A stretch of 64,000 bases of DNA from Echinicola strongylocentroti (GTDB lineage: Bacteria; Bacteroidota; Bacteroidia; Cytophagales; Cyclobacteriaceae): the NCBI RefSeq assembly GCF_003260975.1, contig NZ_CP030041.1:6141501-6205500 (forward strand), written 5' to 3'. This document shows, in pieces, positions 1 through 64,000 of the stretch. The notes beneath the pieces are model-generated. The model worked only from the letters and a program-made list of their open reading frames with translations, was not told where the DNA came from and ran no database searches. Position numbers and translations under genes: made by a program. The stretch's first letter is position 1. Every line of letters begins with the position of its first letter.

Positions 1-1169
1 CGATCAGGTTATTGCTGAGCAACCACGTCTATACTGGAAGTATTGTCTTTCCATCTGAAATCGAGCGCGGTGATATCCAAAGTGTCTTTGGCAATACCAT
101 TCAATTTGATCCGGCACAGGACGTGGAAGCCAAAGGCATCGGCGTGAATGGGGTGTACTATGGATTGAACGAAGTGATCGTGCCAGAGCTATTCCGCGGA
201 GTGATCGGTCCACTGCTGCAGCAACCTGAATACAGCATTTTCTTACAGATGCTTTATGACTCGGGCAGCCTACAGGCTTTCCTCGGTGATGCGCTCAGGT
301 TTACGGTTTTCATTCCTACCAATGAGACCATTCTCAGCACCATTTACGGTGGAAGTGAAATCTTCTGGAATGAAGGCAATCCCCTGCAGTTTGGAGATGA
401 AGCCATAGAGGTCGAAAATGCCGATGGCATCCTTGTGCCCATGAGTACCGGCGCCATGAGGGCTTTTGTGCAGAACCATATTGTGACTGAAGAGATCACG
501 GAAATTTCCGGAACCAACGTGTACCGTACCCGCAACCCATTCAGTTACCTGTATATCACAGACCAAGGGGTGGCTTCATCCAATAATTATAACCTCGGGG
601 AATTTGCCCCTGCGACTACCGTCTCCGGCGAATGGAACAACGGAAAGGCCTATGAGGTAGAGCGCTCGCTCATCCGTGAAGAAGGCAGCTTCAAGTACAT
701 CATTGCATCGGCCAGTTCTGGAACCAGTACCATTCAGGAATTTTCGGAATTCTCCAAACTGCTGTCCCAAGCTGGTTTGGTGGAGCCCAATAATGAATTT
801 GAATTCCTATTTGGCGACAACTACATGCTCTTCGCACCGACCAATGAAGCCATTTTGGAGGCTAAAGAGCAAGGACTGATCCCAGAAGGTGAAGATGAGT
901 TGGAGGATTTTCTGCGGTATTATTTTGTACCGGCCAGTATCAATAGCTACAGTGACTATGCCTTCCCAGGAATGGGAGTGGAAGGTGCGCTGACAACAGC
1001 CCAAGAAAACGGGGACGCCTTCAGCCAACTGACACTTATGGACAATGGTACAGGCCTTCAGCTAAGGTCTGCTTCTGGAGAGACGGCCAGCGTGGTCAGT
1101 ACATTTCCAAGAACTTATGTGGATGGCGCTGTCTATCAGATCGATAAAGTGCTCAATTCAGGACAATAA
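1..1169 (+). CDS. Fasciclin (FAS1) repeat protein, 5'-truncated by window edge
   Basis: The frame is open from base 3 and has no convincing start, so the gene begins upstream; about 388 residues are visible. It holds the end of one FAS1 domain (GVNGVYYGLNEVIVP) and two further FAS1 domains. Each shows the family's TVFIPTNETI or MLFAPTNEAI motif and a closing NGV/DGAVYQIDKVL strand. FAS1 domains mediate adhesion and, in bacteria, probably ligand or polysaccharide binding. It lies 18 bp upstream of a SusC gene and is the first of three FAS1 proteins in this locus, so it is probably a surface or periplasmic accessory to the SusC/D transporter. The N-terminus, where a lipoprotein signal would be, is not in view. 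Family assignment is firm; the role is inferred. Confidence 0.9.
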   Translation, partial: IRLLLSNHVYTGSIVFPSEIERGDIQSVFGNTIQFDPAQDVEAKGIGVNGVYYGLNEVIVPELFRGVIGPLLQQPEYSIFLQMLYDSGSLQAFLGDALRFTVFIPTNETILSTIYGGSEIFWNEGNPLQFGDEAIEVENADGILVPMSTGAMRAFVQNHIVTEEITEISGTNVYRTRNPFSYLYITDQGVASSNNYNLGEFAPATTVSGEWNNGKAYEVERSLIREEGSFKYIIASASSGTSTIQEFSEFSKLLSQAGLVEPNNEFEFLFGDNYMLFAPTNEAILEAKEQGLIPEGEDELEDFLRYYFVPASINSYSDYAFPGMGVEGALTTAQENGDAFSQLTLMDNGTGLQLRSASGETASVVSTFPRTYVDGAVYQIDKVLNSGQ

Positions 1170-1187
1170 ACCCTCAATACCAGTTTT

Positions 1188-4100
1188 ATGAAACTAAGAT
1201 ATATCATTAGCTGTCTGCTAATGCTGCTCATCGTATTGCCTTCTGTGGCACAGGAACAGCAGCAACAACAGACCGTTTTGACAGGAAAAATAACCGACAT
1301 CGGTGGGGAGCCACTCATAGGAGCGAGTATCTTCATCGAAAATGAACAGCAACGTAATTTAAACGGTACCATTTCGGACGAAAATGGTAATTATCGCTTG
1401 GCAGTACCACAGGGTAATGGCCTGAAAGTGGTTTTCTCCTATATCGGTTTTAAAACCAAAAAGGTGACCATCGGTAACCAAACCACCATCAACACCAAAC
1501 TGGAAGAAGATGCCTTCGAATACGGCTCTGCTGAGGTCGTGGCCGAGCGTGTCCAGACCAACTCGCTGGGCATCAGTCAGCGTGAGCAAGTGTCTTCCAG
1601 CCAGCGTTTTGATGTGGAGCAATTGGAGGAAGTGCCCATGACCTCTATCGAATCAGGGCTGCAAGGAAGAATGGCCAATGTGGACATTATTTCAGGTGCT
1701 GACCCCGGGTCAAGAAGTACCATCCGTATCCGGGGAACCTCTTCCCTGAATGCCAATTCTGAACCGCTGATCGTGGTGGACGGGATTCCTTACCCGACCA
1801 ATTTTGGCGATGACTTTAACTTCGCCACGGCCAATGACCAGGACTTTGGGGCCTTGGTCAATATTTCTCCCAATGACATAGAATCCATTGAGGTGCTTAA
1901 GGATGCGGCCGCTACGGCTATTTGGGGTTCTCAGGGCGCCAATGGGGTGTTGGTGTTCAAGACCAAAAAAGGAAAAAAAGGAAAGACGCGGTTTTCTTTC
2001 TCTACCAAATCGGAAATCAAGAAGGAACCCAATACCATTCCGCTGCTGAATGGATCACAGTATGTCAGCTTGATGCAAGATGGGATTTGGAATTCCATCA
2101 ATGATATCGGCTATCAATCTGGTTCTGCCTATACGAACCTGTTGTTTCAGTCGTCGGAAATCAATTTTGACCCAGAGTGGGTTTACTTTGATGAATACAA
2201 CCAAAATACCAATTGGGTCAATGAAGTAACCCAGCTGGGCTATTTCTTGGACAATAACTTTTCCCTTAGCGGTGGCGGTGACAAGGCTATCTACCGTGTG
2301 TCCGTCGGCTACCTGCGGGATATGGGAACGACCATCGGTACTTCACTGGACCGGTTCAATTCCATGGCGAGTGTGACCTATAATTTCTCCAGCAAACTGA
2401 GCGTGAGTGCGGACATGAGCTATTCCCAAAGTATCAAGGATGCCAACTGGACGGAAAATAAGTTCCCGTCTGCCCGTGCCATGGCCATGCGTAAAATGCC
2501 CAATATGAGCCCTTATGTCTTGGACGACGTGGGAAGGCGGACTTCGGAATATTTCACGCCATTGGAAAACTTCCAAGGGAGCTTTGCGAATAACAAAATG
2601 TACAATCCAGTGGCCTTGGTGCATGAATCGAGCAATCAAACCATCGCAGACAATGCCCGGGTGATCTTCCGATTGCGCTACCAGTTTAACCCAGACTTGC
2701 AGTACCAAGGGACGGTAGGTTTTGATACCAGAACCAATAAAAACACCAGTTTCCTGCCGCAGTCTGTCACGGGCGTACTTTGGACGGATCCTTATTTCAA
2801 TAGAAGTGCGGATATGCTTTCGGATCAGCTGTATATCAATACCGAAAACAAGCTGATCTATAACAAAGCCATCAACGATAAAAACCACATCATTTTGAGT
2901 GGCTTGGTGCAGACCAACGAGGCCCGGAGTTTTGGCTATGTCAGCCAGACCAGCGGTAACGCCTCCGAATCCTTGAATGACCCGACAGATGGTGGTGCCG
3001 TTTCCAAGATGGAATCTGATAATTCGATGACCAGAAGAATGGCGACCATTGCCAATGCGCACTATACCTTTAATGGCAAATACATCATTTCGGGTGGCTA
3101 CCGCTGGGAAGCCAATTCCAGCTTGGGGGCCAATAACCGTTGGGCAGGATTTCCTTCGATCGGTTTGGCCTGGCATTTTGGCGACGAGCCATTTATGAAG
3201 GATATAGCAGGTATAGAGCTTGGGAAACTAAGAGCCAGTTGGGGCAAAAGCGGTAACCCTCCGGGAGGGGCTTTCCCTTACATCGGTACCTTTAGCCCGA
3301 TTACTCCGGGCTATATCGACATGGTGGCCATTTCGCCTGCCAGCATGCAGCTGGAGAACCTGCGCTGGGAGACCATCACGCAATCTAATATAGGTATTGA
3401 CTTTTCTCTGCTTGAAGGAAGGCTTTTTGTCACTGCTGAAGTATATGACAGACGGACGACAGACCTCCTGCAGAAAGACTACAGTTTGCCTTCTTCCACT
3501 GGTTTCTCAGAAGTGAGGTACTATAATTCCGGAGAAGTGTACAACAGGGGCTGGGAAATGATCTTTAACTATGACGCGATCAAGCGAGAGGATTTAGGGA
3601 TCTCCTTTAACTTCAATATTGCCCGTAACCGCAACAAGGTGGAGCAGCTTCCCGACAATATGCTTTTTGAAAACTATGATTTCGATAATGGCGAGTACGC
3701 CCATAAGATCGTGGAAGGCAATCCTATCGGCTCATTTTATGGATATCGCTATGAAGGCGTCTACCAAGATGGTGAGGAGACCTATGCCCGAGATAATGAA
3801 GGCAACCAGATGTATGATATCGATGGCGAATTGGTGTACATGCAAAACGGAAACCGACGCGTGTATCCTGGTGATGCCAAATATGAAGATGTGAATGGAG
3901 ATGGGGTCATCGACCAGTATGATATCGTGTACTTGGGCAACGCCATGCCGTTGTTTACCGCTGGTGGTGGCTTCAATATCCGCTGGAAGAATTTTATGCT
4001 GACGACTTTCCTGCACGGAAGGTTTGGTCAGAAGATCGTCAACCAGACACGGATCAACACTGAAAACATGTACGGTACCTACAATCAAAGTACCGCAGTA

Positions 4101-4442
4101 CTTCAGCGCTGGAGGCACCAAGGTGATGAAACGGAGATTCCTAGGGCACTGTATAATGAAGGCTATAATTACCTAGGCTCCGACCGCTTTGTGGAAGATG
4201 GTTCATTTGTGCGGTTAAAGACCGTATCGCTACGGTATTCCTTGCCAAAAGCTTGGCTGTCCAAAAACAATATCGAGCGGCTGGATGTCTTTTTTACCGC
4301 ACAGGACCTGTACACGTGGACCAAGTATTCCGGTCAGGATCCGGAGGTAAATCTTTCCAGCAATATTTATATGCTCAGTGTGGATGGTGCATCTACGCCA
4401 CGACCTAAGCGGTTTGCACTGGGTATAAATATGAACTTTTAA
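1188..4442 (+). CDS. SusC/RagA-family TonB-dependent outer-membrane receptor
   Basis: A 1084-residue protein with signal peptide (MKLRYIISCLLMLLIVLPSVAQ) and an N-terminal carboxypeptidase-like beta-sandwich at about residues 29-110 (LTGKITDIGGEPLIGASIFI). The TonB plug follows, with the SusC signature around IRIRGTSSLNANSEPLIVVDG and SIEVLKDAAATAIWG, and then a 22-strand-type barrel ending in an aromatic residue (ALGINMNF). SusC proteins import oligosaccharides through the outer membrane with TonB energy, capped by a SusD lipoprotein. The partner SusD starts 12 bp downstream. The length is typical. The substrate is not readable from the sequence; the pectinases downstream suggest galacturonan or rhamnogalacturonan fragments. 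Confidence 0.96.
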   Translation: MKLRYIISCLLMLLIVLPSVAQEQQQQQTVLTGKITDIGGEPLIGASIFIENEQQRNLNGTISDENGNYRLAVPQGNGLKVVFSYIGFKTKKVTIGNQTTINTKLEEDAFEYGSAEVVAERVQTNSLGISQREQVSSSQRFDVEQLEEVPMTSIESGLQGRMANVDIISGADPGSRSTIRIRGTSSLNANSEPLIVVDGIPYPTNFGDDFNFATANDQDFGALVNISPNDIESIEVLKDAAATAIWGSQGANGVLVFKTKKGKKGKTRFSFSTKSEIKKEPNTIPLLNGSQYVSLMQDGIWNSINDIGYQSGSAYTNLLFQSSEINFDPEWVYFDEYNQNTNWVNEVTQLGYFLDNNFSLSGGGDKAIYRVSVGYLRDMGTTIGTSLDRFNSMASVTYNFSSKLSVSADMSYSQSIKDANWTENKFPSARAMAMRKMPNMSPYVLDDVGRRTSEYFTPLENFQGSFANNKMYNPVALVHESSNQTIADNARVIFRLRYQFNPDLQYQGTVGFDTRTNKNTSFLPQSVTGVLWTDPYFNRSADMLSDQLYINTENKLIYNKAINDKNHIILSGLVQTNEARSFGYVSQTSGNASESLNDPTDGGAVSKMESDNSMTRRMATIANAHYTFNGKYIISGGYRWEANSSLGANNRWAGFPSIGLAWHFGDEPFMKDIAGIELGKLRASWGKSGNPPGGAFPYIGTFSPITPGYIDMVAISPASMQLENLRWETITQSNIGIDFSLLEGRLFVTAEVYDRRTTDLLQKDYSLPSSTGFSEVRYYNSGEVYNRGWEMIFNYDAIKREDLGISFNFNIARNRNKVEQLPDNMLFENYDFDNGEYAHKIVEGNPIGSFYGYRYEGVYQDGEETYARDNEGNQMYDIDGELVYMQNGNRRVYPGDAKYEDVNGDGVIDQYDIVYLGNAMPLFTAGGGFNIRWKNFMLTTFLHGRFGQKIVNQTRINTENMYGTYNQSTAVLQRWRHQGDETEIPRALYNEGYNYLGSDRFVEDGSFVRLKTVSLRYSLPKAWLSKNNIERLDVFFTAQDLYTWTKYSGQDPEVNLSSNIYMLSVDGASTPRPKRFALGINMNF

Positions 4443-4454
4443 TCCGAAGGAATC

Positions 4455-5924
4455 ATGAGAAAGACATATATATGCTTACTGGCAGTATTAACATTTGCCG
4501 TCAGTTCATGTAACGATTGGCTGGAATTGCAGCCAGAGAACAATCAGGTCAGTGACGAATACTGGACCAATAAAGAAGAAGTAGAGGCCGTCCTGGGTGC
4601 TGGTTACGTACGGCTTCGCGAGACGATGGAACAGCAGTTGGTATGGGGCGAAATGCGAGGAAATGGCCTTACCACCGGCAGTGGAGCCATATCGGCCGAT
4701 ATCTTCAGAATCAACCAATGGGACATCCTTCCCGGTAATGACTTTGTCAAATGGGACAAGTTTTACCAAGTGATCAATTACGCAAACATGGTCATCAAGT
4801 ATGCTCCTGAGGTAGTGGAGAAGGATCCTTCCTTCAATGAAAACGTGATGCAATCTTACCTTTCGGAGGCCTATTTCCTCAGGGGATTGGCGTATTTCTA
4901 TTTGGTCAGAAACTTCCGGGACGTCCCCTTGATCACGGAGCCTTATATGGATGACCAGACTGCTTTTGAGGTAGCGAAGTCACCTTCCAATGAGATTTTA
5001 CAGCAAATTAAAATGGACCTGGAAGGTGCTGTGGAATACGCCAAGGAAGTGGCGCCCACCGTATGGGAAACCAAAGGCCGTGCGACCAAATGGTCGATTT
5101 ATGCCACCCTAGCCGATGTTTACTTGTGGACTGAAGAGTATGACAAGGCCGTAGCGGCCTGTGATGCAGTGATCAACAGTGGTCAACTGGGTCTTTTGGA
5201 AGGCGTGGTCAATAACAATAACAATTGGTACCGCATCTTCAGCGAAGGAAATACCAACGAAGGGATTTTTGAAGTACAGTTTGACTTTGACAAGAGTCAG
5301 ACCAATAACCTGGTCTCCTGGTTTGGGACTAACCAACGGTATAATGTCACCGAACACACCGTTAGCTTGTTTGCCGATTCGGATGAAGATATCCGGGGAG
5401 AAGGATCCAGTTATTTGGACGGGGATTTCAGTGTTTGGAAGTACTTGGGTTCGGAAGCAGAGACAGGCATTCCAAGAACCTATAGTGACCAAAACTGGAT
5501 CATTTACCGCATTGCTGAAATTTACCTGATGAAGGCAGAGGCCATGGTCATGAAAGGTGCGGGCAGCTATGATCAAGCCGTCGAGCTGATCAATCAGGTA
5601 CGTGAGCGCGCCCAGATATCAGCACCGGTGTCTGCAGTATCCACGGAGTTGGAGATGCTGGAACTGGTCATGGAAGAGCGGGGAAGGGAGTTTGTCGGAG
5701 AAGGCAAAAACTGGTACGATATCCTTCGCGTGGCGAGCAGAAACGACTATGAGTACAAGGATTACCTGATCACACAGGTATTGCTGACGGCTCCTGCGAG
5801 TTCCGCTCCCATTATCCGCTCCAAACTACTGGATGTGAACAGCCATTACCTGCCCATTCATCTTGATGAGTTGGCCGCCAACAGGCTGTTGGAGCAAAAT
5901 CCCTATTATGATAACCTAAACTAA
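4455..5924 (+). CDS. SusD/RagB-family surface glycan-binding lipoprotein
   Basis: A 489-residue lipoprotein with lipobox ending at Cys19 (TFAVSSC) and the SusD N-terminal pattern (DWLELQPENNQVSDEYW). TPR-like helices include a typical SEAYFLRGLAYFYLVRNF stretch, and the C-terminal SusD/RagB signature RGREFVGEGKNWYDILR is present, ending LLEQNPYYDN. SusD proteins sit as lids on SusC barrels at the cell surface and bind glycan. The gene follows its SusC by 12 bp and precedes a FAS1 lipoprotein gene by 7 bp, so all are one transcript. Family certain, substrate inferred only from neighbours. Confidence 0.95.
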   Translation: MRKTYICLLAVLTFAVSSCNDWLELQPENNQVSDEYWTNKEEVEAVLGAGYVRLRETMEQQLVWGEMRGNGLTTGSGAISADIFRINQWDILPGNDFVKWDKFYQVINYANMVIKYAPEVVEKDPSFNENVMQSYLSEAYFLRGLAYFYLVRNFRDVPLITEPYMDDQTAFEVAKSPSNEILQQIKMDLEGAVEYAKEVAPTVWETKGRATKWSIYATLADVYLWTEEYDKAVAACDAVINSGQLGLLEGVVNNNNNWYRIFSEGNTNEGIFEVQFDFDKSQTNNLVSWFGTNQRYNVTEHTVSLFADSDEDIRGEGSSYLDGDFSVWKYLGSEAETGIPRTYSDQNWIIYRIAEIYLMKAEAMVMKGAGSYDQAVELINQVRERAQISAPVSAVSTELEMLELVMEERGREFVGEGKNWYDILRVASRNDYEYKDYLITQVLLTAPASSAPIIRSKLLDVNSHYLPIHLDELAANRLLEQNPYYDNLN

Positions 5925-5931
5925 CCTCGCC

Positions 5932-7533
5932 ATGAACATTAAAAATAACGCTATCATATACCTTGTGGGGCTGGTCATGGCACTGGTCTCCTGTTCGGAT
6001 CCTTATGAGGATACCACGTTTACTGCTTACGAAGAGCTGCCCATATCCTTGCTGCTGGAATCACAGCCGGAGAAATTCTCCATGTGGGTAGCACTGATGC
6101 GACATGCAGACATGTACAATACGCTAAATCTCAAAAGTACCTATACGGTGTTCGCACCAACCAATGATGGGGTGCAGGAATATTTGGATGCCAATGGATG
6201 GGCTGATGTGACGGACATACCCAAAGAGGATGCTACCTATTTGGTAAAGTACCATACCATCAATCAGGTGAAAATCGGCCAAAGCCAATTTGAAAACGGT
6301 GTCATCAATGACCGTAATGCTACTGATGACAACCTTTCGATCGAATTTCGCGAAGGCGGGCTAAATGCGATTTACCTGAACGGAGCATCACGGATCGTGG
6401 ACTTGGACATCGAGGCGACCAACGGTATTATCCATGGACTGGAGGATGTGCTGGTGCCCGTGACGGCCACCATCATGGACCGATTGGGAGATGAGCGCTT
6501 TTCTATTTTCCGAGAAGCAGTGGAAGCCGTGGGAAGGACCGATATGCTCAATACCATCGTGATAGAGGAAACCGATGTGACCGGTAATCCCTTGGAATAT
6601 AGGATTCGAATGACGGCTTTTGCTGTGCCTGATGAGGTGTATGCCCAAGATGGAATCATGGGACTTGCCGACCTAATTGAGAAATTGGAGGTCGAAGGAG
6701 ACCAGTACACCGATCCGGAAAATGGGCTGCGGAAGTACGTGGATTACCACTTGCTGTCGCAGGTAAGGTCTTTTGCGGATTTAGGTGATTTTCCGGAAGG
6801 AGAAATTTCCATGAACATCAACACGCTGGCTACCAATGAACTGATCAATATCGCCGACCGCTCAGGAAGTCTGGTCATGAACTATGATACTGCTGCCAAC
6901 AGAGGCGTGTCCTTTATAGAGGAAAATATCAATTGCAAAAACGGTGTCATGCATGAAGTGGACCATTGGATGCCGCTTTTTACGCCAGAGCGGGTGACGG
7001 TGATATGGGACTTGACGGACTATGCTGACCTGCAAGCCCTCTGCGACCAATACCAAAACAGCAGTCTAAATTCGACTTACACGCGGACATTTACCCAAGA
7101 GGAGTTGAGTTGCTATACTTGGAAATCCACTCCGGAGTATCGACCAAATGCAGTCGCCTACCGCAATAATCGTGGAGCAGACGGAATCTGGTATGCAGAT
7201 GCGGTCAACCACGACCACATAAGACTGGATTTGGGTCAATCCGGATGGATCGAAATGGAAACGCCCGTACTGATCAAAGGAAGTTATGAAATCACCATGA
7301 CCTACCTCAGTTATACCGAGTCTGAAAATACAGGTTACCTGCAATGCTCCATGGATGGCAAGCGACTGGGCAGCCAGTGGCCTGTATCCAATAGGCGCTA
7401 TGACAGGGCATTGGAGAGGAGGATGACCAGCTCGTTCACCTTTGATGAAACCGGCAGTCACACCTTGAGGATTGTGGCCATTGACGGTGAGTTACTTACA
7501 CTTGATCACATCAGATTTAAACCTGTTGACTAA
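5932..7533 (+). CDS. FAS1-domain lipoprotein with C-terminal beta-sandwich domain
   Basis: A 533-residue lipoprotein with lipobox at Cys21 (MALVSC). Two FAS1 domains: about residues 35-180 (TYTVFAPTNDGVQEYL closing in NGIIHGLEDVLVPV) and 180-345 (closing in CKNGVMHEVDHWMPL). Residues about 350-533 form a distinct, probably beta-rich domain with an aromatic-rich pattern (SGWIEMETPVLIKGSYEITM, SHTLRIVAIDGELLTLDHIR), resembling carbohydrate-binding-module sandwiches. The gene sits where a SusE/F-type surface glycan-binding protein normally lies, directly after SusD. A surface glycan-binding role is inferred, not shown. The 2-bp gap to the next FAS1 gene implies co-translation. Confidence 0.9.
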   Translation: MNIKNNAIIYLVGLVMALVSCSDPYEDTTFTAYEELPISLLLESQPEKFSMWVALMRHADMYNTLNLKSTYTVFAPTNDGVQEYLDANGWADVTDIPKEDATYLVKYHTINQVKIGQSQFENGVINDRNATDDNLSIEFREGGLNAIYLNGASRIVDLDIEATNGIIHGLEDVLVPVTATIMDRLGDERFSIFREAVEAVGRTDMLNTIVIEETDVTGNPLEYRIRMTAFAVPDEVYAQDGIMGLADLIEKLEVEGDQYTDPENGLRKYVDYHLLSQVRSFADLGDFPEGEISMNINTLATNELINIADRSGSLVMNYDTAANRGVSFIEENINCKNGVMHEVDHWMPLFTPERVTVIWDLTDYADLQALCDQYQNSSLNSTYTRTFTQEELSCYTWKSTPEYRPNAVAYRNNRGADGIWYADAVNHDHIRLDLGQSGWIEMETPVLIKGSYEITMTYLSYTESENTGYLQCSMDGKRLGSQWPVSNRRYDRALERRMTSSFTFDETGSHTLRIVAIDGELLTLDHIRFKPVD

Positions 7534-7535
7534 CA

Positions 7536-9134
7536 ATGAAACCCATGAAAAATTTTAAATACATACTTGGATTGCTTGTCTTGCTTTGTGTGGCATGTGA
7601 GGAGACATGGGACGAGCATTATGGACTGGAAGGGACAGATGAAACTGCCCAGGTGGTTTCCGAGCTCAATCTGCTGGATTACCTAAAAGCAAATCCTGAC
7701 TATGCCAAATTTGTGGAGGCTTTGGAAGAGCAAGGTATCGCCGAGGAACTGACCAGAGATCAATATTTGTCCGTTTGGGCAGTGAATAACGAAGGAATGG
7801 AAGCTCTCCAGCAGATGGACATGGAAGCTGAATTTGTCCTGCGCTATCATATCAACAATTTGACCTATGATATGAGCAAACTGCGGGATGGTCTTCGACT
7901 TCGGTCACTTAACGGGAAATACATTCCAGTGACCAAAAAAGTAGAAAATACCATTCAAGTGGCGGATGCCACCATCACCAATGGAAACCAGTTTTGCCAA
8001 AACGGAGTAGTTCATGAAATCAGTGAACTGATGGTGCCGGATGAGAGCATTTATAATTATGTCTACAAGCTTTCGGACGATTTCTCCATGATCAGGGATT
8101 CTGTATTTGCCGCCAATGATACGGTATTTGATGCGCAAAACAGTATTCCGATTGGGGTGGATAAGTCAGGAAACACCATTTACGATTCGGCTTTTGTCAT
8201 TGAGAATCCGATTTTCGAGGAGGTTGACTTCAGGTCAGAATTTTCTCAAGTGACCATGTTTGTGCCTAGTAACCAAGTGGTGGCCAATTGCTTCGATAAC
8301 CTTCAGGGGCTTTATGACCAGTTTGGCAAGCCATTTACCAGAGAGGATTCGCTGACAGCCTGGAACTGGATCATGGATGCTGTCTTCTACGATGAGGTAG
8401 TGGAGGATTATGGCACAGAAGAGGATTTGATATCGGCATTTGGTGCTCGATGGAAGACTTCTGTACAAGGCGTGAACACCCAATACAAGCGGATGAGCAA
8501 TGGCCGAATCTATGATGTCAACTTCCTAAAAATCCCCAATAACGTCCATATATCGGCGATCAAGCAGTTGTTTTACTATTATGAATTTGTACCTGATGAG
8601 CAGCGAGATGAACTCTTCACCTTCCACAATGCCACAGAGATCAGGGCACAAGGAACGGATAATTATTCATTCCCTAGTCTCAATGTTTCCGGTACCTACA
8701 CCATTCTAAGGTTGTTTGGTGACAATATTCCCGGTCAACCTTTGGCAGTGGACTATACGCCAGTGAAGCTGGATAGAAATGAGGACGGTACCACGTCTGC
8801 TTCTGTAGTGGAGGTTCCGCCAGGTGAATATAACCTCTACATGGGCGTCCAGTCCAAAAACCATCCGTTCTTGAACGTTTACATTGATGACCAATTGGTC
8901 GCTTCTGAGCTAAATGTGGAGCCTTCTTCACCATGGAACTATGACCGTAGCACCAATACCGTTTCCGGTACCAAATGGGATGGCCTCGGCGGCTTGGTCG
9001 GCGTGGTGAACATCGAAGGTGATGAAATACGCACATTCAAGATCAGGGTAGAGGTGGCTTTGCTGGGAAAATCCTCCAGAGAAGAAATGAAGCTCTACCA
9101 CTGGGCACTTGTACCCACCCAAAATAACTATTGA
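7536..9134 (+). CDS. FAS1-domain lipoprotein with C-terminal beta-sandwich domain (second)
   Basis: A 532-residue lipoprotein; the lipobox ends at Cys21 (LLCVAC), with an alternative start three codons in (7545). FAS1-like regions span about residues 30-170 (closing in NGVVHEISELMVPD) and 175-350 (QVTMFVPSNQVVANC). They are less canonical than in the preceding gene, since the TVFAPTN motif is altered to LSVWAVNNEG in the first domain. The C-terminal 170 residues look like a beta-sandwich (PPGEYNLYMGVQSKNHPFLN, VNIEGDEIRTFKIRVEVALL). It is probably a diverged paralogue of its upstream neighbour. It overlaps the next reading frame's possible earliest start, so translation of the following SusC gene may be coupled. 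Confidence 0.88.
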   Translation: MKPMKNFKYILGLLVLLCVACEETWDEHYGLEGTDETAQVVSELNLLDYLKANPDYAKFVEALEEQGIAEELTRDQYLSVWAVNNEGMEALQQMDMEAEFVLRYHINNLTYDMSKLRDGLRLRSLNGKYIPVTKKVENTIQVADATITNGNQFCQNGVVHEISELMVPDESIYNYVYKLSDDFSMIRDSVFAANDTVFDAQNSIPIGVDKSGNTIYDSAFVIENPIFEEVDFRSEFSQVTMFVPSNQVVANCFDNLQGLYDQFGKPFTREDSLTAWNWIMDAVFYDEVVEDYGTEEDLISAFGARWKTSVQGVNTQYKRMSNGRIYDVNFLKIPNNVHISAIKQLFYYYEFVPDEQRDELFTFHNATEIRAQGTDNYSFPSLNVSGTYTILRLFGDNIPGQPLAVDYTPVKLDRNEDGTTSASVVEVPPGEYNLYMGVQSKNHPFLNVYIDDQLVASELNVEPSSPWNYDRSTNTVSGTKWDGLGGLVGVVNIEGDEIRTFKIRVEVALLGKSSREEMKLYHWALVPTQNNY

Positions 9135-9151
9135 TGAAAATGGAAGGAACA

Positions 9152-12100
9152 ATGATAAAACAACATAAACTAGCCTTGATGTTGGCCTTGATGATGGTTA
9201 TCGCCTTTGGGGCCAATTCCCAGCAAGTGCTAAAAGGAAAGGTGAGCAGCCCCTATGGGAATGAACCTATCAGTGACGCTTATATTTCCATAGAAAATAA
9301 AGAAAATACCGCCCAGACAGATGGGCAGGGGACATTCAGTATCGAACTGGACGAATTGGAAGGGAACCTGATCGTTTGGTCACCAGGGTTTCAGGAGCAG
9401 ACCATTCCACTTTTGGGAAGGGATTATATAGAAGTGATACTGCTTCCGCAGCGAACAGACTACTATGAAGTACCGGCAAAGAATGATGAGCAGGGCAGCA
9501 TGAAAGGAGAGCTGCTTCCTTCTGAGCGCTTCAAGCCTAGTGCCATGTATGTGGAGGATGTGCTCCAAGGGGCTTTTCCGGGACTGAATGTCATCAATAA
9601 AAGCGGCATGCCCGGTGAAGGAGCCTATGTCAATTTAAGAGGAATCCGTTCCCTGACCGGTAGAAATGCGCCGTTGATCGTCATCAATGGTATGCCTTAC
9701 CTGCAGGATTTGAACAATTCAGCAATTATCAAGGGCTATTCGCCAAGTATGTTTAATGTGATCAGTGTCGATGATATTGACAATATCAAGTTGGTCAAAG
9801 GGAGTGCAGCATCACGCTACGGCTCCATGGGCTCCAATGGCGTCTTGCTGATCGAAACCAGTTCTCCGGAAGACATGGAAACGGTCATTGAGTTTTCAGG
9901 ACAATATGGTATGGCCTACAACAACAAAAGGCTGCCCGTGCTGGGAGTAGATGACTTCAAGAGCTATATCGGAGATGTGGGACTTACCCGCTATGAAGAC
10001 ATGGGAGACATGCTGGACCTCTTTCCTTTCTTGCGGGATGATCCTGACTATTACTACAATTTCCTGTATAACAATGATACCGATTGGCAAGATTTGATCA
10101 ATAAATCATCTTTTGTCACCTCTAATCACTTGCGTGTAAAGGGCGGAGATGCCATTGCCAAATACGACCTGTCGGTAGGGGCGAGTAATCAGGGAGGTAC
10201 CTATGACAATACCAACTTCACCCGCTATACTACTCGACTAAATGCCCAGATCGAGCTAAGTCAACGGTTCCAATTGGTGACCTCGATGGGCTTGACCTAT
10301 GGTAATAGCAAGTTGCATGAGCAGATTCTCTCTGATGCTACCAATCCTCTAATGGCGGCTTTGTACAAGGCGCCGATCTTGAGCCCATATAAGAAAGATG
10401 AATACAATAACCAGCTACCGGCTTATGATGCTGTTAGGCAGTTTGGGGTCTCCAATCCCTTGGCAGTAGTGAATGATACCAAGATGGAGTCGGACAATTT
10501 TGATGCTTTCTTGAATACCGGGTTGAATTTTGAGGTGAACGACCATACGAAAATGCAAGCGGTATTTGGGTATTATTCAGGGTACAAGCGGCAGTCTGCC
10601 TTTATCCCTGGTAGGTCCAGCCAGACCATCACCCCCCAAGAAGAGGGCGTGGCACTTAACACCGCCAGAGCAGGCACCGGCAAAGTCTCCAATTTATTCT
10701 ATAAAGTCAATGCAGACATTGTGGAGGAACTGGCAGGCAACCCATTGGAAGCGGGAATAGGTTATCAAGGGATCATGACCAGACAGGAGTTTGATGGGGG
10801 ATTTGGGCGGAATACCAGCTCGGATTTCTACAAGACGCTTTCTTATGTCGATGCTGAAGGAAGATATTTTTCAGGCTATTATGATTCCTGGAACTGGATG
10901 AGCCTTTATGGTTATGCCAAATACACTATAGGGAATCAGTGGATTGCCTCCTTGAATGTGTCTGCTGATGGTGCTTCCTCTACGGGAGCCGATGCGTCCA
11001 GGTTTGGGGTATTTCCAGGATTGGAAATGACCTGGCAGGCAAAGAACAGTCCGTGGCTGAAGAATAGCCACGTTATAAATCAATTGGATGTGCATGTGGG
11101 CTATGGGCTTACTGGAAACAGTCAATATCCTTCTGGCCTGAGCCGTCAGTTTTATACCAGTCAGGCTTACCGTCAGTTGGCGGGAATCGTAAATGGCAAT
11201 GTGGCCAACACCAGCCTTGGAAGAGAGCGCAACCAAAATTTCGATGCAGGCATAGATGCTGGATTCTTCGATCGACGACTTGTAGCCAGCCTAAACGTGT
11301 ACCAGACGATTTCTTCGGACGTGGTTTTTCCCCAAAGTATTTCCTCGGTATATGGCATTGACGAAAGGTATGTCAACGGTGCCAAGCTGGAAAACAAAGG
11401 GATTGAAGCAGCACTACAGTTGCGACTGGTAGATAGCAGGGATGTGAGCTGGAGCGTAGGCGGTACCATCAATAAAAACCAAAACAAGATTACAGAGATG
11501 GAAGGTGCCGATGGCGCTGTCATCCGTGAGATGGATGGTGGAAAATGGGCCGTTTCTTCCGCAGTTGGTGAAAACCCTTACAATTTCTATGGATTTGTCT
11601 CCAACGGCGTGATCAGTACGCAGGAAGCTGCCGACGCCTTGGGCTTGGTGGATTTTAAAGGAGACCAGTTCAATGCCGGAGACATCCAATTTGAGGATTT
11701 GAATCAGGATGGGGTCATTGACGATCAGGATAGAACCATCATCGGTGATGCATCTCCGGATTTCTTTGGCAGCTTCTTTACGCAAGTGAGGTACAAGAAA
11801 CTGTCGCTATCTGCGCAGTTTACCTTCAGTGCTGGAAATCAAATCTATAACGGCGTGAGAAGGGAAATGGAATCGTTGAGCGATTTTAGGAACCAGTCAT
11901 TGGCGGTAGACAAGAGATGGCAGACGGATGGCCAGCAGACCGATATTCCCAAGGCCAATTACGGTGACCCGATGGGCAACGGCCGCTTTTCCGATCGCTG
12001 GATAGAAGATGGATCATTCATGCGGCTCAACAACGTCACACTGAGCTATCAGCTGGGCAAATGGAGCTTTTTTGAAGGCGGTGAAGTGTACTTGGCAGGA

Positions 12101-12241
12101 GAAAACCTCCTGACATTTACGGACTATTTAGGGCTGGACCCAGTGGTATCCTATGCTTATCAGCCGGCCTGGCAAGGAGTAGATTATGGTGCTATGCCGC
12201 TTCCATCTACCGTGAAATTTGGTTTTAACCTACAATTTTAA
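9152..12241 (+). CDS. SusC/RagA-family TonB-dependent receptor (second)
   Basis: The ATG at 9152 is chosen, giving 1029 residues, because it leads directly into a signal peptide (MIKQHKLALMLALMMVIAFG). Starts at 9131, 9134 and 9140 are possible but would put seven or fewer odd residues in front. Domains: N-terminal carboxypeptidase-like sandwich (KGKVSSPYGNEPISDAYISI), a plug with VNLRGIRSLTGRNAPLIVING and NIKLVKGSAASRYGSMGSNG, and a barrel ending FGFNLQF. The plug is more divergent than in the 1188-4442 receptor, and the usual VVVGYG segment is absent. It is the second import channel of the locus, paired with the SusD at 12241; the two pairs probably take different oligosaccharides of the same polymer. 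Confidence 0.94.
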   Translation: MIKQHKLALMLALMMVIAFGANSQQVLKGKVSSPYGNEPISDAYISIENKENTAQTDGQGTFSIELDELEGNLIVWSPGFQEQTIPLLGRDYIEVILLPQRTDYYEVPAKNDEQGSMKGELLPSERFKPSAMYVEDVLQGAFPGLNVINKSGMPGEGAYVNLRGIRSLTGRNAPLIVINGMPYLQDLNNSAIIKGYSPSMFNVISVDDIDNIKLVKGSAASRYGSMGSNGVLLIETSSPEDMETVIEFSGQYGMAYNNKRLPVLGVDDFKSYIGDVGLTRYEDMGDMLDLFPFLRDDPDYYYNFLYNNDTDWQDLINKSSFVTSNHLRVKGGDAIAKYDLSVGASNQGGTYDNTNFTRYTTRLNAQIELSQRFQLVTSMGLTYGNSKLHEQILSDATNPLMAALYKAPILSPYKKDEYNNQLPAYDAVRQFGVSNPLAVVNDTKMESDNFDAFLNTGLNFEVNDHTKMQAVFGYYSGYKRQSAFIPGRSSQTITPQEEGVALNTARAGTGKVSNLFYKVNADIVEELAGNPLEAGIGYQGIMTRQEFDGGFGRNTSSDFYKTLSYVDAEGRYFSGYYDSWNWMSLYGYAKYTIGNQWIASLNVSADGASSTGADASRFGVFPGLEMTWQAKNSPWLKNSHVINQLDVHVGYGLTGNSQYPSGLSRQFYTSQAYRQLAGIVNGNVANTSLGRERNQNFDAGIDAGFFDRRLVASLNVYQTISSDVVFPQSISSVYGIDERYVNGAKLENKGIEAALQLRLVDSRDVSWSVGGTINKNQNKITEMEGADGAVIREMDGGKWAVSSAVGENPYNFYGFVSNGVISTQEAADALGLVDFKGDQFNAGDIQFEDLNQDGVIDDQDRTIIGDASPDFFGSFFTQVRYKKLSLSAQFTFSAGNQIYNGVRREMESLSDFRNQSLAVDKRWQTDGQQTDIPKANYGDPMGNGRFSDRWIEDGSFMRLNNVTLSYQLGKWSFFEGGEVYLAGENLLTFTDYLGLDPVVSYAYQPAWQGVDYGAMPLPSTVKFGFNLQF

Positions 12242-13887
12242 TGACATCAGCTATGAAGTATAATGCTTTTTATAAATACACCTTACTCTTGGGCTTATTG
12301 GCCTTTGGAAGCTGCGAAAGCTACTTTGAGACCGATACAGATGACATGCTCTTGGAGGAAAATTACATTGGCAATACCAATGAACTGTATTCTGGATACA
12401 TGGGCATTGCGGCCAAGGTGCAGACAGTCGCCGATAAGGCCATCTTCCTTTCGGAGCTGAGAGGGGATTTCCTCGAGCCGACCGACAATGCTCCTCAGGA
12501 ATTGTGGGAAATCTATAACCATAGCAGCAGTCCCGGCAACAGCCTAGCGGATCCCAGTGGATACTATGACGTGATCTCCAATGCCAACAATTACATCAAA
12601 AAAGCCTTCGAATACAAACAGGCCAATCCCAATGCGGTGGAGGATGCTGTTTTTGAGCCTTTGGTGAGTGGAGCGATCCGCTTCAAGGTTTGGGCTTACC
12701 TGATGCTGGGCAAGCTGTATGGCGAGGCAGTCTACTTGGATGAACCATTGACAGAAGAAGCCGACTTTTCAAAGTATCCCACCATGGGATTCGAAGAACT
12801 TATCGGCCAACTCATCAGCCTGATGGAAGGCGGGGTCAATGGTATAAACGGTAAGCAGGTGCTGATCTGGTCGGACCTGTTGTTTCCTGGTGTGAGTACT
12901 TCTGCACAGGACCTTACTTGGAACATGATCTGTCCTTCTCCAGAGCCACTTCTCATTGAGCTTTACCTTTGGAATGGCAATTATGAGCAGGTGGTGAATT
13001 TGGGCATGTCTTTTATCTATGATGAGGGCAGTGGCCGGTATAAGCTCGGCAATGATGATTATAATGGGGAGTGGATCCAGTTCTTTTACCGTGACCCGAT
13101 CACCAAGACCCGGGAGCTGATCAATATTGTTCCTTTTGACTACCAACGTCAACAGACCAATAGATTGATCGAATATTTCTCCAATACGGAGCCCAACAAG
13201 TACTACTTGCGCCCAACAGATGCCGCTATGGAGCGTTTTCAGCAGCAGGTGAGGCAGGATGGAGTCACCATTGGAGATAATTATCGGGGGGAAAATTACA
13301 CCTACTGGAGACAGAATGGCGAGTGGGTCGTCCGTAAGTTTTCACGTGCGCACGAGTCTGCCGACAATATCTACAAGAATGATGTCCATGTTGTGCTATA
13401 TCGTGCTGGCGATGTTCATTTGTTCATAGCCGAAGCGCTTAATCAAATGGAGAAATTCAAGGAAGCAGAAGCATTCCTGAATGACGGAATCCAAAATTAC
13501 CTATCCAAAAATGAAGGGAACCTAGCGTATCCTCTGGACAATGAAACGTATAATTCTGCCCTCAATGTCAACTGGGGAGTAAGAAGGAGAATTGACCTAG
13601 GGCCAGTCTTTCCGGAAGGCTTGAGCAAGGATGAACTGGATACACCAGAGAAGATCGAAGAATATAAAAAAGGCTTGGATAGTTTGCTCTTGGAAGAAAC
13701 TTGCATGGAAAGTGCTGGGGAAGCAAGGTCTTATTTTGCCATGATCCGGATGGCCAAGCGGTGGAATGATCCAAGCATGCTGGCAGACCGGGTCAGTGCC
13801 AAATATCCGGCAGGCAAACGAGAAAGCATCAAAAACCTGCTGATGCAGCCAGAAAACTGGTTCATTGACTATGATTTAAATCAATAA
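12241..13887 (+). CDS. SusD/RagB-family lipoprotein (second)
   Basis: A 548-residue lipoprotein; the start codon overlaps the SusC stop by one base (TAATG), which suggests translational coupling. A second ATG at 12253 is equally plausible. The lipobox is AFGSC, with Cys25 counted from 12241. SusD features are the N-terminal YFETDTDDMLLEENYIGN segment, a helical SGAIRFKVWAYLMLGKLYGE repeat region and the C-terminal SAGEARSYFAMIRMAKRWND segment in place of the canonical REFxxEGxRWxDLxR. It is divergent but clearly of the family. It is the last gene of the first transport block; a palindromic repeat element begins 5 bp after the stop. Confidence 0.92.
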   Translation: MTSAMKYNAFYKYTLLLGLLAFGSCESYFETDTDDMLLEENYIGNTNELYSGYMGIAAKVQTVADKAIFLSELRGDFLEPTDNAPQELWEIYNHSSSPGNSLADPSGYYDVISNANNYIKKAFEYKQANPNAVEDAVFEPLVSGAIRFKVWAYLMLGKLYGEAVYLDEPLTEEADFSKYPTMGFEELIGQLISLMEGGVNGINGKQVLIWSDLLFPGVSTSAQDLTWNMICPSPEPLLIELYLWNGNYEQVVNLGMSFIYDEGSGRYKLGNDDYNGEWIQFFYRDPITKTRELINIVPFDYQRQQTNRLIEYFSNTEPNKYYLRPTDAAMERFQQQVRQDGVTIGDNYRGENYTYWRQNGEWVVRKFSRAHESADNIYKNDVHVVLYRAGDVHLFIAEALNQMEKFKEAEAFLNDGIQNYLSKNEGNLAYPLDNETYNSALNVNWGVRRRIDLGPVFPEGLSKDELDTPEKIEEYKKGLDSLLLEETCMESAGEARSYFAMIRMAKRWNDPSMLADRVSAKYPAGKRESIKNLLMQPENWFIDYDLNQ

Positions 13888-13891
13888 GATT

Positions 13892-14064
13892 AAACCCGGA
13901 TTATGCGTTGGGAATCGTAGTGAGAGCTGAAAGTGCAAGAAAATCAGTTAGTTTGGAGGCATTAGCGTAGCACCGCTACGGTTACGCCTCCAAACTAAAG
14001 TGAAACGACTGATTTTGAAGCAGTTTCAGGTCGCAACAGATAGGCTAATGCATATTCCGGGTTA
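13892..14064. repeat. Dispersed palindromic element, copy 1
   Basis: About 173 bp bounded by imperfect inverted ends: left AACCCGGATTATGCG, right (reverse complement) AACCCGGAATATGCATTAGC. An inner pair AAAATCAGT/ACTGATTTT is nested inside, with a central hairpin formed by GTTTGGAGGC...GCCTCCAAAC. The same ends and AAAATCAG blocks recur at 35,122-35,318 and, truncated and inverted, at 59,149-59,250. No reading frame is present. It may be a MITE or REP-like element, and could also act as a terminator for the SusD transcript. Confidence 0.8.
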
Positions 14065-14452
14065 AACCAAAAGCTCACATTAATGCCTTTAGTAACTCAG
14101 TTCCGCCCAGATTGACCGTTGGTTGAATTTGGGCGGAGTTGAAAGGTCATTGCAAAATGACTCGACACTAGGGGTTTGTTAATCCAGTACAGGATCGGGT
14201 GATTTTTTGCCCGGTCTTGTCTTTTTTAGTAGTGAGATGTGAGGTATGAGTCTTGAGTCCCTGCGGGGCGAGGAGGTAGCTGGGTTGTGCTGGGTCTCTG
14301 CCCCAACACGTTGAAGAATTGAGACTCTGACTCCCCGGGTTGTGCTGGGTCTCTGCCCCAGCACTGGCAAGCTTTGAGTCTCTGACTCAATTAACCCCAG
14401 TAACTCAATAACCCAATCATTAAGTAACTGATAACTAAAAATTCAAGCGATA
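14065..14452. other. Non-coding gap with hairpin repeats before the pectinase genes
   Basis: No gene is seen in these 388 bp. The second half (14,231-14,394) is built from repeated segments of the type gtgaggtatgagtcttgagt and gggttgtgctgggtctctgc, which recur downstream of the next two genes. The last 58 bases before the leader of the pectate lyase match 18,113-18,170 with one mismatch. Promoter elements for the pectate lyase could not be identified with confidence. Confidence 0.6.
14337..14394. repeat. 58-bp two-hairpin intergenic repeat, copy 1
   Basis: 57 of 58 bases are identical to 18,113-18,170. It contains two potential stem-loops: GTGCTGGG...CCCAGCAC and GAGTC-TCT-GACTC. A degenerate third copy lies directly upstream at 14,282-14,327. 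The two good copies bracket the PL1 and GH65-like genes. Confidence 0.8.
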
Positions 14453-15730
14453 ATGAACAAAATAGTACCATTTGTATTGGCCTTTTTGGTCACCTCCCTG
14501 ACCTATGCGCAACAATTGGCCTTTCCTGGGGCGGAAGGTTTTGGGAGGTTTGCCACAGGAGGGAGAGGTGGAACCGTGTACAAAGTAACCAATCTTGATG
14601 ATTCAGGGCCCGGCTCTTTTCGTGATGCTGTCAGTGAGCCCAACCGCACGGTGGTATTTGAAGTGGGCGGGATCATCAGGATCCAGTCGCGGATAATAGT
14701 TCGGGAAAACATCACCATTGCTGGCCAAACGGCACCTGGCGACGGGATTACCATCTATGGCAATGGACTGTCCTACACCGAAGCAAATAATACCATTACA
14801 CGTTACATCCGTGTCAGGATGGGCAAAGTGGGTGATAAAGGTAAAGATGCCGTAGCCATAGCCACGGGGCATGATATGATCTTTGACCATGTCTCCATTA
14901 CTTGGGGAAGGGACGGTACCTTCGATCTGAACGGGGATGTGAAGGAGGTGACTTTACAGCACAGCATTATTGGACAGGGACTACAGACGCATTCTACAGG
15001 AGGGCTTATCCAGCCTTCTGGCGGGGTATCTATCTTAAACTGCCTCTGGATCAATAACCACACCCGTAACCCCAAAGTAAAGGGTACCAACCAGTACGTC
15101 AATAATGTAGTGTATAACTGGGCAGTGGCGGGCTATATCCAAGGCGGAGGATCAGCACGATTGTCCCATGCCAATGTTATTGGAAACTATTTTATCGCCG
15201 GTCCCGAAACAGGCGATACACCACCATTTAATCGATCCAACGAGAACTTTCACCTCTATGCCCGTGACAATTGGTATGATGGAAACGTGAATGGCCAATT
15301 GGATGGTAAAGTAGTGGAGAAGACAGTCTACGAGCCAGTGACCTGGATGGAGGCACCTTTTGATTATCCTGAAGTCACCATAAAACCCGCACTGACAGCT
15401 TATCAAGAAGTAATGGAAGGGGTAGGGGCATCGCTGCGCCGAGATGAGGTGGATGAATTTCTTATCAAGGACTTAGCGTCGCTAGGGAAGACAGGAAGAA
15501 CCATCAGTGATGAAATGAACTTGCCCATGAAAGGCCCCGGAAAAGTAAAGGGTGGCAAAGCTCCAAAAGACCGTGATGGTGATGGCATGCCTGACCGCTA
15601 TGAAAAGCAACAAGGGCTTGATCCCAAAGATGATAGCGATAGGAACAGGACAGATAAGTATGGTTATACCGCGTTAGAAAACTATCTTAATACTTTGGTA
15701 AACGATCGGCAGATAACCTTCAATGAATAG
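14453..15730 (+). CDS. Secreted pectate lyase, polysaccharide lyase family 1
   Basis: A 425-residue secreted enzyme with signal peptide (MNKIVPFVLAFLVTSLTYAQ). It is a right-handed beta-helix lyase that cleaves homogalacturonan by beta-elimination with Ca2+. PL1 hallmarks are FPGAEGFGRFATGGRGG at the N-terminus, GPGSFRDAV, the Ca2+-site region DHVSITWGRDGTFD and the segment HTRNPKVKG carrying the catalytic Arg. The C-terminus (DRDGDGMPDRYEKQQGLDP) is an Asp-rich Ca2+-binding, thrombospondin-3/dockerin-like tail common on Bacteroidota PL1 enzymes. It starts the catabolic part of the locus and supplies unsaturated oligogalacturonides for the GH105 at 18,242. Exact PL1 subfamily not determined. 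Confidence 0.93.
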   Translation: MNKIVPFVLAFLVTSLTYAQQLAFPGAEGFGRFATGGRGGTVYKVTNLDDSGPGSFRDAVSEPNRTVVFEVGGIIRIQSRIIVRENITIAGQTAPGDGITIYGNGLSYTEANNTITRYIRVRMGKVGDKGKDAVAIATGHDMIFDHVSITWGRDGTFDLNGDVKEVTLQHSIIGQGLQTHSTGGLIQPSGGVSILNCLWINNHTRNPKVKGTNQYVNNVVYNWAVAGYIQGGGSARLSHANVIGNYFIAGPETGDTPPFNRSNENFHLYARDNWYDGNVNGQLDGKVVEKTVYEPVTWMEAPFDYPEVTIKPALTAYQEVMEGVGASLRRDEVDEFLIKDLASLGKTGRTISDEMNLPMKGPGKVKGGKAPKDRDGDGMPDRYEKQQGLDPKDDSDRNRTDKYGYTALENYLNTLVNDRQITFNE

Positions 15731-15856
15731 CATCAAACGATTGATTTATTATACTGAATATTAGATAGTTAATACTTGTTAATTGAACAAGGTTCAATGG
15801 ATTGGTTTACCGATTGACTAGCGTTTAAATAAATACAAAAAGACAATAGTACCCTC

Positions 15857-18043
15857 ATGATCAAATTTTCTTTTTCCCCTTCCTTTCGCACGTGGTGTGT
15901 GTTACTGCTTTCAGGAATAGCCGTTTTTGGCTGTGCTGGTAATGATGAACATAATGAAGAAAACTCCGGTGGTGGCATTGACCGGTTTGCTTTGGTAAAT
16001 CGCCATAATGTGGAGCTGGAAAAACCAGATACCTTGGCCTCACTCAGTGTCGGGAATGGTGAGTTTGCCTATACGGTGGATGTCAGTGGGCTGCAGACGT
16101 TCCCTGAATATTATGAAAAGGGCGTTTCCCTTGGCACGCAGAGCCAATGGGGTTGGCATGCCTTTCCCAATCCTGACAACTACCGCTGGGAAGAGATCTT
16201 GCGGTATGACACATCGGCCATTGGTCAGGTGATTTCGTTTCCTGTTCAGTGGAAAGAGGGCAGGAAGAAGAAAGTTACCGATTATTTTCGTACCAGCCCT
16301 CATCGGTTGCACTTGGGGATTATTGGACTGGAAATCACCAAAGAAGATGGCTCAAAAGTAATGGTGGACGACCTGCAGGATGTCCATCAGGAGCTGGATC
16401 TCTGGAAAGGAAAGATCACTAGTGAATACAGTATAGAAGGACAGCCCGTGAAGGTGGAGCTGTATGGGCATCAGGAAAAAGATGGTATCTCAGCCAAGAT
16501 CAGTTCTCCTTTAGTGGCCAGTGGAAAATTAAAAGTGAAATTCAGGTTTCCTTACGGTTCGGGATGTCATGTTTGCCCGGGATATGATTGGACACAGCCT
16601 GATAAGCATGATTCTTATCTGGAAGTGATGCGGCCAAGTCAGGTACGTATTTCCAGAACGCTGGACAGTGCCAAGTACGTGACAGATGTGAGCTGGGAAG
16701 GGAACGGCGCCTTCGAAACGGCAGCAAAGCATACGTTTTTGCTGAATGCCCAAGAAGGACAAGAAACCTTGGAGTTCACAGCATTGTTTTCCGAAGAGGG
16801 AGAAAGCGAACTGCCTGACTTTGGCTCGACAGCTAAGAGTAGTGAAGCTGGCTGGGAGGAGTTTTGGCAATCGGGTGGAGCTATTGACTTCTCGGAATGT
16901 ACCGATGAGCGTGCCAATGAACTCGAAAGGAGAGTAGTGCTTTCCCAATATTTGACGAAAGTAAACTGCGCAGGTTCCCTGCCGCCCCAAGAGACCGGAT
17001 TGACCATGAACAGCTGGTATGGCAAATTCCACATGGAAATGCATTGGTGGCATGGTGCCCATTTTGGACTATGGAACCGCATCGGATTGATGGAGAAGAG
17101 CCTTCCGTGGTATTTTAGTTCGCTGGAGAAAGCCAGGGCCACCGCCAAACGTCAAGGTTATGAAGGTGCCAGATGGCAAAAGATGACCGATCCCTATGGA
17201 GATGAGAGTCCTTCCAGCGTAGCACCTTACCTGATCTGGCAGCAGCCACATATCCTCTACTTTGTAGAGCAAATTTATCAGGCACGCCCTGAAGCAGCCA
17301 CATTGGAGAAGTACAAAGAACTGGTGTTTGAGACAGCTGAATTTATGGCCTCTTTTGCCAAGGACAGTAAAGGCGATGGCAAATACCATTTGATAGCACC
17401 GCTGATTCCTGCGCAAGAACTGTTTCCTGCCAATGCCACTGATGACCCGCCATTTGAGTTGGCCTACTGGCACTATGGGCTGAACGTAGCCCTTGACTGG
17501 CAGGAGCGTCTTGGTATGGAAGAAAATAAAAAATGGCGTGAAGTACTGGACAATTTGGCGCCTTTGGCGATCAAGGATAGCCTGTACTTGCCCAGCAGTA
17601 CCCATCCAAGGGCTTATGAGGACGATTTTTACCTGCATGACCATCCTGTCGTGCTAGGTGCATATGGCATTCTGCCCAAAACAGAAATGATCGACACCAC
17701 CATCATGAAAAATACCTTGGAGAAGATCCTGAAAATTTGGAACTGGGAAACTACCTGGGGCTGGGATTATCCGATGATGGCCATGAATGCTGCCAGATTG
17801 GATATGCCGGAGACGGCTTTGGACGCCCTGTTTATGGGAGAAGAGAAAAATACCTATTTGCCCAATGGGCATAATTATCAAGATAAAAGGCTTAGGATTT
17901 ACCTCCCAGGAAATGGCGGCCTGCTGACCACCGTGGCCATGATGGCTGCCGGATGGGAAGGAGCTCCCGACAGACCAACTCCCGGATTCCCGGACAATGG
18001 CAAATGGAACGTGAAGTGGGAAGGATTGAGGGAGATGCCGTAG
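15857..18043 (+). CDS. GH65-like six-hairpin glycosidase lipoprotein, specificity unknown
   Basis: A 728-residue lipoprotein (lipobox FGC, Cys26). An N-terminal beta-sandwich of about residues 40-300 (LASLSVGNGEFAYTVDVSG) is followed by an (alpha/alpha)6-barrel-type region at about 330-690 with conserved-looking acidic/aromatic clusters (MHWWHGAHFGLWNR, NATDDPPFELAYWHYGL, WNWETTWGWDYPMMAMNA). This layout is that of clan GH-L/GH65-type enzymes, but I cannot place it in a characterised family. The location between a pectate lyase and GH105/GH28 genes suggests it acts on a pectin side chain or on oligosaccharides at the cell surface. Gene certain; activity inferred. Confidence 0.75.
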   Translation: MIKFSFSPSFRTWCVLLLSGIAVFGCAGNDEHNEENSGGGIDRFALVNRHNVELEKPDTLASLSVGNGEFAYTVDVSGLQTFPEYYEKGVSLGTQSQWGWHAFPNPDNYRWEEILRYDTSAIGQVISFPVQWKEGRKKKVTDYFRTSPHRLHLGIIGLEITKEDGSKVMVDDLQDVHQELDLWKGKITSEYSIEGQPVKVELYGHQEKDGISAKISSPLVASGKLKVKFRFPYGSGCHVCPGYDWTQPDKHDSYLEVMRPSQVRISRTLDSAKYVTDVSWEGNGAFETAAKHTFLLNAQEGQETLEFTALFSEEGESELPDFGSTAKSSEAGWEEFWQSGGAIDFSECTDERANELERRVVLSQYLTKVNCAGSLPPQETGLTMNSWYGKFHMEMHWWHGAHFGLWNRIGLMEKSLPWYFSSLEKARATAKRQGYEGARWQKMTDPYGDESPSSVAPYLIWQQPHILYFVEQIYQARPEAATLEKYKELVFETAEFMASFAKDSKGDGKYHLIAPLIPAQELFPANATDDPPFELAYWHYGLNVALDWQERLGMEENKKWREVLDNLAPLAIKDSLYLPSSTHPRAYEDDFYLHDHPVVLGAYGILPKTEMIDTTIMKNTLEKILKIWNWETTWGWDYPMMAMNAARLDMPETALDALFMGEEKNTYLPNGHNYQDKRLRIYLPGNGGLLTTVAMMAAGWEGAPDRPTPGFPDNGKWNVKWEGLREMP

Positions 18044-18112
18044 GTGAGTTGTGAGACATGAGTATTGAGACTTGAGATATGAGAATGCTGGGTTGTGCTG
18101 AGGCCTATGTTG

Positions 18113-18170
18113 GGGTTGTGCTGGGTCTCTGCCCCAGCACGGGCAAGCTTTGAGTCTCTGACTCAATTAA
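18113..18170. repeat. 58-bp two-hairpin intergenic repeat, copy 2
   Basis: Near-identical to 14,337-14,394 (one mismatch). It is preceded at 18,045-18,100 by fragments of the same repeat family (gtgagacatgagtattgaga, gctgggttgtgctg). It could serve as a transcript-end or RNA-stabilising structure between the GH65-like gene and the GH105 gene. Confidence 0.8.
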
Positions 18171-18241
18171 ACTGTTCAAGATTTGTAATCTTACCACTTG
18201 ACAACCTTCAAAACATTTAACAAAACAATTGAACCATTACC

Positions 18242-19426
18242 ATGAAAAAAATAAGCATACTGCTAATCGTCTCCGTGTTTTTTGCGCAGCTGACTTTCGG
18301 TCAAGAAAGGCCGATTTCCACAAGCTTGGATTGGTCAGAGCGGATGGCACTATCGGTGATGAAGCGCAATCCTGAAGCGTGGCAAGTTGACTTTATGGAC
18401 CGTCCGGTGTGGAGTTATCCACAGGGGCTGATGTTGCATGCTTTTGAGGAGCTGTGGAAAGAGACTGGCGATGATAAATATTACGAATACATCAAAGCTT
18501 ATGCGGATAAGTTGATCGATCCTTCCGGTGAGATCAAAACCTATAAGTACGAGACGTACAATATTGACATGATCAATTCCGGAAAATTGTTGTTTAACCT
18601 TTACAATAAAACGGATGATGAGAAATACAAAACGGCGATAGAAACCCTGAGGAAGCAGTTGAGGTACCAACCAAAGACCAGCGAAGGTGGTTTTTGGCAC
18701 AAGGCACGGTACACCAACCAGATGTGGCTTGACGGTGCCTATATGGGTACACCCTTTTTGTTGCAGTATGCGCAGGAGCTTGATGATCCGGCAGCTTTTG
18801 ATGAGGGAGTATTACAGCTGGTGCTGATGGAAAAACACCTGCGCGATCCCAAAACCGGCTTGCTTTACCATGGTTGGGATGAAAGCAAATTCCAAGCTTG
18901 GTCCGATCCTGAAACAGGCCGATCTCCCAATATCTGGGGCAGGGCAATGGGTTGGTATGCCATGGCCGTGGTAGATGCATTGGATTTTCTACCAGAAGAA
19001 CATTATGGACGGGTGGTGCTGAAGGGCATCTTACAGCGTCTGGCCGTGGCTGTTCGTGAGCATCAAGATGCAGCAAGCGGCTTGTGGTACCAGGTGATTG
19101 ACCGAGGTGGGGAAGAAGGCAACTACCTGGAGGCGTCGGCTTCAAGCATGTTTGTCTACGCCCTTGCCAAAGGCGTAAACCAAGGCCATCTAGACCCTTC
19201 TTTCAAGCAGACGGCAGAGAAGGGATTTGATGGCTTGGTGGATCAATTGATAGAGGTGAAGGAAAATGGAGAAGTCAGTCTGACACAGGTTTGTGCTGTA
19301 GCAGGGCTTGGCGGAAGTCCATACCGCGATGGCACTTATGACTATTACGTCAATGAAAAAATCCGCATCAACGACCCCAAAGGTGTAGGGCCTTTTATCA
19401 TGGCGGCCCTGGAGCTGGGGAGATGA
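18242..19426 (+). CDS. GH105 unsaturated rhamnogalacturonyl/glucuronyl hydrolase
   Basis: A 394-residue secreted protein with signal peptide (MKKISILLIVSVFFAQLTFG). It is an (alpha/alpha)6 enzyme that removes the 4,5-unsaturated uronate left at the non-reducing end by pectate or rhamnogalacturonan lyases, by hydration of the double bond. Family motifs: WSYPQGLMLHAFEELW, WLDGAYMGTPFLLQYA with the likely catalytic Asp164, LLYHGWDE, WGRAMGWYAMAVVDAL and YLEASASSMFVYALAKGV. Length is normal for GH105. It works downstream of the PL1 lyase and next to the GH28 gene 45 bp further on, with which it is probably co-transcribed. Confidence 0.93.
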   Translation: MKKISILLIVSVFFAQLTFGQERPISTSLDWSERMALSVMKRNPEAWQVDFMDRPVWSYPQGLMLHAFEELWKETGDDKYYEYIKAYADKLIDPSGEIKTYKYETYNIDMINSGKLLFNLYNKTDDEKYKTAIETLRKQLRYQPKTSEGGFWHKARYTNQMWLDGAYMGTPFLLQYAQELDDPAAFDEGVLQLVLMEKHLRDPKTGLLYHGWDESKFQAWSDPETGRSPNIWGRAMGWYAMAVVDALDFLPEEHYGRVVLKGILQRLAVAVREHQDAASGLWYQVIDRGGEEGNYLEASASSMFVYALAKGVNQGHLDPSFKQTAEKGFDGLVDQLIEVKENGEVSLTQVCAVAGLGGSPYRDGTYDYYVNEKIRINDPKGVGPFIMAALELGR

Positions 19427-19471
19427 TTGTAAAATTTAGATTGCTTTTAAAGATCATAACGAATAAATAAA

Positions 19472-20896
19472 ATGAACATTACCAGTAAGTTTTACATTTT
19501 AGGTTTGGCAGTAGCCATGTTGGTTGCGTCCTGCAGCCAAAAGTCGGAAAAGAAGGAGGATCAGACAGTAGCGGAGACTGGTCCATGGGCACAATTGGAT
19601 TCCATCCGGGGCTTGATCACCGTACCGGAATTTCCCGATAAGGACTTTAATATTACCGAATACGGTGCCGAGGAAGGTGGCAAGGCATTGAATACCGAAG
19701 CCATTGCGGCGGCTATCAAAGCATGTAACGAGGCCGGTGGCGGACGAGTGGTCATTCCCCAAGGCGTTTATTTGACTGGTGCGGTGCATCTGCTGAGCAA
19801 TGTGAACCTGCACCTGAAAGAAGGCGCCACCTTGCGGTTTAGCCGTGATCCCAAAGATTTTTTGCCCTTGGTAAGAAGTCGATGGGAGGGAATGGAGCTA
19901 ATGAACTATTCTCCTTTCATCTATGCTTATCAGCAAGAAAACATTGCGATTACTGGCAAGGGAGTACTGGATGGCCATGCAGATATGGAAAACTGGTGGC
20001 CTTGGTGTGGTGCCAAGCATTTTGGCTGGAAAGAAGGTATGGGAAGGCAGAATCCTTCCAGAAAGCTGTTGCATGAAATGGTGCACGATCAGGTGCCGTT
20101 GGACGAGCGGATTTTTGGGGAAGGGCATTATATGCGTCCACAGTTTGTCCAGCCTTTTGAATGCAAAAATGTTTTGATCCAAGATGTGAAGTTGATCAAT
20201 GCCCCGATGTGGAACCTCCATCCGGTGTTGTGCGAAAATGTGACGGTAGAAAGGGTAAAGATAGAGACCCTTGGGCCAAACAATGACGGCTGTGATCCAG
20301 AAGCATGTAGGAACGTATTGATCAAGGATTGCTACTTTGACACTGGAGATGACTGTATCGCCATCAAATCTGGCCGAAATGAGGACGGAAGGATTCCGGG
20401 CATTCCATCGGAAAACATCATCATCGAAGGATGTGAAATGAAAGAAGGACACGGTGGTGTGGTGATGGGAAGTGAAATTTCCGGAGGTGTAAGGAATGTC
20501 TTCGCCCAAAACCTGGTAATGGACAGCCCCAACCTCGACCGGGTACTGCGCATCAAAACTTCGTCAAAAAGAGGCGGTACCGTGGAGAACATCTACATGC
20601 GTAATGTGGTCGTGGGCACTTACCGCGAAGCTGCTGTCCGCTTTAATATGTTCTATGAAGAAGAAGGAGAGCATATCCCTACCATCAAAAATGTCATCGT
20701 CGAAAACCTTCAAGTAAAAGACGGAGGAAAATACGCCGTCATGGCCAATGCCTATGAAAGTTCGCCAGTGACCAACTTTCAGATGATCAACTGCCGCATT
20801 GACGGAGTAGATGAGGTTTTTAACGTAAATCACATGGAGGATGTCAAATTTGATAACGTCCTGATCAATGGCGAAGAAGTGCACTATGAAAAGTAA
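19472..20896 (+). CDS. GH28 polygalacturonase-family lipoprotein
   Basis: A 474-residue lipoprotein (lipobox ASC, Cys21) with a right-handed beta-helix. The four GH28 catalytic motifs are intact: NNDGCDP (Asp272), TGDDCIAIKSG (Asp293, Asp294), EGHGGVVMG (His327) and RIKT (Arg360, Lys362). GH28 enzymes hydrolyse galacturonan or rhamnogalacturonan glycosidic bonds, endo or exo. The insert-rich length and the loop following HPVLCENVTVERV fit exo-type or rhamnogalacturonan-type members, but that cannot be decided here. Lipid anchoring suggests surface or periplasmic action on oligosaccharides. It is the last gene of the pectin block. Confidence 0.94.
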   Translation: MNITSKFYILGLAVAMLVASCSQKSEKKEDQTVAETGPWAQLDSIRGLITVPEFPDKDFNITEYGAEEGGKALNTEAIAAAIKACNEAGGGRVVIPQGVYLTGAVHLLSNVNLHLKEGATLRFSRDPKDFLPLVRSRWEGMELMNYSPFIYAYQQENIAITGKGVLDGHADMENWWPWCGAKHFGWKEGMGRQNPSRKLLHEMVHDQVPLDERIFGEGHYMRPQFVQPFECKNVLIQDVKLINAPMWNLHPVLCENVTVERVKIETLGPNNDGCDPEACRNVLIKDCYFDTGDDCIAIKSGRNEDGRIPGIPSENIIIEGCEMKEGHGGVVMGSEISGGVRNVFAQNLVMDSPNLDRVLRIKTSSKRGGTVENIYMRNVVVGTYREAAVRFNMFYEEEGEHIPTIKNVIVENLQVKDGGKYAVMANAYESSPVTNFQMINCRIDGVDEVFNVNHMEDVKFDNVLINGEEVHYEK

Positions 20897-20929
20897 TGGT
20901 GCCGGACTAGGGAATATTTGGTTGGTAAC

Positions 20930-21770
20930 CACATAGATAGTGCAGGGCAACGATGTTTGGCTAATGATGGAACGCTGATAACGCTGATCAGGCAGATTTT
21001 CACTGATTTTCTTAGGTTTATAACTAGCAGCCAATCGTGACAGTATTTCCTATTGTGGCCTATGTGTCTATGTTGTTAATTTTAAGACGGGTATTGTTTT
21101 AACCACATAGGCAGATAGAAGACATAGGTTTTTTGATTAATGATGGAACGCTGATAACACTGATCAGGCAGATTTTCACTGATTTTTTTGGTTTTACAAG
21201 TAGCAGCCAATCGTAGCAGTATTTCCTATTGTGGCCTATATGTCTATGTTGTTCAACTACATTTGGCATCTCACCCAAGAGCAGCTATCATAAGTGGTGG
21301 TGAGTTAAAAACTCAATTTTCGTGGTTCCGCAGCACAGCTGCTGGAACAACAAGTTACTACTGTGCCCTATGTACCTATGTTGTTAACCATAAATCGTAG
21401 TCTAAAGACGGGTATTGTATTTAACCACATAGGCAGATAGAAGACATAGGTTTTTTGGCTAATGATGGAACGCTGATCAGGCAGATTTTCACTGATTTTC
21501 TTAGGTTTATAACTAGCAGCCAATCGTAGCAGTATTTCCTATTGTGCCCTATGTGTCTATGTTGTTCAACTACATTTGGCATCTCACCCAAGAGCAGCTC
21601 TGAAAAGTAGAGGTGAGTTAAAAACTCAATTTTCGTGGTTCCGCAGCACAGCTGCTGGAACAACAAGTTACTACTGTGCCCTATGTACCTATGTTGTTCA
21701 ACTACATCATGCTATAAAGAACGGTATATTGTATTTAACCACATAGGAAGATAGAATACATAGGTTTATT
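20930..21770. repeat. Array of ~315-bp non-coding repeat units
   Basis: Three units plus a partial fourth fill the gap between the GH28 gene and the next terminator. Each unit opens with TTAACCACATAGGCAGATAG, contains GATGGAACGCTGAT...CAGGCAGATTTTCACTGATTTT and closes with CCTATGTACCTATGTTGTT, roughly the inverse of the opening. Units at about 21,100-21,415 and 21,420-21,735 are nearly identical; the first (20,930-21,100) lacks the second half. Short hairpins (GAGTTAAAAACTC, CAGCACAGCTGCTG) lie inside. Short frames here (e.g. 21,188-21,400) look spurious. Confidence 0.85.
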
Positions 21771-21786
21771 GAACGTGAAACATAAA

Positions 21787-21813
21787 AGCCCTCTCCCGGA
21801 ATGGAAGAGGGCT
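21787..21813 (-). terminator. Rho-independent terminator for the NlpC/P60 gene
   Basis: Stem AGCCCTCT/AGAGGGCT with an 11-base loop; read on the minus strand it is followed by TTTTATG. It lies about 100 bp beyond the stop of the minus-strand gene at 21,916. Confidence 0.75.
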
Positions 21814-21915
21814 GAATTATACAACCGATTTGGCTGTATAAGATAAGCAACGTTTTCTTTTATCGACCTTAGTCTATTATATAACGCAGCCAGGTATCCT
21901 TTTATTATATGACGT

Positions 21916-23091
21916 CTAATTCATGGCCTTGGCCACCTCGATGATGTGCTCACTGGGAACCTGACGTATTCTTTTGGTCCTTAAGTACCTTCCCAGCTCA
22001 TACTCATCATAATGCGGACTGTCGGGGTCAAAACTACTGATCCGGACACGTCCCCTGGAGTGGATAAAGGAATTATTGCCAATCCACATGCCCACGTGCA
22101 CAATCCTTTCTGGTTGGTCTTCAGTTGCTTTTCTTCCAAAGAACAATAAATCACCTACTTCCAGCTTATCCCAGTTTTTCTCCGTATCCACCAACTCTCC
22201 TTCATTCACTTGCTGGGATGCATCTCTTGGAATGACTTGGCCATTGAGGAAATAGATGGTTTTGGTAAATCCACTACAATCCACCCCCTTTATCGAAGTA
22301 CCGCCCCAAAGGTAAGGTACTCCCATCATGTTTTTAGCTGTACTGATGAGGTTATTATCGCTTAATGACCGACTACTGATCCATTCTTCAAAGGGCATGG
22401 CCACCTCTTTTTCCAAATAGCCCGACCGACCATCGGGCAAGGCCACTTGGTAGTACTTTCTGTCTTCTCCAAGTAATTTCAATAAATTACCTGCAGTAAG
22501 GTCACTGACCATCATGGATTTATCCTCACTTTCATAGACATAGCCCAAGAGCCCTGTAAAAACCAATTTTGGGCTGGCTTCCCATTGATTGAAAGCATTC
22601 TTGTCCATGAGCGTTATACCTGCTGCATCCACCCAAGAAATGTACTTGTCTGGCGTCTGTACCAAATACCAACTGCCGGCTTTCTTCAGAACACTTACGG
22701 GAGTTCCCATCGTGGCTTGTGTGGCCAGCTCTGCCGAATGCTTGGGTGCACTTCGGATATTGGCTACAGAAATGGTCACCACACCGTGCGTTTTGCCCTC
22801 TAGGGCTGCATCAGGCAATTGTTCGACCACATTGGTGTAGGGAATACCAGCACTGTCCAGTTTGGCTGTCAATTCCCCTAATGCACGAGGAAGGTTCGTT
22901 TGCCCTTTTAAGGAATCATTGCTATAGGTGATATCAAATAGAGCAACACGCTTGTCTGGCGCATGGGATTCCTTTACCTGTGATATCAGGGGAGTAGCAG
23001 AATGGCTTTCCTCGTGATCAGGCTGACATCCTGAAAAAACACCTGCAACCAAAAGAAAGCAAGTTCCTAGGAATAATTTTAACTGTTTCAT
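21916..23091 (-). CDS. SH3-domain NlpC/P60 cysteine peptidase lipoprotein
   Basis: The start at 23,091 (391 residues) is chosen over 23,115 because it leads straight into the signal MKQLKLFLGTCFLLVAGVFSGC with a lipobox Cys. SH3-like regions at about residues 95-240 (VANIRSAPKHSAELATQATM, GTPVSVLKKAGSWYLVQTPD) precede a C-terminal NlpC/P60 domain. Its catalytic set is visible: Cys272 in GVDCSGF, His in HVGMWIG and a third polar residue in SFIHSRG. The architecture matches gamma-D-glutamyl-L-diamino-acid endopeptidases (YkfC / dipeptidyl-peptidase VI type) that trim murein peptides. A terminator lies between it and the amidohydrolase genes, so it probably has its own promoter. Confidence 0.92.
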   Translation of the reverse strand: MKQLKLFLGTCFLLVAGVFSGCQPDHEESHSATPLISQVKESHAPDKRVALFDITYSNDSLKGQTNLPRALGELTAKLDSAGIPYTNVVEQLPDAALEGKTHGVVTISVANIRSAPKHSAELATQATMGTPVSVLKKAGSWYLVQTPDKYISWVDAAGITLMDKNAFNQWEASPKLVFTGLLGYVYESEDKSMMVSDLTAGNLLKLLGEDRKYYQVALPDGRSGYLEKEVAMPFEEWISSRSLSDNNLISTAKNMMGVPYLWGGTSIKGVDCSGFTKTIYFLNGQVIPRDASQQVNEGELVDTEKNWDKLEVGDLLFFGRKATEDQPERIVHVGMWIGNNSFIHSRGRVRISSFDPDSPHYDEYELGRYLRTKRIRQVPSEHIIEVAKAMN

Positions 23092-23130
23092 CTTCTTATA
23101 ACCGTTGGATAACAACTACTAAATAAAACA

Positions 23131-23156
23131 AATCCCCGGAAAGTTCACCGGGGATT
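23131..23156 (-). terminator. Rho-independent terminator after the amidohydrolase operon
   Basis: Perfect 9-bp stem AATCCCCGG/CCGGGGATT with an 8-base loop; on the minus strand it is followed by TGTTTTATTT. It begins 5 bp beyond the stop of the 23,161 gene and lies before the NlpC/P60 start. Confidence 0.8.
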
Positions 23157-23160
23157 CTTC

Positions 23161-24462
23161 TTATTCTTCCAAACCAGGGCTTCTTTCGAGGAATTCTTGA
23201 TAGAGACGGATGTGTCTACTGGTCATGGGGATTTTGTATCCATCTATAAATACATGGATAATCTGTGTCTTTGGCTCGAATGGATCGCCATCGGCTACGA
23301 ATACGGTAGCACTTTTCCCTTTTTCAATCGACCCAAGGTGGTCATCCACCCCGAAGATTTCAGCAGGCACAATGGTGATGGCCTTTAATGCTTCTTCCTT
23401 GCCCATTCCATAGGCAGCTGCAAACCCCGCATTAAAAGGCAAGTTTCGAACATTTTCCGTGTCAGAGGTCCTGATAGCTACTTTTACTCCAGCCTTGAGC
23501 ATTTTGCCAGGGTTGGTATAAGCTGCGTCATACCGATCCGAAGACCTTGCCGGCAAGGCCAATACAGGGCCAGTGATCACAGGAATACCGGCATCAGCGA
23601 TTTTTTCTGCCACTCTGAAACCTTCCGAAACACCGGTAAGAACCGCTTTTTTTACTTCTTTCTCTTTTATCCACTTGAGGGCTGAAAGAATATCATCGGC
23701 TTTGTTGACTTCTATCAGCAGCGGCAATTCACCACGAACTGCTTTGGCCAACTGTTCCATTTCTGGATAATAGGTCAATTCGGCATCGGCTTCCTCAAGC
23801 TTTGCATAGGTAGTGGCCCTGTCCCAGATATCGTTGATATTTTTCATGGCCTCTTCTGCATCTTTCTTGATTTCTTCATCTGATCGCCGATCCCATCTTC
23901 CCCTTCTTGCTGAGGTAGGAAAGTTCATGGGGATACCTTTAAAGCCAGTGTACATTTGATCAGGTGTGTAGCCATTGAGGTTGATCAAGGCAGCAGTACC
24001 GGGAAATAACCCTCCGGAAGGAACAGAAAGGGCAGTGGTAACTCCACTGACACGAGTCACCGGTATAGCCACTGAATTAGGGTTGATGGCAGTAAGTGCT
24101 TGCATGTTTGGAGTGACATTGCCTATTTCGGCATAGTCTTGGGTTTCGGCCAAAGAGCCTACTTCCACCAATCCCAACCGGGTACCACTGTCTATCATGC
24201 CAGGATAGATGTATTGGCCATCGCAATCCAGCACAGTAGCACCAGCGGCATCCAGATCAGTACCAATAGCGACTATTTTACCGCCTTCGAGTAGGACACT
24301 GGTGTTTTCTAAAGTGCCATTGGTGACCGTGACCACTGTACCACCTTGGAGCAAAAACTTGCCATTCTGTGGCTTTAATACTTCCCCTTCTATCTGGCCG
24401 TAAGAAACCACCGGAATAAGGAGAAGCAATAGCAAGTATATCGTTAAATTAAATTTCTTCAT
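23161..24462 (-). CDS. Amidohydrolase-family protein lacking the HxH metal motif
   Basis: A 433-residue exported protein (signal MKKFNLTIYLLLLLLIPVVSYG) with the composite beta-sandwich start of imidazolonepropionase-like amidohydrolases (LLQGGTVVTVTNGTLENTSV) and the usual end (GSIEKGKSATVFVADGDPFE). Where active members have GxIDxHxH it reads YPGMIDSGTRLGL, and the later His ligands are replaced (LLIEVNKADD, AVLTGVSEGF); only the Asp-region AIRTSD remains. It is therefore probably not a metal hydrolase of the usual kind and may be a pseudoenzyme or structural partner of the intact paralogue encoded just upstream. Last gene of a three-gene operon. Confidence 0.88.
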   Translation of the reverse strand: MKKFNLTIYLLLLLLIPVVSYGQIEGEVLKPQNGKFLLQGGTVVTVTNGTLENTSVLLEGGKIVAIGTDLDAAGATVLDCDGQYIYPGMIDSGTRLGLVEVGSLAETQDYAEIGNVTPNMQALTAINPNSVAIPVTRVSGVTTALSVPSGGLFPGTAALINLNGYTPDQMYTGFKGIPMNFPTSARRGRWDRRSDEEIKKDAEEAMKNINDIWDRATTYAKLEEADAELTYYPEMEQLAKAVRGELPLLIEVNKADDILSALKWIKEKEVKKAVLTGVSEGFRVAEKIADAGIPVITGPVLALPARSSDRYDAAYTNPGKMLKAGVKVAIRTSDTENVRNLPFNAGFAAAYGMGKEEALKAITIVPAEIFGVDDHLGSIEKGKSATVFVADGDPFEPKTQIIHVFIDGYKIPMTSRHIRLYQEFLERSPGLEE

Positions 24463-24497
24463 ATGCTATTTAATTATCTTAATATCAATGAGTTAAA

Positions 24498-25886
24498 TTA
24501 GTGAGAATGTGTGAAAGTAGTACCTTCGGTAAAGAGCTCGACTCCGTGCATACAGCTCTCTTCTTCTGCCTGTAAATAAACAGGTTCTACCATTTCTGTA
24601 GGGCTTACCTTCAGCCTTTGGTCATCCTCATCTTCATTGATGTCAAAGTATTTTACTCCATCTACGAAGGTCATTTGGGGAACAGCATAGACAGAAAGGG
24701 GATGCTCATCAAAAATCACCAAATCTGCTTGTTTGCCTTCCTCTATTGACCCTACATATTCATCTATTCCGAGCTGCTTAGCTGGATTAATAGTGATCAG
24801 TGCAAGTGCCTGTTCATCAGTCAGGCCACCGTAGCGTTGCGTTTTAGCAGCCTCATGGTACAAATGACGGATCAGTTCGTCAGAGTCTGAATTGATAGAA
24901 GTGACGACGTCATTTTCTGTCAGGATAGCGGCATTATAAGCAGTGGAATAATATACCTCAAACTTATACGCCCACCAGTCACTGAATACGGAAGCTCCCA
25001 TGGTGTATTTGGCAAGTTCTGGCGCCACCTTAAAGCCCTCATTCACGTGAGTAAAAACCAGCTTGTCCACTCCGAAGTCCCTGCATACATTGATCAGCAT
25101 ATAGATCTCATCTGCTCGGTAGGAGTGACAGTGGATGATGATCTTTCCGTCCAGAATATCCGCTAAGGTCTGTAAGCGCAGGTTATATACAGGAGGAACG
25201 GCATTACTGTTTTTTTGATTTTTGGAACTGTTATAGTTTTTCCAATTTTCTTTGTACTGCAAGGCCTCATTAAAGCCATTTCTGATGACGGCTTCCACGC
25301 CCATCCTCGTTCGTGGTTGGATGTTTTTACCCCTTCCATGTACCCTGGTAGGGTTTTCGCCCAGGGCAAACTTGATGGTTCTTGGCGCCTCTTTCATGAC
25401 GATGTCATCAGGGTTTCGGGTGCCATAGCGGTATTTCATGGTGATGCTTTGACCGCCAATGGCATTGGCTGACCCATGGAGTCCATGGGCTATGGTGGTA
25501 CCTCCCGCAAGGGCCCGATAGATTCCTACGTCAAATGGATTGATCACATCGGCAATGGACACTTCTGCAGTTATCGGGGCGGTGGCCTCGTTTACCACAT
25601 CCAAGGCCAAGTGGGAATGGGCATCGATGATCCCGGGCATCAGGTATTTTCCGGATGCATCGATCGTCTCCACCTTGGAGGAGGCCGAAAGGTCTTTGCC
25701 TATCTTTTTTATCAAACCATCTTGCACCAGCACGTCGGTGTCTTCAAGTGTCCCCTGTGTGACAGTGAGCACGGTGGCATGCTGGATTAAAAGACTGCCT
25801 TTGGGGGTTTGTGCATCTACTTGCTGCGCTCCTATTAATAGCAGGGCGCTTATGATATAGGTTAATTTCCTCATTTGCTTCGTCAT
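24498..25886 (-). CDS. Metal-dependent amidohydrolase, intact active-site ligands
   Basis: A 462-residue exported protein. The start at 25,886 overlaps the upstream stop by one base (TAATG), supporting it; ATG 25,874 gives a cleaner signal peptide (MRKLTYIISALLLIGAQQVDA). It has the GIIDAHSHLAL HxH motif, a second His cluster (IIIHCHSYRADEI), KLVFTHVNEGF and the Asp-region TSINSDSDEL, the expected ligand set for an imidazolonepropionase/prolidase-like member. It probably hydrolyses an amide or peptide-like substrate in the periplasm. The substrate is unknown. It is flanked on both sides by paralogues that lack these ligands. Confidence 0.9.
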   Translation of the reverse strand: MTKQMRKLTYIISALLLIGAQQVDAQTPKGSLLIQHATVLTVTQGTLEDTDVLVQDGLIKKIGKDLSASSKVETIDASGKYLMPGIIDAHSHLALDVVNEATAPITAEVSIADVINPFDVGIYRALAGGTTIAHGLHGSANAIGGQSITMKYRYGTRNPDDIVMKEAPRTIKFALGENPTRVHGRGKNIQPRTRMGVEAVIRNGFNEALQYKENWKNYNSSKNQKNSNAVPPVYNLRLQTLADILDGKIIIHCHSYRADEIYMLINVCRDFGVDKLVFTHVNEGFKVAPELAKYTMGASVFSDWWAYKFEVYYSTAYNAAILTENDVVTSINSDSDELIRHLYHEAAKTQRYGGLTDEQALALITINPAKQLGIDEYVGSIEEGKQADLVIFDEHPLSVYAVPQMTFVDGVKYFDINEDEDDQRLKVSPTEMVEPVYLQAEEESCMHGVELFTEGTTFTHSH

Positions 25887-27559
25887 TAGAATTTAAGATC
25901 AGGTACTTTTTTGGCGGTAAGGGAGAAGTTGCCCATGTCCCTGATACTGATGGTACCGTTAAAATCGGCTCCGTCTACCTTTCCTTTTGTACTGACGGTC
26001 AGTTTTTGACCTTGAACCGTAATGGAGAAAGTAAAGCTCAGGTCTTTACCATTATAACTGATGTTTTCCAGTTCTCTGGTGATGGTTCCGCCTCCATTGG
26101 GGTCATCTACATCGATTTCTCCTGATAGGTTACCTGATTTATCAGAAAATCTAATTTCTCCAGAGGAGGTGCCACCTGGAGTTTCTGAAGTATAATTCCA
26201 TTTGCCTGTAAGATTTTTAGCCTCCCCATTTCCTTTCTTGGATTTGGTGACATCATACTCAAAAAGGTATCCATCTGCCATGACATAATTGATCTTCGCC
26301 TCTTCCGAAAAAATGCTGTCCGTAGCAATGACCAAGTTGGCGAGCTTTCCTTTTTCGATTGTCCCGGCAAAATTGTCGATCCCCAAGATCTGGGCAGGGT
26401 GGGTGGTCAAGGCAGCCAAAGCTCCCTCTTCGCTCAAGCCATGGGAAATCATCAATCGCAGGTTTTTCAACGCATCTTCTTGTTTGACATGATTGGACGA
26501 AAAACCAAATTTAACACCGGCTTTTTCAAACTTCCCAGCATTGGCCAATGAAGAATTATAGGCTTCTACAACCCGCTTATGGGCTGACTTGGCTGCTTCT
26601 GTAGCTTCTTTTAGGTCCGCTTCGGCGGCTTTGTCATCCGGGAGGTCCAAGGAAAGAACCACTTGGGCATTTGCCTCCAATAGTTCCTGGGCCAAGTTGC
26701 TTCCTTCTTCTAGGTCAGTGATGACCAATTCGAAGCCCAGTTCTTGCTGTAGCTTAAGTACCCGTCGGATTTCCAGTTCCTCCTTGGCCTCAAAAATCAC
26801 CGGTACCTGTTTATTGATCACGGGATAGAAAGCTTCCAGACTTTTGTTTTTTTCCGGTCTACTGATGCCATTGGTATTACTAGCAAACAGTTGGGCATGT
26901 TGGTCTTTCAGCTCTGCATTTTTGTACAGTTCCCTGTATTTGGCCATCAGTCCGAGGGTAGTGCCCGGGTATACGCCGCGTACGGTTTCGAATTGGGCAT
27001 AGAGACCAGTGGATTCGTCCAATACATTGGTCGATTCGGTCGCTCCATAGACCACTAGTGCTGCATTACCGGGAAGCATCTCACCCTTGGGCAAAAGCTG
27101 CGCAATGGTAAAGCCGACTTTTCTCCAGTCACCGACACTGCCGTCCGAGATGTCCCAATAGTCCAGTACGGACCGCTCAGGGGTTATGCCTGCGACATCG
27201 TTTGGTGGATTGGATGGGTCAAAGTTTTCGGGTTTCTTTGCTTCCTCAGGTTTTTCGACGCCTGCTTGACTGCCCATGTCAATAAAGCCGGCATAGATGA
27301 ACAAAGAATCCCCTTCGATGATCTTTGCATCCACTGGGATGGTTTCATTCTTTCCGATGGCCTGGATCAGGCCATCTTTGATGATGATAGTGGATCCGGA
27401 AAGTTGCTTTCCTGGTTGGGTGGTGATGGTGGCATTGGTGATGGCGTAGGTACCTGTCACTCTTCTGTGTCCAGTATGGTCACTTTGGCCATGCACCAAA
27501 TGAATTCCCATCAGACAAATCCCCATCATTAAAATGGTCAATCTTTTAATCATACACAT
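25886..27559 (-). CDS. Amidohydrolase-family protein lacking metal ligands, with C-terminal extension
   Basis: A 557-residue exported protein (MCMIKRLTILMMGICLMGIHLVHG; ATG 27,553 is also possible). The N-terminal composite domain (ITNATITTQPGKQLSGSTII) and the terminal SIEKGK-like motif (AGTIEKGKLANLVIATDS) mark the amidohydrolase fold. The HxH site reads YAGFIDMGSQAGVE, the second-His segment is VIFEAKEELE, and the Asp segment is GFSSNHVKQ, so all ligands appear lost. About 100 extra residues at the C-terminus (GEIRFSDKSGNLSGEIDVDD) form a beta-rich domain. It is the first gene of the operon and may form a complex with the active middle protein. Confidence 0.86.
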   Translation of the reverse strand: MCMIKRLTILMMGICLMGIHLVHGQSDHTGHRRVTGTYAITNATITTQPGKQLSGSTIIIKDGLIQAIGKNETIPVDAKIIEGDSLFIYAGFIDMGSQAGVEKPEEAKKPENFDPSNPPNDVAGITPERSVLDYWDISDGSVGDWRKVGFTIAQLLPKGEMLPGNAALVVYGATESTNVLDESTGLYAQFETVRGVYPGTTLGLMAKYRELYKNAELKDQHAQLFASNTNGISRPEKNKSLEAFYPVINKQVPVIFEAKEELEIRRVLKLQQELGFELVITDLEEGSNLAQELLEANAQVVLSLDLPDDKAAEADLKEATEAAKSAHKRVVEAYNSSLANAGKFEKAGVKFGFSSNHVKQEDALKNLRLMISHGLSEEGALAALTTHPAQILGIDNFAGTIEKGKLANLVIATDSIFSEEAKINYVMADGYLFEYDVTKSKKGNGEAKNLTGKWNYTSETPGGTSSGEIRFSDKSGNLSGEIDVDDPNGGGTITRELENISYNGKDLSFTFSITVQGQKLTVSTKGKVDGADFNGTISIRDMGNFSLTAKKVPDLKF

Positions 27560-27838
27560 TTGGGTATAATAGTTCTGGTATAAAGTTAATATTGTGGAAA
27601 ACTAATAAAAGATTCCACATTCTAAGAAGGATATTCTTTGAAAGGTTCTATTATTTGACATAATCAAAATTTACCTATACCGATTGGATTCCTAAAAGCA
27701 TTATTTTTTATTCAAATTACATTTATTATGGAATAAAAGAATAATCTGATTTTTTGTCATTTTATGAATGGTAGTTTAAGTTAGAATTGTACAGAAAAGT
27801 GCATACTTTTAGGAAAAGTAATAAGCACAAAACCCAGC
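27560..27838. other. AT-rich divergent promoter region
   Basis: 279 bp between the minus-strand amidohydrolase operon and the plus-strand receiver operon. It is strongly AT-rich with no reading frame. It must carry the promoters of both, but no TTG/TAnnTTTG pair with good spacing could be fixed by eye. Confidence 0.5.
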
Positions 27839-28198
27839 ATGAAGGATATTTTAGTAATAGAAGACGACCAACTCATTTTGAAAATGGTTGAATTTCGATT
27901 AAAAAAAGAAGGACATAAAGTGGTGATCGCTGAAGATGGTAATAAAGGGCTTGATGCATTAGATAATTGGGAACCGGATTTGATAATTACTGATATTATG
28001 GTTCCCTATAAAAGTGGTATAGAAATCATTGAATTTGCTAAGAATAAATACCCAAAATGTCCAATAATCGTTCTGAGCGCACTGGGAGATGAAGAGGGCA
28101 CTGTCATGGAAGCCTTTAACATGGGCGTTGCTGACTTTGTACCAAAACCCTTTAATCCCAATGAGCTTGCAATTCGCGTAAAGAGACTGTTCAATTAG
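27839..28198 (+). CDS. Stand-alone response-regulator receiver protein
   Basis: 119 residues, a single receiver domain with no output domain. Conserved residues are present: acidic pair Asp9/Asp10 (VIEDDQ), phospho-acceptor Asp52 (IITDIMVP), Ser80 (VLSALG) and Lys103 (VPKPFNP). Proteins like this signal by protein-protein contact. It is the first gene of a tight operon with a HEAT-repeat membrane protein, a glycosyltransferase and outer-membrane proteins, so it probably controls the activity of the synthase complex rather than transcription. No cognate histidine kinase is adjacent. Confidence 0.93.
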   Translation: MKDILVIEDDQLILKMVEFRLKKEGHKVVIAEDGNKGLDALDNWEPDLIITDIMVPYKSGIEIIEFAKNKYPKCPIIVLSALGDEEGTVMEAFNMGVADFVPKPFNPNELAIRVKRLFN

Positions 28199-28212
28199 TA
28201 ATAACTACCTTA

Positions 28213-29760
28213 TTGGGGAATATTTTGATAAAGATTAAAATATTGTTCATAATTTCTACGGTCTTTATAGCAAAGACGATGTCTGCTAGTGCTTTTCAGC
28301 TAGAGGATTCTTTGCGCACTACTGCTTTTTTGCAGCAAGTGGGCAAGGTGGAATTGATGAGCTATCGTCTAGGCTACACGTTGGCTGGTGAAAATAGCGA
28401 AAAGCTATCTGGTGAATTTCTTGACTATAACCGGGTATTGGCCTTTAGAGACTCCGTAGAGGAGGAGGGAAGCAGTCGTAGTAGTATCCATTACTATATT
28501 TCCGAAGAAGAAAAGGATATCCAGTCCATTACAAGCTATATTGATATTATCCGAAAAAATGACCTGTATATAGCCCAGCAAGATACAGGAAATGTCGATG
28601 AGGGAAATAGCCTGATTATTGAGGCCAACAAGCTTGGTTTTAAGCCATTTTATAAGTTCAGAAGAAGGATTTTGACGGATATCAAGTTCATTATCTTCAT
28701 CGGGATTTTGGCCTTGTTTATTATTACCTTCTTTGTACTGTTGTTTTTTATCATCATCGTGAGGTCAAGGAATGCACGGAAGGAAAGACAAGTAAAGGAA
28801 TATGAAGATACCTGTAGAGAACCTCTTTCTACCTTCCTTTTTGCCTATGATGTGGCAGAAGTAAAACAACTCACTTATGAGGAGATCAACGTCCTTTTCG
28901 CTACCAATGACTTTAAAAAACCGCTCTTCAAGGACACCCTGATCAAAGAAATCGTTAACCTGAACAAAAACCTTAAAGGCGATTTCAAAGAAAAGCTCAA
29001 AGTGATCTACACTACACTAAAGCTGGATGATCATTCCATAAGAAAACTTAAAAGTAGCAATTGGGAATTGCAGGCTACGGGCACTATGGAGCTATATGAG
29101 ATGAACATCGAGAAGGCAGTACCTCATTTGGAGAAGTTGCTTGACTCCAAAAATTTCGTCGTGAGGTCCACTGCCGTCAGGGCTTATCTCCAACTGAGCT
29201 CCAAAAAAGAGCTCAGCTTCTTAAGCCAACAAAACTACCCACTATCAAGGTGGCAGCAAATGGGGCTGTACAGGGTACTGCGCAATACTTCTTCCACTGG
29301 ACAAATTCATTTGAAAACATTATTAATGTCTGATAATGATAGTGTTAGGGTGTTTGGAGTGAAGTTGGTTAGACTTCTGGGAAGAATGGATGTCATTGAG
29401 AAGCTATCCCAAATGTTTCCCACTGCATCCTTGGAGGAGCAGTATGAAATTATCAAGACGTTCAACTCCCTTTCGGCTCATACAGAAATAGACTTGGTGC
29501 ATAGGAGTTTTCAAAGTAAAGACATCAAACTGGCTACTTTGTCTGCAGAATTGATGGGGGGCATAGGAAATGAAATATCTGTCGCCTTGCTGGTAGAAAA
29601 ATTACGCACCGAGACCCCTTTTTCTTTGGAAAAATGCATGATGACGAGTCTGTATAAATTGGATGAAGAAATGATGAACTGGGTGGTCGGTCATTTTGAA
29701 AGGCCGCGACTTGAATTGATTAGAAAACATATACAAGATAGTTTGTTGGAAAATGTATAG
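28213..29760 (+). CDS. Membrane-anchored HEAT-repeat protein, possible adaptor of an exopolysaccharide synthase
   Basis: 515 residues from a TTG start at 28,213; no ATG lies before the hydrophobic leader (IKILFIISTVFIA), and the TTG at 28,225 is an alternative. Layout: signal peptide or first membrane segment, a periplasmic segment of about 130 residues, a strong transmembrane helix at about 157-185, then a cytoplasmic alpha-helical domain with HEAT-like repeats (AVPHLEKLLDSKNFVVRSTA, LKTLLMSDNDSVRVFGVKLV). HEAT solenoids bind proteins; the neighbouring receiver and the glycosyltransferase whose start overlaps this gene by 8 bp are likely partners. No family name recognised. Confidence 0.85.
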   Translation: MGNILIKIKILFIISTVFIAKTMSASAFQLEDSLRTTAFLQQVGKVELMSYRLGYTLAGENSEKLSGEFLDYNRVLAFRDSVEEEGSSRSSIHYYISEEEKDIQSITSYIDIIRKNDLYIAQQDTGNVDEGNSLIIEANKLGFKPFYKFRRRILTDIKFIIFIGILALFIITFFVLLFFIIIVRSRNARKERQVKEYEDTCREPLSTFLFAYDVAEVKQLTYEEINVLFATNDFKKPLFKDTLIKEIVNLNKNLKGDFKEKLKVIYTTLKLDDHSIRKLKSSNWELQATGTMELYEMNIEKAVPHLEKLLDSKNFVVRSTAVRAYLQLSSKKELSFLSQQNYPLSRWQQMGLYRVLRNTSSTGQIHLKTLLMSDNDSVRVFGVKLVRLLGRMDVIEKLSQMFPTASLEEQYEIIKTFNSLSAHTEIDLVHRSFQSKDIKLATLSAELMGGIGNEISVALLVEKLRTETPFSLEKCMMTSLYKLDEEMMNWVVGHFERPRLELIRKHIQDSLLENV

Positions 29761-31180
29761 TCTGTTATTTGAACTTATAGTTGATTTGTTTGGCATCTTC
29801 TTTTTGCTGTATGGCTTTGCGGTGATCGTAATATACATGTCGATTACGGCACTCTCAGGTCTAGAGCTAATGGAGCAAGCGAAGAAAAATAAGTTTGTGG
29901 ATTATAAGGATGTAATTACGACACCCGTAGCACCAGGGGTATCTATATTGGCACCAGCATATAATGAAGGAAAGAGTTTAGTCCAAAACGTAAGAAGCTT
30001 GCTATCACTGCATTACAGTAAGTACGAAGTAATTATTATCAATGATGGCAGTAAGGATGATTCCATCGATATTTTGGTGAAGCATTTCGATCTAAAGAAG
30101 ACGGATTACGCTTTTGATCCCGCCATTGACACACAGCCAGTAAAGGCGATTTACAGGTCCAAGAATCCATCCTTCAGTAAACTTATAGTCGTAGATAAAG
30201 AAAATGGTGGTAAAGCTGATGCCCTGAATGCCGGTATCAATGTCGCCAATCAGGAGTTGATTGCCTGTATTGATGTTGATTGTATATTATCACCTGATAG
30301 CATCATACGGATGTTACGTCCTTTTCTGGAAGAGACCAATAGGCGGGTGATTGCCGTAGGCGGGGGCATCGGAATAGCCAATAACTGTGATATCAAGGAT
30401 GGCACAGTGGTAAAATACCGCGTGCCCAAAACCCTGCTTGGGAGATTTCAAGTGGTAGAGTATTTTAGGAGCTTTTTACTGGGAAGAATGGCTTGGTCAA
30501 GAGTAAATGGGCTATTGCTGATTTCTGGAGCTTTTGGTTTTTTTGATAAAGAACTGGTAAAAAAAGTGGGGGGCTACTTTCCAAAAACAGTTGGTGAAGA
30601 CATGGAATTAGTGGTGAGGATGAGGAGATACATGGAAGAACAGAAGGTTCCCTATAAAGTGGCTTTTGTCTCGGACCCGTTATGTTGGACCGAGGTTCCC
30701 GAAACAGAAGAAGTACTGTCCAAGCAACGTAATCGATGGATGAGAGGGACGATCGAAACCCTCCAACTGCACCGAAAAATGCAATTGAACCCGAAATATG
30801 GGGTGACAGGAATGATTAGTTTTCCTTTCTGGACATTGTTCGAAAAAAATGCTCCTATCATAGAGTTTTTGGGATTGATTTATACTTTCATTCTCATTTG
30901 CATGGGAGAATTCAGTGCTGTTTATTTTATCAGCCTGTTTGTCCTGATTTATTTCTTTTCGGTCATGTTGTCGTCGTTCAGTATTTTATTTGAAGAGCTT
31001 TCATTTAAGAAATATCGCGGAAAAGGTGAGTTAAGAAAGTTGATCATTACCGTCATGAAAGAGCCGTTCTTTGTCCACCCCAAACTGATGCTATGGTGTA
31101 TAAAGGGGCACTGGAACTTTGTCAAAGGAATAGGTGGCTGGGGCGAAATGGTCCGTGCTGGATTTAATAACGTCAAATAA
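29753..31180 (+). CDS. Processive family 2 glycosyltransferase (PgaC/IcaA/cellulose-synthase type)
   Basis: 475 residues. N-terminal membrane helix (about 5-30), GT-A domain from about 60 (SILAPAYNEGKS), and the processive GT2 motifs: NDGSKDD (Asp98), the DVD metal site (Asp174, Asp176), the catalytic-base motif GEDMEL (Asp283) and QRNRW (325-329). Several membrane helices follow at about 360-435. Enzymes of this kind polymerise a sugar nucleotide in the cytoplasm and thread the polymer out; PgaC makes poly-beta-1,6-GlcNAc. The polymer here is unknown. It overlaps the HEAT gene upstream and is followed by a YaiO-like barrel, the expected export partner. Confidence 0.93.
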   Translation: MYSLLFELIVDLFGIFFLLYGFAVIVIYMSITALSGLELMEQAKKNKFVDYKDVITTPVAPGVSILAPAYNEGKSLVQNVRSLLSLHYSKYEVIIINDGSKDDSIDILVKHFDLKKTDYAFDPAIDTQPVKAIYRSKNPSFSKLIVVDKENGGKADALNAGINVANQELIACIDVDCILSPDSIIRMLRPFLEETNRRVIAVGGGIGIANNCDIKDGTVVKYRVPKTLLGRFQVVEYFRSFLLGRMAWSRVNGLLLISGAFGFFDKELVKKVGGYFPKTVGEDMELVVRMRRYMEEQKVPYKVAFVSDPLCWTEVPETEEVLSKQRNRWMRGTIETLQLHRKMQLNPKYGVTGMISFPFWTLFEKNAPIIEFLGLIYTFILICMGEFSAVYFISLFVLIYFFSVMLSSFSILFEELSFKKYRGKGELRKLIITVMKEPFFVHPKLMLWCIKGHWNFVKGIGGWGEMVRAGFNNVK

Positions 31181-31202
31181 ACACTCCTCAATTCAAGTAA
31201 TT

Positions 31203-32435
31203 ATGAAAACCAAGGTATTTATTTTACATATAATCTGTTCATTGGCCATTATGAACGTCCATGGTCAGACGAGTTTTGACCCTGACAAAAAATTCTTGGA
31301 GGCAAGGCAGTTGGCATTTGACGGGAAGCGGGATGAAGCCATCGAGCTAGGGCTAAAAATAGTCGAAAAGTACCCGGGCTACAGCGATGTGTGGATACTC
31401 CTAGGCCGGGTAAATGCTTGGGAGGGAAAATACGATACGGCATCGGTATATTTTGAAAAGGCGATCGAAATAAGCCCCGATTATGAGGATGCCTATAACG
31501 GGTATTTGGATAATCTTTTTTGGGCGGAGCAATATGACCAAGCCGAAGAGGTCCTTCAGCGTGCCGAAGAGCAATTTGGCAAAAGTTCCTCATCTGCCTT
31601 GACCTACCGCAAATCAAGGCTGCATTACTACCGAGAGGAATATGAAGAAGCCTTGGAAATTGCGGATAAGCTGTACGAAAATGAAGCTGACATAGAGGGA
31701 TTGCTCAGCTATATCAATAACCTCCGACGATTTACGAGAAACAGCGCTGTGGGGCTTACAGTGGATTATGATAGTTTTCAGGGGGAGATTTCACCCTGGC
31801 AAACTTACGCGCTTTATGCCCGTACCCGGTTGGGTTTTATGGGTAGTGTGATCGCACGTGCCACACATTCGCACCGATTTGATGGTTACGGCACCCAGTA
31901 TGAATTAGATGCCTATCCGAGCTTGGGCAAAAATTCCTATGCCTACGTAAATGTTGGTTTTTCCAATGCGTCGTTTTTCCCCGATTACCGATTTGGAACA
32001 TCCATATACTGGAGTCTGCCTAAGGCTTTTGAATTCGATATTGGATACCGGCATTTAAAATTTTCAGAAATTACGCACATCCTTACAGCGTCTGTAGGTA
32101 AATATACGGGCAACTGGTGGTTAAATCTCCGTGCAAACCATGTGCCTTCGAGTTCTGGAGGTTCCATCAGTGGCAATGTCCAGGCGAGGTATTATTTTAA
32201 GGGTGCCGAAGATTACCTGATGGTGCAGTTCAGCACGGGAGTGAGCCCGGATGAAGAGGATAGGGACTTACAGTCTCAATTGCTGGATTCCTATAGAGGA
32301 AGAGTAGGCTATCAACAGCTTTGGACACCAAGGTGGATGGGGTATGCTTTTTTAGGTTATTCTTATGACGAGCTTAGCCCAGGAAACTACCGGCCCAATC
32401 TCAATATTTCTTTTGGTACAGAATTTAGATTTTGA
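31203..32435 (+). CDS. TPR plus YaiO-type outer-membrane beta-barrel protein
   Basis: The start at 31,203 (410 residues) is chosen because it gives a signal peptide (MKTKVFILHIICSLAIMNVHG); an upstream frame opening at 31,134 would overlap the GT2 gene. N-terminal TPR-like helices at about residues 25-165 (SVYFEKAIEISPDYEDAYNG, QYDQAEEVLQRAEEQFGKS) precede a C-terminal barrel with alternating aromatic strands, ending NISFGTEFRF with a terminal Phe. It resembles YaiO-family proteins found beside GT2 synthases. It probably guides the polymer through periplasm and outer membrane, comparable in role to PgaA. Confidence 0.87.
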   Translation: MKTKVFILHIICSLAIMNVHGQTSFDPDKKFLEARQLAFDGKRDEAIELGLKIVEKYPGYSDVWILLGRVNAWEGKYDTASVYFEKAIEISPDYEDAYNGYLDNLFWAEQYDQAEEVLQRAEEQFGKSSSSALTYRKSRLHYYREEYEEALEIADKLYENEADIEGLLSYINNLRRFTRNSAVGLTVDYDSFQGEISPWQTYALYARTRLGFMGSVIARATHSHRFDGYGTQYELDAYPSLGKNSYAYVNVGFSNASFFPDYRFGTSIYWSLPKAFEFDIGYRHLKFSEITHILTASVGKYTGNWWLNLRANHVPSSSGGSISGNVQARYYFKGAEDYLMVQFSTGVSPDEEDRDLQSQLLDSYRGRVGYQQLWTPRWMGYAFLGYSYDELSPGNYRPNLNISFGTEFRF

Positions 32436-33622
32436 TGACTGAAAACAAAGGCGCTTATCAATTTAATAAAGATGGTATCCTGCGTATCATCAGGTCGGTA
32501 TTGGTGGTGGTTATTCCATTTGTCGTTATTCCTGGGGTGAGTTATTTGGTTTGGCTCGTGAGCCCCGCCATTCAGAAAAACGTTTTGGTCATTGACAAAA
32601 CCGTTAGCGATGAAGAGCGACAAGAACACCGATCCATTTTCTGGGCCTTAAAACACCTCCGTTACCAAAAATCAAACGGAGAGGATTATCATTACAAAAA
32701 AGACTATTTCGGTTATTTCCCAGATTATGAGGAAGACAATAAAGCAAAAGGCCTAGAGAGGCTAACTCCCCATCAGCTTGATTCAGTAAAAAGATCAGCT
32801 GATGTGGTTTATCTTGTTGACAATTACGGGGTTTATCGTAGTGATTTTAATAAGAGCGAAAATGGAATTTCTCCCAAAATTTACGGCGGATTGACCAAAA
32901 CTGATGTAGAGCTACTTCGCTATTCTCTTGAGAAGGGCAAACTGGTATTTGCTGAATTTAATAGTATGGGTGCGCCTACCAGTAGACAAATGAGAAGTGA
33001 ATTTGAAAATCTGCTTTCTATCAAATGGACAGGATGGATAAGTCGGTATTTCGATGAAATGGATACCGTTATCAACAAAGAAATTCCCCAATGGCTAATT
33101 GATAATTATATCGAACAGCATGAAGAGGCCACGTGGAGTTTTGAAGGAGCAGCACAAATCTTTGTGAGTGAATTTGGTCAAATAGAAATAATGGAAGAGG
33201 GCGTGGACATCAATTTTAAAGTCCCGAAAGTTGTTTCCCCATTAAAAAGCCAAACTACTTACGGCTTGCCAAAAGAAGCGAATTATCCCTATTGGTTTGA
33301 AATATTACGAATAGACCGCACGTATGAAGTGTTGAGCTATTTTGACCTTGGTCCCACCACAAGTGGAGTTAATAAGTTAAAAGCCATGGGGCTGCCGCGG
33401 TATTTCCCAGCTGCGATCACCCGCCCAATGGGAGAATCAAGAGTGTATTACTTTACGGGAGATTTTGCGGATAATCCAGTAAATATAGAGACGGCTTCCT
33501 TTTTTGGTATTCCTACATTGTCCAAAATCGTCAATGAAAAAGATGATTACTCCAATAGAACCTCGTTCTTTTGGAACTATTACCTACCACTAATGAAACA
33601 CGCACTGAATGAACATAAATAG
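32435..33622 (+). CDS. Membrane-anchored protein of unknown function in exopolysaccharide operon
   Basis: 395 residues from the ATG at 32,435, which overlaps the previous stop by one base (TGATG). One N-terminal membrane helix (IIRSVLVVVIPFVVIPGVSYLVW in part), then a soluble, probably periplasmic domain. The segment from VLVIDKTVSDEERQEH through VVYLVDNYGVY to LLRYSLEKGKLVFAEFNS has the alternating strand/helix look of class I glutamine-amidotransferase-like folds; that is a guess from pattern only. No catalytic triad was identified. Its fixed place at the end of the operon suggests a role in polymer modification, length control or export. Confidence 0.8.
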   Translation: MTENKGAYQFNKDGILRIIRSVLVVVIPFVVIPGVSYLVWLVSPAIQKNVLVIDKTVSDEERQEHRSIFWALKHLRYQKSNGEDYHYKKDYFGYFPDYEEDNKAKGLERLTPHQLDSVKRSADVVYLVDNYGVYRSDFNKSENGISPKIYGGLTKTDVELLRYSLEKGKLVFAEFNSMGAPTSRQMRSEFENLLSIKWTGWISRYFDEMDTVINKEIPQWLIDNYIEQHEEATWSFEGAAQIFVSEFGQIEIMEEGVDINFKVPKVVSPLKSQTTYGLPKEANYPYWFEILRIDRTYEVLSYFDLGPTTSGVNKLKAMGLPRYFPAAITRPMGESRVYYFTGDFADNPVNIETASFFGIPTLSKIVNEKDDYSNRTSFFWNYYLPLMKHALNEHK

Positions 33623-33937
33623 CTTGGGGGATTTGAGGTAAATAAATCTCCACAATAGCTTTTAGGTAAATTTTATGGACCCCGCTTTATAGTACTACAA
33701 TTTGATTATACGCTTTCTTGCCAGTAGATTTTATTTCTCACAGAACACCCAGAATGAAATAAGGCTTTTCTGAGATTTCAGTGGTTTCTGTGAGCACCTA
33801 TTTACCATTTCTATAATTACTGGTGTCATTGCGGATATACATATACTACAATGATAATTTGCATTTAGAAAACAATTTCCTTGCATTCATCAGCGTTTTT
33901 GTTCAGTATAGTGGGGTGTATTGATGAATTTTGATAG
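33623..33937. other. Intergenic gap with inverted repeat
   Basis: 315 bp without a gene. An inverted repeat CTCACAGAA (33,738-33,746) / TTCTGTGAG (33,786-33,794) could fold into a long hairpin at the end of the exopolysaccharide operon; no T-run follows, so a terminator role is uncertain. The rest is AT-rich and probably holds the promoter of the thioredoxin-like gene. Confidence 0.5.
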
Positions 33938-35044
33938 ATGAAAAAAATCGTAGCCTTTTCTTTTTGGTTTATTACTGTTTTTTCGGTGGCAAATGCCCAA
34001 GCGATCAAAGTGGCCGAGCAAATCGGTGAAAGCCAACTTTCTCCATTAGCAGACCAAAAGCTAATGGTCGTTGATTTTTGGGCGAGTTGGTGTGCGCCGT
34101 GTATTCCTGCTACCCGTCAAATGGAAATCTATCAAGATCTCTTTAAAGATGAAATCTATTTTATAGCCATTTCTGATGAATATTATGGAACCATTACCAA
34201 CCATCTAAAAAAGCATCCAATCAAGTTGGCGGTTTATCAGGATGCTGATAACTATACTTTCAGAAAGTATAATGTAACCGCTAGGCCTCATGTGGCCGTG
34301 ATCAATACGAAGGGAAAGCTGATGTGGGAAGGAAAGCCAGGTGACTTAAGCCCCGAAAGACTACAAAAGTTACTTAAAAATGAGCGCAATAGGCAATCTG
34401 CACAATTGGCTTCCATAATTGAATATGAGTCAATAGAAGCGGAAACTACTGAGGTGGAGGAAGTGACGGAACTGGAAGTCGATTTCTGCAATGGCGATTG
34501 TACTGAGCAATTGGAAGTATATGGCGATTATGTTGATTATCAAGGGAAGCTATCACATCTATTGGCCACCTTATTTGGAGTAGCTGATGCAGAAGTCATC
34601 ATGGAATACCCAGATATCAATATCAATGCTAAGGTGCCGTATTCCCAATGGAGTAATTACCCGGAACAAGTAGCAACAGAAGTTACGGCTCAGTTTGGCT
34701 TAGAGGTATTGCAGAGTACAAAGGAAATGGATTTTCAGGAGTTGGTGCTAGTGGACAAAACCAAACTTTGGGACGATACCCAGATCAATTGGGGAAATGA
34801 AGACAATAAGGTCCTCGTGGGCACGAGTAGGATAGAGGCGGACGATATAAGTTTGGCGGAATTGGCCACATTACTTTCTAAAGAAAAAAAGGACCTATTC
34901 ATATACAGGGGAGAAGATGCCTATCAGAGAGATTGGGATTTTCACTATAAGTACAGTAACCTGATGAAGAGCGAACTGCACGATCAGTTTGGTATTGACC
35001 TTCGCCCGATGCGGTCTACGATTCCTGTTTTGCTGGTACGTTGA
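33938..35044 (+). CDS. TlpA-like thioredoxin-fold protein with C-terminal extra domain
   Basis: 368 residues, signal peptide (MKKIVAFSFWFITVFSVANA). A thioredoxin domain at about 25-150 has the active-site motif WCAPC (Cys52, Cys55) and cis-Pro region TARPHVAVI, so it is probably a periplasmic disulfide reductase/oxidase. Residues about 185-368 form a second domain (LLATLFGVADAEVIMEYPDI, VATEVTAQFGLEVLQSTKEM) reminiscent of DUF3738-type domains attached to TlpA proteins; that resemblance is from memory and unverified. Two further cysteines (FCNGDC) lie between the domains. Monocistronic; a dispersed repeat and a terminator follow. Confidence 0.87.
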   Translation: MKKIVAFSFWFITVFSVANAQAIKVAEQIGESQLSPLADQKLMVVDFWASWCAPCIPATRQMEIYQDLFKDEIYFIAISDEYYGTITNHLKKHPIKLAVYQDADNYTFRKYNVTARPHVAVINTKGKLMWEGKPGDLSPERLQKLLKNERNRQSAQLASIIEYESIEAETTEVEEVTELEVDFCNGDCTEQLEVYGDYVDYQGKLSHLLATLFGVADAEVIMEYPDININAKVPYSQWSNYPEQVATEVTAQFGLEVLQSTKEMDFQELVLVDKTKLWDDTQINWGNEDNKVLVGTSRIEADDISLAELATLLSKEKKDLFIYRGEDAYQRDWDFHYKYSNLMKSELHDQFGIDLRPMRSTIPVLLVR

Positions 35045-35121
35045 CTTGGTTTGGCATAGTGTCGGGATCCAAACAGGGCTTAAAGGGAGATTTGAGGGTT
35101 GGAAAAGGGTGTGACATTTTT

Positions 35122-35318
35122 AACCCGGTTTATGCATAAGGAATCGTCATCGCCTGTCCCGATAGCTATCGGGAAGGTTTGAAACTGCAAGAAAATCAGG
35201 CTGTTTGGAGATTGAGGCATCCGCCGCGGCGGATGGTGAAATCGAAAACAGCAGCGAAGCGACTGATTTTGAAGTAGGTTCATACCGCAATAGATAGGCT
35301 AATGCATATTCCGGGTTT
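35122..35318. repeat. Dispersed palindromic element, copy 2
   Basis: 197 bp with the same ends as copy 1: left AACCCGGTTTATGCATAAGG, right (reverse complement) AACCCGGAATATGCATTAGC. It has the AAAATCAG/CTGATTTT inner pair and two perfect internal palindromes, CCCGATAGCTATCGGG and CATCCGCCGCGGCGGATG (35,218-35,235). It lies between the thioredoxin gene and the terminator of the OmpA gene; the matching stretch next to the second OmpA copy does not contain it. Confidence 0.8.
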
Positions 35319-35357
35319 AATACTAAAATTAAGTCGAGCTCAGGTTATTATAAAAAG

Positions 35358-35393
35358 AAAGACGGCATCAAAGCTATTTTTGATGCCGTCTTT
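35358..35393. terminator. Bidirectional rho-independent terminator (copy 1)
   Basis: Perfect 15-bp stem AAAGACGGCATCAAA/TTTGATGCCGTCTTT with a short loop, A-rich on one side and T-rich on the other. It serves the minus-strand OmpA gene and probably the plus-strand thioredoxin gene. The identical structure recurs at 37,001-37,036. Confidence 0.88.
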
Positions 35394-35428
35394 TATCTAA
35401 AGAATTTGAATTTTTCGAATAGTTAAGA

Positions 35429-36556
35429 TTATTGAATAATTCTGAATTCTGTTCTACGGTTAGCTTGGTGTTGCGCATCTGTACAGTCTACACCGTTAGC
35501 GCATTTGTTTACCAATCGGGTTTCGCCATAACCCTTAGCCTCTAATCGGTTTCTATTGATACCTTTTCCTACCAAATAGTTCACCACAGATTGGGCTCTC
35601 TGCTGGGAAAGCGACAAATTGTAATCATCACTACCACGAGAATCTGTATGAGACATGATCTCAATTCTCAAAGCAGGACTATCCCTCATTACGGAAAGTA
35701 AGTTTTTATCGATGATATCTACTGATTTTGGTGTGATTTTGGCGCTGTTCAGCTCATAAAGTATGGGCAGTATATTGGCAGATCCTACCAGTTCACAGTT
35801 CACTTCTTCCCAAACGGTCATTCCTCCTTTTTTCACAAGTACTGATTTGTTGACAGTCTTGGTCACCGCAGGGATCGTTTTCTCTTCTACTCTGGCAGGT
35901 TGGTCCACCACTTGGCGGGTAATGGTGGAATATTTTGCAGGAATATCGATTTCATCAACTCTTGCAGGAGTTTTGATCACTTCTTTTCTGTAGACGGCTT
36001 TAACTTCGGAAGTCGAGGTAGAAGTTGTACGGGCATCTGAATTGAGTGTTTTGGTCGCAACTGCTTCACTTTTAGAAGGGTATTCTACGTAGCAGGCCAC
36101 CATACAGTCCTCCTTATTGGCAGAAGGGCAATCTTCCAATATGCGGTATTCCCATCTTCCTACTTCTGGATAGGTTTCTATCTCTTCTAGGTCATCCTGA
36201 AAGGTGGCTGGTATTACCTTAAGGTTTTTTGCCTCTTCTTTCGAAATATATGGCACCTCCACTGTTTCATAAACAGCAGGAACATAGTTTAACTTCTTTG
36301 ATGCTTCCTTGACTTCCACTCGCTCTTCCACGGTTTTGAAAGTGGCGGGATAAGTCGTTAGTACAGTATGCTGTGGTTTGACCATTACCGTAACTGTTTC
36401 TTCCCTGAATTCATCAGGCGTGATACATTTTACATAGCACTTTCCTGGGGATGGGTTTTCGGTTGGGGGGGCACTACCAGAGGGCTGTTGGTCCTGGGCT
36501 GCTACAAATCCCACTTGAAAGATAAAGCAGCATAGAGACAATTTAAAAATCTTCAT
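35429..36556 (-). CDS. OmpA-family peptidoglycan-associated protein, paralogue 1
   Basis: 375 residues, signal peptide (MKIFKLSLCCFIFQVGFVAA). A long middle region of short repeats of the type PAxYxTVE/PARVxExxIPA (residues about 55-245) is followed by a C-terminal OmpA domain at about 262-375 (ILYELNSAKITP, IEIMSHTDSRGSDDYNLSLS, QQRAQSVVNYLVGKGINRNR). OmpA domains bind peptidoglycan, so the protein probably tethers the envelope, with the repeat region as a stalk. It is a tandem duplicate of the 37,072 gene: the last about 250 bp and the terminator are almost identical, while the middle has diverged. Confidence 0.92.
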   Translation of the reverse strand: MKIFKLSLCCFIFQVGFVAAQDQQPSGSAPPTENPSPGKCYVKCITPDEFREETVTVMVKPQHTVLTTYPATFKTVEERVEVKEASKKLNYVPAVYETVEVPYISKEEAKNLKVIPATFQDDLEEIETYPEVGRWEYRILEDCPSANKEDCMVACYVEYPSKSEAVATKTLNSDARTTSTSTSEVKAVYRKEVIKTPARVDEIDIPAKYSTITRQVVDQPARVEEKTIPAVTKTVNKSVLVKKGGMTVWEEVNCELVGSANILPILYELNSAKITPKSVDIIDKNLLSVMRDSPALRIEIMSHTDSRGSDDYNLSLSQQRAQSVVNYLVGKGINRNRLEAKGYGETRLVNKCANGVDCTDAQHQANRRTEFRIIQ

Positions 36557-37000
36557 TTAAATATATGGATTGGTTTAAAACTGTTTGAAGATAATAAAAA
36601 TTGGTTAATTATTATTATTTAAATTTTAATTTGGCTATTTCAAACTAAAGTAAGTAATTAATAACATTTATATGCAAAATAGTAACCTATGTGAACTATA
36701 GTTTAATTATATGGATACACTATTATCAATGAGTATCGTGTAACAACACTTTCGGTTCAATTGATGTAAAAAATATTCAAATAGTTCTATAAATAGCAAC
36801 AACTTGAGCTCGACTTATTTTAAGTATTAAAAGCGTCATACGAACCCTTTTTAGGAGGATGTGGGTTGGAAAAGGGTGTGGCAACTCGCCGCGGCGAGCT
36901 GCCACGGCTTCCATCCCTTAAATCTCCCCCTAAGCCTCGCAGTGCATGTTCCGACCACTGTACGGAAACGATTTTATAATCGAACTGAGGTTATAAAAAG
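36557..37000. other. Promoter region of OmpA paralogue 1 and duplication-boundary sequence
   Basis: 444 bp with no gene. The left half is AT-rich and should hold the promoter of the minus-strand gene ending at 35,429. The right half holds a 24-bp imperfect palindrome (36,880-36,903, core CTCGCCGCGGCGAG) and the string GTTGGAAAAGGGTGTG, which also occurs at 35,098-35,113, marking the duplicated flank. A 60-residue frame at 36,861 has no supporting features. Confidence 0.55.
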
Positions 37001-37036
37001 AAAGACGGCATCAAAGCTATTTTTGATGCCGTCTTT
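37001..37036. terminator. Rho-independent terminator (copy 2)
   Basis: Same 15-bp stem AAAGACGGCATCAAA/TTTGATGCCGTCTTT as at 35,358; it lies just beyond the 3' end of OmpA paralogue 2 and was evidently duplicated with the gene. Confidence 0.88.
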
Positions 37037-37071
37037 CTTCTAAATGATTTGAATTTTTCGAATAGGTAAGA

Positions 37072-38196
37072 TTATTGAATAATTCTGAATTCTGTTCTAC
37101 GGTTAGCTTGGTGTTGCGCATCTGTACAATCTACGCCGTTAGCGCATTTGTTTACCAATCGGGTTTCGCCATAACCCTTAGCCTCTAATCGGTTTCTATT
37201 GATACCTTTTCCTACCAAATAGTTCACCACAGATTGGGCTCTCTGCTGGGAAAGTGACATATTGTAATCATCACTACCACGAGAATCCGTATGAGACATA
37301 ATCTCAATTCTCAAGGCAGGGCTATCTCTCATTACGGAAAGTAAATGTTCATCGATAATTTCTTCTGATTCTGGTGTGATTCTGGCACTGTTCAGTTCAT
37401 AAAGTATGGGCAGTATATTGGAAGATCCCACCAATTCGCAGTCCACTTCTTCCCAAACGGTCATACCACCTTTCTTTACCAAAACGGTTTTGGTCACCGT
37501 TTCGGTTACGGCAGGAATGGTCTCTTTTTCGACACGTGCAGGTTGATCTACTACCTGTCGGGTAATCGTAGCATATTCAGCAGGAATTTCGGTTTCTTCC
37601 ATCCTGGCAGGAGTTTGGACTACTTCTTTGGTGTAAGTGCCATTTTCTTCCGGGATCGAGATAGGAGATGTGCTGGCATCAGCATCAAGTGTTTTGGTCT
37701 GTACTGTTTCACTTTTAGATGGGTACTCGACGTAGCAAGCGACCATACAGTCCTCTTTATTAGCTGAAGGGCAATCTTCCAACATTCTGTATTCCCATCT
37801 ACCTACTTCAGGGTATGTTTCAATTTCTTCCAGGTCATCCCCAAATGAGGCTGGGATTACTTTTAGGTTTTCAGCTTCCTCTTTTGAAATATAAGGAACT
37901 TCCACGGTCTCATAGACCGCTGGCACATACCTGAGTTCCTTAGATGCTTCCTTGACCAAAACACGTTCTTCTACGGTTTTGAATGTGGCAGGATAAGTTT
38001 TTAGCACAGTGTATGCTGGCTCCACTTCCACTGTTACGGTTTCCTCTTTAAATTCATCAGGTGTGATGCATTTTACATAGCATTTTCCTGGGGAGGGGTT
38101 TTCGGATGGGGGCTCATTTCCCGGTGGTTGGTCTTGGGCTGCTACAAATCCAACTTGAAAGATAAAGCAGCATAGAGCCAATTTAAAAGTCTTCAT
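37072..38196 (-). CDS. OmpA-family peptidoglycan-associated protein, paralogue 2
   Basis: 374 residues, same plan as its neighbour: signal peptide (MKTFKLALCCFIFQVGFVAA), the CYVKCITPDEF segment, repeat stalk and OmpA domain at about 261-374 (ILYELNSARITP, SHTDSRGSDDYNMSLS). The two proteins differ mainly at about residues 165-215, where the linker residues are quite different. Each has its own 5' region and terminator, so they are probably expressed separately. The upstream AT-rich stretch (38,197-38,300) resembles that of paralogue 1. Confidence 0.92.
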   Translation of the reverse strand: MKTFKLALCCFIFQVGFVAAQDQPPGNEPPSENPSPGKCYVKCITPDEFKEETVTVEVEPAYTVLKTYPATFKTVEERVLVKEASKELRYVPAVYETVEVPYISKEEAENLKVIPASFGDDLEEIETYPEVGRWEYRMLEDCPSANKEDCMVACYVEYPSKSETVQTKTLDADASTSPISIPEENGTYTKEVVQTPARMEETEIPAEYATITRQVVDQPARVEKETIPAVTETVTKTVLVKKGGMTVWEEVDCELVGSSNILPILYELNSARITPESEEIIDEHLLSVMRDSPALRIEIMSHTDSRGSDDYNMSLSQQRAQSVVNYLVGKGINRNRLEAKGYGETRLVNKCANGVDCTDAQHQANRRTEFRIIQ

Positions 38197-38703
38197 TTCA
38201 GTATAAGGGTTGGTTTAAAACTATTTTAAGGTAACAAAAATTTGTTAATTAATATTAAATAAATTTTGTTTTTGTAGTACTAATTTTGGTGATTAAAAAC
38301 AATTATATTCAAAATAGTAGCCTTTTACCCTCAATTTTTGGTTATTTAGATACATATTTACCATATAATCCCATCTTAAAATACCTTTATCAGAATAGGA
38401 ATTCAGCTTCATCAAAAAAATTATTTAAATAGTTATACCCTATTTTTTACCGGGTTTACACCATACCCCGCTTTACGGCCTGTTATTTTTGATGTGCTGT
38501 CCCTACCTCAACTCATTGGGAAATGTCCCGAAAATGCTAGCAGGTTCATAGCTATCCTTGTTATCACCTACGTTTGGATGCGTGTACATTAGGGAGACTC
38601 ATTTTTTACTCTACGGTTTTGTGAAAACCAGTTTTTTATTTAATAATTATTTGTTAGGTTTAAATGTTTAAACATATAAACATTACAATAATCCCAAAAA
38701 ACT
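38197..38703. promoter_or_regulatory. Divergent regulatory region between OmpA and mannan-locus SusC
   Basis: 507 bp with no gene. The OmpA side is AT-rich like the region upstream of its paralogue. The SusC side ends with a palindrome (38,664-38,675) that is shared with the second GH92 promoter region; a weak -7-like element TAGGTTTA lies just before it at 38,655-38,662. Confidence 0.6.
38665..38674. promoter_or_regulatory. Putative GntR operator upstream of mannan SusC
   Basis: The perfect palindrome TGTTTAAACA fits the known HutC-subfamily GntR consensus GTnTAnAC. Thirteen bases, TGTTTAAACATAT, are identical at 53,226-53,238 before the second GH92 gene. It lies 29 bp before the SusC start. 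The likely ligand is the UTRA-type GntR protein at 52,159. Confidence 0.6.
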
Positions 38704-41700
38704 ATGAAAACACATTTATGCTTGTGCACAAAACATGAGGCGGTGTGGAAGGTCCCTGTGGCCTGCGTCGCTATTATGTTTTTGCTGCTGTTTCAGATGA
38801 GAGGTTATGCCCAAGAGCAGGGCACAACCTACAAAGGTGTGGTGTATGATAATGCCACCAAAGAACCACTCCCGGGAGTAAACATCCTGGTGAAGGGTAC
38901 CGGGCAAGGAGTCGTCAGTGATATTGACGGTAATTTCAGCATTACTGTTGATTCGCCTGATCCGGTTTTGATCTTCAGTTTTATCGGGATGGAAACCCTC
39001 GAATATCCCCTTACAGGACAGACCACACTCGAGATCAATATGGATCCCAGTGCGGATAGCCTCGATGAGGTGGTCGTAGTGGGCTACGGTACGCAGAAAA
39101 AATCTGACCTCACCGGCTCTGTAGGAGTAGTAGGGGGAGATGAGATCCTAAAAGCACCCGTGGCAAATGCCTTACAGGGTATGAAGGGAAAAGTAGCCGG
39201 TGTTAATGTATTTTTGAACTCAGGATCACCTTCCTCCAGCCCTAGGGTACTCATCCGCGGATTAGGAACCATTAACTCCTCATCTCAGCCGCTCTATGTG
39301 GTAGATGGCGTGGTCATGGAGAACATCGAATTCTTGAATCCCAATGACATCGAGAGCATGGAGGTATTGAAAGATGCTTCTTCCACAGCAATCTATGGTG
39401 CGCGAGGTGCCAACGGTGTGGTAATGGTCACAACCAAAAGAGGGGCCAAAAACACCGGTACCACGATTGGATATGATGGTTATTTCAGTGTAGGAGTACT
39501 TCCCAAAAAAATGGACGTGCTCAATGCGGAAGAATTTATGGAGGTACTGGAACAAGGATTTGCCAACCACAGCAAATACCGACCGGATTCTCCCATTCCT
39601 GACTTTACCACAAACGATCCGAACCTTTTTGATGAAAACGGCAATCCGCTATATGATACCGATTGGCAGGAGGAAGCGACCAGAACGGCCCTTTCCCATA
39701 ACCATCAATTGTCCTATCGTTCCAAGGCAGAGAAATCTTCTTTTGGTGCATTTGTCAATTATACCGACATGCAGGGCATAATGCTGAACAATTATCTGAA
39801 ACGTGTAAATGGTAAGTTTGCCTTCGATGCCGATCCAAAAAAATGGCTTTCGGTGGGACTGAACCTATTGGCCAATAGCACAACAGAGAACGTATTCGAG
39901 GAAAGTGGCGGCCACCAGATGCCAAGACGTTCTATGATCGAGATGCCTGCGATATTTCCGGTCAAGTTTCCTGATGGCACATGGAGCAATTCCAGCATGG
40001 TCGAGGATCCCTACGGACTGGAAGCCATTCCCAATCCTGTACACGTATTGACCACACAGGACAGGTTGAGAAAAAGAACCAAACTGTTCGGGAATATCTA
40101 TACGACCTTCCATATCCTTCCCGGACTGGATCTTAGAACCCAATTTGGCTTTGATAAAAATGACTTTAATGAGCAGATTTACAGTCCAACGGACCTGATC
40201 AATATCTCCTCCCCAAACGGCTCTGCTTATTTGGGCAATGAAAGAGTGCTGTATTGGCAGCAGGAAAATTACTTGACCTATACCAAGGACTTTGGTGACC
40301 ATGGGATAAATGCAATGGCTGGGCTTAGCTGGCAAAAAAGAACATCAGAATATTTTAATGTAAGTGCCACTGGATTTTCTGATGATACCTTTAAGTTTAA
40401 CAGAATGCAGTCGGCCAGTCAACCGGGAACGCCCAATTCAGGATATGATGAGTGGAGCATGAACTCCTATTTTTTACGAGGCAACTACAACTATAAGAGC
40501 AAATACCTGTTGACCTTTACTGGAAGGGTGGACGGTTCGTCCAGGTTCGGTGAAAACAACAAGTATGGCGTGTTCCCATCCGTTGGTGTGGGGTATGTGC
40601 TTTCAAAAGAGCCTTTTATGCAAGGCCTGTCCGGAACGGTAGATGAGCTTAAGATAAGGTCAAGTTACGGGATTACCGGAAATACCGAAATCCCTACTTA
40701 CCAGTCCTTGGGTACGGTCTCCACTGGTACCTCGCTGATCAACGGATCCAGGGCCCCCATCAGCTATGTCAACCGGCTTCCCAATCCTGATTTGGAATGG
40801 GAAAAGACACGCCAATTTGACATCGGTATGGACCTGACACTTCTGGAAAGGGCATTGGTATTCAGTTTTGATTATTATCATAAACTGACCACCGACCTGT
40901 TGCTGGACAGACCAGTTCCTTCTTCTACCGGTTTTGCTGCTGTCAGGGACAATATCGGGTCGGTATCCAATAGAGGGATTGAAGTGTTGGTGAGGGCCTT
41001 TCCTGTAACCAATGCCAATTTCAGTTGGGAATCTACCCTGAATTTTTCCTATAACGAAAACCAGATCGAACAGCTTGGTGAAAATGACGAGGATATTTTT
41101 CCTGGTCCCAACTGGGTTTCTGGTAGCCAGACCATTTTGCGTGTGGGTGAGTCCCTGAGTTCATTCTGGGGCTACGAGCGATTGGGTACCTGGGGTACGG
41201 ATGAAGCAACGGAAGCAGCTGAAGTGGGAGCCATTCCAGGCGAAGCTAAGCGGAGTGCAGAAAGAAAGATTATTGGCAACGGCCTTCCGCATTGGACAGG
41301 AAGCTTTATCAATAATTTCTATTATGGCAATTTTGACCTGACCTTGGACATTCAGTTTGTGGCGGGCGTGGATATCCTGCAGCAATTTTTCCATTCTACC
41401 CAAGACCGTACCGGTTATGCCAGCGGCCTGAAAGACGTGCTCTATGATGCATGGACAGAGACCAATCAGAACACCATGGTGCAACAGATCAGGAACGGGC
41501 CTTATTCAGGGCAAAACAGTGAGGTGGACAGCCATTGGGTGGCCGATGGCTCTTATATCCGGGGTAACCTGATATCGCTGGGTTACTCATTTGACCAGTC
41601 CCTGTTGGACAGGATCGGTATGAATAAGCTGAGGGTGTATGCCAGTGTGCAGAATGCCTTCCTTATACATTCCGATGATTTTAAAGGATATGACCCTGAA

Positions 41701-41799
41701 GCATCTTCTTGGGAAGGTAACCAATGGGGTCAGAACATCTTCTTTTTCCAATATCCTCGGCCAAGGACCTTTACCCTTGGATTGAGCCTGCAGTTTTAA
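38704..41799 (+). CDS. SusC/RagA-family TonB-dependent receptor of the mannan locus
   Basis: 1031 residues; the signal (VACVAIMFLLLFQMRGYAQ) is preceded by an unusually long charged n-region of about 18 residues. Carboxypeptidase-like domain (KGVVYDNATKEPLPGVNILV), the classical DEVVVVGYGTQKKSDLTGSV link, plug with RVLIRGLGTINSSSQPLYVV and SMEVLKDASSTAIYGARGAN, barrel ending LGLSLQF. This is the canonical SusC sequence type, unlike the divergent receptor at 9152. It pairs with the SusD 16 bp downstream; the GH92 genes behind it suggest alpha-mannosidic glycans as cargo. A GntR operator-like palindrome precedes it. Confidence 0.96.
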   Translation: MKTHLCLCTKHEAVWKVPVACVAIMFLLLFQMRGYAQEQGTTYKGVVYDNATKEPLPGVNILVKGTGQGVVSDIDGNFSITVDSPDPVLIFSFIGMETLEYPLTGQTTLEINMDPSADSLDEVVVVGYGTQKKSDLTGSVGVVGGDEILKAPVANALQGMKGKVAGVNVFLNSGSPSSSPRVLIRGLGTINSSSQPLYVVDGVVMENIEFLNPNDIESMEVLKDASSTAIYGARGANGVVMVTTKRGAKNTGTTIGYDGYFSVGVLPKKMDVLNAEEFMEVLEQGFANHSKYRPDSPIPDFTTNDPNLFDENGNPLYDTDWQEEATRTALSHNHQLSYRSKAEKSSFGAFVNYTDMQGIMLNNYLKRVNGKFAFDADPKKWLSVGLNLLANSTTENVFEESGGHQMPRRSMIEMPAIFPVKFPDGTWSNSSMVEDPYGLEAIPNPVHVLTTQDRLRKRTKLFGNIYTTFHILPGLDLRTQFGFDKNDFNEQIYSPTDLINISSPNGSAYLGNERVLYWQQENYLTYTKDFGDHGINAMAGLSWQKRTSEYFNVSATGFSDDTFKFNRMQSASQPGTPNSGYDEWSMNSYFLRGNYNYKSKYLLTFTGRVDGSSRFGENNKYGVFPSVGVGYVLSKEPFMQGLSGTVDELKIRSSYGITGNTEIPTYQSLGTVSTGTSLINGSRAPISYVNRLPNPDLEWEKTRQFDIGMDLTLLERALVFSFDYYHKLTTDLLLDRPVPSSTGFAAVRDNIGSVSNRGIEVLVRAFPVTNANFSWESTLNFSYNENQIEQLGENDEDIFPGPNWVSGSQTILRVGESLSSFWGYERLGTWGTDEATEAAEVGAIPGEAKRSAERKIIGNGLPHWTGSFINNFYYGNFDLTLDIQFVAGVDILQQFFHSTQDRTGYASGLKDVLYDAWTETNQNTMVQQIRNGPYSGQNSEVDSHWVADGSYIRGNLISLGYSFDQSLLDRIGMNKLRVYASVQNAFLIHSDDFKGYDPEASSWEGNQWGQNIFFFQYPRPRTFTLGLSLQF

Positions 41800-41815
41800 C
41801 CAAAAAATTAATCTT

Positions 41816-43402
41816 ATGAAAAAGTTATCGATTATATACTTGGTGGCAGTGGTGCTTTTATCTTCCTGTGAAGGCTTTTTGGATGAAAAGCCCAAGGATG
41901 AAGTAGCCTCTAACCAATATTTTGCCCGGCCGGAACATGCCCGGGACGCAGTAAACGCATTGTACAGGACTGGAGCCATGCAGCTTTTTGAGGCCAATGG
42001 CTCTTATGCTGGGGCAAGGATCATGTTCGGTCCTTATTTGTCCGGATTTGTGGACAACGAATACAAAGGACAGGAAGTACATGTACAACGGGGACAGACC
42101 ATGACCTATGATGGCTTGAACCTGTCGAGCTACTTTAATTCCATGTGGTCGGACATGTACACAGGTATATCCAGGGCAAACAATGCCATCAAGTATATCC
42201 CAGAGACTCCTGGTCTTTCGGAAAGTGAGATGAACAAGTACATGGCGGAAGCCCGTTTTTTCAGGGCGTTCAACTATTATTACTTGGTAAGGATGTTTGG
42301 GGCAGTGCCCCTGATTACCGAACCCTATGAAAGTCTGGAAAACCTGTTTCCCGAGCGGACAGCACCATCGGAGGTCTATGCGCTGATCACCGGGGACCTG
42401 GAGGCTGCCATTTCTAGTGGGGGACTTGCGAATGTGGCCATGACAGCCAATAGTGGCAGAATTTCCGCATCGGTGGCCCAGATGGTATTGGCCGAAGTGT
42501 ATTTGACCATGAGCGGTGAAGCAGTTGGAGATGACAACTATGCCAATGCGGCACAGGTCGCTAAGGCGATAGTGGCTTCCGGGCAGTATTCACTGGTCCA
42601 GCACTCTTGGAACGGTGGACAATTAGCTGAAAACGGGTCTGCCTATAACAAACTAAAGGACAGTGAACAGGTTCCTGGCGAGTATATCTACTATTACGAG
42701 TATGAGATAGGCATTGCCAATAATATCTATCCAAGCTGGTGCTATCCTTCTACTATTTCGCCTCTATTGGCCTATGCTATCGCCAATAATGCCTATGGGC
42801 CGACCAATGACCTGGTTGCTTCCTATGATCCGGAAAATGACCTTCGGGTGCAGGAAAAGCAGTATTTTCATTCCTCTATCGAATTGGACGGAGAAACGGT
42901 TACCTTCCAGCGGGCTCCCTACATGTGGGAGAATAAGGAAGCTGCCTACGAAACAGCACTTTCTGGACGTGATATGCCGATCTACACTTATGCCGATGTG
43001 CTATTGATCGGTGCCGAGGCCATAGCGCGGTCCGAAGGCGTGACCAGTGAAGCGGTGGACTACCTTGCCCAAATCCGCGAAAGGGCTTACTGGAACAGTT
43101 CTCCAGAAGCCATAAGAAGCGAGTTGGCCTCCATGTCCACAGACCAATTTGTAGAGGAAGTATGGAAAGAGAGGGTGAGGGAGCTTGTATTTGAGTTTCC
43201 TATTTGGTTTGATGTCATGAGAACGGGTAAATTCCCTAGGCCTGTTGGGGATGGAACTGGAGACATCATGTTTGTCGATGCGGTCGGTGCTACCAACTTT
43301 TTTAACGGTACCATCAAAGAACAGAACATGTTGTATCCTCTGCCCGAGCAGGAATTGCAGCGTAATCCTTCGCTGGAGCAAAACCCTGGTTATGCAAATT
43401 GA
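41816..43402 (+). CDS. SusD/RagB-family lipoprotein of the mannan locus
   Basis: 528 residues, lipobox SSC at Cys18, SusD start motif EGFLDEKPKDEVASNQYF, TPR-like helices (AEARFFRAFNYYYLVRMFGA) and the C-terminal signature (VWKERVRELVFEFPIWFDVMR) ending LEQNPGY. It binds glycan at the surface as the lid of the SusC encoded upstream. A hairpin terminator follows within 15 bp, so the enzymes downstream are either transcribed separately or by read-through. Confidence 0.95.
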   Translation: MKKLSIIYLVAVVLLSSCEGFLDEKPKDEVASNQYFARPEHARDAVNALYRTGAMQLFEANGSYAGARIMFGPYLSGFVDNEYKGQEVHVQRGQTMTYDGLNLSSYFNSMWSDMYTGISRANNAIKYIPETPGLSESEMNKYMAEARFFRAFNYYYLVRMFGAVPLITEPYESLENLFPERTAPSEVYALITGDLEAAISSGGLANVAMTANSGRISASVAQMVLAEVYLTMSGEAVGDDNYANAAQVAKAIVASGQYSLVQHSWNGGQLAENGSAYNKLKDSEQVPGEYIYYYEYEIGIANNIYPSWCYPSTISPLLAYAIANNAYGPTNDLVASYDPENDLRVQEKQYFHSSIELDGETVTFQRAPYMWENKEAAYETALSGRDMPIYTYADVLLIGAEAIARSEGVTSEAVDYLAQIRERAYWNSSPEAIRSELASMSTDQFVEEVWKERVRELVFEFPIWFDVMRTGKFPRPVGDGTGDIMFVDAVGATNFFNGTIKEQNMLYPLPEQELQRNPSLEQNPGYAN

Positions 43403-43415
43403 TGAATGAACTATA

Positions 43416-43463
43416 AAATGGCTGTTCCGAAGCAACTATTGATGCTGCACGGAACAGCCATTT
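43416..43463 (+). terminator. Rho-independent terminator or attenuator after SusD
   Basis: Perfect 14-bp stem AAATGGCTGTTCCG/CGGAACAGCCATTT with a 20-base loop, followed by a T-rich stretch (CGTTATTTTCTTT). Partial termination here would let transport genes be expressed at higher level than the enzymes downstream. Confidence 0.75.
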
Positions 43464-43551
43464 CGTTATTTTCTTTATGGCATAAAGCTTTTGGGGTAGC
43501 GGGAAGCTGTCCCTTTGTAGACAATCGAAATACGCATAAATCACTATAATA

Positions 43552-45321
43552 ATGAACAGATTGAGCAATCAGCCACAGGTACCCGTTCAGGAAACGGATC
43601 GACCATCGCATTCCTACACTTTATTTCCTTCTTTTGACTTGGGCTCCTCACGGATTGGCCAAGGTTACGAAAGCCTTTTTGACCAGATCAATGCCGGACA
43701 GGTCCTGATCATGGATGGCTATGTGGGCGTGGACTGGCAGGAAATCAGCACCGCCCTAAAGCAATATCTGACCAATCAAAACTTGGCGTTTGAGTTGATA
43801 AATATGGCCGATTTCTATAAGCCAACCAATGAGATTCTTGAAATGATCGCCCCGGATTTAGGAGGAGACGATCCGGTATTCGGAAAGAAGACCCAGCGGT
43901 GTATGGCCGATTATATAGATGGGGAAAAACTGGATACCTTAACGCCTGCTTCCGACCAGATCACGGTCATTTACGGAAGTGGTGCTGCACAGGTGGGGAT
44001 CAAGGGAACATTGGTTTATTTTGACCTTCCTAAGAATGAGCTTCAATACCGTATGCGTGCTGGGAGCGTCCACAACCTTGGTTGTAGTGGGCTCCAAAAG
44101 AATAACAAGCAAATGTACAAGCACTTTTTCTTCGTGGACTGGGAAATCTGTAACCGAGAGAAGAAGGCCCTTTTTGCCAAGGTGGATTATATAGTTGACC
44201 AGCAACGCCCTGATCAGCCGACTTGGATGAGCGGGGATGATTTTCGGCAAGGGCTGGATGCCATGTCCACGTCTTACTTTAGGGTGCGACCGTGGTTTGA
44301 GCCAGGCGTTTGGGGAGGCCAATGGCTTCGTGAGCATATCCCGGAACTTCCACAGAATGAACCCAACTACGCATGGTCATTTGAGATGATCGTTCCCGAA
44401 AACGGGGTGATCTTTTCCTCTGACGGAATTCTTTTGGAGCTATCCTTTGATTGGTTGATGTACAAGGCAGGAAAAAATGTCTTGGGCAAGGCACACGATC
44501 GCTTTGGAGATGATTTTCCTATCCGGTTTGACTTTCTGGATACCTTTGACGGGGGCAATCTATCCTTACAGTGTCATCCAACTGATAAGTATGCAAAAGC
44601 CCATTTTGGTGAAAAATTCACCCAAGATGAGACATATTATATCATGGATAACCGTCCAGGCGCCAACGTTTACCTAGGCTTTCAGGAGGACATCGAACCG
44701 GAATTATTCAGAAAGGAGCTGGAAAAATCCATTCACGAGAAATCTGAATTGGAAGTAGAGCAGTTTGTCCAAAAGCTTCCAAGTGAAAAGCATGGGCTAT
44801 ACCTAATACCCAATGGTACCGTCCATTGCTCAGGAGTGGACAACCTGGTGCTGGAGATCAGCGCCACTCCGTATATCTATACCTTCAAAATGTACGATTG
44901 GCAACGATTGGACCTAAATGGAGAGCCTCGGCCTTTGAATGTGGAGCGGGCCTTTGATAATTTGGATTTTGAAAGAAAAGGGGAAGAAGTCCAACGTACC
45001 CTCATTTCGCATCCTGAAGTGATCGAAAGTGGATCGGATTGGCAATTGGTGGAATTGCCTACGCATGAACAGCATTTTTACAAGATCGTGCGCTATGAAT
45101 TTGATACCGAAATTTCAGTTCCCACACATGGACAATGCCATTTGTTAATGTTGGTCGAAGGAGAAAGCATTTCCCTGTCCACTGAAAATGGTAGGCAGGC
45201 CACGTTTCATTACGCCGAAACATTTGCCGTTCCTGCTGCTGCCAACAGCTATAAATTGAAAAACCATGGCTCCTCTCGGGCAATGGTGGTCATTTCCTAT
45301 GTGAAGGAATCGGCTTGTTAG
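43552..45321 (+). CDS. Class I mannose-6-phosphate isomerase-like protein with N-terminal extra domain
   Basis: 589 residues, about 270 longer than a usual ManA. The C-terminal part (about 250-589) has the cupin-type isomerase features: WGGQWLREH, the metal-site segment SLQCHPTDKYAKAHFG, DETYYIMDN and the second-site segment GTVHCSGVDNLVLEIS. It should interconvert mannose-6-P and fructose-6-P in the cytoplasm (no signal peptide). The N-terminal 240 residues (GQVLIMDGYVGVDWQEISTA, GTLVYFDLPKNELQYRMRAG) look like a nucleoside-kinase/P-loop-type domain but lack a clear GxxxxGK loop; function unknown. Its place among GH92 genes and a ROK kinase fits mannose catabolism. Confidence 0.87.
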   Translation: MNRLSNQPQVPVQETDRPSHSYTLFPSFDLGSSRIGQGYESLFDQINAGQVLIMDGYVGVDWQEISTALKQYLTNQNLAFELINMADFYKPTNEILEMIAPDLGGDDPVFGKKTQRCMADYIDGEKLDTLTPASDQITVIYGSGAAQVGIKGTLVYFDLPKNELQYRMRAGSVHNLGCSGLQKNNKQMYKHFFFVDWEICNREKKALFAKVDYIVDQQRPDQPTWMSGDDFRQGLDAMSTSYFRVRPWFEPGVWGGQWLREHIPELPQNEPNYAWSFEMIVPENGVIFSSDGILLELSFDWLMYKAGKNVLGKAHDRFGDDFPIRFDFLDTFDGGNLSLQCHPTDKYAKAHFGEKFTQDETYYIMDNRPGANVYLGFQEDIEPELFRKELEKSIHEKSELEVEQFVQKLPSEKHGLYLIPNGTVHCSGVDNLVLEISATPYIYTFKMYDWQRLDLNGEPRPLNVERAFDNLDFERKGEEVQRTLISHPEVIESGSDWQLVELPTHEQHFYKIVRYEFDTEISVPTHGQCHLLMLVEGESISLSTENGRQATFHYAETFAVPAAANSYKLKNHGSSRAMVVISYVKESAC

Positions 45322-45366
45322 GTCGAAATGACCAATATGATAATAAATGATAACTAAAGTCTTTTT

Positions 45367-48300
45367 ATGAATCAGATGATAAAAAGTGTGGCGTTGCTGC
45401 TTATGGCATTAACGGCACACTCTCAGCTACTATTGGCTCAGCAATATGAAGTATTTCAACTTGGAAGTGCCTCCGATAGCGGAGATGGTTTTGCGCTATA
45501 TCCCGGAGGATACAAGGATTTTATAGCCCAGGATTTTGGATTTGAGGATCGGATGTTTTGGATCGGCAGGGATGATCCACAAACTGATTTTCCTTATGTC
45601 CTTCCAGGTCCAAAAGACGCATGGGGAGGGACAGGACACACGGCAGGAATTCGTTCCCATTTTCTGAACCTAGCCTTCGAGCTCGATGAGTTCCAACCAA
45701 CCACCGGGCAGCTTAGGATAGACCTTGCGGATGCCGATTCATTACATGCCGCCCTACTGAAAGTCACTGTCAATGGTAAAGGATACCATTACCAATTAAA
45801 ACCAGGAAAGGGAACTACCCTTGGAAACCAAGGGGGCGAAAAAGGAGAGGAACAGCTGGTCACCATTGATCTGCCTCAAGGACTCTTGAAAAGTGGTTTG
45901 AACAAAATTACGCTTACCACCCTTGAGGGTAGTTGGTTGGCTTTTGATCAAGTGGCTCTTTTTGCTTCCAGTCCTTTGGAGGTGAAAAAAACCAATAAGG
46001 CAGTAGTGGGGGACATACGACCTGCTAACTATCAAACAGAAGGAAGCTCAGGGCTGCATCAACCCCTGTTGGTGGCCGCCTATCACCTTGATGGCGCTCC
46101 AGAGATGGTCGTTGAGCTGGATGGTGCTGAAATCCTGCGCCGAAACCTGGTGCAGGGGGAATATTTGCTGGAAGCTCCCATGCCTGCTGTCCAACAATCT
46201 AAGGAGAGCCAATACAGCATTAAGCTGGATGGCAATACGGTGAAGGAAGGTACAGTCAAAAGAATGCCCCAATCTACGAGGAAATGGAGCCAATATGTCA
46301 ATACTCTCATAGGAGCAGGACATTCCAGGTGGATGATTGCACCGGGGCCTTGGATGCCTTTCGGGATGGTAAAGCTAAGCCCGGACAACCAGAACTCCGG
46401 TTGGCAGGCAGGTTATGATCCTACATTCGAATCGATCGGTACTTTTAGCCATATCCATGAATGGACCATGGCCGGTCTGGGAACCTTCCCGACCACAGCA
46501 GGCCCGATACAGACTACCGTTGGTGACCAGAGCGATGTCCAGTCAGGATACCGTTCTTCGTTTGACAAACAGACGGAGGAGGCTGGGATTGGTATGTACA
46601 AAGTTCATCTGACCGATACGGATATCTGGGCTTCCCTGACATCCACAGAGAGGGCGACGATGCAGCGATATGACTACGGAAAAGGGGAGCGCGGCAGGAT
46701 CATGATCGATCTGGCCATTCCTTCCGAGTACCGCTACCAGATAGAATCCTGCGAGATTACCCGTGTTTCTCCTACACGGATAGAAGGCAAAAGCCATCAG
46801 CTGACGCCAAATGCATGGTCCAAGGGAGTGGGACAGGATTATATTGTCCATTTTGTCATTGAATTTGACCGTCCAATAGATCGGTTTTCCCATTGGAAAG
46901 ACGGTGAGATCAGGCATAACAGTGACCTTGCAGCCGATAAGCCGAAGAATGCAGGCGTCTTTGTGGAGTTTGATCTCGAGGATTCGCGTAGTGTAAAAAT
47001 GAGAACGGGAATATCCTATGTGAGCATCGAGAATGCTGCTAAAAACCTTTCCACAGAAATCTCGACCCCTTTTGGCTGGGACTTTGATGCGGTGGTGGCC
47101 CATCAGCAAAACACTTGGGACAAGCTGCTTGGAAGACTCAAGGTAAGCAGTAATGATGCAAGGGAAAAGGAGCGCTTTTATACCAATATGTACAGGGCTT
47201 TGGCCAGTAGGAATACCTTTTCTGATGTGGACGGACGATGGAGGGATGCCGATGAAAATATCCAGCAGCTAGAGCGTTCAGATGACTTGGCCCTTGGTTG
47301 TGATGCTTTTTGGAATACCTTCTGGAACCTTAATCAGTTTTGGAACCTGGTGACGCCCGAGTGGAGTAACCGTTGGGTGCGGTCTCAGCTAGCCATGTAC
47401 GACAATGCCGGATGGCTCGCAAAAGGCCCTGCCGGAATGGAATACATCCCCGTGATGGTGGCCGAGCATGAAATCCCCTTGATTGTGGGGGCTTACCAAA
47501 TGGGAATCAGGGACTATGATGTGCAAAAAGCCTTGGAAGCTGTAGTAAAGATGCAGACCACAGAAGCCACAGAAGTAGGAGGTGGGTTTGCAGGAAACAG
47601 GGATTTGATGCACTACCTCGAATATGGCTACGTGCCCCATGACCTGGGAAGGTTTTCCAATTCCTTGGAATACAGTTTCGACGACTGGACTGTGGGGCAG
47701 TTTGCCAAATCCCTAGGAGAGACCTCCATCTTTGAAGAATTTGACCAAAGAGGAGCTTGGTGGAAACATGTTATTGATCCCGAATCAGGCTATGCAAGGA
47801 TGAAAAATGCCAAAGGAGAATGGCTGGAAGATTTTGATCCATTTCGCTCCGGAGCCAACCACCACTATGTGGAAGGAAATGCCTGGCAGCTCACTTTTTT
47901 CGTTCCCCAAGATGTGCCTGGCCTTATGGAGGCTGTTGGAAAGGAAAAATTTCTCGAAAGACTGGAATGGGGCTTTTCGGAAAGCGACAAGTGGCGGTTT
48001 AATGGCCCCAATGACCAATACTGGGATTATCCTGTGGTGCAGGGAAACCAACAGTCCATGCACTTTGCCTTCCTGTTCAACTATGCAGGCAAGCCTTGGC
48101 TGACCCAAAAATGGAGCAGGGCTATCATGGATCGGTATTATGGCCATGGCGTTACCAATGCCTACCTAGGCGATGAGGATCAGGGCCAGATGAGTGCTTG
48201 GTTTATCATGGCCTCCTTAGGCTTGTTCCAGGTGGACGGAGGAACAAGGGCAAACCCCATCTACGAAATAGGAAGCCCACAGTTCCAAGAGGTGGAAATT

Positions 48301-48516
48301 GATTTGGGTGAACAATTTGGAAGAGGGGAGACCTTTACCATCAAGGCCATCAATGCCAACAAGAAAAACATTTATGTACAAAAAGCTACCCTCAATGGTC
48401 AACCGCTCAACCAATTCTGGTTTGATGCTGCAGCACTTCTCAAGGGAGGGGAATTGATCTTAGAAATGGGAGATACACCGAACAAGGGTTGGGGAAATAC
48501 AACATTGCCCTATTAA
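45367..48516 (+). CDS. GH92 alpha-mannosidase with N-terminal PL4-like beta-sandwich
   Basis: 1049 residues with signal peptide (ending SQLLLAQQ). Residues about 28-205 form a separate domain (FQLGSASDSGDGFALYPGGY ... LKSGLNKITLTTLEGSWLAF) resembling the C-terminal sandwich of PL4 rhamnogalacturonan lyases, probably sugar-binding. The GH92 part starts near 310 (YVNTLIGAGHSRWMIAPGPW). Catalytic acid Glu836 (VEGNAWQ) and base Asp936/Asp938 (GDEDQGQMSAW) are intact. GH92 enzymes are Ca2+-dependent exo-alpha-mannosidases acting with inversion. Linkage preference cannot be read here. First enzyme gene after the isomerase. Confidence 0.93.
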   Translation: MNQMIKSVALLLMALTAHSQLLLAQQYEVFQLGSASDSGDGFALYPGGYKDFIAQDFGFEDRMFWIGRDDPQTDFPYVLPGPKDAWGGTGHTAGIRSHFLNLAFELDEFQPTTGQLRIDLADADSLHAALLKVTVNGKGYHYQLKPGKGTTLGNQGGEKGEEQLVTIDLPQGLLKSGLNKITLTTLEGSWLAFDQVALFASSPLEVKKTNKAVVGDIRPANYQTEGSSGLHQPLLVAAYHLDGAPEMVVELDGAEILRRNLVQGEYLLEAPMPAVQQSKESQYSIKLDGNTVKEGTVKRMPQSTRKWSQYVNTLIGAGHSRWMIAPGPWMPFGMVKLSPDNQNSGWQAGYDPTFESIGTFSHIHEWTMAGLGTFPTTAGPIQTTVGDQSDVQSGYRSSFDKQTEEAGIGMYKVHLTDTDIWASLTSTERATMQRYDYGKGERGRIMIDLAIPSEYRYQIESCEITRVSPTRIEGKSHQLTPNAWSKGVGQDYIVHFVIEFDRPIDRFSHWKDGEIRHNSDLAADKPKNAGVFVEFDLEDSRSVKMRTGISYVSIENAAKNLSTEISTPFGWDFDAVVAHQQNTWDKLLGRLKVSSNDAREKERFYTNMYRALASRNTFSDVDGRWRDADENIQQLERSDDLALGCDAFWNTFWNLNQFWNLVTPEWSNRWVRSQLAMYDNAGWLAKGPAGMEYIPVMVAEHEIPLIVGAYQMGIRDYDVQKALEAVVKMQTTEATEVGGGFAGNRDLMHYLEYGYVPHDLGRFSNSLEYSFDDWTVGQFAKSLGETSIFEEFDQRGAWWKHVIDPESGYARMKNAKGEWLEDFDPFRSGANHHYVEGNAWQLTFFVPQDVPGLMEAVGKEKFLERLEWGFSESDKWRFNGPNDQYWDYPVVQGNQQSMHFAFLFNYAGKPWLTQKWSRAIMDRYYGHGVTNAYLGDEDQGQMSAWFIMASLGLFQVDGGTRANPIYEIGSPQFQEVEIDLGEQFGRGETFTIKAINANKKNIYVQKATLNGQPLNQFWFDAAALLKGGELILEMGDTPNKGWGNTTLPY

Positions 48517-48576
48517 CGACGGTAATGCCCCAACCTATTTATAATCAAAGTTAAATAACAATAACCCAAAATTTCC

Positions 48577-49878
48577 ATGAAGAACTACTTGGCATTGACC
48601 CTACTTCTATTGCTTGCCCTAACTGTTCATGGGCAAATCAGCGAAGAAAATAATGACAAGCTTTCGAATAATATTGTAAGCAATGAAAAATTCGAGAAAG
48701 TAAAGAAAATGGCCTTAAAAGTAGTCTCCGAAGGCTTTAATGCAGGTGATGGATACAGGGAGGTCTGGATCAGGGATTACAATACTTTCATTAACATCGC
48801 CACCAAGGTGTACCCGAAGGAAACGCTAAGGGAAAACCTATTGGTTTTTTTCAGGATGCAGGCAGATGATGGGAATATCATCGATGGTTTTACGCCAGTG
48901 GCGTCCATTGGGGAAGACGACACCGATTTTAGTTATTCTGAGCTGGAGCCAAGGTATGCTGGTCACAAAAATACCGTGGAGACAGACCAAGAGACTTCTT
49001 TGGTGCAAACTGTCTACAAATACATCAAGGCCACCGGTGATTTTTCACTGCTTTCAGAAAAGGTAGGGGACAAAACGGTGGCCGAACGGCTGGAGTGGTC
49101 CATGGATTATCTGATGGAGCACCGCTTTGACAGGGAGCATGGCCTGCTCTGGGGCGCGACTACTGCCGACTGGGGAGATGTGCAGCCAGAACATGGATGG
49201 GGAGTGGATATTGATAAAAACACCCATCGGGCCATTGATATTTATGATAATGCCATGATGGTCATTGCCTTGGCCAACCTAATGGAAATAATGCCTGAAA
49301 GCAGGGAAAAATGGGCAACCATCAAGCTGCAACTGGAAAAAAATATCCGAAAGCACCTCTGGGACGCAGAAGCGCAAAAGTTCATTCCCCATATCTATCT
49401 GGAGGGTTCACCTTTTCCAGAAGACTTCAAGGAGAATGAGATTTTTTATTTTGGCGGCACTGCTATCGCCATCGAAGCGGGATTGCTGACACATGAGGAA
49501 ATCGAACATTCCCTGAATCAAATGGTTTCTCTGGTGAAACAAGCCGGTGCACCCTCTATCGGATTGACAGTCTATCCTCCATATCCGGCAGGCTATTTTG
49601 CCAATAAGATCATGAATCCGGAGTACAGCTACCAAAACGGAGGCGACTGGACTTGGTTTGGAGGAAGGATGGTCCTGGAATTGGTCAAAAATGGATTTGT
49701 CGAGGAAGCATACAGGGAAATACAGCCAATGGTCGATAGGGTAATAGAAAACGATGGCTTTTACGAGTGGTATTCGGTCGATAACCAGCCACGAGGGTCA
49801 GGGACTTTTAGGGGAAGTGCCGGAGTGCTCTATGATGCCATAGTTGCCCTACAAGAATCCAATAATACAAAAAACTAG
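48577..49878 (+). CDS. Secreted six-hairpin glycosidase-like protein of unknown family
   Basis: 433 residues, signal peptide (MKNYLALTLLLLLALTVHG). Helical (alpha/alpha)6-type sequence with acidic/aromatic clusters such as EVWIRDYNTFINIAT, GNIIDGFTPV, GLLWGATTADWGDVQPEHGW and YQNGGDWTWFGGRMVLELV. The pattern is that of inverting six-hairpin glycosidases, but I cannot assign a GH family; GH125-like or GH63-like activity are possibilities only. It sits between a GH92 gene and the ROK kinase gene (4 bp gap), so an alpha-mannosidic or related oligosaccharide is a reasonable guess for its substrate. Confidence 0.78.
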   Translation: MKNYLALTLLLLLALTVHGQISEENNDKLSNNIVSNEKFEKVKKMALKVVSEGFNAGDGYREVWIRDYNTFINIATKVYPKETLRENLLVFFRMQADDGNIIDGFTPVASIGEDDTDFSYSELEPRYAGHKNTVETDQETSLVQTVYKYIKATGDFSLLSEKVGDKTVAERLEWSMDYLMEHRFDREHGLLWGATTADWGDVQPEHGWGVDIDKNTHRAIDIYDNAMMVIALANLMEIMPESREKWATIKLQLEKNIRKHLWDAEAQKFIPHIYLEGSPFPEDFKENEIFYFGGTAIAIEAGLLTHEEIEHSLNQMVSLVKQAGAPSIGLTVYPPYPAGYFANKIMNPEYSYQNGGDWTWFGGRMVLELVKNGFVEEAYREIQPMVDRVIENDGFYEWYSVDNQPRGSGTFRGSAGVLYDAIVALQESNNTKN

Positions 49879-49882
49879 CATA

Positions 49883-50830
49883 ATGGGAAGACCGACAATA
49901 TTGGCAGATGGGGAGAAAATGCTGCAGGTTGGAGTAGATATCGGTGGAAGCCATATTACGGCTTGTCTTTTTGATGGCGAGCGTCAGGAGCTTCTGCTGG
50001 AGTCCATGACCACGCGGCATCCCGACCCAAATGGAACAGCCAACGAGCTCATAGGAGTATGGGCTGAGGCGATTGAGCTGGCCATAAAACAATCCAATGC
50101 ACCAGTAAGAGGGGTTGGGATTGCTGTTCCAGGGCCATTTGATTATGCGGAGGGGATCAGCCTGGTCATCGGGGTAAATAAATTTGAATGTATTTATGGT
50201 GTCAATATCAAAGAGGAACTTTCTCAACGCCTGAAGTTAGAAAAATCCCAAATTAGATTTGTCAATGATGCATCGGCATTTGGCATTGCAGTGACCAAGG
50301 TAGGTCTTGGCAAAGGTGCAAATCGCTGTGTGGCCTTGACCTTGGGGACAGGGCTTGGATCTTCGTTTTTAGTTGATGGCGTGCCGGTACTATCAGGTGA
50401 TGAGGTGCCCGAAAATGGTTGGTTATATAATGGTGAATTTCAAGGGGAAATGGCGGATGACCATTTTTCAGCCCGTGGTTTGGTGGGGCTATATAAGTCC
50501 CTTGGAGGAAAGGAAGCGTCTACTGCTTTGGACGTTTTTACCCTTGCCAAATCTGATCCACTGGCCCAGAAAACCTTTGAATTGTTTGGAAGTAGATTGG
50601 GCAGTTTTCTTGATCCATATATCCAAAGATTTGGTGCCCAAATACTTGTGTTGGGAGGAAATCTATCACGATCCTTCGCTTTGTTTGAGCTGGATTTGCT
50701 GAAAGAACTGTCCATAGACAGTGTAGTGGTTTCCCCAATGCTGGATCACGCCCCATTGATCGGTGGAGCCATGCTTTTTGAGGAGGAATATTATGGAAAT
50801 TTAGCACAGGTAATAAATAGGATGAAATGA
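49883..50830 (+). CDS. ROK-family sugar kinase
   Basis: The start at 49,883 (315 residues) is chosen since it follows the previous stop by 4 bp; an earlier in-frame ATG at 49,844 lies inside the upstream gene. Motifs: ATP site GVDIGGSHITACLFDG, GIAVPGPFDYAEG, catalytic-Asp motif NDASAFGIA and LTLGTGLGSSFLVDG. The Cys-rich zinc motif (CxCGxxGCxE) of most ROK proteins is absent; the corresponding stretch reads GEFQGEMADDHFSARGL. It probably phosphorylates mannose (or another hexose freed by the locus) to the 6-phosphate that the isomerase at 43,552 needs. Confidence 0.9.
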   Translation: MGRPTILADGEKMLQVGVDIGGSHITACLFDGERQELLLESMTTRHPDPNGTANELIGVWAEAIELAIKQSNAPVRGVGIAVPGPFDYAEGISLVIGVNKFECIYGVNIKEELSQRLKLEKSQIRFVNDASAFGIAVTKVGLGKGANRCVALTLGTGLGSSFLVDGVPVLSGDEVPENGWLYNGEFQGEMADDHFSARGLVGLYKSLGGKEASTALDVFTLAKSDPLAQKTFELFGSRLGSFLDPYIQRFGAQILVLGGNLSRSFALFELDLLKELSIDSVVVSPMLDHAPLIGGAMLFEEEYYGNLAQVINRMK

Positions 50831-51981
50831 AAGATATAAGCTCACAAACACTGCCATATGGTAAAATTTTACCAGTGCTGCTGAGTTTTGTGGTAATGGG
50901 ATTTGTGGATATTGTTGGGGTTTCGACAGGGTACGCCCAGAAGGAGTTTGACCTCAGCCCAGAAATGGCACAATTGATTCCTTCCATGGTTTTTGTCTGG
51001 TTTTTTGTGCTGTCGGTTCCCATTAGCATACTCCAGAATAAGGTAGGAAAAAGAAAGGTCCTGCTCGCCGGAATTGGTGCCACAGCATTGGGAATGGCCA
51101 TACCATTTGTCAGCTTTAGTTATGGCATATTCCTTTGCTCATTTGTGTTACTGGGAATTGGCAATACCTTAATTCAGGTTTCTTCCAATCCTTTGCTGAG
51201 AGAGGTAGTTACGGCAGAGAAGTATCCCAGTATTCTGAGTGTGTCCCAGTTTATCAAGGCCATTAGTTCCTTGCTGGGGCCATTGCTAGTGGCTATGCTG
51301 GCATCCAGGACTGGTGATTGGAAGAATGTATTTTTGGTATATGGTGCGGTAGCGATCTGTACTGGAGCATGGCTGGCCAAAACCCCCATAAAAGAAACCC
51401 ACGAGCAAGCTTCTGCGGGATTTAAGGATTGCTTTAGGTTATTGAAAGATCCCGTGATTGCCTTTATGGTGTTTGCCATATTTTTGACCGTTGGGATTGA
51501 CGTGGGCATGAATACCAATATCCAAGGCGTTTTGGTTTCCAAGTTTGATCTTACGTTGGAGGATGCATCGTTAGGGATCAGCCTTTATTTCTTTTCCTTG
51601 TTGGTCAGCCGCTTGCTGGGGGCTGTGATCTTGGGAAAAATGAGCCATGTGAAGTTTCTCAAGTGGTCTGGATGGCTTACGGTGATTGCATTTGTATGTC
51701 TAATGGTGTCTCCTAGTCTTGAAACCACCTTGGCATCCATCATACTAGTAGGATTGGCCTCGGCCAACCTGTTTCCGTTGATCTTTGCATTGACCATCAA
51801 CAGGACCCCCAAAAGGAGCAATGAAATATCGGGACTGATGACGATGGCGATAGTTGGTGGGGCGGTGGTTCCGTTTATCATGGGGCTTATCCAGAAATCA
51901 GCAGGAGTGGATTTTGTGTTTCTCGTCCCCGCTATTGCAGCGGTGGTGCTGTCGTTTTCTTACCTAAAGTTCGGAAAATGA
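50827..51981 (+). CDS. MFS sugar transporter, FucP/GlcP-like
   Basis: 384 residues with about 11-12 membrane helices; overlaps the kinase gene by 4 bp (ATGA), so translation is coupled. The segment LGIGNTLIQVSSNPLLREVV and the overall layout are those of the fucose/glucose:H+ symporter family of the major facilitator superfamily. It should bring a monosaccharide, presumably mannose, across the inner membrane for the adjacent kinase. Slightly shorter than typical FucP (about 410-440 residues). Confidence 0.9.
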   Translation: MKDISSQTLPYGKILPVLLSFVVMGFVDIVGVSTGYAQKEFDLSPEMAQLIPSMVFVWFFVLSVPISILQNKVGKRKVLLAGIGATALGMAIPFVSFSYGIFLCSFVLLGIGNTLIQVSSNPLLREVVTAEKYPSILSVSQFIKAISSLLGPLLVAMLASRTGDWKNVFLVYGAVAICTGAWLAKTPIKETHEQASAGFKDCFRLLKDPVIAFMVFAIFLTVGIDVGMNTNIQGVLVSKFDLTLEDASLGISLYFFSLLVSRLLGAVILGKMSHVKFLKWSGWLTVIAFVCLMVSPSLETTLASIILVGLASANLFPLIFALTINRTPKRSNEISGLMTMAIVGGAVVPFIMGLIQKSAGVDFVFLVPAIAAVVLSFSYLKFGK

Positions 51982-52158
51982 AACAGCAGGAAGCAGCGCC
52001 TGATGGAAGGAGGCTTTGATTGGGGGCACTAGTGGCCTTTCGGATGGATGGCCAGAAAAAACAATAAATGGATTTAATGACAAATTGCTTAATTTTGCTT
52101 TTTGGTTGCTGTCGCAATGACGGCAGATAATTAAAAATTAAACAGTATCAAGAAGTCT

Positions 52159-52905
52159 ATGGAGGTAAGGGGATTTGAACTAGACCATAAGAGTGCCATT
52201 CCGTATCACGTGCAGTTGGAAAAGTATTTGAGGGCACTGATAAAGCTGAAGGAGTATGCCTCAGGGGAATCATTGCTGCCCAAGGAAGAGAGTATGGCCA
52301 AAAGGTTTGGCGTTTCTCGCAATACCGTAAGACAGGCCATAGATAAACTGGTGCAGGATGGTTTGGTGGAAAGAAAAAGGGGAGTAGGATCCAAGGTGGT
52401 CGCCCAGAATATTTCCACACGACTAGACCAGTGGATTTCCTTTACCAAAGAAATGCGGGACAAGGGCATAGATGTGGTGGAATATGCCGTAGAAATTGAT
52501 TTTGTTAAGCCGGACAAGGATACTGCAAGGGCTTTGAATTTGGGGACAGATACAGAAGTTTGTTGTCTCAAGCGGGTGAGAGGTGCTGAAGATGCCAAAT
52601 ATTTGTTCAGTATTTCCTATTTCCACCCCCGGATAGGCCTGACAGGATCCGAGAATTTTTACCAGCCGCTTTATGAGATGTTGGAGAAGGAATGTCATAT
52701 AGTGGTAACGGTGTCCAAAGAAAAGCTGAAAGCCATCGCCGCTCCTGCCGTTATCGCCCATGCATTGGATATCAAGAAAGGAGATCCCGTCCTGAAGCGG
52801 GAAAGGGTCGTGTTGGACAGGGGAGACAGGCCAGTGGAGTACAACCTAGTGTATTATGCCACAGATTATTTTTCCTACGATATTGATATCAAAAGGGAAC
52901 TGTAA
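52159..52905 (+). CDS. GntR-family (HutC-type) transcriptional regulator with UTRA domain
   Basis: 248 residues. Winged helix at about 10-78 (IPYHVQLEKYLRALIK, EESMAKRFGVSRNTVRQAID, GLVERKRGVGSKV) and a C-terminal UTRA ligand-binding domain at about 95-240 (ARALNLGTDTEVCCLKRVRG, PVEYNLVYYATDYFSYDID). HutC-type regulators bind GTnTAnAC palindromes and release DNA when an effector, often a phosphosugar, binds. Palindromes of exactly this type lie upstream of the SusC at 38,704 and the GH92 at 53,307. It is therefore the likely local repressor of the mannan locus; the effector may be mannose-6-P or a related sugar phosphate (inferred). Confidence 0.93.
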   Translation: MEVRGFELDHKSAIPYHVQLEKYLRALIKLKEYASGESLLPKEESMAKRFGVSRNTVRQAIDKLVQDGLVERKRGVGSKVVAQNISTRLDQWISFTKEMRDKGIDVVEYAVEIDFVKPDKDTARALNLGTDTEVCCLKRVRGAEDAKYLFSISYFHPRIGLTGSENFYQPLYEMLEKECHIVVTVSKEKLKAIAAPAVIAHALDIKKGDPVLKRERVVLDRGDRPVEYNLVYYATDYFSYDIDIKREL

Positions 52906-53197
52906 GGATCTATTAACCTGAGTTCGATAATAGAAATGATCATCAATTTGGGAACAGTACCTATGTCACTGTTCGGGTACTTTATCCACCTTCTAATACC
53001 TAGCTAATTCTCCTAATGGAGCATCCCGTCTCCTTCGTCCACTCCATGAGCGTAGCCGAAGGGGCGGTTGAGGTGATTAATCCTTCTCCTTGCGTCATTC
53101 GAACGCAGTAACAGTTGAGTGAAACAACCTGTTTTTTAGAGGCGGGATTTGATTCGTCCTATTTGCTAGACATTCTTTTTATTGAGCTGTTTAATAA
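52906..53197. other. Intergenic gap upstream of second GH92 promoter
   Basis: About 290 bp without a gene. The segment 52,990-53,130 (for example gcgtcattcgaacgcagtaa) resembles non-coding fragments commonly scattered in Bacteroidota genomes; no fold or reading frame could be supported. Confidence 0.4.
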
Positions 53198-53227
53198 TTG
53201 TAAACCATAATATTATGTTTAATTTTG
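53198..53227 (+). promoter_or_regulatory. Bacteroidota-type promoter for second GH92 gene
   Basis: TTG at 53,198-53,200 and TAATTTTG (fits -7 consensus TAnnTTTG) at 53,220-53,227 are separated by 19 bases, which is the spacing described for Bacteroidota primary-sigma promoters. The operator palindrome starts within the -7 element. Confidence 0.6.
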
Positions 53228-53235
53228 TTTAAACA
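53226..53235. promoter_or_regulatory. Putative GntR operator upstream of second GH92 gene
   Basis: The perfect palindrome TGTTTAAACA overlaps the end of the -7 element, an ideal position for repression. It is identical to the palindrome at 38,665-38,674, and the three following bases (TAT) match too. Confidence 0.65.
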
Positions 53236-53306
53236 TATGCACATACTAAATATTGTATATAGCAATTAGATAACCTGAGATTAAAGAACAATAAACCATT
53301 GTAAAA

Positions 53307-55676
53307 ATGAAAAGCATTACAAATTTTGGTGTTTTACTGTTGACATGCCTGCTGCTTGGTACGGCGTGTAATTCTTCGTCAGATTTACAGGAGAAGGAGC
53401 ATTCGGAGGGAGTTTCCTTTCTTGAATTTGTAGATCCCAATATTGGGTCAGTACATAGTCGTTGGTTTTTTTATACTCCTGGAGCCATGCCGTTTGGGAT
53501 GGCTAAATTAGGACCATCTACCAATGGAAGTTATGGGAACAAAAGTGGTTGGGAAGCGGTAGGATATGATGGCAGGCATGAGAGTATTGAAGGTTTTGCA
53601 AACCTGCATGAATTTCAGGTCGGAGGGTTTCTTTTTACTGCCACTACTGGTAAGCTACATACCGTACCGGGAAGCCTGGAAAACCCCGATGAAGGTTACC
53701 GTTCCCGGTTTGACAAAGAAGATGAGGTGGCCACACCCGGCTATTATAAGGTCAAGCTGAAGGACTATGACGTCACTGCTGAACTGACCGCGACCGAAAG
53801 AGTAGGGTTTCATAAATATACCTTCCCAAAAACCGACAGTGCTTATATTGTTCTGGACATCGGCAATCAATTGGGAGAAAGTGGTAAAGTAAAGGATGCC
53901 GCTGTCACCTTTAATGATGACAATACCATCGAAGGATGGGTGATTACCTATCCGGAATATGTAAAAAAATACCAGCCTGATGGAGAAGTGAAAATGTTTT
54001 TTTCTGCGGTTATTAACAAAACTCCTGAATCGGTAGGTGCTTTTAATGGTGACAACAGAAAAGAGAATCAACATCACACGACTGGAGTAGGAGCAGGGCT
54101 TTACATGGCCTTCGACACCCAAGAGGGTGAGTCCATTGAAATGAAAGCTGGGTTTTCCTACACCTCTCTGGAAAACGCAAAAAAGAACCTACTTGCAGAA
54201 GCAAAAGACCTTGATTTCGAAACCGCCAAAACACTGGCCCAAAAAAAGTGGAATGAAGAGCTTGGCAAAATCAAGATTTCCGATCCTTCAAAGGAGAATA
54301 AAACCAAGTTTTATACAGGCCTTTACCATGCGCTTTTGGGAAGGGGATTGGCAAGTGATGTAAATGGCCAGTTTCCTGAAAATGACGGCTCCATTGGGCA
54401 AATTCCGTTGGATGCAAATGGTGAGCCGGAATTTGATTTTTACAATACGGACTCTGTTTGGGGGGCATTTTGGAACCTTACGCAATTGTGGACCCTAGTG
54501 TGGCCAGAATATTACAACGATTTTGTACAAAGCCATTTGGCCGTTTACAAAAACTCCGGATGGATGAGTGATGGGCTGGCCAACAGTAAATTTGTTTCCG
54601 GTGTCGGGACCAATTTTGTAGGGCTCGTCATAGCAGCGGCCTATCAGGCCAATATCAGGGATTATGATGTGGAATTGGCTTTTAAAGCAGCTTATGAAAA
54701 TGAAGTAAAATATGAAAATAGAAATGAGGGAGCGGGCAAAACGGACTTGAAGCCCTTTGTAGAAAAAGGCTTTATTCCCTATCAACCAGGCTGGGATACT
54801 TCACCTGAAGGCTCGGCATTTTCTGTTTCACATGCTTTGGAATATAGCTATAGCAGTTATGCTGTCGCCCAATTTGCCAAAGCCCTTGGTAAAGATGCCG
54901 AGTATAATGAACTGATGCAGTTATCCCACAACTGGGAAAAAGTATATGATGAAGCAATAGACTTTGTAAGGCCAAGGGTGGCCTCTGGGGAGTTTATGAA
55001 GGATTTTGACCCTTTTGCTCCTTGGGTAGGATTTCAGGAGGGCAATGCCTGGCAATACACTTTTTATGTCCCCCACACTCCTGAAGCACTGGTAGAAAAA
55101 ATGGGAGACGAAAAATTTGTCAACAGACTGGATTCTATTTTTACGGTTTCCGAAAAGACAGGCTTCGGGGGAGAGGATATCGATGCCTTTGCTGGATTAA
55201 GTTACCTATATAACCAAGGCAACCAGCCCAATTTGCATATTCCTTGGCTTTTTAACTATACAAGCCAGCCATGGCTTACCCAGAAATGGGTGAGACGTAT
55301 CTGTGATGTATTTTATGGAGTGGAGGAAGTACATGGATATGGTTTAGGTCAGGATGAGGACCAGGGGCAGTTGGGAGCTTGGTATGTCATGGCTTCTATT
55401 GGCCTGTTTGATGTCAAAGGTTTGGTAGAAATGGGGCCTTCTTTTCAGTTTGGCAGTCCCTTATTTGATGAGGTGGAGATTACTACCACCAATGGTAAGT
55501 CCATTCGGATTACTACCAAAAACAACCGAGAGGACAACGTGTTTATTCAATCCATTAAATTGAACGGCAAGTCTTACGATCAATCCCAAATAAGCCTTGA
55601 TCAGTTAAGGGAAGGGGCTCACTTGGAAATGAACTTGGGAGATACTCCCAATAAGAACTTATTTGAAGACTTGTAA
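53307..55676 (+). CDS. GH92 alpha-mannosidase lipoprotein (second)
   Basis: 789 residues, lipobox GTAC at Cys21. The GH92 domain begins at about 40 (FVDPNIGSVHSRWFFYTPGA) and spans the whole protein, without the PL4-like domain of the other GH92. Catalytic acid Glu578 (QEGNAWQYTFYVPH) and base pair Asp683/Asp685 (GQDEDQGQLGAW) are intact. Lipid anchoring suggests surface or periplasmic trimming of alpha-mannosides. It has its own promoter and operator, directly downstream of the regulator gene, so it can be induced independently of the SusC-led operon. No terminator was seen after the stop. Confidence 0.94.
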   Translation: MKSITNFGVLLLTCLLLGTACNSSSDLQEKEHSEGVSFLEFVDPNIGSVHSRWFFYTPGAMPFGMAKLGPSTNGSYGNKSGWEAVGYDGRHESIEGFANLHEFQVGGFLFTATTGKLHTVPGSLENPDEGYRSRFDKEDEVATPGYYKVKLKDYDVTAELTATERVGFHKYTFPKTDSAYIVLDIGNQLGESGKVKDAAVTFNDDNTIEGWVITYPEYVKKYQPDGEVKMFFSAVINKTPESVGAFNGDNRKENQHHTTGVGAGLYMAFDTQEGESIEMKAGFSYTSLENAKKNLLAEAKDLDFETAKTLAQKKWNEELGKIKISDPSKENKTKFYTGLYHALLGRGLASDVNGQFPENDGSIGQIPLDANGEPEFDFYNTDSVWGAFWNLTQLWTLVWPEYYNDFVQSHLAVYKNSGWMSDGLANSKFVSGVGTNFVGLVIAAAYQANIRDYDVELAFKAAYENEVKYENRNEGAGKTDLKPFVEKGFIPYQPGWDTSPEGSAFSVSHALEYSYSSYAVAQFAKALGKDAEYNELMQLSHNWEKVYDEAIDFVRPRVASGEFMKDFDPFAPWVGFQEGNAWQYTFYVPHTPEALVEKMGDEKFVNRLDSIFTVSEKTGFGGEDIDAFAGLSYLYNQGNQPNLHIPWLFNYTSQPWLTQKWVRRICDVFYGVEEVHGYGLGQDEDQGQLGAWYVMASIGLFDVKGLVEMGPSFQFGSPLFDEVEITTTNGKSIRITTKNNREDNVFIQSIKLNGKSYDQSQISLDQLREGAHLEMNLGDTPNKNLFEDL

Positions 55677-55818
55677 CGGTTGATCATGGGAAAGTGATTA
55701 AAACGTTGGTGTCAAATGAATGGGAAATCATCATCCAGGTGAATGGATTGGATATAAGATGAGGCAATGATTGCTGCACGAAGTTATTTTGGCACTAAAT
55801 CTTTACCGTCAGAAAATG

Positions 55819-58800
55819 TCAGGCATTATTGCCATCAGTGTTGTCAAATGTCCTTTTCGTGATTTCATGTACGACCCTGTCCAGCTCCTTGCATGAACTG
55901 CCTATCCAGTCGATGATTTGTTCGGTGCTAATGTCCTCTCTGTTGGTTTCCTTTGCTAGTGCTGTCAGTCCCATAATCCTAGAAAGGGGAGCCCTGATCT
56001 TATGGGATTGAAGCCAGGCTATTTCACGAAGGTTGTCATTTTGCCGTTGTATTTGCTCCAAGTGAGTCCTAGAGGCGGTGACATTCAGAACAGAACCTAC
56101 CGAACGTATTGGTTTGCCCATACTGTCTCGGAGAATCAGGCACCTGTCCACAAAATAACCAATATGCCCATTTGCTAAAGCCATCCTATATTCCATCTTC
56201 CAGGAATTGACGGATTCATCGTCAAGGGCTGCTTCATAAGAACTCCAAACCTCCGCAGCATCGTCAGGATGGATTTTTTGGAACCATGAATTTGCTATTG
56301 AGAAAGGTTCCTGTTCCCTATAACTGACTTGCTCATCAAAACCAGTGCCTCGGGTAATGTTATTTATGCTATGGTTCAATTCCCATATCATTTCATTGCT
56401 GACTTGCATGGCCAGTTTAAAGCGGTTGTTGCTTATAGACAGTCGTTGTTCATACTCCTTTTCTTCCGTGATGTCCCGGATAGTGCCTTCGATACGGAAG
56501 GGACGTCCCTGTTGGTCCGCAACCAACCTGATTTCCTGTTGCACCCATTTGATCTTTCCCTGCGCATCGATGATGCGGTGTTCATATCGATTGACTTTTC
56601 CCGGTTTCCGTTTTTGGTCTGGATCATTTTTGATCAAGTGCCGGTCCTCTGGATGAAATGTTTGGATTAGGTTTTCCATGTTGGGAATGAAGTTTTTGCG
56701 GGTATAACCGTAAATTTTGTACGTTTCATCACTCCATTCGGATATGCTTGAATCCAGGTCACGGCTCCAGTAGCCCAATTTCCCTATTTTTTGAGCCGTC
56801 TTTAATTTGGTGTAGGCATCCTTTAGGTGCTCTTCGGCACTTTTCTGCGCGGTGATATCCTTGGCCACTGCTATAATCACTTTGGATGCTGGTATTGTCT
56901 TCCCTTTCCAGATCATTGTTTTGACCTTGCCTTCTTTTGTCAGTAGCCGGGTTTCCAGTGGCTTCGAAGTGTTTCCTTGTATGAAAGCGGCCATCTTTTT
57001 ACGTGATTGCCCGTGGTCACTATTATCGACAAAATTCAACAGGGGTTTTTGCAGCAATTCTTTCTTATCGTACCGTAATAACCGCCCCAAGGCACTGTTG
57101 TACTTTTTGACATATCCGTCATAACCTATTACACATAAGGGGCCTGGAGAAAGGTCAAAAAAGCTTCTATATTCCTCTTCAGTCAATTTTTGTTGGATAA
57201 CAGCTCCAATGGGTTTAATGACCTCTTTTAACAATTGTATTTGGTCACTGAGCAATTCGGCTCTTTTATGCGAAAAGGCCACAAAGACAGCCAGAAATTC
57301 ATGGCGATAGGTTATGGGAATGGCAAATGCCGATTGTAGCGGTGTAAGCCCGATCTCTTCTGCCCGGATGAAATTAGGTTCCAAAGAAAGGTCGTCCCAT
57401 ACTTGGATAGCATTACGAGCCCAAGTGACTCCAGGCAGCCCCTGACCTTTGGAGAGACTGTCCATATTGTTTTTTCTGTACAGCTGGCCAAGTTTTGGGT
57501 CTGCGTGGTATTTTGAAACCAAATTTAAATGCTGACCATCCTTAGATAGCAGATACATTTCGCATAGATCGATATTGGGAAGACCGGTTACCCTTTCCAG
57601 TGCATGGGCCATACCTTTATACAGAGCCCCTGGCTGTCCTATCGAGTTGGTCATGGACGCTACCAGCTCACTGGAAATGCGCTTTTCGATTTCTTCGTTG
57701 ACTACTTGGGTGTTGGCGATAATCCCGTTGATGGCAGGATCGTCCAAGTGATTGGTGATTTCAGTATGAAGCCAAACCCAGTTTCCCTGTGCGTTCATAA
57801 AGCGATAGGGGTCTATAGTGACATGGTGCTTGGTGGCGATTTGCTCAAATTGCTCTTTGACCCTAGGAATGTCATCGGGATATATAAAGTCAAATGCATT
57901 TTTGGTATAGAAATGTTCCGGAGGAATTCCCAATATTTTTTGGCTGGTAGGGGCTACATATTTATAGTTACCCATATTATCCAGTAGGCCGATTAAGTCC
58001 GTGCCATTTTGAACCAATGACCTGAACCTAGTCTCGCTTTCGACCAGTTTTTCATATGCAGCAGAATCTTTTATGGCGTAGGAAAGGTTACTGATAAGAC
58101 TATGTATCACTTGTAAATCCATCTCCTGCCATTTCTTTTCTTGTCGGTGGTCCTCAATACCGAAAACCCCGATTAGCTCCTCTTCCAAGAACACCGGATA
58201 TAGCAGTAGCGATTGGACCTTATTCGTTTCCAGTACCGATTTTGCTTCAGGTTCTGTGATTTCAGAAATAGTGGCGACGAATTTTTTCCCTTTTGCCAGG
58301 TAATCGCTATAAAAACAAGAATTCCTGATTTGGGATCGTGACAGTCCTATTGGAAGCCTGCTATTGGTTTTGTTGTCCCTTGTCCATTTTATGCACTGGC
58401 CATTGTTTGGTTCGGACCCTTTCTGGGGTAAAAAGTACGCTCTGTCAACCTTCAAAAGGTCACCGATGATGCCAAGGCACTTTTTGAGCGCATTGGGCCA
58501 GTCCTTTGTCTTGAGAAGGATTTCCTGAAATTCTCCAATTGCCGCTAGGTAGGTTTTTTGGGTTTCGATGCGTTGTTGTTGATTAAAACTGGCTGTTAGA
58601 TCTATGGCGGACACAATCTCCGCTTCACTGCCCCGATATACAATGCGATTGCTTTTGATCTTCACCCGGATGATGCTTCCATCCTTTTTCCTATGCCTAA
58701 ACCACCTTTCATTATTGGGTTTGATGCCCTTTCTTACCTGTTGGACGGCCTTTTCAAGAAGAGCAATGTCTTCCTTGGGACGAATCTCCTTTATGGTCAT

Positions 58801-58959
58801 GCTCAGAAATTCCTCCTCGGAGAAGCCATAATGGAGGATTGCTTCTTTATTGACAGCTAAAAACTCCAGGGTATCGAGGTCATAAATCCACATGGGAAAT
58901 GGGGATTGCTCAAAGACATGCTGGTCCAGATTCCGTGGTGTTTGTGATGGGTTTACCAT
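55819..58959 (-). CDS. Multi-PAS/GAF signalling protein ending after a HisKA-like helix
   Basis: 1046 residues, no signal peptide or membrane helix seen. Order: PAS (about 14-115), GAF-like (140-295), PAS (308-425), GAF-like (430-590), PAS (595-710), PAS (730-845), PAS (850-970) and a short C-terminal helical part with the Bacteroidota histidine-kinase phosphoacceptor-like motif LQSHKIRAPLSRIMGL (His986). The protein stops about 60 residues later, so there is no HATPase catalytic domain. It may be a sensor that depends on a partner kinase or a phosphotransfer scaffold. It faces away from the mannan locus. Confidence 0.9.
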   Translation of the reverse strand: MVNPSQTPRNLDQHVFEQSPFPMWIYDLDTLEFLAVNKEAILHYGFSEEEFLSMTIKEIRPKEDIALLEKAVQQVRKGIKPNNERWFRHRKKDGSIIRVKIKSNRIVYRGSEAEIVSAIDLTASFNQQQRIETQKTYLAAIGEFQEILLKTKDWPNALKKCLGIIGDLLKVDRAYFLPQKGSEPNNGQCIKWTRDNKTNSRLPIGLSRSQIRNSCFYSDYLAKGKKFVATISEITEPEAKSVLETNKVQSLLLYPVFLEEELIGVFGIEDHRQEKKWQEMDLQVIHSLISNLSYAIKDSAAYEKLVESETRFRSLVQNGTDLIGLLDNMGNYKYVAPTSQKILGIPPEHFYTKNAFDFIYPDDIPRVKEQFEQIATKHHVTIDPYRFMNAQGNWVWLHTEITNHLDDPAINGIIANTQVVNEEIEKRISSELVASMTNSIGQPGALYKGMAHALERVTGLPNIDLCEMYLLSKDGQHLNLVSKYHADPKLGQLYRKNNMDSLSKGQGLPGVTWARNAIQVWDDLSLEPNFIRAEEIGLTPLQSAFAIPITYRHEFLAVFVAFSHKRAELLSDQIQLLKEVIKPIGAVIQQKLTEEEYRSFFDLSPGPLCVIGYDGYVKKYNSALGRLLRYDKKELLQKPLLNFVDNSDHGQSRKKMAAFIQGNTSKPLETRLLTKEGKVKTMIWKGKTIPASKVIIAVAKDITAQKSAEEHLKDAYTKLKTAQKIGKLGYWSRDLDSSISEWSDETYKIYGYTRKNFIPNMENLIQTFHPEDRHLIKNDPDQKRKPGKVNRYEHRIIDAQGKIKWVQQEIRLVADQQGRPFRIEGTIRDITEEKEYEQRLSISNNRFKLAMQVSNEMIWELNHSINNITRGTGFDEQVSYREQEPFSIANSWFQKIHPDDAAEVWSSYEAALDDESVNSWKMEYRMALANGHIGYFVDRCLILRDSMGKPIRSVGSVLNVTASRTHLEQIQRQNDNLREIAWLQSHKIRAPLSRIMGLTALAKETNREDISTEQIIDWIGSSCKELDRVVHEITKRTFDNTDGNNA

Positions 58960-59148
58960 GGTTTTAGGTTGTTGTTTTGGGACTATTTCTCTTGGTAGTT
59001 AACTGTCATTGTTTTCTAATATAATGTAATTTATACCAAAGAACATAATGATATCAAATGTGTCTGTCGGTTTTTATAAGCCCAATACTTTTTTTACGCA
59101 TGGTGGAAGGGCGATTGGAAAATTGGTAAATCAATCATTATTTATACT
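58960..59148. other. Intergenic gap upstream of PAS protein
   Basis: 189 bp of mixed composition; it should hold the promoter of the minus-strand PAS gene. A 72-residue frame starting at 59,048 runs through repeat copy 3 and is not supported. Confidence 0.4.
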
Positions 59149-59250
59149 AAACCCGAAATATGCATTAGTCTATCTACGCCACTGCGCACAAGTATTTCGG
59201 TCTGATCCGTCCGGCGGACAAAATCAATCGCTTCGCTTTAATTTTCGGTT
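59149..59250. repeat. Dispersed palindromic element, copy 3 (inverted, truncated)
   Basis: The end AAACCCGAAATATGCATTAG, followed by TCTATC and later AAAATCAATCGCTTCGC, matches the reverse complement of the right ends of copies 1 and 2 (AAAATCAGTCGCTTCGC in copy 2). The opposite terminal repeat is missing. A GC-rich centre GTCCGGCGGAC keeps the hairpin plan. It lies about 30 bp outside the repeat of the mnmE 3' end. Confidence 0.7.
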
Positions 59251-59280
59251 CTATCTGGCTGTATAGAGCTGTCTTTATGA

Positions 59281-59335
59281 TTTACTTCCCCCGATACAGA
59301 AAGTATAACTTACTGACAAACAATTCGTCAATTAT
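59281..59335 (-). other. Diverged copy of the mnmE 3' end (att-like repeat, distal)
   Basis: Three blocks are identical, in the same order and orientation, to the 3' end of mnmE: TTTACTTCCC, GATACA and AACTTACTGA, with a 2-bp and a longer insertion between them; ATTCGnCAA then also matches. The mnmE counterpart is 60,900-60,940. The pair bounds the RhuM-Fic gene and a gene remnant, as expected for the ends of an integrated island. Confidence 0.55.
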
Positions 59336-59380
59336 ACTACGGTACAAATAACGGTATAGAATCAAGGATCATGATAAACC

Positions 59381-60385
59381 TCAATATTTCAGGTTCCTGT
59401 TCAGTACACTAATCACCAATTTCTTCACCGTTTCCATTTCTTCAGGTCTACTTGAAGCGATAAATAAGGTCAAGCTGGCAAGTGCATCATTGCTGATTAT
59501 TGGTTTCCTATTTTGGGTGTGGAGTAGGTCATTCGACTGTAAAAAGAGGAGAAAGCAGGCTGCAGCAATTCGTTTATTACCATCTACAAAACCATGATTC
59601 TTCACGATCAAATATAGAAGCGTAGCTGCTTTTTCTTCTAGGGTAGGATAGAAGTCCTCTTCCCCGAAGCCTTTGCTGATCTGTGCTATTGCGCTTTCAA
59701 AGCTTCCGTCTTTTTCTTTTCCAAATACACCAGATTCAAAATCTGATCTCATCGATTTTATTATCTCCTGATATTGAGATAATTCAGGATAAGTTGCTTT
59801 TCTCTTGCTTAAACCTTTTTTATCTAAATTTTCGTGATCGTAATCATCAAGCAATTCTAGTCCTTTTGCGAATTGATTCAGCCAATCTAAATCAAAGTGT
59901 TGGACTTCTTCCTTTTGCTGAATTGCTCTGCTTAAAATCCGTATTCCATCTTTAAGGGTTTGGACTTCTTGTTGTTTTTGAGCGAGTCTGTTTTCATTTA
60001 TAGCGTAACCTTGGATAAGATAGTCTTTTAAGCGTTTGGTAGCCCAGATCCTAAATTGAGTACCCTGTTTTGAGTTCACTTTATAGCCAACAGATAAAAT
60101 GAGATCTAGATTGTAAAACTCAACTTCCCTTTCGACTTTTCTTTTACCCTCCATTTGAACTGTTGCATTTTTTGCAACAGTTGACTGTCTATCTAATTCA
60201 CCTTCCTTATAGATATTTCTAATGTGCCTAGAAATAACGGACTTGTCACGATGAAACAAGTCTGAAATTTGCTGTAAAGATAGCCAAAAGGTATCTCCCT
60301 CAAATTTCACCTCAATTTGGGTCTGCCCGTCGGTTCCCTGATATATTTCAATTTGGTTTTCCATTTCTACCACAATTGTCTCCAT
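59381..60385 (-). CDS. RhuM/Fic (death-on-curing type) fusion protein
   Basis: 334 residues. N-terminal RhuM-like domain at about 5-180 (QTQIEVKFEGDTFWLSLQQI, SVISRHIRNIYKEGEL, EFYNLDLILSVGYKVNSKQG, FRIWATKRLKDYLIQGYAIN), then a C-terminal Fic/Doc domain with the motif HGFVDGNKRIAAA (His264 onward). Canonical Fic is HPFxxGNGR; the Doc-type K replaces the second G, which in Doc changes the reaction to phosphotransfer. Such fusions travel on islands and resemble toxin or defence genes. Noticeably AT-richer than its neighbours. The start at 60,385 is kept; ATG 60,364 is an alternative. No antitoxin gene is obvious nearby. Confidence 0.9.
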   Translation of the reverse strand: METIVVEMENQIEIYQGTDGQTQIEVKFEGDTFWLSLQQISDLFHRDKSVISRHIRNIYKEGELDRQSTVAKNATVQMEGKRKVEREVEFYNLDLILSVGYKVNSKQGTQFRIWATKRLKDYLIQGYAINENRLAQKQQEVQTLKDGIRILSRAIQQKEEVQHFDLDWLNQFAKGLELLDDYDHENLDKKGLSKRKATYPELSQYQEIIKSMRSDFESGVFGKEKDGSFESAIAQISKGFGEEDFYPTLEEKAATLLYLIVKNHGFVDGNKRIAAACFLLFLQSNDLLHTQNRKPIISNDALASLTLFIASSRPEEMETVKKLVISVLNRNLKY

Positions 60386-60618
60386 GGGAGTAATTTACTC
60401 AAATTTTAAAAAAGGTTTAAGATCAAATTTTTTAAACTGAAACGAGTTGCGAGTTTTAGTAAAACCCTTGGTTATTCCATCGAAATCATCAGGGCCGCAA
60501 GTAAGAATTTGTTATACAAATACACAACTTGCAAAGACCACTCCAATGCTGACTTCCGAGCTTCCTTGCTTCCTGCAAAAGGATCGTTTCAATATGTGTT
60601 TCAGTTAATGTATTTACC

Positions 60619-60876
60619 TATTGGTATATTTCAATATTTGATTACCAAAAAGGCAAGGCAATTGAAATAGAAAGGGTAGTCCAGCTTGGAAACATGGACG
60701 ATTGGCTGACTATTTTCAACCTTTATGGATATGATGGTGTGAGGGAAGAAATTAAGGAAATCCCCTACCTCAATCCTAAAGACATGAATTTTGTACACAT
60801 TATTTTTGATCTCCCATTGAATGAACTGAAATGTTTTAAAAATAGCCTATCAGGAGAGCGCCACTGGTCTAACTAA
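60619..60876 (+). pseudogene. Remnant of a DUF6922-like gene
   Basis: An open frame ends at 60,876; only an internal ATG (60,694) is available, but homology-like sequence continues upstream without a start: YISIFDYQKGKAIEIERVVQ, then GNMDDWLTIFNLYGYDGVRE and IPYLNPKDMNFVHIIFDLP. This is the pattern I know from small DUF6922-type proteins (IERV..G....W....YG..., LD.K.LNF...F..P), which often sit beside AbiEii-like nucleotidyltransferase toxins. The N-terminus and the partner gene are missing, so it is most likely a decayed fragment. Confidence 0.5.
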
Positions 60877-60899
60877 TGAAATCCTTTTATCCCAGACTA

Positions 60900-60940
60900 T
60901 TTACTTCCCGATACAAAACTTACTGAAAATATTCGCCAAC
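60900..60940 (-). other. mnmE 3'-end att-like repeat, proximal
   Basis: The last codons and stop of mnmE; paired with the diverged direct repeat at 59,281-59,335. The 3' end of mnmE (trmE/thdF) is the established chromosomal insertion site of SGI1-family islands in Proteobacteria. Confidence 0.55.
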
Positions 60941-62283
60941 AGATCATCGGTAGTAATTTCCCCGGTGATTTCTCCTAAAAAGTGCAAGGACCTGCGAATG
61001 TCCATGGCCAAGAAGTCATTGGTGATTTCAGCATCAATTCCGTTAAGCACATCCAATAAAGACTCCCGGGTTTTTACTAGGGAATCATAGTGGCGAATAT
61101 TGGTCACCACTGTATTTCCTGTCTTGAATTTATCCAAATTGACCAAATCGAGAATATTGGTCCTTAGCGCCTCCAGGTTTTCCTTTTGACCAGCTGAAAT
61201 GAAAATGGTATCCGGATGCTTATCTTTTAATTCGGTGATAAAGCCCTCAGTCGCTTTGTCGATTTTATTGGCCACCTTTACAAAAGGAACTCCCAGGTTT
61301 TCCAACTTATTGATGTCCCTATTGATCTCCACCATATCCGTATCACTAAGGTCAAATAGATAAAGGATCAATGAAGCTGTTTTCATCTTTTCCTGTGTCC
61401 TGGATACGCCCATGGCTTCTATCGTATCGGTCGTCTCTCGTAGTCCTGCCGTATCGATAAACCTAAAAATAACCCCTCCAATATTAATTTCATCTTCTAT
61501 AAAATCCCGTGTCGTACCAGCTATTTCTGAAACAATGGCCTTTTCTTCGTTGAGTAGGGCATTTAGTAAGGTAGACTTCCCTGCATTGGGTTTTCCGGCG
61601 ATAACAGTAGGCACGCCATTTTTGATCACGTTACCCAGGTCAAAACTGCTAATCAGCTGCTCCACTACTCTCAATAGCTTTTCTACCAATTGCTGTAGGT
61701 CGTCACGACTGGCAAACTCCACGTCTTCCTCCACAAAATCCAGCTCTAATTCGATCATGGAAGCAAAATGGATCAGTTGATCCCTTAGTTGTTTGATCTC
61801 TCCACTAAAGCCTCCTCGCATCTGATGTAGTGCTGCTTGGTGGGAGGCTTCACTGTCCGAATGGATCAGGTCAGCCACTGCTTCAGCTTGAGCCAAGTCA
61901 AATTGTCCATTCAAAAATGCGCGTTGCGTAAATTCACCGGGCTTGGCAGGCCGGGCACCTTTTCTTATCAGCAGCTTGATGACCTGGTTAATGATATAAG
62001 AAGAGCCATGCGTGGAGATCTCCACGACATTTTCTTTGGTAAATGATTTGGGTGCCACAAATAATGAAACCAGTACTTCATCGACTATTCTTTCCCCATC
62101 TCTGATGGTACCAAAATGGATAGTGTGGCTTTGTTGCTCCTCTAAGTTCTTACCACCAAACACTTCATTGGTAAGCTTGATGGCATCTTTGCCGGACAGA
62201 CGTATAACGGCTATGGCACCCACTCCCTGTGGTGTGGCCAAAGCAATGATGGTATCTGCTTTTTCGCTGATGGAGAAACTCAT
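60901..62283 (-). CDS. mnmE: tRNA uridine-5-carboxymethylaminomethyl modification GTPase MnmE
   Basis: 460 residues, standard length. N-terminal formyl-tetrahydrofolate-binding domain (DTIIALATPQGVGAIAVIRL), helical region, embedded G domain with GKPNAGKST (230-238), GTTRD, DTAGLRE and NKID, and the conserved C-terminal CIGK whose Cys is needed for activity. With MnmG it installs the cmnm5 group at U34 of certain tRNAs. Housekeeping gene and the best anchor for the chromosome here. The stop codon lies within the att-like repeat described separately; the coding frame is intact. Confidence 0.98.
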   Translation of the reverse strand: MSFSISEKADTIIALATPQGVGAIAVIRLSGKDAIKLTNEVFGGKNLEEQQSHTIHFGTIRDGERIVDEVLVSLFVAPKSFTKENVVEISTHGSSYIINQVIKLLIRKGARPAKPGEFTQRAFLNGQFDLAQAEAVADLIHSDSEASHQAALHQMRGGFSGEIKQLRDQLIHFASMIELELDFVEEDVEFASRDDLQQLVEKLLRVVEQLISSFDLGNVIKNGVPTVIAGKPNAGKSTLLNALLNEEKAIVSEIAGTTRDFIEDEINIGGVIFRFIDTAGLRETTDTIEAMGVSRTQEKMKTASLILYLFDLSDTDMVEINRDINKLENLGVPFVKVANKIDKATEGFITELKDKHPDTIFISAGQKENLEALRTNILDLVNLDKFKTGNTVVTNIRHYDSLVKTRESLLDVLNGIDAEITNDFLAMDIRRSLHFLGEITGEITTDDLLANIFSKFCIGK

Positions 62284-62402
62284 TGACCTAGTTTATAAAT
62301 GGAGCCCCAAAGATACAAGACATTAGGGGAAATGCCGAATGGAAGCTTTACCTTAATTAGGAAACGGGATCTGAAAATACCCTGATCTATGCTTACGAAG
62401 GA

Positions 62403-62861
62403 CTACTCCTCGCCAGTAAACCGCTGAAGTGTGGCTTTTAGGTCACTGATAAAGGCGTCTGGCTTCCTGTATCCCGGAAGTTGGGTGATATTTTCCATTG
62501 TAGCATCTATGATGACAAAGTTTGGGTAGGAAGTTACGCGCATGGCCCTTGCCATACTGGCTTCGGTATATTCTTCCCCTTTAAAGTCAAACGTCTCCTT
62601 GGAATTTTCTGCATCTAGCTTCACCGCATAAAAATTTTCATTCAAATAGCTGATTACTCGATCATCGGTGAAAGTTTCTTTATCCATTTTTTTGCACCAT
62701 CCGCACCAGTCGGTATATACATCCACGATCAGCATTTTTGGGTTTTCCTCACTTAGGGCTGTCGCTTCTTCAAAACTATACCATTTAATCGCTGACTTTT
62801 CCTGTGCATAACTCCAGCTTCCTATAAGTAGGAGAGCCATAAGCATGATTGATTTCTTCAT
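62403..62861 (-). CDS. Periplasmic thioredoxin-family protein (DUF255-like/DsbD-gamma type)
   Basis: The start at 62,861 (152 residues) gives a signal peptide (MKKSIMLMALLLIGSWSYA); an earlier frame start at 62,903 would add 14 non-signal residues. Active-site motif WCGWCKKMD and the segment YTEASMARAMRVTSYPNFVI with the cis-Pro. It is probably a periplasmic thiol-disulfide protein. The single domain is short, similar to the thioredoxin end of DsbD. The neighbouring genes give no functional hint. Confidence 0.9.
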   Translation of the reverse strand: MKKSIMLMALLLIGSWSYAQEKSAIKWYSFEEATALSEENPKMLIVDVYTDWCGWCKKMDKETFTDDRVISYLNENFYAVKLDAENSKETFDFKGEEYTEASMARAMRVTSYPNFVIIDATMENITQLPGYRKPDAFISDLKATLQRFTGEE

Positions 62862-63175
62862 TATATGTGTCTTTGCTTGTCTGAAACTAAGTTTAATTGT
62901 CATAACTTTTTAGTACGAAATTATCCCTTTAAGGTTATTGTGCCTGTTTCCACTTCCTGTGGTATTATAAAAAAAGAAAAGTCTTCGCTGTCTATCTAAT
63001 GGTTCTTCCTAATGAAGTAAGCAGAATTTGGAAATTGGGCTCCAAGGATAGGGGCACTAACCCATAAACAGGCATTGTGCATTAAGAAATTAAAACCATA
63101 ACGCTTTCGATGACCGACCTCTAACTAGAAAACCTACTTAACTAAACAGAATTGAACCTACCTAGGTCATAGAAA
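62862..63175. other. Intergenic gap, nothing recognised
   Basis: About 310 bp between two minus-strand genes. It should contain the promoter of the thioredoxin gene; no RNA gene, terminator stem or repeat was recognised. Confidence 0.4.
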
Positions 63176-63682
63176 TTAACTCTTGTCCGAATAGGCTCCT
63201 GAAGAATAGGTAAGCTCGTAACTGTGGGTATAAATTTCAAATATTACTCCAAAAGGATCTTCTACATAAACCATTCTATATGGCTTATCATCAGGGTAAT
63301 ATGACCGTATGGGCATTCTTTGTTTACCTCCGGCAGCCACAATTTTTTCTGTGAGCCCTTCTATGTCTGGATCTTGAATACAAAAGTGGAACAAACCGGG
63401 TTTAAAAGGGTCAAACGTCACCTTGTGCTGGGCCGTAGATGGGAAAGAAAACAACTCAATGCCTATTCCATCAGAAGTCGATAAATGGGCAATTTCAAAA
63501 CTCGACCAATCTGGACCAAAAACATCAAGACACATTTGTCCAATTGCCGTTTCAGGTTCGTTTTTTACTACTGACGGTGGCATAATAACATACCATCCCA
63601 TTACTTCTTCATAGAATTTTACAGCTTTCTGTAGATCAGGAACTGTAATTCCGATGTGAGAGAATGCTTTTGGATACTTCAT
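63176..63682 (-). CDS. VOC-superfamily (glyoxalase/dioxygenase-like) protein
   Basis: 168 residues with the paired beta-alpha-beta-beta-beta modules of the vicinal-oxygen-chelate fold: FSHIGITVPDLQKAVKFYEE at the N-terminus and GLFHFCIQDPDIEGLTEKIV plus MVYVEDPFGVIFEIYTHSYE at the C-terminus. Likely metal ligands are the His of FSHIGI, the His of FHFCIQ and the Glu of IFEIYTH. Members include lactoylglutathione lyase and extradiol dioxygenases; the substrate here is unknown. The N-terminal PSVVKNEPETAIGQM insert resembles cyclic-compound-binding members rather than GloA. Confidence 0.88.
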   Translation of the reverse strand: MKYPKAFSHIGITVPDLQKAVKFYEEVMGWYVIMPPSVVKNEPETAIGQMCLDVFGPDWSSFEIAHLSTSDGIGIELFSFPSTAQHKVTFDPFKPGLFHFCIQDPDIEGLTEKIVAAGGKQRMPIRSYYPDDKPYRMVYVEDPFGVIFEIYTHSYELTYSSGAYSDKS

Positions 63683-63750
63683 GTTTTTCGTTGGTTAGAT
63701 GTGAAGATGAAATGAGTAATTGTATCACGGGTAGTCATTTTCCATTCTAC

Positions 63751-64000
63751 TTAAGACAGCCCTTTTCTGAAAAAGAGTTTAACATCTTCCAGCGAAAGGT
63801 AAAGACACGGAACGATTACCAGGATTATGGAAGTGGCAAACACGATACCGAAGCCGAGTGAAATGGCCATAGGAATCAAATAAAATGCTTGGCTGGAGGT
63901 TTCAAGAATGATAGGGGTGAGGCCGCCAAATGTGGTCAATGTGGTCAAGACGATAGGTCTAAACCGCCGGAGCCCCGCTTCATGGATAGCATCAAAAGCT
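63751..64000 (-). CDS. RND-family efflux permease (HAE1/CusA type), 3' end only
   Basis: The last 82 codons of a minus-strand gene whose start lies beyond the window. The visible peptide ([40 protein letters not shown], then [20 protein letters not shown]) is the typical final two-helix region of AcrB/CusA-like inner-membrane pumps, ending [20 protein letters not shown]. It would work with a periplasmic adaptor and a TolC-like channel; these are not in view. The partial sequence does not tell drug from metal specificity. Confidence 0.88.

Follow-up and report, generated by a model that had tools for sequence, protein, structure and literature searches.

A probable decayed island remnant at the 3' end of mnmE in Echinicola strongylocentroti, at a site used by integrase-bearing islands of related Bacteroidota

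The 1.6-kb stretch between mnmE and a worn repeat of its 3' end in Echinicola strongylocentroti is, in our assessment, probably (about 0.8) what is left, after decay, of an island once integrated at the mnmE 3' end. We analysed 64,000 nucleotides (the window), carried by a 6.25-Mb single-contig genome at 6,141,501-6,205,500, and compared them with ten further Echinicola genomes (G001-G010); L-numbers denote individual mnmE loci. The window mnmE protein is 91-92% identical to that of three named Echinicola. An earlier note on this DNA had proposed such a remnant, and the proposal gains support from the islands of relatives at this site and from a core and arm-type motif in the window. Since neither an intact version of the segment nor an empty site was found in a close strain, we infer, rather than observe, past mobility of the 1.6-kb piece. 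The features, in window coordinates, are:

60901-62283, minus strand: mnmE (trmE/thdF), a widely conserved tRNA-modification GTPase and target gene; intact, 460 aa (Pfam MnmE_helical, TrmE_N, MMR_HSR1)
60901-60918, minus strand: proximal site (attL position), the final 18 bp of mnmE, TTTTGTATCGGGAAGTAA, the end of FCIGK-stop; placed by the breakpoint in G002 versus L076/L115
60646-60876, plus strand: decayed DUF6922 fragment, stopping 24 nt from the mnmE stop (PF21956, E 1.4e-7, profile positions 18-52 of 52)
59381-60385, minus strand: cargo gene for a RhuM-Fic (Doc-type) protein; intact, 334 aa (PF13310, PF02661; TIGR01550 DOC_P1; PADLOC PDC-S23, E 4.3e-130)
59341-59351, minus strand: candidate arm-type site TTATTTGTACC, with its end 42 nt inward of the distal core; the G002 right end has the identical 11 nt at that offset
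59280-59335, minus strand: distal repeat (putative decayed attR) with core CTGTATCGGGGGAAGTAAAT at 59280-59299; identified by alignment to the mnmE tail, score against simulations and comparison with mapped right ends

Islands with an integrase occupy the mnmE end, over its final ~18 bp, in four of the ten other Echinicola genomes, with right ends downstream of the gene at +10,991 (G010), +19,664 (G002), +25,705 (G005) and +28,953 (G003), and in Cyclobacterium roseum L109, with a right end at +8,027; no mnmE-site integrase was found in G001, G004, G006, G007 or G009. In all five islands the far boundary is marked by a directly repeated copy of the mnmE 3' end, and the pattern TGTATCGGnAArTAA forms the exact close of the G005 and G010 islands and, slightly varied, of those in G002, G003 and L109. 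The L109-type integrase (E<=1e-40) gave five matches across the 11 Echinicola genomes, all within the mnmE island region. The site can be occupied in tandem, as G005 carries two distinct integrases of the mnmE-island family (G005:C1:4201845-4229304), the second just past the first right end. The sequence beyond the G005 right end is the sequence found immediately after mnmE in G008, which retains an island-type first gene (by eye) and is therefore unoccupied for the G005 island only and no virgin site. By eye, an ORF resembling an IS200-type transposase lies on the minus strand at +76 to +516 past the mnmE stop in L122 (G009).

Comparison of the G002 island with loci in Algoriphagus formosus (L076) and Cyclobacterium lianum (L115) revealed 92-94% identity over 6.3 kb of island DNA, against 74-75% for mnmE, and the transition between the diverged gene and the closely matching island DNA comes within the final codons of mnmE, in the core. 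The G002-type island has evidently moved between genera recently at the mnmE core. The 11.0-kb G010 island encodes, in order, an integrase (Arm-DNA-bind_5, Phage_int_SAM_5, Phage_integrase), an unassigned protein, an HTH_17 protein, VapE, a Toprim/CHC2 primase, MobC and a relaxase, the predicted make-up of a mobilisable element. In this it resembles NBU1, NBU2, Tn4555 and Tn4399, the Bacteroidetes integrative and mobilisable elements (IMEs), relaxase-bearing but without a transfer apparatus, that are described in PMC5704250, but its target is mnmE.

To place these islands more widely, we surveyed 80 named Cyclobacteriaceae mnmE loci, which were the best by mnmE similarity rather than a random draw, together with 7 further Echinicola loci, the window and 38 family-sample loci (126 in all, from which three duplicates were dropped). 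At least 3 kb of sequence lies downstream of mnmE at 118 of these loci, and a tyrosine recombinase starts within 3 kb past the mnmE stop on the same strand in 25/118 and on the opposite strand in 0/118; the rate is low if anything, because the 38 family-sample loci were chosen from genomes without an integrase match at 1e-60. As the integrase profile was built mostly from mnmE-adjacent integrases, the upstream side of the same loci provides a fair control, and there no integrase occurred within 3 kb of mnmE (0/76 loci). A search of 196 family genomes at 1e-60 gave 41 integrase places. Of the 30 examined, 29 directly follow mnmE and share its strand; at the remaining one (L218) mnmE lies 1.7 kb upstream on the same contig. 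Judged by coordinates, the other 11 comprise 4 beside mnmE (G145, G160, G120, G030), 3 on a contig different from that of mnmE (G133, one of G135, G107) and those in G149, G018, G037 and G147, for which no mnmE position is listed.

A phylum sample of 395 genomes yielded 28 integrase places, two of them already in the family set; mnmE lies upstream in 15 of the other 26, across six families besides that of the window, and the remaining 11 are placed otherwise. Over family and phylum together, the integrase adjoins the mnmE end on the same strand at 44 of the 56 examined integrase loci. The earlier note had called use of this site in a Bacteroidota chromosome notable, and the use extends well past one chromosome. 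On a tree of 79 integrases, 68 of them labelled mnmE, the label requires 5 changes compared with a mean of 10.4 in shuffles, indicating that target choice is conserved but not fixed; a single mnmE-only clade was rejected on the same count. At L244, L247 and L249, integrase relatives lie 3' of a gene with a DnaK-like protein end (by eye), making this gene a possible second target of the family. Viral contigs held one weak relative of the mnmE integrase, and relatives in plasmid and phage records were below 60% identity.

In the window, the mnmE tail TTTTGTATCGGGAAGTAA recurs 1.6 kb downstream in the same orientation as CTGTATCGGGGGAAGTAAAT, with a fainter likeness extending up to about 59335. 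The match requires several small gaps, and the distal core, with its 2-base insertion, repeats the tail inexactly. The gapped local score of the mnmE tail plus stop against the real 10 kb downstream was 16.8; none of 500 first-order Markov sequences of 10 kb reached it (best 16.0), 16 other window segments scored at most 13.0, and a reverse-strand control of the window tail against 79 other loci at most 15.6. The repeat described in the earlier note is thus real, though gapped. When each of 123 loci was scored against itself with a slightly shorter tail, the window scored 14.8 and the top reverse-strand control 16.1, so that the repeat alone is unremarkable in a scan of that size. By itself it therefore offers modest evidence for a putative att site. 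The stretch upstream of the distal core, scored alone against mnmE, gave 12.0, a value that 0 of 3000 shuffles reached, but the corresponding stretches at the four mapped right ends of other Echinicola scored only 5.5-8.0. Because this mnmE-like stretch is missing from the four other right ends, we take the ~18-bp core and the arm-type site 42 nt inside it as diagnostic. We rejected the core pattern alone as a specific island marker, as its 16 exact matches in the 11 Echinicola genomes comprise 10 mnmE ends, 2 island right ends and 4 elsewhere; a backward control pattern matched once.

The arm-type motif links the distal repeat to mapped islands. TATTTGTACC ends 42 nt before the core in the G002 right end and 41 nt before it in the L109 right end, and the distal core of the window is preceded by TTATTTGTACC, ending 42 nt away, with 11 nt common to G002 and 10 nt to L109. 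TATTTGTACC occurs once in the window, and TTTGTACC-N38-48-TGTATCGG has a single occurrence in the 6.25-Mb genome, at the distal repeat. A run of at least 11 bases in register within 3 bases, against any of six right ends, arose in 0.44% of simulated sequences, a figure to be read with the motif having been noticed post hoc. TATTTGTACC is absent from the right ends of G003, G005 and G010 and from the L106 site, which have GTACA-type motifs instead. At the other end of relatives' islands, TTTGTACC lies at 118-123 nt in 9 of the 16 left ends examined, and the remaining 7 have TTTGTTGC; such left-end sequence was not found in the window segment. With the arm motif at the right spacing and common to G002 and L109, the distal repeat fits best as the putative worn right end of an L109- or G002-type island. 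The suggestion in the earlier note that the distal repeat is an island end holds for the core, which closes the islands of G005, G010, G002, G003 and L109, and is not borne out at four other right ends for the mnmE-like stretch upstream of it.

Between the repeats, Pfam matches uphold the cargo named in the earlier note, an intact RhuM-Fic gene and a decayed DUF6922 fragment; as also noted there, no integrase lies inside, with neither a match to the island integrase profile nor a further notable ORF, and no G002- or L109-type integrase was found in the genome as a whole at 1e-60 or at 1e-40. The RhuM-Fic protein scores just over the cut-off of the NCBIfam Doc toxin family (TIGR01550) and is a candidate defence gene. 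Three Cyclobacterium loci have DNA homologous to the gene on the 3' side of mnmE, where L106 shows an open, full-length frame, L099 a frame that seems broken and L108 a short remnant; judged by coordinates, a RhuM-Fic fragment also lies 0.8 kb 3' of mnmE in G200. In L106, RhuM-Fic stands between mnmE and an att-like core at +2,766, without an integrase inside, and a truncated island integrase lies just beyond. The RhuM-Fic DNA of L106 and the window is 83% identical, compared with 74% for mnmE, which suggests exchange. We rejected RhuM-Fic as an mnmE-specific gene, as homologues occur in 52/196 family genomes, mostly elsewhere; among 30 such loci from the family sample, mnmE fell within the 1.5-kb flanks only in the window's own.

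The two ends of the segment are of att type, the mnmE tail on one side and the worn distal core with its arm motif on the other, and the RhuM-Fic gene and the DUF6922 scrap are the only contents found in it, without recombination or transfer genes. We accordingly read the segment as CIME-like, that is, a putative integrase-less, cis-mobilisable relic with att-like ends. Streptococcal CIMEs, which PMC7563491 describes as att-flanked, integrase-less relics of 1.2-13 kb with cargo, are likewise flanked and loaded; the window differs in being a single relic, in a Bacteroidota chromosome, with a worn core and with no partner integrase found in the genome.

The 1.6-kb segment lies beside mnmE in none of the ten other Echinicola, which speaks against its being ancestral there, the outcome that the earlier note had named as contrary to its proposal. 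Past the distal repeat, the chromosomal flank (PAS kinase, GH92) has matching DNA in 8/10 of these genomes, never adjoining mnmE; with this flank placed elsewhere, there is no clean empty site for the island in question. Parts of the mnmE-downstream DNA of G007 sit at 0.26-0.57 Mb in the window's genome, so that synteny decides nothing. The comparison proposed in the earlier note therefore delivered islands with a tyrosine recombinase in relatives and no clean empty site for the window's island. Just past the distal repeat, at 59145-59269, we observed a ~110-bp dispersed intergenic repeat with 78-92% identical copies; excluding the RhuM-Fic copy, it has 24 further genome matches at E<=0.001, mostly partial, and it is also present in G005.

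By analogy with the islands of relatives, an element-borne tyrosine recombinase would have joined the attP core to the final ~18 bp of mnmE (FCIGK-stop). As the element supplies new final codons, mnmE would stay intact, and the displaced chromosomal mnmE end would become attR at the far side of the island. The left part, including the integrase and presumably excisionase-type and mobilisation genes, would have been lost later, leaving the RhuM-Fic/Doc cargo, with any function it may have, and the DUF6922 scrap, followed at the right end by the arm-type site and a core lengthened by two bases.

Three other explanations bear on the same evidence. The distal site could have closed an earlier mnmE island that has since been deleted, with RhuM-Fic and the DUF6922 fragment entering separately; tandem occupation, known from the second integrase in G005 and suggested by the appearance of L106, would allow such a pair of events, but the three Cyclobacterium loci with RhuM-Fic DNA immediately downstream of mnmE favour travel at the site, and we consider this account unlikely. 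It is very unlikely that the segment is ordinary variable intergenic DNA, with a chance likeness to mnmE and a RhuM-Fic gene that arrived alone. A gapped match barely over the best of 500 simulations (16.8 against 16.0), a survey score under the best of 123 reverse controls (14.8 against 16.1) and the presence of RhuM-Fic homologues in 52/196 family genomes speak for this account; against it stand the core with an arm motif at fixed spacing, a combination that occurs once in the genome, and the use of this very locus for integration within the same genus.

We give still less credence to a duplication of the mnmE 3' end by slippage or homologous recombination, with no integrase involved. In its favour, the repeat in L272 also takes in about 300 nt of mnmE-downstream sequence, L052 has a 317-nt copy, and the window repeat resembles mnmE upstream of the core too; however, the likeness in the window fades within about 60 nt and is followed by an island-type arm motif at the offset of mapped right ends. 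We therefore retain the reading of the segment as the remainder of an integrated island that would have lost its integrase.

A second mnmE tail without an integrase-profile match in between was also found at L052 (+1.1 kb), L107 (2.2), L113 (1.8), L250 (2.5), L262 (3.4) and L286 (3.0). The scores of these integrase-less second tails range from 14.3 to 55, with L107 (15.5), L113 (14.3) and the window (14.8) under the top reverse control of 16.1, and those at other loci may have an origin different from that in the window. Native and foreign ends cannot be told apart in the 317-nt duplication of L052; at this locus two small genes resembling a toxin-antitoxin pair (by eye) precede the copy, at +89 to +683 past the mnmE stop. 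We rejected the strong repeat of L272 as an att pair, as it belongs to the longer duplication, and set aside a match at +46 in L063 (score 18.5), which lies right beside the tail.

That mnmE serves as an island site was known from the SGI1 family, whose tyrosine recombinase uses the final 18 bp of mnmE (trmE/thdF), sometimes in tandem, according to PMC2297512 and PMC8409611, and the statement to this effect in the earlier note agrees with them. The comparison between SGI1, in Gammaproteobacteria, and the Bacteroidota islands concerns the target site alone; the phylum differs, as does the gene content, exemplified in G010 by the Arm-DNA-bind_5/Phage_int_SAM_5 integrase, HTH_17, VapE, primase, MobC and relaxase. 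The table of PMC5704250, in the part accessible, gives trmE for gammaproteobacterial SGI1 and MGIVchHai6 only, the available text on a Riemerella island locates it at an Arg-tRNA, and an integrase-mining paper does not name mnmE in its main text. Among the matches listed in one open-access literature library, which were accessible in part, none described islands at mnmE in Bacteroidota; the TIGER/Islander collections could hold such islands. Use in Bacteroidota extends a known site to a second phylum, where it is frequent in the window's family.

We further propose, tentatively and at somewhat less than even odds, that the final ~18 bp of mnmE (the FCIGK tail) are the landing site of one large Bacteroidota tyrosine-recombinase family, independent of SGI1. 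The integrase-less pieces (the window, L106 and perhaps L052, L107, L113, L250, L262 and L286) might then form a cis-mobilisable cargo pool, with candidate defence genes and genes of toxin-antitoxin type among its contents, from which islands passing through can re-collect cargo. The ends, arm-type motifs and integrases described here are available for mobile elements of environmental Bacteroidota and could become site-specific integration tools, and a core with an arm motif at a fixed distance is a suggested way to spot island relics after their integrase has been lost.
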